Of a stretch of 35,225 nt of DNA, positions 1 to 35,225 are shown in pieces. The notes beneath the pieces are model-generated. The model had not been told where the DNA came from. It searched no databases and was given only the letters and a program-made list of their open reading frames with translations. Every line of letters starts with the position of its first letter. Position 1 is the stretch's first letter. The position numbers and the translations under genes are program-made. Source of the DNA: Flavobacteriales bacterium (GTDB taxonomy: Bacteria; Bacteroidota; Bacteroidia; JACJYZ01). The stretch is taken from assembly GCA_020435415.1 (NCBI GenBank), contig JAGQZQ010000016.1, positions 1 through 35,225 of the forward strand, given 5' to 3'.

Positions 1-1
1 T

Positions 2-523
2 GTCTTTTTCATTGCAACACTGCTCACATCCTGCGCGGCTGAAACGGGTTATGAAGCCAATCCCGAAGGGGACTTCACAAAATACAAAGCGTTTGAGCTA
101 TGCACGGAAGACCTGATGCCGGTGAGTGAAGATTTTCCGGAGTACGATAACAAAGAAAGCCGGCAGATCATTGCGGATGCCATTAAAGCCAACCTTGTGG
201 AGAAGGGCCTGGAAGAGCGTTCCGGTGAAGGTTCCCTTTTCGTGAATTTTGATATTGCTGTGGCGCACAAAACCCAAAGGGTTAACACATGCACCCCAAC
301 CGATGAGCATCAGTATTGGGATCATTGTGAGGTGAAAGACATGGATTATGATGAAGGCACCCTGAGTATACGCTTCACCGATCTGTCAACCGGTACTGTA
401 TTGTGGGAGGGGTGGGCGAACGGAATCCTCGTGAATCGTCCTGCATCCCTCAAAAAGGCCATAGACCAGGCGGTTCAAACCATACTGAAGCCATTCATGG
501 AAGATAAAAAGTCGTCTCAATAA
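2..523 (+). CDS. DUF4136-type lipoprotein, 5' truncated
   Basis: The frame is open from the window edge to TAA at 521-523, so the start codon lies outside. The first visible residues are a hydrophobic run ending in LTSC, a lipobox, so the mature protein is probably a lipid-anchored periplasmic or outer-membrane lipoprotein. What follows fits the DUF4136 pattern: an early DFTKYKAFE segment, a region on conversion to an even-spaced helix (ADAIKANLVEKGLEE), then the conserved EGTLSIRFTDLSTGTVLWEGWANG strand pair and a C-terminal helix ending ILKPF. The family has no firmly assigned biochemical role and I do not assign one. msrA begins 12 bases downstream on the same strand, so the two may be co-transcribed. 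Family recognition is from pattern memory only. Confidence 0.75.
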   Translation, partial: VFFIATLLTSCAAETGYEANPEGDFTKYKAFELCTEDLMPVSEDFPEYDNKESRQIIADAIKANLVEKGLEERSGEGSLFVNFDIAVAHKTQRVNTCTPTDEHQYWDHCEVKDMDYDEGTLSIRFTDLSTGTVLWEGWANGILVNRPASLKKAIDQAVQTILKPFMEDKKSSQ

Positions 524-535
524 TTTTAATGAATA

Positions 536-1102
536 ATGACTGATAAACCCTTATTGGAAGAGGCCACTTTCGGGGCCGGATGTTTTTGGTGTGTGGAAGC
601 CATATTCAAAGATCTCAAGGGTGTGGAGAGTGTGGTATCCGGTTATGCAGGTGGGAGTAAGCAGGATCCGACTTATGAAGAGGTTTGCAGCGGAACAACA
701 GGGCATGCAGAGGTATGCAGGATCACCTTTGATCCGAAACACATCACCTTTGATGAACTATTGGAAGTATTTTGGAAGGTTCACGACCCGACGACACTGA
801 ACCGGCAGGGCGAAGATATCGGAACCCAATACCGCTCTGTGATCTTTTACCATAATGAAGCGCAACGTGAACTGGCGGAAACTTACAAGAATGACCTGAA
901 CAGTTCCGGAGCCTGGGATCGTCCTGTGATCACAGAGATATCTCCGTTGACATCATATTATGCTGCGGAAGAATACCATCAGAACTATTTTGCATTGAAC
1001 CCCGGACAAGGTTATTGCGCCATGGTGGTCAGACCCAAGGTGGAAAAGTTCCGGAAGGTTTTTGCGGACAGGTTAAAGAACACCAGTACGTCGCAAACCT
1101 AG
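536..1102 (+). CDS. msrA: peptide-methionine (S)-S-oxide reductase MsrA
   Basis: This 188-residue protein has the MsrA signature GAGCFWCVEAIF, with the catalytic cysteine at residue 16. It also has the internal motif GTQYRSVIF, the EEYHQNYF segment and a late QGYCAMVVRPK motif whose cysteine is the usual resolving residue. MsrA reduces methionine-S-sulfoxide in proteins back to methionine using thioredoxin-linked electrons. No signal peptide is visible, so it should act in the cytoplasm. Its length is normal for a single-domain MsrA, with no fused MsrB. The ATG at 536 fits family length. Its stop codon shares the CTAG tetramer at 1099-1102 with the stop of the convergent gene. Confidence 0.95.
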   Translation: MTDKPLLEEATFGAGCFWCVEAIFKDLKGVESVVSGYAGGSKQDPTYEEVCSGTTGHAEVCRITFDPKHITFDELLEVFWKVHDPTTLNRQGEDIGTQYRSVIFYHNEAQRELAETYKNDLNSSGAWDRPVITEISPLTSYYAAEEYHQNYFALNPGQGYCAMVVRPKVEKFRKVFADRLKNTSTSQT

Positions 1103-3564
1103 CGACCGATAACCATACGGCTGTACCAGTGATGAGCCTCGTCCCTGATGATCACCAGGTAGATGCCGTTCTCAAGTCCATCCACGGCCAGGTTGATGAT
1201 GCGCCTGCCCTCACCGATTTTTTGTTCATATACCAAACGCCCTGACGCATCATAAATGGAAAGTTCACCGGAGCGTTGCGCTGCTTCCGGAAGTTCTACC
1301 GTGGCAATACCTGAATGTGGGTTAGGGTAGATCCTGACGTCCCTTGACACGGCCTTATTGCCGGAAGTGATGGGTGCGCTCACCGGATCGCTTCCCTGGT
1401 ACAATCCCAAACCGCCTCCGATATTTCCTATGCACAAATCCGGCCATCCGTCGTTGTTTAGCTCTGCCAGGGTGACTGCAGTGTAAGCGCCTTCGCGAAT
1501 CCCGCTTACCAGGGTATCTACCAGATTAAAAGGGTTCTCGAAATTCCCTTCGATATTGTCATAAAGGAAGATGCGTCCCTCTTCAGAACCTACGTACATT
1601 TTGTAAACACCTCCTTGCTCGAAGATCCAAGGCACCGACCGACCGGTCCCTGTGTAGGTACTGGGTACCCTGGTATCGACCTTTCCGTAGAAGTCGTCAT
1701 ATACAAAGCAGGTTGCATTGGCAGGGTTTTCATCAAAGGAATCATCCAAGGCAAAGGAGAGGTTGATGTCGATATACTTTGCGGTGTTGTCGATGGCTTT
1801 GATGGTGTAAGTCCCGTTGCTCAGGGATTGGGCAGCCCCGGTGATTGTGATCTTTTTTCCAACCACATACATGCTGAGGTCCGGGCTGCCACTGAGGTAG
1901 TATCTGCTCACCAATGGATCACCGGCCGGATTCCAGTCTATCCGGTTTACATTCATGGTGAATTGCGGAACATTGGTCGTTCCGATATTGATGAAATAAT
2001 TCAGGTTGCCGTTGGTTTCGCCGACCACCAGGTCACGCTTTCCGTCACGGTTCATGTCCATGATCTGCGGACAGGCATTGCTGCCGACATCCAGCCCTTT
2101 ATAGTTTGCCTCACTCAGTGAGAAACTGGCTGTATTGCCTGCGCCTGCGGTGTTCTTAAAGTAGTGCATTACACCGGAGGCATCGCCGATGATCATGTCC
2201 AGGTCACCATCACCATCCATGTCCCCGAAAGTTGGGTGCAGGTTGTACAGGCTCAGGGTTGACAGGTTCATGTAGTCATTGGTGATCAGGCTAAAGGCGG
2301 GGTTGCTGGCGGTGCCGGTGTTCTTATATAGTGCCAGACTACCCACATGGGTGTTCACTGGGACATAATGTGATCTGTTTCCAACCACCAGATCCATCAG
2401 GCCGTCACTGTTGTAATCGAAAAACACCGGATGTGCCTCCCTGCCCAGTTCGATCATTTCTTCCTGAAGAAGTGCGTTCTTTTTAAATTCAAAAACGGGT
2501 GCATCAGTTGCTCCATTGTTCTTGTAAAACCACGCACTTTTTCTGTCTTCCGAAATGTTCATGGCATTGGCGCCCACTATCAGATCCTTTACACCGTCGT
2601 GGTCCAGGTCTAAATAAAATGGTGCCGGGAAAAGATCCAGGGCAACAGGTATATCATAAGATGGAAACGTGGGGTCTTGTGCGGTAATGATGGAGCGGGT
2701 CGTGTCCAGGCCGTTGGTAAGCATTTTCAGGTTGTTGTTGGAAACATCCCCGATCATGAGGTCCATGTCCCTGTCGCTGTCCATATCCAGGGCAAGCAGT
2801 GTGGAGCCGGTATGTCGTACCTTTTGGGAGGAGCGATCAGGTGGGTTAATGTAGCTGCTGCAATTGATATTCATGTTCACTGCATTGCTTGTGTCCGGTT
2901 CTTCAAACTTTCCCCAACAGGAAGCCTTCATCTCAAAGACAAGGCTGTCGCAATGACCATAGAGGTCCATAGATTTATTCTGGTGGTATTCGACCGTTGT
3001 TGTGCCAAATCCGAACGTGAGTACATCCAGGTCGCCATCCCGGTCCACATCTGCAAAGGCGGCAATATCCGCTGAGGAAATATAAAGGTTGGAGGTGCCG
3101 GACTGGTATTTGGTTTTTACTTCCCACTTGGCCAGGGTAAATATCAATTGGTTGGATGTGGAAACATTCTTGTAAACCGTAATGCTCCCGTTGTTTTGTG
3201 TGATGATATCTTCTTTCCCATCGCAGTTGTAATCCACCAATAAAACCCAGTCATGCAGGGGAGGAAAGGATTTCCTGTATTCCGGTTCATATTTGTAATG
3301 GATGGTATCTGTGCCACCCTGAAAGATGTATGTGAGAACTTTATTACCCGACCGATCGAAAACCAGTAAATCCTTTTCACCATCCATATCCATATCGGTC
3401 ATTGAGAATTGGGGATAGTTGAGTCCTCCGTCCCAGGCCTTTGTCAGTGCTTTGCCATTTTCTGAGACCGGAATGGTATTCCATCGTGAGAATTCGATCT
3501 GTGCACTCACTACCAGGGAAGATGATAACAGAATGGAAAGGAAGAATAGCGTACGGTTTTTCAT
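1099..3564 (-). CDS. secreted FG-GAP/VCBS-repeat protein with T9SS type A sorting domain
   Basis: The protein has about 821 residues. I start it at the ATG at 3564, which gives a clean signal peptide (MKNRTLFFLSILLSSSLVVSA); the frame could extend to a TTG at 3573. At least nine calcium-loop motifs of the form DxDxDGxxDL are spread through it (for example DMDGEKDLLVFD, DVDRDGDLDVLTFG, DMDGDGDLDMIIGD). These are typical of FG-GAP/VCBS blades forming a seven- or eight-bladed beta-propeller. The last 80 or so residues (VRIYPNPHSGIATVEL, LSIYDASGRLVYE, LENGIYLV) form a T9SS type A C-terminal domain, which directs passage through the outer membrane and surface anchoring or release. The ligand is unknown. 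It is convergent with msrA and overlaps it by 4 bases. Confidence 0.9.
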   Translation of the reverse strand: MKNRTLFFLSILLSSSLVVSAQIEFSRWNTIPVSENGKALTKAWDGGLNYPQFSMTDMDMDGEKDLLVFDRSGNKVLTYIFQGGTDTIHYKYEPEYRKSFPPLHDWVLLVDYNCDGKEDIITQNNGSITVYKNVSTSNQLIFTLAKWEVKTKYQSGTSNLYISSADIAAFADVDRDGDLDVLTFGFGTTTVEYHQNKSMDLYGHCDSLVFEMKASCWGKFEEPDTSNAVNMNINCSSYINPPDRSSQKVRHTGSTLLALDMDSDRDMDLMIGDVSNNNLKMLTNGLDTTRSIITAQDPTFPSYDIPVALDLFPAPFYLDLDHDGVKDLIVGANAMNISEDRKSAWFYKNNGATDAPVFEFKKNALLQEEMIELGREAHPVFFDYNSDGLMDLVVGNRSHYVPVNTHVGSLALYKNTGTASNPAFSLITNDYMNLSTLSLYNLHPTFGDMDGDGDLDMIIGDASGVMHYFKNTAGAGNTASFSLSEANYKGLDVGSNACPQIMDMNRDGKRDLVVGETNGNLNYFINIGTTNVPQFTMNVNRIDWNPAGDPLVSRYYLSGSPDLSMYVVGKKITITGAAQSLSNGTYTIKAIDNTAKYIDINLSFALDDSFDENPANATCFVYDDFYGKVDTRVPSTYTGTGRSVPWIFEQGGVYKMYVGSEEGRIFLYDNIEGNFENPFNLVDTLVSGIREGAYTAVTLAELNNDGWPDLCIGNIGGGLGLYQGSDPVSAPITSGNKAVSRDVRIYPNPHSGIATVELPEAAQRSGELSIYDASGRLVYEQKIGEGRRIINLAVDGLENGIYLVIIRDEAHHWYSRMVIGR

Positions 3565-3665
3565 AGGAGTCAATTGTTGACTAAAAGTAAATAAAATTTA
3601 GCGCGGGAATGGAGGGGAAGATCGGGTACTTTTTCTGTAAGTTCGTAAAAACAAAACATGCCATT

Positions 3666-4262
3666 ATGAGTACGTTTTTCGAGTTTAATGGTTACAGGCC
3701 GGTTGTGCATGAAAGTGCCTTCGTTCATCCACGTGCAACGGTTACCGGTAATGTAGAAATAGGGAAGGATGTGTATATCGGCCCGGGAGCCAATCTTCGG
3801 GGAGACTGGGGCCGAATTGTGATAGAAGACGGATGCAATGTACAGGAGAATTGTACCATTCACATGTTTCCTGGGGTCACGGTTACCTTAAAGAAAGGGG
3901 CGCATATCGGCCATGGTGCTGTCATTCACGGTGCGGAGATCGGCGAAAATGTGTTGATCGGGATGAATGCGGTGGTGATGGACCATGTGATTGTGGGTGA
4001 TCATTCGGTGGTTGGCGCCCTGGCTTTTGTAAAGGAGAAAACAGAAATTCCGCCGCGGTCGGTTGCCGTGGGAAATCCCGCGAAGGTGGTAAAGGAAGTG
4101 ACCGATGAAATGATTGAATGGAAAAAACAGGGAACGGCTTTGTACCAGGCACTTCCGGAAGATTGCAGGAATAGCCTGAAGCCATGCGAACCCCTCAGAA
4201 GACCTCCGGTTTTTAAGCGAAGCCAATCAAGCGGCTACAAGACGTGGACCGAGAGCAGGTAA
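3666..4262 (+). CDS. paaY: PaaY-like hexapeptide-repeat protein (phenylacetate pathway thioesterase)
   Basis: About 198 residues from the ATG at 3666 (MSTFFEFNGYRPVVHESAF). An upstream in-frame ATG at 3609 would add 19 residues not typical of the family. The middle is a left-handed beta-helix of hexapeptide repeats (VTGNVEIGKDVYIGPGANLRGDWG) with the histidines of TIHMFPG and GHGAVIHG placed as in gamma-carbonic-anhydrase-like folds. The segments NLRGDWGRIVIEDG, IGMNAVVMD and EWKKQGTALYQ match PaaY rather than generic gamma carbonic anhydrases. PaaY is known as a thioesterase that protects the phenylacetate pathway from dead-end CoA esters. paaZ lies about 1 kb downstream on the same strand, which supports the call, although an unrelated gene on each strand separates them. 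Confidence 0.82.
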   Translation: MSTFFEFNGYRPVVHESAFVHPRATVTGNVEIGKDVYIGPGANLRGDWGRIVIEDGCNVQENCTIHMFPGVTVTLKKGAHIGHGAVIHGAEIGENVLIGMNAVVMDHVIVGDHSVVGALAFVKEKTEIPPRSVAVGNPAKVVKEVTDEMIEWKKQGTALYQALPEDCRNSLKPCEPLRRPPVFKRSQSSGYKTWTESR

Positions 4263-4302
4263 AAGTTTGCTCCCGCTCCCGGAACACGTTGTGTGTATGA
4301 AT

Positions 4303-4488
4303 CTAGGTGTTTCGTACGCCGAAGAAAGTAACTCCGAGTGCTACAACTGTAAGTGCAAGACAACTCGCAAGGATCACACGACCGAAGTCATTCGCAAATG
4401 AAAAGGCCACTGTGTAAATGATGGATGCTCCTCCGATCAATACGCTCAGAGCGTTTACCTGCATTTTTTTCTTTTCCCGTGGTGTCAT
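4303..4488 (-). CDS. small two-helix membrane protein, unknown
   Basis: A 61-residue frame with a basic N-terminus (MTPREKKKMQ) followed by two hydrophobic stretches, roughly residues 12-32 and 36-57, with little between. This looks like a small inner-membrane protein with a hairpin of two helices. I do not recognise a family. Support is moderate: the composition is right for a membrane protein, and the gap between paaY and the next plus-strand gene would otherwise be about 400 bases. No clear promoter was found upstream on the minus strand. Confidence 0.5.
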   Translation of the reverse strand: MTPREKKKMQVNALSVLIGGASIIYTVAFSFANDFGRVILASCLALTVVALGVTFFGVRNT

Positions 4489-4670
4489 GAGTTCTATGTT
4501 TTGATAGGTATAGTTGCAAAGAACGGCAGGATGGATCAGGGTATGAATGACTGCAATCAGGACATGATATGACTTTTGTCAGAATTCTTTGTCGTCACCA
4601 TTTGATCTGTCATTGTTACCTCAACCTTTCTATCTTTACACAGTATGTTTGATGCCGACCTAACCTGCCC

Positions 4671-5171
4671 ATGACCGAGATTATAGATTATTACTACAGT
4701 GCCGTAAAACTTCAGGGAATCCTGAAAGTTGCATTCGGATCACTCACCGCCGTTATCCCGATTTTGTTGGTGATGTATTATTATAAATACCGATTCTATC
4801 AAGGGTTCATGATTGCACTTGTGGCACTTGGAACCCATCTGTTAATATCCGGCCGCGTGTCATATGAAGGTGCGGATAAAATGAATTCGGACATGCGCGA
4901 ATATTTCCAGACCGATGCAAATGGTTTTGCCACAGAAGCTACCGGGATGATCGAGCAAAACATCAACCATATTCAAAATCACCTTATCGTATTTGGTGTC
5001 CTTTTGTTGGCGGGTATCGCCCTTGTTGTATTGTTCAGAAAGGGGAGGTCACTGGTGTTCGGGCTGGGGGTTGGTTTGGTGCTGATGGGTCTTGCAGGTG
5101 TGATATTCGATTTGGTGGCGATCACGGATGCTACACGTTACCTGGACGCCATCCAGGCGTTAATGGAATAG
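4671..5171 (+). CDS. four-helix membrane protein, unknown
   Basis: This 166-residue protein starts at the ATG at 4671. It has four hydrophobic segments: about residues 18-36, 43-60, 104-122 and 128-150. A soluble stretch rich in acidic and amide residues lies between the second and third (SYEGADKMNSDMREYFQTDANG). The pattern predicts an inner-membrane protein with a periplasmic or cytoplasmic loop of about 40 residues. No catalytic motif or known family is recognised. A perfect TAnnTTTG element (TATGTTTG, 4644-4651) lies 19 bases before the start, but no convincing -33 element sits at the right distance. It lies between paaY and paaZ, yet nothing in it points to phenylacetate metabolism. Confidence 0.65.
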   Translation: MTEIIDYYYSAVKLQGILKVAFGSLTAVIPILLVMYYYKYRFYQGFMIALVALGTHLLISGRVSYEGADKMNSDMREYFQTDANGFATEATGMIEQNINHIQNHLIVFGVLLLAGIALVVLFRKGRSLVFGLGVGLVLMGLAGVIFDLVAITDATRYLDAIQALME

Positions 5172-5182
5172 GCTTATTGGTG

Positions 5183-5213
5183 TTGAGTATTTGTTTTGAA
5201 TATGGTATATTTG
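5183..5213 (+). promoter_or_regulatory. Bacteroidota-type promoter for paaZ
   Basis: TTG at 5183-5185 and TATATTTG at 5206-5213 are separated by 20 bases. They match the Bacteroidota primary-sigma consensus TTTG-N17-23-TAnnTTTG. The expected transcription start, a few bases after 5213, leaves a leader of roughly 30 bases before the paaZ ATG at 5252. This is the best two-part promoter match in the window. Confidence 0.5.
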
Positions 5214-5252
5214 TCAGAACAATATTTTGAATAAAACACATAATTCAGAACA
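5214..5252 (+). promoter_or_regulatory. direct repeat TCAGAACA at the paaZ transcription and translation starts
   Basis: TCAGAACA occurs at 5214-5221, immediately after the -7 element, and again at 5245-5252, touching the start codon. The copies are 31 bases apart, close to three helical turns. The second copy is part of the 13-mer TAATTCAGAACAT (5241-5253), which recurs inverted at 8200-8212 upstream of the E1 gene. The position is what one expects for a repressor operator, but no regulator is encoded nearby. Confidence 0.35.
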
Positions 5253-7297
5253 TGAAGCTCGGAAATTACATAAATGGCCAATGGATGCAAGGTGATGGGG
5301 AAGGAGTGGCACTTTTCAACGCAATCACCGGTGATGAGGTGGCCAGAGCCTCTGCCAATGGCCTGGATTTCGGATCTGTAACCAAGTATGCGCGGGAGGT
5401 TGGCGGGCCTCATCTTCGTAAAATGACCTTTCATGAACGTGGCCGTATGCTCAAAGCACTCGCCTTACATCTTCATGCGCGAAAAGACCAATTTTATGAA
5501 CTGAGCTATGCTACGGGAGCAACCAGGGCAGACAGTTGGATAGATATTGAAGGTGGCATCGGGAACCTCTTTGCATATTCAAGTTTGAGAAGGCAATTTC
5601 CTGATGAGGCATATTATGTAGATGGCGAAGCAATATCTCTCTCAAAAGGAGGAGGATTTATCGGTCACCACATCATGGTCCCGAAAGAAGGTGTGGCCAT
5701 CCATATCAATGCTTTCAATTTTCCGATCTGGGGAATGCTTGAAAAGATCGCTGTAAACCTTCTCGCAGGGGTGCCGGCCATTGTAAAACCCGCCACGGTC
5801 ACCAGCTTTCTGACGGAAGCCATGGTCAGAGAGATTGCCGCATCAGGGATACTTCCGGATGGGGCCTTACAACTGATTTGTGGTTCCGCGGGCGACCTGC
5901 TTGACCACGTCACAATGCAGGATGTGGTGACCTTCACCGGTTCGGCCAGTACCGGTTTGATGTTAAAAGGTCATCCGAGAATTCTGGCAGAATCTGTTCC
6001 TTTCAATATGGAGGCGGATAGTTTGAACTGTTCTGTTCTGGGAGATGACGTGAAACCCGGTGATGAAGAATTTGATCTATTTATAAAAGAAGTTCACAGG
6101 GAGATGACGGTAAAGTGTGGTCAGAAATGCACCGCCATTCGCCGCATCATTGTTCCGGAAAATTTGGTGGAAGAAGTGCAGATTGCTCTTGGCAGGCGCC
6201 TGGAGAAAACGGTTATCGGTGACCCCCAAACCGAAGGAGTGCGAATGGGTGCATTGGCAGGTAAAACACAACTGGGAGAAGTCAAAGAAAAGTTAAAAGA
6301 GTTGCTGGAAGGCAGCCGGATCGTCTTCGGAAATCCGGATCAGGTGGAGGTGCAGGGAGCTGATGCTACCAAAGGCGCTTTCATGTCACCGATCCTGTTG
6401 CTGAACGAAGATCCGTTTAAGAATACCCAGCCGCATCACGTGGAGGCATTCGGGCCGGTGAGTACCATCATTCCTTACAAAGATTTGTCAGAAGCCATAA
6501 CATTATCCAGAATGGGCAAAGGGTCATTGTGTTGTTCTTTGGCCACGGCCAGTGATGACATTGCCCGGGAATTTGTGCTTGGTACGGCAGCATTTCATGG
6601 CCGTATCCTTATTCTTAACAGGGATTGTGCGAAAGAAAGTACCGGTCACGGATCTCCCCTGCCTATGTTGGTGCATGGTGGCCCCGGAAGAGCTGGTGGC
6701 GGCGAAGAGATGGGTGGAATGCGTGGTGTCATGCACTATTTGCAGCGCACTGCCATTCAGGGTTCTCCGACTACCCTTACACAGGTTACCAGTGTCTACC
6801 AATACGGCGGCAGACAAACCGAAAAGGACGTACATGTTTTCAGAAAGCATTTTGAGGAACTCGAAATCGGAGAAACGGTTTTTACGCAAGGCAGGACTGT
6901 TACCGAGGCGGATATCGTGAACTTTTCAAATGTAAGCTGGGATCACTTTTACGCACATACCGATGCCACATCGCTGGATGGGACGATATTCGAACAACGC
7001 GTGGCACATGGTTACTTTATCTTATCGGCAGCAGCAGGTTTATTTGTAGATGGAAAGAAAGGGCCGGTATTGCTGAACTATGGTATAGATGAATGCAGAT
7101 TCACCAAACCTGTTTACGCTGGTATGACCATCTATGTGCGCTTAACAGTGAAGGAAAAGACAGCACAGGAGAAGAAGGATGAAGATGATGTAGCAAAGGG
7201 CATCGTTCGTTTTTTGGTGGATGTATATGATGAGACCGGGGAAACCGTGGCCCTGGCAACGATACTGACCATGGTGAAGAAAAAAGATCAATCCTGA
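5252..7297 (+). CDS. paaZ: PaaZ: oxepin-CoA hydrolase / 3-oxo-5,6-dehydrosuberyl-CoA semialdehyde dehydrogenase
   Basis: This 681-residue bifunctional enzyme has the same layout as E. coli PaaZ. Residues 1 to about 520 form an aldehyde dehydrogenase with the general-base glutamate at E254 (FNMEADS) and the catalytic cysteine at C293 (GQKCTAIRR). From about 530 a MaoC-like (R)-hydratase hot-dog domain follows, with D564 and H569 in WDHFYAHTD matching the hydratase pair. The hydratase opens the oxepin ring of oxepin-CoA. The dehydrogenase oxidises the resulting aldehyde with NADP before it can cyclise. It is a cytoplasmic enzyme of aerobic phenylacetyl-CoA breakdown. The stop overlaps the next gene's start in TGATG, so translation of the two is probably coupled. 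Confidence 0.93.
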   Translation: MKLGNYINGQWMQGDGEGVALFNAITGDEVARASANGLDFGSVTKYAREVGGPHLRKMTFHERGRMLKALALHLHARKDQFYELSYATGATRADSWIDIEGGIGNLFAYSSLRRQFPDEAYYVDGEAISLSKGGGFIGHHIMVPKEGVAIHINAFNFPIWGMLEKIAVNLLAGVPAIVKPATVTSFLTEAMVREIAASGILPDGALQLICGSAGDLLDHVTMQDVVTFTGSASTGLMLKGHPRILAESVPFNMEADSLNCSVLGDDVKPGDEEFDLFIKEVHREMTVKCGQKCTAIRRIIVPENLVEEVQIALGRRLEKTVIGDPQTEGVRMGALAGKTQLGEVKEKLKELLEGSRIVFGNPDQVEVQGADATKGAFMSPILLLNEDPFKNTQPHHVEAFGPVSTIIPYKDLSEAITLSRMGKGSLCCSLATASDDIAREFVLGTAAFHGRILILNRDCAKESTGHGSPLPMLVHGGPGRAGGGEEMGGMRGVMHYLQRTAIQGSPTTLTQVTSVYQYGGRQTEKDVHVFRKHFEELEIGETVFTQGRTVTEADIVNFSNVSWDHFYAHTDATSLDGTIFEQRVAHGYFILSAAAGLFVDGKKGPVLLNYGIDECRFTKPVYAGMTIYVRLTVKEKTAQEKKDEDDVAKGIVRFLVDVYDETGETVALATILTMVKKKDQS

Positions 7298-8088
7298 TGA
7301 CAGATTCCGGAATGGGAGAACAGGGTGGTGTGGAAATGACCATTGACTCGGGCATCGCCACCATCACCTTTTATCATCCTAAGAGTAATTCCCTGCCGGG
7401 GAAAGTATTGAAAGAGCTGGCGGCTACCATTGAGTCCGCCGGAACACAGGGTAACGTGCGCGTGATCGTGCTCACAAGCAGCGGTGAAAAAGCATTTTGT
7501 GCGGGTGCATCGTTTGATGAATTGTTATCCATTGCGGATGCGGATACCGGAAAGGATTTTTTCATGGGCTTTGCCAGGGTGATCAATGCAGCCAGGAAAT
7601 GTCCGCGGTTTATCATCGGACGTGTGCAGGGAAAGGCTGTAGGAGGTGGTGTTGGTATGGCCGCTGCTGTAGATTATTGTATGGCGGTTGATCAGGCTTC
7701 TGTCAAACTTAGTGAACTGGCTATCGGGATCGGTCCGTTTGTCGTTGGGCCTGCCGTTGAGCGAAAAATGGGATTGTCCGCATTCTCCGAACTAGCGATC
7801 AATGCCACAGAATGGAGAGATGCACAATGGGCCTACCAGAAAGGTTTATACACCCGCATCTTTTCCTCCGTGGGTGAACTCAATGACGCTGTTACCACCC
7901 TGGCAAAACGATTGTCCGATAGCAGTCCGGAAGCTATGAAACTCCTGAAACAGGCCATGTGGTCGGGTACGGAGAACTGGGACCAACTGCTTGAGTCACG
8001 CGCAGAGATGAGCGGTAAGTTGGTACTTTCCGATTTCACATCCAATGCCATCCGGCAGTTTAAGGAAGGAACCAAAACATCCGGTTGA
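7297..8088 (+). CDS. crotonase-fold enoyl-CoA hydratase/isomerase of the paa operon
   Basis: A 263-residue crotonase-superfamily protein. It has the oxyanion-hole segment AFCAGASFDE (A69/G70) and the GKAVGGG loop (116-118). Aligned by spacing to rat mitochondrial enoyl-CoA hydratase, the position of Glu144 is G120 (GGGVG), while Glu164 is kept as E140 (KLSELAIG). Loss of the first acid and retention of the second is seen in isomerases rather than hydratases. A role in isomerisation of the ring-epoxide or of a double bond (PaaG-like) is therefore more attractive than PaaF-like hydration. This is inference. The gene starts inside the paaZ stop codon. A second start choice is the ATG at residue 6 or 14. 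The chemistry should be treated as open. Confidence 0.8.
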   Translation: MTDSGMGEQGGVEMTIDSGIATITFYHPKSNSLPGKVLKELAATIESAGTQGNVRVIVLTSSGEKAFCAGASFDELLSIADADTGKDFFMGFARVINAARKCPRFIIGRVQGKAVGGGVGMAAAVDYCMAVDQASVKLSELAIGIGPFVVGPAVERKMGLSAFSELAINATEWRDAQWAYQKGLYTRIFSSVGELNDAVTTLAKRLSDSSPEAMKLLKQAMWSGTENWDQLLESRAEMSGKLVLSDFTSNAIRQFKEGTKTSG

Positions 8089-8199
8089 TCTGACGTTGCG
8101 CTTCCTTCGTGCCAACCGTCCAAATATTATAACTCAGTCGCCGGAATGTACCTGTTTGGGTATTCATACTATTCTTTTAAAAGTTTCATTTAAAGAATA

Positions 8200-8212
8200 A
8201 TGTTCTGAATTA
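8200..8212 (-). promoter_or_regulatory. 13-bp shared site, inverted relative to the paaZ copy
   Basis: Read on the minus strand this is TAATTCAGAACAT, identical to 5241-5253 at the paaZ start. It lies in the 217-base gap before the E1 gene, just upstream of the large palindrome. Presence in the control regions of two adjacent transcription units suggests one DNA-binding protein acts at both. Confidence 0.35.
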
Positions 8213-8217
8213 GATTA

Positions 8218-8274
8218 AAATCAATAACAAAGTACTGCATAATTCGTATATTGCAGTATATATGTTATTGATTT
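8218..8274. promoter_or_regulatory. 57-bp nested palindrome upstream of the E1 gene
   Basis: The outer arms AAATCAATAACA (8218-8229) and TGTTATTGATTT (8263-8274) are perfect 12-base inverted repeats. Inside them TACTGCA (8233-8239) and TGCAGTA (8252-8258) form a second perfect pair with nearly the same centre. The element ends about 30 bases before the preferred ATG and overlaps the alternative TTG start. This suggests an operator for a dimeric or tetrameric regulator, or a hairpin in the leader if it is transcribed. Confidence 0.55.
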
Positions 8275-8305
8275 GATCAAAGTGGCAGCACGCAGAAATA
8301 CAGGG

Positions 8306-10411
8306 ATGAACGGATCCGCAGGTGTAAGGCCTCCGGCAAAAGGCAGCAATGCCTCAGGGGTATCGGAAGAAATGTTGCTGAAGGCTTGGGAATTAATGGC
8401 CACCGCCCGGGCTATGTCTGCCGTTTTTGAGGAAAATGCAAGCGTGACGTCAAAGTACGTACACGCCACTTCTAAAGGGCATGAGGCGATACAACTTGCA
8501 CTTGGTCTGCAACTGAAGCCACAAGATTTTCTTTCTGCCTATTATCGTGATGATGCGGTGCTGCTAGGGATTGGCATGACCCCATATGAATTGATGCTTC
8601 AGCTTCTTGCCAAGCGGGATGATCCTTTCTCAGGGGGACGAACTTATTACAGTCATCCAAGTCTCAACAGGCCGGACATGCCTAAGATTCCCCATCAATC
8701 CTCTGCAACAGGCATGCAGGCGATTCCATCCACCGGGATTGCCATGGGCATTCAGTACAAAGAAAAAGAAGGTCTTGCCGAAGATCATGGTGGGGAGAAT
8801 CCGGTAGTGGTATGCTCACTCGGCGACGCTTCCATCACCGAAGGAGAAGTGGCAGAAGCTTTTCAGATGGCAGCATTGCATCAGTTCCCCATATTATATC
8901 TTGTTCAGGACAATGAATGGGACATTTCTGCCCACGCCAGGGAGACCAGGGCACAGGATGCCAGCGAATACATCAAAGGGTTCAAAGGAATTGAAAGTGT
9001 TAGTCTGGATGGTGCAGACTTCCAGACCTGCTATCTGACCTTGCAGAAGGTCATCCAAACGATACGTGAGGAGAGGAGACCGTTTCTGGTTCACGCCAAA
9101 GTGCCGCTCCTTAATCACCATACTTCCGGCGTGAGAATGGAATGGTACCGGGATGATCTTGCGGACCATAAGGAACGCGACCCCTTCCCGAGATTCAGAG
9201 CGCAGCTCGTAAATAATGGTTTAAATGAAGAAACCCTTCGTCAGATCGAAGGGCAGGTTGGTGAAAAGGTAAAGGCAGATTACGAGAAAGCATTGCAGGC
9301 AGAAGATCCCCGCCCGGAGGATCTGTTTCTCCACGATTTTGCACCTACTCCGGTCACGGAAGAAAAAGGACAGCGTGCACCGGCTGGCAAGGATAAAACC
9401 GTAATGGTGGATAGTGCCTTGTTTGCGATCCGTGAACTGATGGAGAAACATCCGGAATGCCTGCTATACGGGCAGGACGTGGGAAAACGTCTGGGAGGGG
9501 TTTTTCGTGAGGCAGCGACCCTGGCACAAAAATTTGGTAATAACCGGGTATTCAATACCCCGATTCAGGAAGCGTTTATTGTTGGAAGTACGGTGGGCAT
9601 GTCCGCGGTTGGACTAAAGCCCATTGTAGAAGTACAGTTTGCTGATTATATCTGGCCTGGACTCAATCAGCTTTTCACAGAGGTATCACGCAGTTATTAC
9701 CTTTCCAACGGCAAGTGGCCGGCGAGCATGGTCCTTCGAGTACCTATAGGCGCCTATGGAAGTGGGGGACCCTATCATTCATCGAGCGTTGAATCTGTGG
9801 TCCTGAATATCAAAGGTGTAAAAGTTGCATATCCATCCACCGGTGCTGACCTCAAAGGTTTGATGAAGTCAGCCTATCACGATCCGAACCCGGTGGTGAT
9901 CTTTGAACACAAGGGACTGTACTGGTCTAAAATAAAGGGTACGGAAGATGCCAGGACCATAGAACCGGATGAAGACTACATCATTCCTTTTGGTAAGGCA
10001 AGAACGGTGATTCAGGCCGATCAGGAACACATCTTCAATGGCAGCAGTATGGTGGTTGTTACGTATGGCATGGGTGTGTACTGGGCCAGGAACGCTGCAA
10101 AGGAATTTCCCGGACAAGTAGAAATACTGGACCTACGAACGTTGAATCCATGGGACAAAGAAGCAGTTTTTGCATCGGTCAGAAAACATGGTCGGTGCAT
10201 GGTGGTGACGGAGGAGACGGTACAAAACTCATTTGCACAAGCCATTGCCGGTCAGGTTCAGCTTGCATGTTTTGAAAACCTGGACGCCCCCATTCACATC
10301 ATTGGTTCGGAGAATCTACCGGCTATCCCACTGAATTCAACGCTGGAATCCACCATGCTTCCCTCGGCGGAAAAGGTAAAAAAAGCCATGTATCAGCTTA
10401 TAAATTATTAA
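8306..10411 (+). CDS. fused E1 alpha/beta thiamine-diphosphate 2-oxoacid dehydrogenase
   Basis: About 701 residues from the ATG at 8306. The frame also allows GTG at 8282 or TTG at 8273, but the latter lies inside the palindrome. The first half is an E1 alpha domain, with the thiamine-diphosphate motif running from GDASITEGE to VQDNEWDIS. The second half is an E1 beta domain, with NTPIQEAFIVGS, VEVQFADYIWPG and a C-terminal transketolase-type domain (EILDLRTLNPWD). Such E1 enzymes decarboxylate branched-chain or other 2-oxoacids and pass the acyl group to a lipoyl E2. No E2 or E3 gene is in the window, so it must use subunits encoded elsewhere. The substrate cannot be read from the sequence; proximity to paaZ makes an aromatic or branched oxoacid possible. 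Confidence 0.88.
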   Translation: MNGSAGVRPPAKGSNASGVSEEMLLKAWELMATARAMSAVFEENASVTSKYVHATSKGHEAIQLALGLQLKPQDFLSAYYRDDAVLLGIGMTPYELMLQLLAKRDDPFSGGRTYYSHPSLNRPDMPKIPHQSSATGMQAIPSTGIAMGIQYKEKEGLAEDHGGENPVVVCSLGDASITEGEVAEAFQMAALHQFPILYLVQDNEWDISAHARETRAQDASEYIKGFKGIESVSLDGADFQTCYLTLQKVIQTIREERRPFLVHAKVPLLNHHTSGVRMEWYRDDLADHKERDPFPRFRAQLVNNGLNEETLRQIEGQVGEKVKADYEKALQAEDPRPEDLFLHDFAPTPVTEEKGQRAPAGKDKTVMVDSALFAIRELMEKHPECLLYGQDVGKRLGGVFREAATLAQKFGNNRVFNTPIQEAFIVGSTVGMSAVGLKPIVEVQFADYIWPGLNQLFTEVSRSYYLSNGKWPASMVLRVPIGAYGSGGPYHSSSVESVVLNIKGVKVAYPSTGADLKGLMKSAYHDPNPVVIFEHKGLYWSKIKGTEDARTIEPDEDYIIPFGKARTVIQADQEHIFNGSSMVVVTYGMGVYWARNAAKEFPGQVEILDLRTLNPWDKEAVFASVRKHGRCMVVTEETVQNSFAQAIAGQVQLACFENLDAPIHIIGSENLPAIPLNSTLESTMLPSAEKVKKAMYQLINY

Positions 10412-10457
10412 TGCATCCATGGGTGATGTTGTATCTTGGTGCAAATACCAGATCAAC

Positions 10458-10892
10458 ATGAAAACCACATTCTTTTTTCTTTTCTCACTCTTTCTTTTTT
10501 CTGCGCAAGCCCAATCAGTCAAACAAGCCGATGCAGATACCATCAAGGCGATCATGCTTCGTCAGCAACAGGCCTGGAACCGTGGCGATATGGATGGGTT
10601 CATGCATGGTTACTGGGAATCTGACAGCCTGCGTTTCCTTGGAGGGAGCGGCGTACGTTTGGGTTATCAGCCCACCTTGGCAGGCTATAAAGAGAAGTAC
10701 CCGGATAAAAGTGCGATGGGCACACTCACCTTTGAATTCATCTCAACGGAATATGTTGGAGATGACCGGAACATTCTGATGTTGGGGAAATGGAAGCTTG
10801 CTCGTGAGAACGATAGCCCGGGAGGCGCATTTGTATTGCTTTGGAAAAAGATCGACGGCCATTGGGTGATCGTACTGGACCATACCAGCTGA
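10458..10892 (+). CDS. secreted NTF2-like (SnoaL/DUF4440-type) protein
   Basis: About 144 residues from the ATG at 10458. This start gives a strong signal peptide (MKTTFFFLFSLFLFSAQAQ), whereas the upstream in-frame start would bury it. The mature part begins with a helix (AIMLRQQQAWNRGDMDGFMHGY) and ends with a strand pair (GAFVLLWKKIDGHWVIVLDH). This is the usual pattern of the NTF2-like cone fold found in DUF4440/SnoaL-like proteins. These proteins bind small molecules or act as minor catalysts; no active-site set is clear here. It is probably periplasmic. It lies 46 bases after the E1 gene on the same strand and converges with the reductase gene. Confidence 0.75.
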   Translation: MKTTFFFLFSLFLFSAQAQSVKQADADTIKAIMLRQQQAWNRGDMDGFMHGYWESDSLRFLGGSGVRLGYQPTLAGYKEKYPDKSAMGTLTFEFISTEYVGDDRNILMLGKWKLARENDSPGGAFVLLWKKIDGHWVIVLDHTS

Positions 10893-10924
10893 TTGCTTTA
10901 CCTGAAAAAGAAAGCGATCGTTTC

Positions 10925-12283
10925 TCAGTGACTTTCCACGATATCTTCCAACCGTTTGGGTAGGTGTTGTTTTACCCAGTCTGCAAAGGTAGAATGATAG
11001 CCGACTTCTTTCTGACGCGCTTTCACACGTGCATCAATGTCCTCGATCTGCTTTGACTCGAGCACATTTGTGTTTTCCAGAAAGGATAAAAGCTCGGTCG
11101 TGCCCTGCCCTGCCTTCGCGGATTTAATGCGGAACACTTTCTCGTAGTCATCCGCCGACCAGGCCAGGAAGTCGTCCATAACCTGGAGACTGACCTCTCG
11201 TCCATGTTGCAATGATTCTTTGATATTTCCTCTGCCGGTGACTGCATTACCCAATGCGAAAACATTATGGTATCCATCGATCTGACAATTGCCGTTTGGT
11301 GAGATCCGAAACGTTTGTCCGTCCATGGGCAGACCGGGAATTGGTTCGGGAATACTTCCGATGGAGGATATTACCAGGGACGTTGGGAAAGTGAAGTCTG
11401 AATTTTCCACTGCCACCACGCGGTTATCTTCAATAATGGTCTTTCTAAGTGTGATGCCTGTAAGATGACCGTTCTCTTCTTCCAGGGCAACAGGCATGCA
11501 GCACTCTTCAAATTGGAAAAAGAATTTAGCCTGTGCATTTTCCAATACCTTGACCCGTACTTTCTGTGCCTTTTCAAGTTGTTCTGGTGTATCGGTAGGG
11601 GCAGGCGAAAGCGGCATGTCCAGGTTTCGACGACGATAGAAGAGGGTACAACCCTTCAATCCCAATTCTTCAAACGAGATCTTATGTTTGTCAAGAACAC
11701 GATCGATGCCTTTGTCCAGTTCAAGAATATTGGTTTCAATTCCTTTTTCGGCCAGCTTGTCTTTTACCAGTTCCATCATGATCATCTTGGCCATATCAAT
11801 ACTGGCAAGCCCGCCTCCGATCACCACCGCATTATCCCGGATCTCGTATGTTTTTCCTTTATAACCGGGTTCATGATAGTGGTTGAACCAATAACTCAAA
11901 GGATTCTGGTAGTAAAGGCCTCGGTCTGTCTGATCGGATGCGCCGGGGATATCCAGGGGTCTGTCTTTCCATGCGCCGGTGGCAAGCAATACCGCACTAA
12001 ACCCCCATTTTTCTGTAAGGCTGCTGAATTCGATATCCTTGCCCAGTTTGGTGTTGGGTACAAAGCGAATCAGCGGATGTGCTAGTTTTTCGTTAATGGC
12101 TGCCTCTTCCTTGTCCCTCAGTTTCGCATGCCATTTGGGTAAGCCATCTTCAATTTTACCATAGGGGAGTGTAGCCTGATCGAATACCACGGTATGAATG
12201 CCCCGGGATGCGAGTTGATGGGCAGCTTCGGAACCGGCAACAGCACCTCCGAAAACAGCAACGTAATGAGCGGGATGATTCAT
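10925..12283 (-). CDS. FAD/NAD(P)-binding reductase, probably ferredoxin-NADP reductase (adrenodoxin-reductase-like)
   Basis: A 452-residue flavoprotein of the adrenodoxin reductase/FprA/GltD group. The N-terminal FAD site reads FGGAVAGSEAA, so the third glycine of the usual GxGxxG is alanine (A14). The next conserved region, LPYGKIEDGLPKWH, matches the PFGLVRxGVAPDH segment of adrenodoxin reductases. A second dinucleotide fold starts at about residue 153 (VVIGGGLASIDMAK). The late motif GYHNVFALGNAVTGRGNIKES is the family's second FAD contact. It follows korB by 88 bases on the same strand. This context suggests it moves electrons between NADP(H) and the ferredoxin used by KorAB. Direction and cofactor preference are not determined. 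Confidence 0.75.
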   Translation of the reverse strand: MNHPAHYVAVFGGAVAGSEAAHQLASRGIHTVVFDQATLPYGKIEDGLPKWHAKLRDKEEAAINEKLAHPLIRFVPNTKLGKDIEFSSLTEKWGFSAVLLATGAWKDRPLDIPGASDQTDRGLYYQNPLSYWFNHYHEPGYKGKTYEIRDNAVVIGGGLASIDMAKMIMMELVKDKLAEKGIETNILELDKGIDRVLDKHKISFEELGLKGCTLFYRRRNLDMPLSPAPTDTPEQLEKAQKVRVKVLENAQAKFFFQFEECCMPVALEEENGHLTGITLRKTIIEDNRVVAVENSDFTFPTSLVISSIGSIPEPIPGLPMDGQTFRISPNGNCQIDGYHNVFALGNAVTGRGNIKESLQHGREVSLQVMDDFLAWSADDYEKVFRIKSAKAGQGTTELLSFLENTNVLESKQIEDIDARVKARQKEVGYHSTFADWVKQHLPKRLEDIVESH

Positions 12284-12371
12284 ACGTATGTTTTAATGAC
12301 CGATGATAAAGACCTCAATCATTCCCATGACGGGTTGGGTAATTCCGCCTCAACTACACGCTGGTCCAGCT

Positions 12372-13403
12372 TTATTTTACTTCCCATGTTTCACCGCTGT
12401 TAAGCAGTTCATCCATGGTTTTGAATTTGGCATTCTTTGTTGCATTCACCTGCTGTTGCACCAGAATATCATTATATGTTGGTGACTCAACACTTCGGAT
12501 AATGCCCAGTGCTGTGGGAAAAGAAGGGCCGTGCATTCTTATCAACATGAGATGTAAAACCGGATCCGGTTCATGTGCATCATGCACCAGTATGTCTCCC
12601 TCGGTGACACCGTTTTCTCCGATGGTAACCACCTCCAGTTTCAGACCGTTCAGACGAATGCCCTTATTCTTCTCTTTGCCAAAGATCATGGGTTTACCAT
12701 GTTCGAGGTGAAGCTGGTGTTCGTCGGCTGTTTCCCGGTTTGTCACTTCTCCGTGTGTTTTATCATTGTAGATGACGCAGTTCTGAAGAATCTCGATCAA
12801 TGAAGTGCCTTTGTACCTTGCCGACTCAACGAATACTTTCGTCATCAGCTTCGGGTTCGTGTCGATGGTTCGGGCAAAGAAACTTCCGCCAGCACCGATG
12901 GCCAGTTCTCCGGCATTAAAGGAGCCTTCTGCTACACCGAATGGTGTGGATTTGGTGACCAGTCCGGCCTTTGACGTTGGAGAATACTGCCCTTTTGTAA
13001 GGCCATAAATCTCATTATTGAAAAGGAGAACGTTGATATCTATATTTCTCCGCAGGGCATGGATGAAGTGGTTGCCGCCGATGGCCAGTGAATCACCATC
13101 ACCGGTAATTTCCCAGACACTCAGGTTCGGGTTGGCGAGTTTTACACCGGTAGCGACTGCGGGGGCACGTCCGTGAATGCTGTGAAAGCCATAGGTGCTC
13201 ATGTAGTACGGGAACCTTGATGAACATCCGATGCCTGAGACAAAAACGATATCTTCTTTTTTATAGCCAAGCTCAGGCAGTGCAGCCTGCACAGATGATA
13301 AGATGGCGTAGTCACCGCAGCCGGGACACCATCTTACCATTTGGTCGCTGGCAAAGTCTTTCTTTGTGAGTACGGGCGGATTTTCGGTGATCTGTTCAGC
13401 CAT
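12372..13403 (-). CDS. korB: 2-oxoacid:ferredoxin oxidoreductase beta subunit (KorB-like)
   Basis: This 343-residue protein carries the thiamine-diphosphate site GDGDSLAIGGNHFIHA (from 101) followed by LLFNNEIYGLT. Four cysteines sit at the places used for a [4Fe-4S] cluster in this family: C26 and C29 (WCPGCGDY), C60 (GIGCSSR) and C209 (LQNCVIYND). With KorA it decarboxylates a 2-oxoacid, most likely 2-oxoglutarate, to the acyl-CoA while reducing ferredoxin, in the cytoplasm. Its length and the separate alpha-gamma fusion match KorAB of aerobic Bacteroidota rather than pyruvate synthases. It starts 12 bases after the korA stop, so the two are one operon. Substrate specificity is inferred from family resemblance. 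Confidence 0.88.
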   Translation of the reverse strand: MAEQITENPPVLTKKDFASDQMVRWCPGCGDYAILSSVQAALPELGYKKEDIVFVSGIGCSSRFPYYMSTYGFHSIHGRAPAVATGVKLANPNLSVWEITGDGDSLAIGGNHFIHALRRNIDINVLLFNNEIYGLTKGQYSPTSKAGLVTKSTPFGVAEGSFNAGELAIGAGGSFFARTIDTNPKLMTKVFVESARYKGTSLIEILQNCVIYNDKTHGEVTNRETADEHQLHLEHGKPMIFGKEKNKGIRLNGLKLEVVTIGENGVTEGDILVHDAHEPDPVLHLMLIRMHGPSFPTALGIIRSVESPTYNDILVQQQVNATKNAKFKTMDELLNSGETWEVK

Positions 13404-13415
13404 GACTTATATCCA

Positions 13416-15251
13416 TTAAATATTTTTCAGGATTGCTTCCTTGATCTCACTTACAGTAAATGGCAAACCCTGGATCTTGGTGTAAGATTCCATAGGAATG
13501 TCGGGGAATTGTGTGCGCAGGTATCCCAGGAACTGGCCCATGTTAAGTTCGCACACAAGAATCTTTTTGAACTTTTCCAGAACCTCACGTGTATTGGAAG
13601 GCAGGGGGCTGATATACCTGAAGTGCGCCTGTCCTACCTTCTTTCCTTCCTGGAACAACGCGTTGGTTGCGGTATGCAATGAACCGTAGGTGCCTCCCCA
13701 GCCTACCACTAGCAGATCACCTTCCTGCGCACATAGGATCTCCTGTGCGGGAATATGATTTGCGATACGGGCCACTTTTTCGCAGCGCAACCGCACCATC
13801 TTATCGTGGTTTTCCGGATCGTAGGATACATTACCGGATCCGTCTTCTTTTTCCAGTCCGCCAATGCGGTGTTCCATACCTGGTGTTCCTGGGATGGCAA
13901 GATGACGGGCGAGTGTTTTCGTATCCCTGGCGTAGGGCATATATGGTTCCTGCTCCTTGCCTGCAACCCGCGGATGAATAGCCGGAAGGTCAGCCATTGC
14001 TGGGAATTTCCATGGTTCTGATCCGTTGGCGAGATAGCCGTCGGACAGGATCATGGCTGGAGTAGAATGCTCGTGGGCAAGGCGAACAGCTTCGTAACTC
14101 ATATCAAAGCAGTCTGCCGGTGTGGATGGGGCAACCAGAATAATAGGGTTATCACTGTTTCTGCCATAAAGTGCCATATTCAGATCAGCCTGTTCGGTCT
14201 TTGTAGGCAGACCGGTTGATGGGCCACCGCGTTGCACATCTACCACCACCAAAGGCAACTCTGTAATTCCGGCAAGCCCGATGGCTTCTCCTTTCAGAGC
14301 AATCCCGGGGCCGGCGGAGGTAGTCACACCAATGCTACCGGCAAACGTAGCGCCAATGGCAGAACATACGGCAGCGATCTCATCCTCTGCCTGCATGGTC
14401 ATCACATTCATGCCTTTATGTTTGGCGAGCTCATGCAGAATATCAGATGCAGGTGTGATGGGGTAGGAGCCGAGGAAAAGTTTCTTTCCGGTTTTCTCTG
14501 CAGCAGCCATCAGTCCCCATGCAGTGGCGGTGTTTCCGGAGATATGCCGGTAAATACCGGGTTCAATGGATGCAGAGGGTACCTCAAATGAAGAAGGAAG
14601 GGCTTCAACCGTTTCTGCATAATAGAAGCCTGCCTGTAAAACCTTGATGTTCGCTTCGGCGATCTCCGGTTTCTTTTTGAATTTGGTATTGAGGAACTGG
14701 ATGGTCTGGTCCATCGAGCGACTGAACAGCCAGTACATGATGCCCAGGGCAAACATGTTTTTGCTGCGGAGAATACTCTTGTTGTCCAGACCACTTCCTT
14801 CTAATGCGGTTTTGGTAAGTGAAGAAATAGGAGCTTCAATGACCAGGTAGTCGTTCAGGATTCCGCTGTTCAGGGGATTTTCTTTAAAGCCCGCTTTTTC
14901 GATGTTGCGTGCTTCAAAAGCATCAAGATCTACGATAATGTTTCCACCTTTTCGAACCCATTTCAGGTTTGATTTAAGTGCGGCCGGGTTCATGGCGACG
15001 AGCACATCCGCTTCATCACCTGGTGTAAGGACATCTACCTTTCCGATCTGAACCTGGAACCCTGACACACCTTCAACAGTACCTTGTGGTGCTCTGATCT
15101 CCGCAGGAAAATCCGGGAATGTGGCCAGGTCGTTACCAATAAGGGCTGAAGTGAATGAAAACTGGGAGCCGGTAAGTTGCATACCGTCTCCGGAATCACC
15201 AGCAAAACGGATGACCACCCGTTCGAGTTCTGTTGCTCCTTTGGTGCTCAT
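13416..15251 (-). CDS. korA: 2-oxoacid:ferredoxin oxidoreductase fused gamma-alpha subunit (KorA-like)
   Basis: About 611 residues from the ATG at 15251; a TTG at 15302 would add 17 atypical residues. The N-terminal gamma domain opens with VVIRFAGDSGDGMQLTG and includes FPDFPAEIRAPQGT. From about residue 235 the alpha (pyrimidine-binding) domain follows, with GSYPITPASDILH, MQAEDEIAAVCSAIGA, TTSAGPGIALKGEA and VDVQRGGPSTGLPTKTEQ. The C-terminal domain (VVGWGGTYGSLHTA, RYISPLP) is the transketolase-C-like part. The glycine-rich ITPASD and QRGGPSTG motifs fit 2-oxoglutarate-type enzymes. First gene of a three-gene minus-strand operon with korB and the reductase. The whole unit offers a ferredoxin-linked alternative to the NAD-dependent oxoglutarate dehydrogenase. 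Confidence 0.9.
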   Translation of the reverse strand: MSTKGATELERVVIRFAGDSGDGMQLTGSQFSFTSALIGNDLATFPDFPAEIRAPQGTVEGVSGFQVQIGKVDVLTPGDEADVLVAMNPAALKSNLKWVRKGGNIIVDLDAFEARNIEKAGFKENPLNSGILNDYLVIEAPISSLTKTALEGSGLDNKSILRSKNMFALGIMYWLFSRSMDQTIQFLNTKFKKKPEIAEANIKVLQAGFYYAETVEALPSSFEVPSASIEPGIYRHISGNTATAWGLMAAAEKTGKKLFLGSYPITPASDILHELAKHKGMNVMTMQAEDEIAAVCSAIGATFAGSIGVTTSAGPGIALKGEAIGLAGITELPLVVVDVQRGGPSTGLPTKTEQADLNMALYGRNSDNPIILVAPSTPADCFDMSYEAVRLAHEHSTPAMILSDGYLANGSEPWKFPAMADLPAIHPRVAGKEQEPYMPYARDTKTLARHLAIPGTPGMEHRIGGLEKEDGSGNVSYDPENHDKMVRLRCEKVARIANHIPAQEILCAQEGDLLVVGWGGTYGSLHTATNALFQEGKKVGQAHFRYISPLPSNTREVLEKFKKILVCELNMGQFLGYLRTQFPDIPMESYTKIQGLPFTVSEIKEAILKNI

Positions 15252-15291
15252 ATATGGATAGAATTGATCAATGTCTGATGGATAAGGGGAA

Positions 15292-15299
15292 CAAAGGTA
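15292..15299 (-). promoter_or_regulatory. -7 element (TACCTTTG) of the korA operon
   Basis: On the minus strand TACCTTTG matches TAnnTTTG and lies 40 bases before the korA ATG. The nearest TTG upstream is only 13 bases away, so the -33 part is weak. Confidence 0.35.
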
Positions 15300-15377
15300 C
15301 AAATTCCCTATCCAACGCTTTGTCAGGGTAGTGCAAAAAATAGCGGAATCTAAGGAGTCCGGTTGCGGCTACAAAGA

Positions 15378-16286
15378 TTAATATGTCATTTGGGATTCCT
15401 CTTCCTCTTCATACTTGACAAACCGGTAACCGAGAAGGATCTCGTGGGTACCTGAGGAATAGTTCTTCAACTCTGAGGTTGTAAAATCATAGGAATAACC
15501 GAAGTACATCTTTCGTTTAAAATTGTATCCTACAATAACAGAGATGGCGTCATCCGTGCGGTATTGTGCACCAAATTTCACACGATCCATAAAATCGAAA
15601 GTCAGACCGGCATCAATTTGCACGGGAACAGGGGTAACGTGGCGAACCAATATGGACGGTTCAACCACAAGCTTTTGTTTGACTTTGAACCGGTATCCCG
15701 CCATGATGAATTTGTGTCCTGACATTTTACTCTTGGCATAAGGCCAGTTCAGTTCACTTTGCATCAATTGCTGAATGGATACCCCGATATAATACTTTGG
15801 GTTGTAAAGGTACATTCCGAAAGAAGCGTCGGGTTGTGTGGAAGATAATTTACCTGAAGTAAACAAGAGATCATCCTTGTCCTTGACATAAATATCGTTG
15901 GTATTGATAGAGAAGTTGATCATCCCAAGTCCAAGACCGAGGGCCAGTTTTGTGCTGTCATTAAGTTTAAGGTGGTGGGTGTAACTACCTTGAAAGCCGC
16001 TTCTCTTGGTAGGACCCATATTGTCGCTGTATGCGATCACACCCAAACCGGTGTTCAGGTTTCTGGGTTTGCGACCATAATAACTAAGGTAATAAGTGGT
16101 TGGAGCACCATCCAGACCGGCCCATTGATTCCGGTAATTAAGTCTCATCTGGTAGAAATCCTCCGTACCGGATACCGCCGGGTTAATGGAATACGGATTA
16201 AGCATGTATTGGGAAAATGGTGCCAATTGCTGTGCAGAAACCGCCTGACAGGCAAGCAGCAAAATAATGATCCGAATAATTTTCAT
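15378..16286 (-). CDS. PorP/SprF-family outer-membrane protein
   Basis: This 302-residue protein has a signal peptide (MKIIRIIILLLACQAVSA) followed by QLAPFSQYMLNPYSINPAVSGTEDF. The sequence QYMxNPxxxNPAxxG is the hallmark of the PorP/SprF family. The rest alternates short amphipathic strands, ending in EILLGYRFVKYEEEEES, as in a small beta-barrel. SprF-like proteins are needed for secretion or surface attachment of the type B C-terminal-domain protein encoded next to them. Here that partner is the 1372-residue protein whose stop lies 12 bases upstream, so the two form a dedicated cassette. The acidic tail after the last strand is a minor oddity. Confidence 0.92.
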   Translation of the reverse strand: MKIIRIIILLLACQAVSAQQLAPFSQYMLNPYSINPAVSGTEDFYQMRLNYRNQWAGLDGAPTTYYLSYYGRKPRNLNTGLGVIAYSDNMGPTKRSGFQGSYTHHLKLNDSTKLALGLGLGMINFSINTNDIYVKDKDDLLFTSGKLSSTQPDASFGMYLYNPKYYIGVSIQQLMQSELNWPYAKSKMSGHKFIMAGYRFKVKQKLVVEPSILVRHVTPVPVQIDAGLTFDFMDRVKFGAQYRTDDAISVIVGYNFKRKMYFGYSYDFTTSELKNYSSGTHEILLGYRFVKYEEEEESQMTY

Positions 16287-16298
16287 AGCCTTCTTCCC

Positions 16299-19200
16299 TT
16301 ATCGAATGATGGTAAGTGGTCCGGTAAGTGGTTCGGTTCCGTTACCAAGATTAATGATGTACAAGTATGTTCCGACCGGAAGGGGTTCGCCGTTATAAGT
16401 ACCATCCCATTCTTGCGGATAGCCTTCGGAATAGAACACACGTAGCCCCCATCGATCGTACACTTCTACGGTGGCATTCGGGTAAAGAGTTTCAATAAAG
16501 TCCAGTTTCCATGTGTCGTTCTTGCCATCCTGGTTGGGTGAAATACCTTCAGGAGGTACGACAGGTATGGTAATGGTCACTGAAATACTATCGCTCGTAA
16601 TGCAACCGAATTTACTGGTCAGGGTCACATAATATGTCGTATTCTGGAATGGTTTGCACCAGGGATTTGTTACATCGATTTCGTTCAATCCTACCGAAGG
16701 TGTCCACAAATAAGTGGCATCCGCAGTATCCCCACTGATCCACAACTGTGTACTGTCTCCTTTGATGATGGAGATATTGGGTCCCAGGTCAATGAATGGC
16801 TGCGGATGTACCGTGACCTTCACCTGATCTGATTTACATCCGGCCGTTGCGCTGTTGGTGATCAATACTGTATAGGTGGTTGTCGTTGATGGGGTTGCCA
16901 CCGGATTGGAAATATTGGGGTCGCTCAGGCCGGTTGTCGGACTCCAGCTATACGTGTCACCACCGGAAGCGCTCATATTAACAGAATCTCCGGGGCACAT
17001 GGCCTGGTCAACACCGGCGTTGCCACCGGGTAATGAATTGGCGTTTACGATCATTGTATCTGTAGACCAGCACGTAGTGGCACTGTTGGTTACGGTGACA
17101 ATAAACAAAGTAAGCGGTGTTGTAGGTGTAGCAATCGGGTTGGCGATCGTGGCATTGTCCAGGACATTTGAGGGTGTCCAGAGATATTGATCTCCTCCGG
17201 TAGCATTTAACTGCGTACTGGTTCCCAGGCATATCTTTTGATCCGGGCCCGCATCGGCTACCGGAAGGGGATTTACCGTAATTTGGGTGCTATCCGAATT
17301 CTTACACCCCCTGGTATCTGTGACCGTCACCACATAGTTATTGGTGGTATTTACGGTAATGGTGCGGGTGGTCTCTCCTGTACTCCACATATAGCTGAAC
17401 CAATTATTCACCGAAACCGGCAGAGTTGCTCCCTGGCAGATAGACGCTGCATTGTCAGGTGTAACGATGGGTGTTGGAAGAGGGTAGATAGTGACCTTGG
17501 TGGTTCCTGTACCCACACACATATTCGAGTCCGTTACTGCTACGGTATAGGTTGTAGTTGTAGTCGGGGCTGCAACGGGATTGGGAATGGACGGATTATC
17601 CAGTCCGGTTGTTGGAGTCCAACTATAAGTAGGATTACCTGGAGCGGATGCCTGCAGCATGGTGTCGACTCCCAGACACATCGCTACATTGCTGCCTGTA
17701 GTCACCACCGGCAATGGATTCACGATCACCTCAACGGTATCGCGACTGCTACAGGTTGTATTGGAATCGGTACCGATAACAATGTATTGGGTGTTAACCG
17801 TAGGCCAGGCTTTAGGGTTTGCAATTGTGTTGCTGTTCATCTTGGCTGCAGGAGACCATACATAAACGTTACCTCCGGTGGCAAGGAGATCAGCCGTATC
17901 TCCGATACAAATCTGGATATCCGAACCGGCACTGATAACAGGCGGGGAGCTTACGGTTACACTGACCGCAGCAGATGAGTCGGAACACAAATTACCATCG
18001 GTTACCTTTACATAGTAACTTCCTGTGCTGTCAACCACAATACTTTTGGTTGTCGCACCAGTATTCCATAAATAATTGGCGAAAGTACTTGAGGTGAGTG
18101 TAACCGTTCCACCCTGACACAGGAATTGAGGTCCTGAGGGTGTCACGGTAGGATTGGGTTTGGGGAATACGGTAACCTTTACGTTGGCTGTCTTCGAGCA
18201 ACTGTTACCATCGGTGACGCTGACCGTATATGTGGTTGTTGATGCCGGAGAAGCCATTGGGTTATCAATGTTTGGATCACTCAGGCCGGTTGAAGGGGAC
18301 CAGACATAATTGGTGCCACCGGTTGCTGTCAGTTGGGTAGAATCGCCCGGACAAATAGAAGTGTTGCTACTGATTGTAATGGTAGGCAATGGATTCACGG
18401 TGACAGATACCGAATCGTTATTAATACATCCGGTGACCGTATCTGTTCCGGTGACAAAATATTTTATGTCAGCGGTTGGCATGGCCAGGGGATCTTCAAC
18501 ATTGCCGCTGGAAAGTGTTGCCGAAGGCGTCCATAAATACACATCAGCACCGCTTCCATCAAGTTGGGTGGTATCGCCGATACAAATGGAGGTATCCAAT
18601 CCTGCATCTACAATGGGCAGGGCGCTTACGGTAAGATCGTATGGTGAGGTGGTATTACTACAACCGTTGGTATCAACAACAGTTACGGTATAACTTCCTG
18701 TGGTGTCCGCGGTGATCGAAATCGTGGTTTCGCCTGTACTCCACAGATAGGTAACCGCACTGTCGGTGGTCAGAACAACACTTTCTCCTGCACAAAGGCT
18801 GTCATTTCCACTGGAAGAGATCGTTGGGGTTGGGAGTGGCGTTACCACCACAGTTATTGAGTCGACGTCTGAACAGCCATACCAATTGGAAGCGGTAAGT
18901 ACATAAGTTGTAGTCACAGCCGGCGAAGCTTTTGGATTGGAAATACTTGGGTTGCTCAGGCCGGTTGTCGGACTCCATGAATAGGATGTTCCGCCGGAAG
19001 CACCAAGCTGCATGGAATCACCCAGGCAAATCGTACCATTCCCCTGGATATTGGAAAAGTATTGGCAAAATTTTAGGGTGGCATAGTCTGTGCCGGTTCC
19101 TACTCCGTTGCTATAGCCTGACATATATACATTCACCGTGTCATCAATGGCAATAGCAACTGCCTGATCTATGGAACTGGCAGGCCCGTTGTAGGTATAG

Positions 19201-20417
19201 GTCCATTGCTGTGTTCCGGCGGAATCATATTTGATCGCCAGATAATCTGCACCACCGTTGGTATTGGTACGCATACCTGCCACATATACATTGCTGTCGT
19301 TGGGTTCCACCATCAACATACGGGCTTCATCGTATGCATTTGCAGTGCCGTTATATAAATTGGCCCAGCGCAGACCTCCGGTAGGTGAATACTTGAGGGT
19401 AGTAAAATCCTCGCCGTTACCTGAAGATATAACCCTGCCAGCTGTGTATACAAAACCTCCCGCATCTACCTTTATATCATTTGGTTTGTCAAGATCATTT
19501 GCGTTACCACCATACAGCTTACTCCATTGAACCGTACCTGCGCTATTTAGTTTCATGGTTACGATATCAAAATTGATTACACCGGAGGTAAGCTCATGTC
19601 CTGCCACGTAGACATTTCCTGAAAAATCCACAGTGATTGCAAAGCCGGCGTCATAACCACTTGCTGTGCCATTATATGGTGTCGACCATTGCAATGTACC
19701 CGCACTGTTATACTTGAGTACTGCAAGGTTATAGTTCTCGGTGGCATCTTCATAAGATGTTCCTGTAACATATACATTACCGGAACCATCAATGTCAATG
19801 GCATAACCCATATCGTCGCCTCCATTTTCGTCATATGTCCGCATCCAACCGTTACCTCCAGTGCTTGTGTACTTTCTGATAACAATATCATACCCACCGC
19901 TTTGACTCAAAGTCCCAACAACATAGACGTTTCCGCTTCCATCTACCTTGATATCGTAGCCGATATCGGCGCCACTGCCGGTTCCATCTTCGGCGCGAAC
20001 CCATTGCTGTACACCGCTCGAGTTGTATTTAACCGTCATCATATCCAGGGTATCACTGCCCGCGCCAAATGCTCTGCCCATTCCGGTTACATAAACATTT
20101 CCGGACCCATCCACCGCGATCGCACGTGCTTCATCGGGGCCATTGCTGGATCCATCAGCAGAATTACGATTTACCTTCCATTGCTCAACGCCTGCGTTAT
20201 TATACTTAATCGTATAGTAGTCGAAATTTCCGGAAGGACCAATCGCGGTTCCGGTAACGTACACATTGCCGTTGGCATCAATGACCATATCGGCGGCACG
20301 GTCGGTTGCAGTGCCCGTTCCGGCATAGCGTGTTACCCACCTGGTCTGTGTTTGAGCAAGAACGTGACCCATATGCAAGATCACAGAAAGAATAAGCAGT
20401 AAACTTTTAAGCTTCAT
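16299..20417 (-). CDS. giant SBBP/Ig-like repeat protein with T9SS type B (gliding-associated) C-terminal domain
   Basis: The protein has 1372 residues from the ATG at 20417, which opens a signal peptide (MKLKSLLLILSVILHMGHVLA); an upstream ATG would bury it. Residues about 25-465 hold some eight SBBP beta-propeller blades with the recurring core DGSGNVYVTG. About residues 470-1290 hold eleven Ig/PKD-like repeats, each beginning near CxGDS and containing SYxWSPTTGL or YLWSTGETT. The last 80 residues (PEGISPNQDGKNDTWKLDF, VEVYDRWGLRVFYS, LPVGTYLYII) form the gliding-motility-associated type B sorting domain. It is therefore exported by T9SS to the cell surface, probably as an adhesin or matrix protein. 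The PorP/SprF partner follows immediately. Nearly one cysteine pair per repeat suggests disulfides. Confidence 0.93.
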   Translation of the reverse strand: MKLKSLLLILSVILHMGHVLAQTQTRWVTRYAGTGTATDRAADMVIDANGNVYVTGTAIGPSGNFDYYTIKYNNAGVEQWKVNRNSADGSSNGPDEARAIAVDGSGNVYVTGMGRAFGAGSDTLDMMTVKYNSSGVQQWVRAEDGTGSGADIGYDIKVDGSGNVYVVGTLSQSGGYDIVIRKYTSTGGNGWMRTYDENGGDDMGYAIDIDGSGNVYVTGTSYEDATENYNLAVLKYNSAGTLQWSTPYNGTASGYDAGFAITVDFSGNVYVAGHELTSGVINFDIVTMKLNSAGTVQWSKLYGGNANDLDKPNDIKVDAGGFVYTAGRVISSGNGEDFTTLKYSPTGGLRWANLYNGTANAYDEARMLMVEPNDSNVYVAGMRTNTNGGADYLAIKYDSAGTQQWTYTYNGPASSIDQAVAIAIDDTVNVYMSGYSNGVGTGTDYATLKFCQYFSNIQGNGTICLGDSMQLGASGGTSYSWSPTTGLSNPSISNPKASPAVTTTYVLTASNWYGCSDVDSITVVVTPLPTPTISSSGNDSLCAGESVVLTTDSAVTYLWSTGETTISITADTTGSYTVTVVDTNGCSNTTSPYDLTVSALPIVDAGLDTSICIGDTTQLDGSGADVYLWTPSATLSSGNVEDPLAMPTADIKYFVTGTDTVTGCINNDSVSVTVNPLPTITISSNTSICPGDSTQLTATGGTNYVWSPSTGLSDPNIDNPMASPASTTTYTVSVTDGNSCSKTANVKVTVFPKPNPTVTPSGPQFLCQGGTVTLTSSTFANYLWNTGATTKSIVVDSTGSYYVKVTDGNLCSDSSAAVSVTVSSPPVISAGSDIQICIGDTADLLATGGNVYVWSPAAKMNSNTIANPKAWPTVNTQYIVIGTDSNTTCSSRDTVEVIVNPLPVVTTGSNVAMCLGVDTMLQASAPGNPTYSWTPTTGLDNPSIPNPVAAPTTTTTYTVAVTDSNMCVGTGTTKVTIYPLPTPIVTPDNAASICQGATLPVSVNNWFSYMWSTGETTRTITVNTTNNYVVTVTDTRGCKNSDSTQITVNPLPVADAGPDQKICLGTSTQLNATGGDQYLWTPSNVLDNATIANPIATPTTPLTLFIVTVTNSATTCWSTDTMIVNANSLPGGNAGVDQAMCPGDSVNMSASGGDTYSWSPTTGLSDPNISNPVATPSTTTTYTVLITNSATAGCKSDQVKVTVHPQPFIDLGPNISIIKGDSTQLWISGDTADATYLWTPSVGLNEIDVTNPWCKPFQNTTYYVTLTSKFGCITSDSISVTITIPVVPPEGISPNQDGKNDTWKLDFIETLYPNATVEVYDRWGLRVFYSEGYPQEWDGTYNGEPLPVGTYLYIINLGNGTEPLTGPLTIIR
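16570..19050 (-). repeat. eleven Ig-like coding repeats in a three-unit higher-order pattern
   Basis: Repeats of about 72-78 codons come in two kinds. Long ones (L) carry WSPTTGL and NPxAxP; short ones (S) carry LWSTGETT. The order is L-S-L-L-S-L-L-S-L-L-L. Linkers also repeat by position: TPLPTPTIS, FPKPNPTVT and YPLPTPIVT precede each short unit, and xxPxxxAG follows it. The period of the block is near 675 bases, with boundaries near 19045, 18360, 17690 and 17010. Confidence 0.75.
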
Positions 20418-20528
20418 ACGCGTAGAAGGAAAATGTAATTGGGGGTAGGTAACATATTTTCGTTTCAGTCCCAGTTTAATGCACAATTTACCAAAAGTAA
20501 TTATTCCTCATTAAAAAATCACTAACTT

Positions 20529-20536
20529 TATATTTG
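20529..20536 (+). promoter_or_regulatory. -7 element (TATATTTG) upstream of the PKD adhesin operon
   Basis: TATATTTG matches TAnnTTTG 36 bases before the ATG at 20573, in the 155-base gap between the two divergent cassettes. No TTG lies at the right distance, so the -33 half is missing or degenerate. Confidence 0.3.
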
Positions 20537-20572
20537 GTTTTTTTCTATTTTGCGTCTTAAATTCACTGATTG

Positions 20573-23500
20573 ATGCGTTCAGATCGTTCTACATTCGTAC
20601 GTAGTTTTCTAATATTTGTTTGGATATTCGTGGCACCTATCTCTGTGCTTGCCACACATATTGTTGGGGGATCTCTTACGTATGAGCATCTCGGGGGAGC
20701 CAGCTATCGTATTACGTTAAAGCTTTACAGGGACTGTAGTAGTGGCACGGCGGCTTATGATCCTACCGCGGTTGTAGAGGTGCTTTCTGGTAATGGCGGA
20801 GGTGTCGTTGATATCAATATTCCATTTAAAATTGCGACGGTCTTGGATCCGTTTGTTGATACTTGTGTTGTGAAGCCTAATATTTGCGTTGAAGAAGGTA
20901 TCTATACCACAGTCGTGAACAATCTTCCGCCGCGAAATGGCGGGTATCATCTCTTTTATCAGCGGTGTTGCAGGAATGCATCGATTGATAACCTACAGGG
21001 CCCGCTAAACGAGGGAGAAACGTTTTATGCACACATTCCAAATAACAGTCAGTGGGTTACAAATACGAGCCCACAGTTTGTTAATTTTCCGCCGATTTTT
21101 GTTTGTCAAAATCAATCCATTCAGTTTCCACATCTTGCTTCGGATAGGGACGGAGATTCTCTTGTTTATAGTTTGTACACGCCATACCGCGGATGCGATA
21201 ATAGTCCGAATCCGGTGGCTGGACCAAATTGTCCCGATAACTACCCTACTTTTCCCGGCTCAAATGCCATTAGTTTCAATCAAGTGCAGTGGGGAATAGG
21301 ATATTCAGCCAATAACCCAATGGGTGGAGGAGGTTTAACAATTAACTCAAATGGTCTTCTAGACGGTATACCTCCCAATCAAGGCCAGTATGTGGTAGGT
21401 GTGAAATGTTCTGAGTATCGTAACGGACAGTTGCTAGGTTATATAGTAAGGGATTTTCAATTTAACGTGGTGAATTGTCCCCCATTGGCTATGGCAGATA
21501 TTGGCCCGCCGGACCCATGTAATGGTCAGACCATTACGTTTACGAATCTAAGTGATACATTTGCCGTGGGCTATCAATGGAATTTTGGAGATCCCACATC
21601 AACTACGGATGTTTCTACAATTCGGAATCCACCGCCCTATACCTACCCGGGTCTCGGACCATATACCGTATCACTCATCGTTCAACCGGGAACCGCGTGC
21701 GCAGATACGGCATATGAGGTAGTGAACATCGGGACAGTAAATGCCGATTTTACTGCTGTCATAGATTCTGCCTGTGTGGGTGTACCGTTTAATTTCACCG
21801 ATAACTCGAGTACGAGTCCAAATGATACTATCCAGGCCTGGATGTGGTATTTCGGAGACGGGGGTACCTCATCTCTGCCCGATCCAAGTTACACCTATGC
21901 GGACAGCGGTATTTATACCGTCAAGTTGATCGCAACTTCCGGTCTTGGTTGCATGGATAGTGTATCCAAAGACATATATGCACAGAAACCGCCCGTGGCT
22001 ACCGGAGTGGATACCAATGCCTGTTCGAACAATCCTGATGCCTTCCTGAATGGTTCCGTGCAATTTGCCGGTGGTGGCACATGGTCAGGTGCCGGAACAT
22101 TCAACACACAAAATAGTTTACCTACGATTTATACCCCGGTTCAGAGCGAGATCGACAGTGGGTATGCTGATGTATGGTTGATAACAACAGGAAATGGACT
22201 GTGTCCGGCGGATTCGGATCTGGTGCACATAGATTTTACACCGGCACCAACAGTTGACATAGGCCCGGATTCCATATCCGTATGTAAAGATACTTCCGCG
22301 ATATGCTTTACCGCAAGCATCACGATTGCAACCGGTGGAACATGGTCTACAAGTGGAAGTGGCGGGTTTCTGCCTGATGCAGATTCGCTGAACATTTGTT
22401 ACGTGCCGGATTCTGCCGATTTTGCTTCGGATAGCATTGTCCTCTATTTCACCACCACCGGAAACGCGGACTGTAATGCAGTCACGGATAGTGTCTGGAT
22501 ACACTTCATCGATGAACCGGTTGTGAATATTGTTAGTAATGATTCTACCTGCGCAGGTATTGATTTTCCGATCAGTGTGAATACATCAACAGGAAGTGGA
22601 ACCTGGATAACCCTGGGTGACGGAAGCTTTCTTCCCGATCCGAATGTGTTGAATCCGACCTATTCACCCGGAACAAATGACAATGCCAGCGGAAATGTAT
22701 GCCTGATCTTTGTTTCTTCCAACAATGGCTTGTGCCGTCCGGTGACGGATACATTGTGTATCACATTGGTGTCACAGCCGCAAGCCAATGGTGGCGCAGA
22801 TACATCTTCCTGTAGTAACAACGCAGCCATTCAATTGATCGGAAGTGTTCAGAATGCAGGCGGTGGTATCTGGACAGGTCCGGGAACGTTCAGTCCGCCA
22901 AATGTTCTGAATCCGGTGTACACACCAACAAATGGTGGTATCACCCTTGGTTTTGAAGATGTAGAACTGATTACAACCGGTAACGGACTCTGTCCGGCAG
23001 ATACCGATGTAGTTCGCATCACGTTCACCCCTGCGCCAACAGCAGATATAGGCCTTGATACACTCACGGTTTGTAAGGATGTCAGCGGCGTTGACCTGGT
23101 TGGTACGATTTCCATTGCAAGTGGAGGAAAATGGTCTACCAACGGAGATGGAACATTCCAGCCCCATGACAGCTCATTGGCGATCACTTATGTGCCTGGT
23201 GCGAACGATCTTCAAAGTACGCAGGTCTGGTTGTATCTCACCACCACCGGAAATGGTGAATGCCTGGCTGTAAAAGATTCTATTCTGCTTGACCTGGTGG
23301 ATGCACCTGTTGTGAATATCACGGCGGCAGATACGTCCTGCGCAGGTGTTTGCATTCCGTTGACGGTCAATACAAGCACCGGATCGGGTGTATGGACAAC
23401 GCTTGGCTCCGGAACTTTTGTGCCAAATGCCAACGTAACAAATCCGTTCTATTGTCCGGGAGCAACCGATGACCTTCTGGGCAGTGTTACCCTCGTTTTT

Positions 23501-24574
23501 GAAAGCACCAACAATGGGTTATGTAACAGTGTTTCTGATACGGTGACCATTGGCCTGGTTCCGGGTCCTCAGGCAGATTTTATCTCCAATGACAATTGTA
23601 TCGGTGATTCTACACAGTTCATGGATAATTCAACGAAAGGATTTGGTAACATCAATACGTGGAGCTGGTTTTTCGGTGATGGTAATGTAAGTGGACAACC
23701 TAACCCCATTCACCTTTACAACGCACAAACAACTTACAATGTCATATACATAGTAAAGGATGACCGGGGCTGCGCCGATACCATTCAGAAAGATGTATTT
23801 GTTCATCCTTTGCCCGATGCGGAGTTCCTGTATACCCCGGGTTGTCTGGGAGAACCGGTGATATTCGTGGACACTTCCCAGGTGGCGGATGGCGATAGTG
23901 TTATCACCTGGTACTGGCAGTTCGGTGATGGAGATACCTCAACCCTTCAGAACCCAACGCATATCTATCCGGTAAACGGTGGTTACCCCGTGACTTTGAT
24001 CGTTTCATCGAATGTGGGATGTTCTGATACGGTGATTAATGGAATTACGGTTCTTGCACCGCCCAATGCCGACTTCACCATGGATAAGACCTTACTTAAA
24101 CTCAAGGAGCCGGTAAGTTTCACCGACCTGTCCACAGGAGGTATCGGTTCCTGGTTCTGGGATTTCGGTGATGGCAATACAGATACGGACCAAAATCCGG
24201 TACACTCCTATGATCAGGACACGGGGGTCTATACCATCATGTTAATTGTTACGGATTTGAACGGGTGTGTGGATACGGCATATAAAACCCTGGAAATTTA
24301 TCAGCCGCCAGCCATTCCGAATGCATTTACACCTAACGGAGATGGTACCAATGATGAATTTTTTATTCGTGGTGGTCCCTTCAGGTTTTATGAGCTAAAG
24401 GTCTATAACAACTGGGGAGAACTGATATTTCTTTCAAATAATCAGGCCAATAAATGGGACGGAACCCGCGATGGAATCGAACAACCTATGGGAGTTTACG
24501 TATATACCGCCGTGGTTATATCCGAAGATGGTGTCAAAGACGAATTCAGAGGTGATGTAACCTTGCTACGTTGA
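20573..24574 (+). CDS. giant PKD-domain protein with T9SS type B (gliding-associated) C-terminal domain
   Basis: The protein has 1333 residues from the ATG at 20573; the frame also has a TTG just before it. A signal peptide ends near VLATHIVGG. The THIVGGSLTYEHLG...YRITLKLYRDC region is a conserved N-terminal module of large Bacteroidota surface proteins. PKD domains with the FGDG core occur near residues 336, 425, 1033, 1116 and 1197. Between them, about 472-997, six Ig-like units rich in GGGTWSG and TTGNG form a duplicated three-unit block. Residues about 1246-1333 (AIPNAFTPNGDGTNDEF, LKVYNNWGELIF, MGVYVYTAVV) form the type B sorting domain. It is likely a cell-surface adhesin exported by T9SS. 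A PorP/SprF gene and a PorE-like gene follow, as in sprB-like operons. Confidence 0.93.
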   Translation: MRSDRSTFVRSFLIFVWIFVAPISVLATHIVGGSLTYEHLGGASYRITLKLYRDCSSGTAAYDPTAVVEVLSGNGGGVVDINIPFKIATVLDPFVDTCVVKPNICVEEGIYTTVVNNLPPRNGGYHLFYQRCCRNASIDNLQGPLNEGETFYAHIPNNSQWVTNTSPQFVNFPPIFVCQNQSIQFPHLASDRDGDSLVYSLYTPYRGCDNSPNPVAGPNCPDNYPTFPGSNAISFNQVQWGIGYSANNPMGGGGLTINSNGLLDGIPPNQGQYVVGVKCSEYRNGQLLGYIVRDFQFNVVNCPPLAMADIGPPDPCNGQTITFTNLSDTFAVGYQWNFGDPTSTTDVSTIRNPPPYTYPGLGPYTVSLIVQPGTACADTAYEVVNIGTVNADFTAVIDSACVGVPFNFTDNSSTSPNDTIQAWMWYFGDGGTSSLPDPSYTYADSGIYTVKLIATSGLGCMDSVSKDIYAQKPPVATGVDTNACSNNPDAFLNGSVQFAGGGTWSGAGTFNTQNSLPTIYTPVQSEIDSGYADVWLITTGNGLCPADSDLVHIDFTPAPTVDIGPDSISVCKDTSAICFTASITIATGGTWSTSGSGGFLPDADSLNICYVPDSADFASDSIVLYFTTTGNADCNAVTDSVWIHFIDEPVVNIVSNDSTCAGIDFPISVNTSTGSGTWITLGDGSFLPDPNVLNPTYSPGTNDNASGNVCLIFVSSNNGLCRPVTDTLCITLVSQPQANGGADTSSCSNNAAIQLIGSVQNAGGGIWTGPGTFSPPNVLNPVYTPTNGGITLGFEDVELITTGNGLCPADTDVVRITFTPAPTADIGLDTLTVCKDVSGVDLVGTISIASGGKWSTNGDGTFQPHDSSLAITYVPGANDLQSTQVWLYLTTTGNGECLAVKDSILLDLVDAPVVNITAADTSCAGVCIPLTVNTSTGSGVWTTLGSGTFVPNANVTNPFYCPGATDDLLGSVTLVFESTNNGLCNSVSDTVTIGLVPGPQADFISNDNCIGDSTQFMDNSTKGFGNINTWSWFFGDGNVSGQPNPIHLYNAQTTYNVIYIVKDDRGCADTIQKDVFVHPLPDAEFLYTPGCLGEPVIFVDTSQVADGDSVITWYWQFGDGDTSTLQNPTHIYPVNGGYPVTLIVSSNVGCSDTVINGITVLAPPNADFTMDKTLLKLKEPVSFTDLSTGGIGSWFWDFGDGNTDTDQNPVHSYDQDTGVYTIMLIVTDLNGCVDTAYKTLEIYQPPAIPNAFTPNGDGTNDEFFIRGGPFRFYELKVYNNWGELIFLSNNQANKWDGTRDGIEQPMGVYVYTAVVISEDGVKDEFRGDVTLLR
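21987..23563 (+). repeat. tandem duplication of a three-domain coding block (period about 786 bases)
   Basis: The block starting at 21987 recurs from 22774. Matching landmarks are CSNN (22018 against 22804 region), ITTGNGLCPAD, TPAPTxDIG, VCKD, TTGN, STCAG or TSCAG, and VNTSTGSG. Each copy has three different Ig-like units in the same order. Identity is clearly higher between copies than between units within a copy, so the duplication involved the whole block. Confidence 0.8.
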
Positions 24575-24594
24575 GTATGTTGAACGGCAATCAT

Positions 24595-24600
24595 GGAGGT
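24595..24600 (+). promoter_or_regulatory. GGAGGT Shine-Dalgarno-like site
   Basis: GGAGGT stands 4 bases before the ATG at 24605. Strong anti-16S matches are uncommon in Bacteroidota, and this one favours 24605 over the in-frame ATG at 24593, which it overlaps. The spacing is short, so the choice is not certain. Confidence 0.4.
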
Positions 24601-24604
24601 ACTG

Positions 24605-25612
24605 ATGAAGAAAATTTTACACCTGCGTTTCCCTTTATTTTTCGTGTTGATGTTTGTGGTGATATCAAGCAGCGGACAGGATATTCACCTGTCTCAATAC
24701 GATGCAGCTCCGATGTACCTCAACCCGGCCATGACCGGGAAGTTTAACGGACGCATGAGGGTTCATGGTCATTATCGTACCCAATGGAAGTCCATTGCCA
24801 ACAATCCTTACATTACCACAGCGTTGTCAGCTGATCGCCATATGAAGGGTAACTTTTCCCTTGGTGCTCAGATCATGAACCAGAAAGCTGGTGAAGGAGA
24901 CTTCAAGGAATTCCGGTTCCTTTTATCCGGAGCCTATGACCTGATTCAGGAGAACAAACGCGGACACCGTGTTTCAGTTGGCGGACAGTTGGGTATTATT
25001 CAGAAAAGTTTTGATCAGCAAAAATTACTTTTCGATAGCCAGTACAGACCGGATAATGGAGGATGGTATGATCCAACCTTGCCTTCGGGAGAAGGGTTTG
25101 GATCCAGTTCATTCATGGTACCGGACATGAGTGTAGGTTTACTGTATTTCTATGGAGGAGAAAGCAGCCGGTTCAATCCTTTCTTTGGTGTTACCGCCTT
25201 GCATATCAACAAACCCAAGGAGAGTTTCTTCGGAGCGGATAATTACCTGCCCATGCGCTATGTTCTTCATGGTGGCGTGAAGTTGAATATGAGCGAAAAG
25301 CTGCAATTCATTCCCAAAATGTGGATGCAGAATCAGACGAATGCCAATGAGATGACCACCAGCTTCGTCATTAATTACCATTTACAGGCATCTGACAGCT
25401 ATCTGATCTTTGCGCCGACCTGGCGTAAAGACGATGCCGCCATTCTGGAGTTGGGAATGAAATATGATGACTATATCGTGCGTGTGAGCTACGATTTTAA
25501 TACTTCTACCCTTAAACCCACCACAACAGGAAGGGGTGGGTTTGAGATTTCCTTAACCTGGATCCAGGAGAAGAAGCGCCCGGATCCCATCCCCAATTGT
25601 CCACGTTTGTGA
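24605..25612 (+). CDS. PorP/SprF-family outer-membrane protein
   Basis: About 335 residues from the ATG at 24605 (MKKILHLRFPLFFVLMFVV signal peptide); an ATG at 24593 would add four. The mature start reads QDIHLSQYDAAPMYLNPAMTGKFNG, the PorP/SprF hallmark. It ends in DYIVRVSYDFNTSTLKPTTTGRGGFEISLTW, typical of the family's last strands. It should be a small beta-barrel in the outer membrane that supports export or anchoring of the 1333-residue type B protein encoded 30 bases upstream. Its stop overlaps the next gene in GTGA. Compared with the other PorP-like protein in the window it is longer and clearly diverged, consistent with each serving its own cargo. Confidence 0.92.
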   Translation: MKKILHLRFPLFFVLMFVVISSSGQDIHLSQYDAAPMYLNPAMTGKFNGRMRVHGHYRTQWKSIANNPYITTALSADRHMKGNFSLGAQIMNQKAGEGDFKEFRFLLSGAYDLIQENKRGHRVSVGGQLGIIQKSFDQQKLLFDSQYRPDNGGWYDPTLPSGEGFGSSSFMVPDMSVGLLYFYGGESSRFNPFFGVTALHINKPKESFFGADNYLPMRYVLHGGVKLNMSEKLQFIPKMWMQNQTNANEMTTSFVINYHLQASDSYLIFAPTWRKDDAAILELGMKYDDYIVRVSYDFNTSTLKPTTTGRGGFEISLTWIQEKKRPDPIPNCPRL

Positions 25613-27771
25613 AGATTTCATTGAAATACATATTGACCTGCATGGCTGTCTTGTGCATGGTGTCGGCTTTTGCACAGAGCAAAAGGGAATGGTTGCTATA
25701 TGGAGATGAAGCCTTTAAGAAAGGCGACTATTCATCCGCAGCCGGCTTTTATCTGAAAGTGCTTGACGAAGGAACACTGGACCTTGAAAGCACGGTTTAC
25801 CCGTATGAGGTGATCGCCTATATCAAACCTGATAAACCGGCAAAATCAAAGGATAATACAGCCGCAGCAGATACCACATCCGACTCAACAGCAGTTGTAC
25901 CTACCCCTACCGATAGCCTGCCTCAAACACCGGCAAATCCCAGCGCAGAAGACAGTGAGGATAGCGATCCTGCCAATTCACTGGTTTACGGAAAGTATCA
26001 ATATGTAGTTCATCAGATAGCAGATTGTTTCAGACTGTCATACCAGTATAAAAAAGCGGAGGAATGGTACGGAAAGGCCGTTCAGAATGAATCGAACCGA
26101 CATCCTTTCTCCCGGTATTATTATGCCCTGACACTCATGAATAATGAAAAGTACGATGAGGCACAGGCACAACTGGAAAAGTTCATAGAGAACTATAATG
26201 GCCCGGATACCAAGGTCAAGGATCTGGCGACCAAAAAAATGTTCAGCATTGCTTTTGCGAAGGATCCCGCCAGTACCCACAAAGATTCCAAAGTAAGCTT
26301 GCTGGATACCACCATCAACAGTGGTTCTTCCAGTTTTGCTGCTAACTTCTACAATGACGAAGGGGTGATCCTGTTTGCAGGAGGACGCAAGGAGAATGTA
26401 ATCCTTGATGAACGCACCCAGAATCCCCTTTACCTGAGCGATCTCTTCCTGGCGGAAAAGGAAGGTGAGAAGTGGAATGCCCCGAAAAATATGCGTCGCC
26501 CGGTGAATACTGAAGCAAATGAAGGTGCCGGTGTGATATCCGTAGACCGCACGCACTTCTACTTCACCCGATGCGAGGGCCCCAACGGCAACGAGTGCTC
26601 TATATATCTGAGCCGGTTTCTCAATGGCAAGTGGTTGCAACCCATGAAGCTGAATGACAATGTGAATATGGAAGGTTTCTCATCCAAGCATCCCGCACTG
26701 TCTACGGAAGAAGATATTCTCTACTTCTCGTCGGATCGCCCGGGTTCCATCGGTGGCATGGACCTTTGGTTCTGTAAAATAGACGACTTCGGAAATGCCG
26801 GTGAAGCCCATAACCTGGGATATTCGGTGAATACCAAGGAAAACGAAGTGACCCCGTATTTTCACCACATCAATAATACCCTGTATTTCAGCTCCGATGG
26901 TCATACCGGACTGGGAGGATTGGATATATTCAAGGCATACGGTAAAGACAGCACATGGTCCAGGCCCAGGAACCTTGGAAGACCGTTCAACTCCGGGAAA
27001 GATGATTTATACTATCTGGTAGACCGCTTCGAAGGGAAGACAGGTTTCCTGACCTCCGATCGCGACAGCTGTGCCAATTGCAGTTCCGGAAGTGATCTGT
27101 ACTGCTACCGCATTTACGAACTGGAAACCGAGCCGCTCCGCCTCACCATCAAAGGAACTGTGTATGATCAGAAAACACAGGAGCCGATGCAGAATACCCT
27201 GGTGCAGCTTACCGATGTAAAAGAGGACGTACCTCCGGTATTTGTGATCACGGATGAGAATGGTTTTTATAGCACCAACCTTATCGAAGAGGTGCAGTAC
27301 TTCATGAAGGCCCAGAAAGTGAAATACTTTGCAGACGCCTTTTCCCTGAATACGGAAGGTGCAAAGGAATCCAAAGACTATACCCATGATTTCTTTCTGG
27401 AGCCCATTCCTTCAGAGCCAATTGCCATTCCTGGTATCGAATATGACTACAACAAGGCAACCTTACGGCCTGAATCTATGAAGATATTAGATGATCTTTA
27501 TGATTTCCTTCAGTTGAATGATAACATCGTGATCGAGATAGGATCCCACACAGATGAACGGGGTTCAGCAGACTATAACCTGGACCTTTCGAATCGTCGT
27601 GCAGAATCCGTCGTGAATTATCTTCTGGAAAAAGGAATTCCCCAAGCCCGGCTTGAATGGAAGGGGTATGGGGAGACCATGCCGCTTGTTCCGAACGCCA
27701 AAACCGAAGATGATCATCAACGCAACCGTCGTACCGCATTCAAGGTAACGGATCAGTACTACAAGGAATAG
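25609..27771 (+). CDS. PorE-like OmpA-family protein with TPR, beta-propeller and CRD domains
   Basis: I place the start at the GTG at 25609, overlapping the previous stop in GTGA; this yields a 720-residue protein with signal peptide MKISLKYILTCMAVLCMVSAFA. A TTG at 25597 is the alternative. Domains in order: TPR-like helices (about 30-60 and 140-200), split by a Ser/Thr/Pro/Asp-rich low-complexity insert; PD40/WD40-like blades with YFSSDRPGSIGGMDLW and YFSSDGHTGLGGLDIF; a carboxypeptidase-regulatory-like domain (IKGTVYDQKTQEPM); and a C-terminal OmpA domain with IEIGSHTDERGSADYNLDLSNRRA, which binds peptidoglycan. P. gingivalis PorE has this same architecture. It probably links the outer-membrane export unit to the cell wall. 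Confidence 0.88.
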   Translation: MKISLKYILTCMAVLCMVSAFAQSKREWLLYGDEAFKKGDYSSAAGFYLKVLDEGTLDLESTVYPYEVIAYIKPDKPAKSKDNTAAADTTSDSTAVVPTPTDSLPQTPANPSAEDSEDSDPANSLVYGKYQYVVHQIADCFRLSYQYKKAEEWYGKAVQNESNRHPFSRYYYALTLMNNEKYDEAQAQLEKFIENYNGPDTKVKDLATKKMFSIAFAKDPASTHKDSKVSLLDTTINSGSSSFAANFYNDEGVILFAGGRKENVILDERTQNPLYLSDLFLAEKEGEKWNAPKNMRRPVNTEANEGAGVISVDRTHFYFTRCEGPNGNECSIYLSRFLNGKWLQPMKLNDNVNMEGFSSKHPALSTEEDILYFSSDRPGSIGGMDLWFCKIDDFGNAGEAHNLGYSVNTKENEVTPYFHHINNTLYFSSDGHTGLGGLDIFKAYGKDSTWSRPRNLGRPFNSGKDDLYYLVDRFEGKTGFLTSDRDSCANCSSGSDLYCYRIYELETEPLRLTIKGTVYDQKTQEPMQNTLVQLTDVKEDVPPVFVITDENGFYSTNLIEEVQYFMKAQKVKYFADAFSLNTEGAKESKDYTHDFFLEPIPSEPIAIPGIEYDYNKATLRPESMKILDDLYDFLQLNDNIVIEIGSHTDERGSADYNLDLSNRRAESVVNYLLEKGIPQARLEWKGYGETMPLVPNAKTEDDHQRNRRTAFKVTDQYYKE

Positions 27772-27813
27772 TACCTTCCCACTTTTCTTCTTAAATCATC
27801 TTCTTGATCTTAC

Positions 27814-27821
27814 TACCTTTG
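27814..27821 (+). promoter_or_regulatory. -7 element (TACCTTTG) for gldC
   Basis: TACCTTTG ends four bases before the gldC ATG at 27826. Such short spacing is seen in Bacteroidota and would give a leaderless or nearly leaderless transcript. No good -33 element was found. Confidence 0.35.
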
Positions 27822-27825
27822 CCGC

Positions 27826-28164
27826 ATGAGCAAGAAAAAATCCGAGATCAACATCCAGGTGAGTCTGGATGATCATCATTTACCCGAAACTATCGTATGG
27901 AAAGCCAGTGATGCAGATATGAAAGACACTGAGCAAGCCAAGGCCCTCATGATGTCCGTTTGGGATGAGAAAACATCAAACTCCATGCGCATAGACTTGT
28001 GGACCAAAGACATGTTGGTTGATGAAATGAAGTTGTTCTTCTTTCAGACCCTGGTTGCGATGGCGGATACCCTTGAAAAGTCTACGGGAGAAAATAACCT
28101 CGCAGAGGATCTGCGCGATTACTGTGCTCACTTTGCGGAGAAATCCGGGTTTACTAAAGGCTGA
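27826..28164 (+). CDS. gldC: gliding motility protein GldC
   Basis: A 112-residue soluble protein matching GldC: an opening KSEINIQVSLDDHHLPETIVWKASD, then KALMMSVWDEKTSNSMRIDLWTKDMLVDEMKLFFFQTL, and a helical tail (NLAEDLRDYCAHFAEKSGF). No signal peptide or membrane segment is present. GldC is associated with the gliding motility and T9SS gene set; in Flavobacterium it assists GldB and is widespread even in non-gliding relatives. gldB is not in the window. It lies 54 bases after the PorE-like gene but has its own -7 element, and it converges with engB. Confidence 0.93.
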   Translation: MSKKKSEINIQVSLDDHHLPETIVWKASDADMKDTEQAKALMMSVWDEKTSNSMRIDLWTKDMLVDEMKLFFFQTLVAMADTLEKSTGENNLAEDLRDYCAHFAEKSGFTKG

Positions 28165-28200
28165 ACAATGCGGACCTGATGATAATCCCACTTTGGGAAT

Positions 28201-28815
28201 CTATGCCCGCGCTTCTTCTATGATCCCTCTGATATAGGTCAGCAGTTCTTCGCCGCCATACTTTTTGGTGGAAGAGGTGATAAAGATGGGAGGCAAACTT
28301 TCCCAGTTCTCCAGCATGGCCCGCTTGAACGCCTTGACATTGGCTGAAGCTTCGGATGGCTTCAACTTATCCTGTTTGGTGAATACGATGGAAAACGGAA
28401 TCTCACCTTCCCCCAGTTGCTGGATGAACTCCAGGTCGATCGGCTGAGGTTTCAGGCGAATATCGATCAGCACAAATAAAGCATATAGGTTCTCCCGCTG
28501 CAGCAAATAATTCCGGATCATTTTAGGCCATGTTTCACGCTCTTTTTTGCTTACGCTGGCATAACCGTATCCGGGAAGGTCTACCAGGCACCAGCTTTCA
28601 TCCACCTCAAAGTGATTGATGAGTTTGGTCTTGCCCGGTTTGGAGGAAGTCTTAGCCAGATCTTTACGATCGCAAAGCATATTGATCAGTGATGATTTAC
28701 CCACATTGGAGCGTCCGATAAAAGCAAACTCAGGGAGATCTGTTTCAGGGCACTCGTTGACCCTGCTGCTGCTTTTGACAAAGTGTACGTTGTGTATCCT
28801 GGCCAGCTTACTCAT
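28201..28815 (-). CDS. engB: ribosome biogenesis GTPase EngB (YihA/YsxC)
   Basis: This 204-residue single-domain GTPase has G1 GRSNVGKSS (34-42), G3 DLPGYG (79-84), G4 TKQD (146-149) and G5-like ITSSTKK. The region between G1 and G3 (KTSSKPGKTKLINHFEV) holds the switch I threonine. EngB binds GTP and is needed for assembly of the large ribosomal subunit. Length and motif order are standard for the family. Its ATG overlaps the stop of the upstream cysteine desulfurase in ATGA, so translation is probably coupled. The two are functionally unrelated in an obvious way. Confidence 0.96.
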   Translation of the reverse strand: MSKLARIHNVHFVKSSSRVNECPETDLPEFAFIGRSNVGKSSLINMLCDRKDLAKTSSKPGKTKLINHFEVDESWCLVDLPGYGYASVSKKERETWPKMIRNYLLQRENLYALFVLIDIRLKPQPIDLEFIQQLGEGEIPFSIVFTKQDKLKPSEASANVKAFKRAMLENWESLPPIFITSSTKKYGGEELLTYIRGIIEEARA

Positions 28816-29969
28816 ATCTGCTTCGTTAAAATTTCCGAATAAATATCAAACAAGGCCTGCGCTGCCGTATTGATCTCCGCTTCAGTGGTGGGTCTGCCCA
28901 GACTTATCCTTACGGACGAAAGAGCCTGATCCGGACGCATACCCATGGATACGGCCACATGTGATGGTTCTGGTTTTGCCGAAGTACATGCCGACCCGGT
29001 GGCCAAGCCCAAATAGGGCAACTTCCTGATAAGCTCCTGCGCGCGCAGATGGTCAAAAGTCATGTAACTCGTATTGGGCAAACGATCTCCTGCTGTTGCA
29101 TTCACATGAACACCGGACAGTCCGGTTAACTTTTTCTCAAGAAGGTCTCTGAGGACGGCTATCCGGTTTGCATCTTCAGGCAGGTCTTCCAAAGCTACCC
29201 GACAAGCTTCTCCCAAACCCACTATACCCGGTACATTCAGGGTGCCTGATCGCAATCCTTTTTCATGCCCGCCTCCGAATACCCGCGGAAGAAGCGTAAC
29301 CCGGGGGCTTTTTCTTCTTACATACAGCGCGCCAGCTCCTTTTGGGCCATATATTTTATGGGCTGAGATGCTTAGCAGATCGATGCCTGTTTCATGAACA
29401 TTGACAGGAATCTTGCCAATGGCTTGGGTGGTATCTGAAAGCAGTAGGGAATCTTTTGAATGTACGATATCCGAAATCTCACGCATCGGATGGATGACGC
29501 CAGTCTCATTGTTTGCCATCATAACGGAGACCAGCACCGTATCTTTCCGAATGGCATTGGCCAGCATATTTAAATCCAGTAGACCATTTTCATCCACTGG
29601 CAGTACGGTCACCTCATGGCCTGACTTTTCCAGTGCTTCATGGGTATCAAGGACCGCTTTGTGTTCGGTGGAAACCGTGATGAAATGTTTACCTTTTGTA
29701 TGGTAGGCTTGTGCTACCCCAAGAATTCCAAGATTCAGGGATTCTGTGGCACCGGAAGTAAATATAATTTCTCCAGGTTCGGAACCAATCAGTTCTGCCG
29801 TGTCTTCTCTGGCTGATTTCACCGCCTGTGCCGCTGTCCAACCCCACGCATGTGTGTGACTTGATGCATTTCCGAATTTCTTTCCAAAAAAGGGAATCAT
29901 CTTTTCAAGCACCCGATCATCTACGGGTGTGGTGGCATTGTAGTCCAGGTATATGGGATCGGGTTGCAT
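28812..29969 (-). CDS. cysteine desulfurase, IscS/NifS class
   Basis: The protein has 385 residues from the ATG at 29969 (MQPDPIYLDYNATTPV); the frame could extend to 30002. It is a pyridoxal-phosphate enzyme of aminotransferase class V. The PLP lysine is K205 (SAHKIYGPKG), the cofactor histidine is H103 (STEHKAVL) and the persulfide cysteine is C328 (ATGSACTS). These positions are nearly the same as in E. coli IscS. It takes sulfur from cysteine as a protein persulfide for Fe-S clusters, tRNA thiolation or other uses. No iscU, iscA or suf gene is next to it. Whether it is the main IscS or a specialised paralogue (for example for tRNA) cannot be decided here. Confidence 0.9.
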   Translation of the reverse strand: MQPDPIYLDYNATTPVDDRVLEKMIPFFGKKFGNASSHTHAWGWTAAQAVKSAREDTAELIGSEPGEIIFTSGATESLNLGILGVAQAYHTKGKHFITVSTEHKAVLDTHEALEKSGHEVTVLPVDENGLLDLNMLANAIRKDTVLVSVMMANNETGVIHPMREISDIVHSKDSLLLSDTTQAIGKIPVNVHETGIDLLSISAHKIYGPKGAGALYVRRKSPRVTLLPRVFGGGHEKGLRSGTLNVPGIVGLGEACRVALEDLPEDANRIAVLRDLLEKKLTGLSGVHVNATAGDRLPNTSYMTFDHLRAQELIRKLPYLGLATGSACTSAKPEPSHVAVSMGMRPDQALSSVRISLGRPTTEAEINTAAQALFDIYSEILTKQI

Positions 29970-29980
29970 GTGATGACAAG

Positions 29981-29998
29981 GTACCTGTACAAAGGTAC
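29981..29998 (-). promoter_or_regulatory. -7 element inside an inverted repeat before the cysteine desulfurase
   Basis: GTACCT (29981-29986) and AGGTAC (29993-29998) are perfect inverted repeats 6 bases apart. On the minus strand the sequence includes TACCTTTG (29990-29997), a perfect TAnnTTTG element 20 bases before the ATG at 29969. Overlap of dyad and -7 element would suit a repressor, but the dyad may be chance. Confidence 0.4.
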
Positions 29999-30031
29999 AC
30001 AATGTCGTTCAACCCTTGGTGGATAAGGAAG

Positions 30032-30859
30032 TTATTCGTGCAAGGCAAGCAGCGGGATCGTGCTGTAGAATGCCATGCGTCGGGTGTTGCCCCCGTTCCA
30101 CATGCGTTCCACAATGTTATGCTGGCGTGCAACCATGGCAATCATCGAAAGTTCCTGGTGGTTTTCGATATAGGTTTGAAGTCCGTGCAGTACGTCATCA
30201 TCCAGCACGGCTTCCGAGCTGTGTGGAATATCTTCACCCAGCCAGGTGGATTCACGGTCATGTTCATGCAATTCCACGAGGGTGGTTTTTTGGTGTCTGT
30301 CACGTACGTTGACCAAGGTGACCTCTGCGTGAAACATTTTAGCCACTTCCTTGAGGGGAATCAGGGCATCAGGTTTTTTCATCATATGGTGATCGGTGGC
30401 GAACATGATCTTGTCAATGGGTTTGAACTTTGCTTCTTTGGGTATGATAAGCGTAGGTAAGGAAAGATGATTGATTACATCCACCGCATTGCTTCCTAGC
30501 AATGTTCCTTTCACCGGGCCGGCACCTTTTGTTCCCATGACTACCATGTCGGCGTGTGTTTTTTTGACGAGTTCCGAAAGGGTATCCACAAAACCACCCA
30601 GCATGGCATGGGTTTGTAACAACAGGCTGCTGAACCTCGGATCGCTTTGGATTGACAATTGTAACTCCTTGAGCCGGGTGCGGACCTCGTCATTTGCCAT
30701 AGGGTAAGACTTGACAGGAATAGATGGATGACTGTAAGAAGTTTCGAAAGCATGGTGAATGATCACTTCGATGCCATGATGGCTTGCAAAGAGGAGTGCG
30801 TACTCCAATGCATTGTCTGCAGTTTTTGAGAAATCGGTAGGGACGATGATCTTCTTCAT
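30032..30859 (-). CDS. universal stress protein with two tandem Usp domains
   Basis: A 275-residue cytoplasmic protein made of two Usp folds. The first starts MKKIIVPTDFSKTADNALEYA and holds a complete nucleotide-binding signature, MGTKGAGPVKGTLLGSNA. The second starts near residue 150 (DKIMFATDHHMMKKPD). It ends in a degenerate site (VARQHNIVERMWNGGNTRRMA) without the G-x2-G-x9-G-S/T pattern, so probably only the first half binds ATP. This one-active, one-degenerate arrangement is common in Bacteroidota. Such proteins help survival in starvation or low oxygen. A perfect FNR-type box lies about 100 bases upstream, which supports control by oxygen or redox state. Confidence 0.9.
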   Translation of the reverse strand: MKKIIVPTDFSKTADNALEYALLFASHHGIEVIIHHAFETSYSHPSIPVKSYPMANDEVRTRLKELQLSIQSDPRFSSLLLQTHAMLGGFVDTLSELVKKTHADMVVMGTKGAGPVKGTLLGSNAVDVINHLSLPTLIIPKEAKFKPIDKIMFATDHHMMKKPDALIPLKEVAKMFHAEVTLVNVRDRHQKTTLVELHEHDRESTWLGEDIPHSSEAVLDDDVLHGLQTYIENHQELSMIAMVARQHNIVERMWNGGNTRRMAFYSTIPLLALHE

Positions 30860-30917
30860 TTGAAAAGCTGTTTTAAGAGTACTTGTTCTACAAGTCTAAC
30901 AAAAACAGATACAGCAT

Positions 30918-30937
30918 GCCATGACACAAATCATGGC
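30918..30937. repeat. inverted repeat GCCATGA-N6-TCATGGC
   Basis: Perfect 7-base arms (30918-30924 and 30931-30937) about 60-80 bases upstream of the universal stress protein start, between it and the FNR-type box. It could be a second operator for the stress gene or part of its leader. Confidence 0.45.
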
Positions 30938-30952
30938 GTCTTACAACAAGTG

Positions 30953-30966
30953 TTGATCACGATCAA
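30953..30966. promoter_or_regulatory. perfect FNR-type box (TTGAT-N4-ATCAA)
   Basis: TTGATCACGATCAA matches the FNR consensus exactly, centred about 100 bases before the universal stress protein ATG at 30859. FNR/CRP-family proteins use this site to switch genes under low oxygen in many bacteria. No FNR gene is in the window. A 10-base inverted repeat (30935-30944 and 30980-30989) flanks it almost symmetrically. Confidence 0.55.
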
Positions 30967-30974
30967 TGGGGTGT

Positions 30975-31010
30975 AAAAAGTAAGACGCCCATCGGAGGAT
31001 GGGCGCCTTG
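30975..31010 (-). terminator. probable intrinsic terminator for the 69-residue gene
   Basis: CGCCCATC (30986-30993), loop GGAG and GATGGGCG (30998-31005) form a perfect 8-base stem. Past one A/C mismatch, AAG/CTT pairs extend it. On the minus strand it is followed by TCTTACTTTTTAC, a U-rich tail, about 115 bases after the stop of the gene at 31125. On the plus strand no T-run follows. Confidence 0.45.
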
Positions 31011-31027
31011 GGGCTTGAAGAAGAAAA

Positions 31028-31088
31028 GTACCCGGCCAACTTGGGCATGGTTTAAGGAAGGTCATTGGGATTAGCTGACACCGGGTAC
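31028..31088. repeat. inverted repeat GTACCCGG ... CCGGGTAC with 45-base interior
   Basis: Perfect 8-base arms at 31028-31035 and 31081-31088. With the neighbouring hairpin at 30982-31009 this makes two strong stems in a 110-base non-coding stretch. It may be the 3' end of the upstream minus-strand transcript or a separate structured RNA; no known RNA family was recognised. Confidence 0.4.
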
Positions 31089-31124
31089 CTTGTAAGAACG
31101 TGGGTAATTGGGCACTTGGGGCAA

Positions 31125-31334
31125 TTAATTCAAGCAAATTCGATTTACTGTGTTTACTTCCTGACTGGTTTTTTCTTCCATATTCAGGCTGATTTCGTGG
31201 CAGAGGTCCTCAGCAAATGATTCTCTCAGTCCTTTGTCCTTCAATACATCTATCAGAGTCTTTTGGATCGTGTTCTCGTGAAGGAGATCCTGGTAGCGCA
31301 TCAGGACTTTCAGTATGATTTGTTTGTGGCTCAT
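31125..31334 (-). CDS. 69-residue hypothetical protein
   Basis: I start this frame at the ATG at 31334 (MSHKQIILKVLMRYQDLL). The open frame continues upstream to 31532, but that part crosses palindromes and looks non-coding. The product is a soluble, mostly helical, charged protein (ENTIQKTLIDVLKDKGLRESFAEDLCHEISLNMEE) with no signal peptide and no recognised domain. It is divergent from the sigma-54-dependent regulator, with 227 bases between their starts. It has a sigma-54-like -24 element upstream and a probable terminator downstream. It may be a target of that regulator. The coding call rests on composition and flanking signals only. Confidence 0.45.
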   Translation of the reverse strand: MSHKQIILKVLMRYQDLLHENTIQKTLIDVLKDKGLRESFAEDLCHEISLNMEEKTSQEVNTVNRICLN

Positions 31335-31381
31335 GATATTTTGATTTGATATTGTTCGTTCGTTGATTGCGAAAGAGGATA

Positions 31382-31398
31382 TCGAAGAATAGTGCCAA
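31382..31398 (-). promoter_or_regulatory. sigma-54-like promoter with poor -12 element
   Basis: On the minus strand TTGGCACTATTCTTCGA matches the -24 half of the sigma-54 consensus (TTGGCAC) exactly. At the -12 half it reads TTCGA instead of TTGCA, and the GC there is normally needed. If used, transcription would start near 31371, 37 bases before the 69-residue gene. Confidence 0.2.
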
Positions 31399-31409
31399 CA
31401 CTTTGGCAC
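31392..31409. promoter_or_regulatory. 18-bp perfect palindrome GTGCCAA-CACT-TTGGCAC
   Basis: The arms (31392-31398 and 31403-31409) are perfect 7-base inverted repeats. The site lies 58 bases before the small minus-strand gene and 152 before the regulator gene. Each arm reads TTGGCAC outward, the sigma-54 -24 motif. It could be an operator of the adjacent regulator or two back-to-back partial promoters. Confidence 0.5.
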
Positions 31410-31462
31410 GGCGTTAAGTAGTTGATTATGAGGCACATGATTTTTGGCATCTTTGAGAATTG

Positions 31463-31497
31463 TTCCCAAATCGGGAAGATATTTGTGTCTTTGGGAA
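31463..31497. promoter_or_regulatory. clustered TTCCC/GGGAA sites before the response regulator gene
   Basis: TTCCC-AAATC-GGGAA (31463-31477) is a 15-base dyad. TTCCCAAA (31463-31470) also pairs with TTTGGGAA (31490-31497), and a further GGGAT follows at 31505-31509. Half-site spacing of 20 bases places GGGAA at 31473 and 31493 on nearly the same helix face. Repeated dyads of this kind upstream of an NtrC-family gene suit autoregulation or enhancer binding. Confidence 0.35.
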
Positions 31498-31561
31498 ACC
31501 AGATGGGATTTGGAGCGTACAAATGGGTGCATTCACTCCTGAATGTGAAAAAGGAAGTCGC

Positions 31562-32923
31562 ATGAAGATATTTATATTGGAAGATGATAAGGTGTATGCC
31601 CGTTTCTTATCGCATCTGGTACTGCTCAATCCGGATCATGAGGTACAGGTGTTCCATTCTGCCCAGGACTGCTTCAAGGCCTTGAACCAGGAGCCGGATG
31701 TCATTACGCTGGATTACAACCTTCCTGATGTGAAAGGTGCAGAAGCGCTTGAGCAGATAAAAAGCCAATGTCCCGACACCGAGGTGGTGATCGTTTCGGC
31801 ACAGGAGGATATCTCAACTGCAGTTAACCTTTTAAAAAAGGGTGCCTTTGATTATATGGTGAAGGATGACAATACCAAAGACAGGCTTTGGGTCACCCTG
31901 AACAACATTTCCGAGAAAAGACATTTAAAGGAAGAGGTGAAGCACCTCAGACTGGAAGTTGAAGAGAAATATGTGGCGGATAAGAATATCATCGGCAACA
32001 GCCCTGCCATGCAAAAGATACATCTGCTTATCCGGAAGGCGGCGGAAACAGGTATCACGGTGTCCGTAACAGGCGAAACGGGTACGGGTAAGGAACTGGT
32101 GGCAAAAGCCATTCACTATAATTCGGCAAGAAAGAAAAGATCCTTTGTGCCGGTGAATATCGCGGCTATTCCCAAGGATCTGATTGAAAGCGAGCTCTTC
32201 GGACACGAGAAAGGTGCCTTTACCGGGGCCGCTGTCAGAAGGATCGGAAAATTTGAGGAAGCTCACACCGGAACCCTCTTCCTGGATGAGATCGGCGAGA
32301 TGGATATGAATTTGCAGGCAAAACTATTGCGTGTACTACAGGAGAAGGAAGTTACCCGTATAGGTTCCAACGAAGTTGTTAAGGTGGATGTGAGGGTCAT
32401 TGTTGCAACCCACCGGAATCTGGCGGATGAGGTGCAGAAGGGAAACTTCCGGGAAGACCTTTACTATCGTTTACTGGGATTGCCCATTCAACTGCCGGCA
32501 CTAAGGGAACGCGGCAAGGATGTGATCCTTATAGCCAAGCACTACCTGAACCTGTTTTGTAAGGAAAACAACCTGAAACAATTGGGTATATCCCCGGAAG
32601 CGCAGGACAAACTGATCCGCCATCCTTTTCCTGGAAATGTGCGGGAATTAAAAGCCAGCATCGAGCTGGCTGCTGTGATGTCTACCGGCGAAGCCATTGA
32701 GGCACAGGACCTGAACCTGGAAAGTCTGAGGAGCACGGCTGCCATCCTCGATGAAGGGCTTACTTTGAAAGAATATACCGAGCGAATCATTCGGCATTAT
32801 CTGGAGAAATACGACCAGAATGTATTGAAAGTGGCCAAAAAACTAGACATTGGGAAGTCCACACTTTATCGTATGCTTCAGGCAGATAAAGAAAAGGAAG
32901 ATTCCAGCTACAGCCACCGCTAA
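31562..32923 (+). CDS. sigma-54-dependent response regulator (REC-AAA+-Fis HTH)
   Basis: The protein has 453 residues from the ATG at 31562 (MKIFILEDDKVYARF); the open frame extends to a TTG at 31460, but that crosses the dyads. The receiver domain has acidic residues at 8-9, phospho-acceptor D51 (LDYNLPD), S79 and K101. The AAA+ domain has Walker A GETGTGKE (171-178), the sigma-54 contact loop GAFTGA (218-223) and Walker B LFLDEIGE (239-246). A Fis-type helix-turn-helix ends the protein (NVLKVAKKLDIGKSTLYRML). All motifs for phosphorylation-controlled activation of sigma-54 RNA polymerase are intact. No histidine kinase gene is visible. Its TAA overlaps the ATG of an envelope-protein gene (TAATG), an unusual pairing that suggests regulator and envelope protein work together. 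Confidence 0.93.
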   Translation: MKIFILEDDKVYARFLSHLVLLNPDHEVQVFHSAQDCFKALNQEPDVITLDYNLPDVKGAEALEQIKSQCPDTEVVIVSAQEDISTAVNLLKKGAFDYMVKDDNTKDRLWVTLNNISEKRHLKEEVKHLRLEVEEKYVADKNIIGNSPAMQKIHLLIRKAAETGITVSVTGETGTGKELVAKAIHYNSARKKRSFVPVNIAAIPKDLIESELFGHEKGAFTGAAVRRIGKFEEAHTGTLFLDEIGEMDMNLQAKLLRVLQEKEVTRIGSNEVVKVDVRVIVATHRNLADEVQKGNFREDLYYRLLGLPIQLPALRERGKDVILIAKHYLNLFCKENNLKQLGISPEAQDKLIRHPFPGNVRELKASIELAAVMSTGEAIEAQDLNLESLRSTAAILDEGLTLKEYTERIIRHYLEKYDQNVLKVAKKLDIGKSTLYRMLQADKEKEDSSYSHR

Positions 32924-35225
32924 TGCTCCAACGCCCTCACAATCGAAAACTTGTTGCTTTTGCAATAACCCTTCTTATGTTAGGAAGCATAACTTTTGGT
33001 TATGCCCAAAAGGATGGAGATCAAAAGCTTTATAAAGATGCCGTCAACCATTTCGAGAAGGCAGAATACATGGATGCATTGAAATTATTCAAACGTATCC
33101 AGGATAAGACCATCAAGAACGACGGATATTTTTGCTACATGTTCGGAATGTGCTATTTCAATTCCGATCTGGAAAAGGTTAAATCCATACCCTATTTTGA
33201 GAAGGCCATTGACAGCCAGGATAAGAGGGTCCCGCAGGAGACATTGCTATACGTTGGTGAGATGCATCATTTCCTGCACCGCTTTGCCAAAGCCAAGATG
33301 TATTTCGGGAAGTACAAAGATGACGCACAGAATGCAGGTGATGAGACGCGTAAGAAGAACGCGGAAGACCTGATCGCGATGACAGACAGAGCCGAGAACA
33401 TGATCTATGACTCCCTCAGTGTTGCGATCAAGAACCTCGGTTTGGTGGTAAATTCCCCATGGGCAGAACACAGTCCGGTCATATCCGCAGATGAACGTAT
33501 TCTGATCTTCACGGCCACCGAAAGACAATCGGTTCAGGACTTGTATTCAAAACAGGCCCTTGATGACCGGATTTATATTTCCTACAGAAAAGATAGTGTC
33601 TGGACCATTCCATCACTTCTGAGGTTTGACGGGAATGAGGATGGTAATTTCGGTTCTGTAGGTCTGTACCCCGATGGCCAGAAACTTATGATCTATAAAG
33701 GGAATAAGAAGTCCGGAAGCATATACCTGTGCATCTCGCAACCGGATTCCAGTTGGTCGGATCCCGAGAAGATCTCACATATCAGCTCCAAATTCTGGGA
33801 GGGAAGCGCAAGTATTACGCCGGATGAGAATACCATCTATTTTTCCAGCAATCGTCCGGGAGGTTATGGTGGTAAAGATATTTACAAAGTGGAGAGAACC
33901 GGATTCGATACATGGTCCAAGCCAATTAACCTGGGTCCGATGATCAACACGCCGGAGGACGAAGATTCGCCTTTCATTCATCCGGATCAAAAAACACTTT
34001 ATTTCAGTTCAAAAGGTCATGATGGCATGGGAGGTTTTGATATTTTCAAAACCAAGCGACTGAATATCGAGTGGACTGTTCCGGTGAACCTGGGATTTCC
34101 CATCAACTCTACCGGGGATGATATATACTTTGTAATGTCTGCGGATGGGCAAAACGGTTATTTTGCATCGAATCGCACGGATGGTTTCGGCGACCTGGAC
34201 CTGTACTCCCTGAGAATGCCCTCGGAAAGTATTCCGCTTACCATGATCAGAGGTAAGATTCTGGCTGGGGATCCTGCCGTTGCCGTCAAAGCGAAGATCA
34301 AGGTGGTGGACAGGGAAACCAACAAACAGGTGAAGTATGTGTATAACCCCAATCCCAAAACGGGAAAGTACCTGATGATCTTTCCTCCGGGAAAGAATTA
34401 CGACATGATCATAGAAGCCGAGGGGTATACGCCACATCTCATCAATATATATGTACCGCAGCAGACCTATTTTTATGAACTCTACCAGGAAATTCATCTG
34501 AGCGATATCCGGGGAGACGGCTTGGCGACAGGAAATGATACGATCATCGGTGAGCAGGTCTCTGTTCGGAATACTTTCTATGATATCAGACAGGTGGTGT
34601 CAGACAGCTCCAGGTCCCCGCAATTCAATACCTATCAGAAAGAATACGAACCACTACTTACCCTTATTGAGAAGTTGATTCAGGAAACGGATTCCTCGGG
34701 TTTGTCGAAACTGGAAATGACCGTAGAGAATATGGTGGAAGACACCGGTAGTGTATTCAACGCTGTAGAGACACAATATTCCCCATTGATTTCCCTGCTG
34801 GATCAGATCATTGAAACAACGGATAGCATTGCCCTGAGGAATATCGATCGCATTACCTCGAACGATGCATTGCAGAATGAATATTATTACGGCCAGGATC
34901 TGGTTCCCTACTATTTCGGAGATGATACCCTGTATACCACGTCTCCATTCTATACTTATGATCGGGATGGAATGCTTGTACGGGACAGTGTGGGTAACCC
35001 GGAGATCAATCATCGACTTAAACGGATCACCTTGTATTACCCTTCAGGTGAAGTAGCGATATCGAAGGTGTATCATCAGGATCTGACAAATCTGGTTGCG
35101 CTGTTGAAAGCCCATCCCAACTTTGCCATTCGCGTGGATGGTTATACGGATGAGGTGGGTAAGGATAAGGACAACATGATCCTGTCCAAAAGAAGATCCG
35201 ATATGGTCAAACAGTTTCTCATCCA
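32923..35225 (+). CDS. OmpA-family protein with TPR and beta-propeller domains, 3' truncated
   Basis: The frame opens at the ATG at 32923, inside the regulator's TAA, and stays open for 767 codons to the window edge. A signal peptide (LVAFAITLLMLGSITFGYA) is followed by TPR-like helices (LYKDAVNHFEKAEYMDALKLFKRI). PD40-type blades come next (YFSSNRPGGYGGKDIYKV, YFSSKGHDGMGGFDIFKT), then a carboxypeptidase-regulatory-like stretch (IRGKILAGDPAVAVKAKIKVVD). An extra segment of about 150 residues (near 34500-35000) precedes the start of an OmpA domain, FAIRVDGYTDEVGKDKDNMILSKRRSDM. The architecture is PorE-like, but the OmpA domain begins atypically (ITLYYPSGEVAIS). It is probably periplasmic, bound to peptidoglycan. 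Confidence 0.88.
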   Translation, partial: MLQRPHNRKLVAFAITLLMLGSITFGYAQKDGDQKLYKDAVNHFEKAEYMDALKLFKRIQDKTIKNDGYFCYMFGMCYFNSDLEKVKSIPYFEKAIDSQDKRVPQETLLYVGEMHHFLHRFAKAKMYFGKYKDDAQNAGDETRKKNAEDLIAMTDRAENMIYDSLSVAIKNLGLVVNSPWAEHSPVISADERILIFTATERQSVQDLYSKQALDDRIYISYRKDSVWTIPSLLRFDGNEDGNFGSVGLYPDGQKLMIYKGNKKSGSIYLCISQPDSSWSDPEKISHISSKFWEGSASITPDENTIYFSSNRPGGYGGKDIYKVERTGFDTWSKPINLGPMINTPEDEDSPFIHPDQKTLYFSSKGHDGMGGFDIFKTKRLNIEWTVPVNLGFPINSTGDDIYFVMSADGQNGYFASNRTDGFGDLDLYSLRMPSESIPLTMIRGKILAGDPAVAVKAKIKVVDRETNKQVKYVYNPNPKTGKYLMIFPPGKNYDMIIEAEGYTPHLINIYVPQQTYFYELYQEIHLSDIRGDGLATGNDTIIGEQVSVRNTFYDIRQVVSDSSRSPQFNTYQKEYEPLLTLIEKLIQETDSSGLSKLEMTVENMVEDTGSVFNAVETQYSPLISLLDQIIETTDSIALRNIDRITSNDALQNEYYYGQDLVPYYFGDDTLYTTSPFYTYDRDGMLVRDSVGNPEINHRLKRITLYYPSGEVAISKVYHQDLTNLVALLKAHPNFAIRVDGYTDEVGKDKDNMILSKRRSDMVKQFLI

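Follow-up and report, generated by a model that had tools for sequence, protein, structure and literature searches.

A 57-base palindrome lies upstream of the gene for a fused 2-oxoacid dehydrogenase E1 in a Bacteroidota genome. Its center reads as an ordinary, putative promoter for E1 that is conserved in other genomes, with moderate support, and its arms are a lineage-specific addition. Most likely, the arms are either a translation-blocking hairpin in the messages of the neighboring operon or a selectively neutral product of a DNA copying accident. We tentatively advance a model, held at slightly less than even, in which the palindrome, as an inverted repeat specific to this lineage, overlies the E1 promoter and would hide the E1 start in RNA reading through from the phenylacetate (paa) genes. 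The locus offers a testable case of how a gene 3' of a catabolic operon stays under its own control. The phylum has no Shine-Dalgarno sites, and leader structure matters in it; the locus also has an uncommon TAnnTTGY box whose conservation before a single enzyme gene extends across orders. Viewed as a regulatory palindrome, it is in other respects unremarkable, and it is limited to one lineage.

Gene setting and geometry of the palindrome

The whole 35,225-nt stretch of DNA analyzed (the window) comes from contig C16 of G000, a draft Bacteroidota genome of 3.48 Mb. Here, within a Bacteroidota phenylacetate cluster, paaZ and an enoyl-CoA hydratase gene are followed by a 193-nt gap and then by the fused E1 (Table 1). 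Across the class, relatives of E1 were found in Flavobacteriales, Saprospiraceae, and other Bacteroidetes. Hydratase and E1 followed one another on the same strand in 22 of 109 E1 loci; in these 22, which represent many Bacteroidia, E1 was located directly 3' of the phenylacetate-cluster hydratase, sometimes across a gap of 11-25 nt. This adjacency suggests a functional link between the E1 dehydrogenase and phenylacetate breakdown. In one Saprospiraceae locus (L054), an unrelated strong hairpin (z -6.2) with TGTTG-type repeats was found between the hydratase and E1 genes. Upstream of paaZ in the window, a 166-aa reading frame (4671-5171) had no family match and no relative in the E1 loci.

The original prediction described nested arms of 12 and 7 perfect bases sharing nearly one center ahead of the fused E1 gene; this description was exact. 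The outer arms, AAATCAATAACA and TGTTATTGATTT, are complementary at 12 of 12 positions (100%) with a spacing of 33 nt, and the inner arms at 7 of 7. The two centers lie at 8246 and 8245.5, respectively, a half-base offset that leaves ungapped pairing in only 15 of 28 positions. Folded as DNA, the chosen palindrome segment reached -13.7 kcal/mol (z -6.4); as RNA, the palindrome reached -20.5 kcal/mol and the slightly longer 8213-8279 reached -24.7 kcal/mol, with a stem of 16 bp and one bulge. An Rfam model search of the palindrome returned no match at E<=1.

Shuffling the whole intergenic region is a fairer test of chance than the z of a chosen segment, and an equally stable 66-nt window appeared in 2 of 300 dinucleotide shuffles (about 1 in 150). 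Hence, the description of the palindrome as far beyond chance holds for this single gap, but its rarity is modest genome-wide, since 435 kb of this genome contained about 20 inverted repeats with perfect arms of at least 12 and loops of up to 50. Most of these were of the short-loop terminator type or were located in coding sequence, and those with long loops were few. The arms are rare genome-wide, though not unique as a class of repeat. A dispersed hairpin, TTCTTATGCG-TCATGCAATAG-N7-CTATTGCATGA-TTTGGG, was also recorded in the 435-kb sample (L104:3937-3975 and L116:9366-9404), and a related one, CAATGCAATAG...CTATTGCATTG, occurred at L108:11035-11065; the three may belong to one small family of repeats in this genome.

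The conserved core and the E1 start

We used 101 bases from the palindrome region to search 395 class genomes. One match was outstanding (E 1.3e-5) and another followed (E 7.8e-4), both directly 5' of E1 orthologues and both in one genus of another order, labeled f4. In all five f4 genomes examined, the alignment was ungapped over the core, and four of them also had the same core-to-start-codon distance as here; core and spacing are both observed directly. The hydratase gene was found just upstream on the same strand in three f4 loci. Outer-arm identity in f4 was near chance (5-7/12 for the left arm, 2-3/12 for the right), and the inner-arm positions, TTCTGAA or TTTTGAA on the left and TGCGGTA or TGCGGAA on the right, were not complementary. 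No unusual fold was detected in the f4 gaps between hydratase and E1 (z about 0, vs. -4.4 for the 193-nt gap here). Because the core is kept in f4 while the outer arms and the hairpin are absent, the arms are best regarded as the lineage-specific part. The original prediction took a lack of arms in orthologues as grounds for rejecting it, and the arms were indeed missing from all five genomes that share the core; the conserved feature is the central promoter-like element, which that prediction did not mention.

This homology also bears on a mobile origin, whereby the palindrome would be a remnant or a single MITE/REP-like copy bounded by 12-bp terminal repeats. Although its ends are inverted repeats and its GATTA/GATCA flanks bear a faint likeness to a target duplication, the genome holds no other copy. 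Furthermore, the would-be center of the element is homologous to the promoter DNA of the orthologues, in the same place and at the same distance, which nearly excludes such an origin and makes it very improbable.

Table 1. Features of the E1 locus, in positions of the window (f4, a genus of another order)
Feature	Position	Strand	Remarks
paaZ bifunctional protein	5252..7297	+	TIGR02278, E 7e-280
Enoyl-CoA hydratase (crotonase family), phenylacetate cluster	7297..8088	+	Co-directional neighbor upstream of E1
Weaker second inverted repeat, AT-rich, TATTCTTTTAA / TTTAAAGAATA	8170..8199	.	91% complementary; same gap
Left outer arm, AAATCAATAACA	8218..8229	.	Outward stem extension in RNA to ~8213, one bulge
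Left inner arm, TACTGCA	8233..8239	.	Direct reading of sequence
Conserved core, TAATTCGTATATTGC, read as putative E1 core promoter	8240..8254	+	14-15/15 identical in five f4 genomes
Putative -7 box, TATATTGC	8247..8254	+	TAnnTTGY, SM5-like; sigma-A-like variant (PMC9723704)
Right inner arm, TGCAGTA	8252..8258	.	Overlaps -7 box; direct reading
Predicted transcription start	8259	+	From -12..-5 spacing, T of -7 box at -12; leader 23 nt
Right outer arm, TGTTATTGATTT	8263..8274	.	Within E1 leader
Fused 2-oxoacid dehydrogenase E1 (alpha+beta)	8282..10411	+	GTG start (read from alignment), MAARRN...; Pfam E1_dh, Transket_pyr, Transketolase_C

The putative promoter activity of the core is centered on the -7 box, which fits TAnnTTGY and is identical in the five f4 genomes. 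The same TATATTGC box was found 5' of E1 in five Flavobacteriales (L062, L082, L083, L085, and L089). A de novo motif search of 184 E1 upstream regions recovered the -7 promoter element of Bacteroidota, and the window scored among the highest. When the window, f4, and L117 were excluded and the gap was rescored, the top two scores still fell in the palindrome, 7.4 (8235-8264) and 5.8 (8225-8254), relative to null values of 6.4 (95%) and 8.6 (99%). A short 12-nt model of the -7 element was not significant in the gap (3.6 vs. a null mean of 3.9), and these scores together place the support for a promoter at moderate. An alternative box, TATATATG at 8257-8264, scores 7.4. With the -12..-5 box spacing taken from PMC6847099 and PMC9723704, the predicted start site gives a leader whose length was matched (23 nt) in three f4 genomes computed, all among the four with equal spacing.

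Most E1 orthologues use the sigma-A form, TAnnTTTG. At 8247-8254, four of the six near-invariant bases of that form (T-12, A-11, T-8, T-7, T-6, and G-5) are present, and no exact TAnnTTTG was read in 8089-8281. TAnnTTTG is enriched in this genome (47 occurrences vs. 12 expected), and no general excess of TAnnTTGC was seen there. As a separate observation, TATATTGCAGTATA or its one-mismatch form occurred only 5' of E1 in ~0.8 Mb of E1 loci (the five Flavobacteriales loci listed above); this unusual promoter box has been retained by separate clades.

The alignments indicate that translation of E1 starts at GTG 8282 rather than at TTG 8273 or ATG 8306. The E1 start, GTGGCAGCA, aligns with ATGGCTGCA of the orthologues at equal spacing, GTG GCA GCA facing ATG GCT GCA, and the match in core-to-start spacing with the f4 orthologues leads to the same codon. 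GTG 8282 also has an A at -3, an initiation preference reported for Flavobacterium (PMC6847099). The palindrome had been said to decide the gene start; TTG 8273 does overlap the right arm and translation begins after the palindrome, but the choice of GTG 8282 draws on this other evidence.

Possible roles and origins of the arms

Under the read-through model, the -7 box TATATTGC in the center of the palindrome would set transcription of E1 to begin near 8259, inside the right half, which is the supported step. With a start there, the E1 mRNA itself would be without the left arm, bearing the right arm only, and its leader would be fairly open. RNA presumed to read through from paaZ and the hydratase gene would bear both arms, which are computed to form a stem of ~20 bp whose 3' side stops ~5 nt before GTG 8282. 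Translation of E1 from such paa read-through mRNA would then be damped, such that E1 output would track its own promoter. The folding energies themselves are direct results of computation: the cost of opening the start region was 19 kcal/mol in the read-through RNA vs. 5.5-7.6 kcal/mol in the E1 transcript, and the difference, 11.7 here, was smaller in the armless orthologues (0.2-6.9 in f4 and about 0 in Flavobacteriales). In F. johnsoniae, structure at the start region lowers translation (PMC6847099).

The palindrome had also been judged not to be a terminator, and we agree; a search between hydratase and E1 found no G+C-rich short-loop stem with a T-run, which counts in favor of read-through. 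Against blocking, GTG 8282 is predicted to be mostly paired in both transcripts, and other species have E1 immediately within the operon with no comparable arrangement. We consider it quite doubtful that a Bacteroidota chromosomal metabolic gene ignores read-through from an upstream operon by means of a palindrome and, together with this, has a TAnnTTGY-class promoter kept across orders.

The arms may instead be a neutral quasi-palindrome, formed when the sequence on one side of the promoter was copied to the opposite side by a short template switch or inverted duplication, with the promoter alone under selection. We regard this as possible though not likely. Replication template switching creates hairpins in one step (PMC8794818), and both the near-common center of the two arm pairs, which fits a single event, and the absence of the arms from orthologues that keep the core are consistent with it. 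However, both arms differ from the f4 orthologues, so neither can be assigned as the source, perfect 12-bp arms would need a recent origin, and no close relative displays the state before the event.

The original prediction pointed to candidate regulators of the TetR, GntR, or Lrp type. Repression of E1 by a dimeric regulator of such a type, bound to the dyad over the promoter, appears rather unlikely from sequence. Dyads that overlap promoters are in the typical operator position, the inner half-sites here are 19 bp apart, and E1 adjoins a catabolic cluster of an often-regulated kind. On the other hand, a genome search for the arm sequence returned no second copy, the outer arms having no further site at up to three mismatches, and this lack of a second site in the genome makes an operator less well supported. 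The inner dyad was not in excess genome-wide (15 vs. 11 in the control), and orthologues do not conserve the dyad. A single dimer would also not usually bind 12-bp arms separated by 33 bp. A regulon sharing the 14-bp dyad TATAYTGCARTATA was considered separately, the dyad occurring in 36 of 395 class genomes relative to five matches for a reversed control pattern. It was rejected because the genes at these sites were unrelated and the sites often fell within genes.

Comparison with known systems

The insertion sequences IS10 and IS50 carry inverted repeats that span the promoter and block read-through, as only transcripts from outside form a hairpin over the start region. To our knowledge, a promoter-spanning palindrome directed against read-through is found only in insertion sequences. 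The E1 palindrome would resemble these repeats in spanning a promoter, the predicted start at 8259 lying between its arms. Unlike in IS10 and IS50, the gene is a chromosomal metabolic one, there is no transposase, and the effect is a predicted one.

The hairpins attributed to template switching (PMC8794818) share with this palindrome their paired arms, single center, and lineage-specific occurrence, though here there is no ancestral sequence for comparison. Relative to sigma-A (sigma-ABfr) promoters with TAnnTTTG (PMC6847099), the putative E1 promoter has the same position, the same TA..TT frame, and AT-rich sequence upstream, whereas G and C occupy -6 and -5 in place of T and G. The closest box is that of the TAnnTTGY (SM5) promoters of Flavobacterium psychrophilum, which have been mapped and, at one operon, mutated (PMC9723704). 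Those promoters serve LPS, dipeptidase, or gliding genes rather than a catabolic dehydrogenase gene, and here a large palindrome encloses the box and the start is a predicted one; what the two have in common is the TATATTGC box, a Bacteroidota host, and the leader length, a predicted 23 nt here compared with a median of 24 there.
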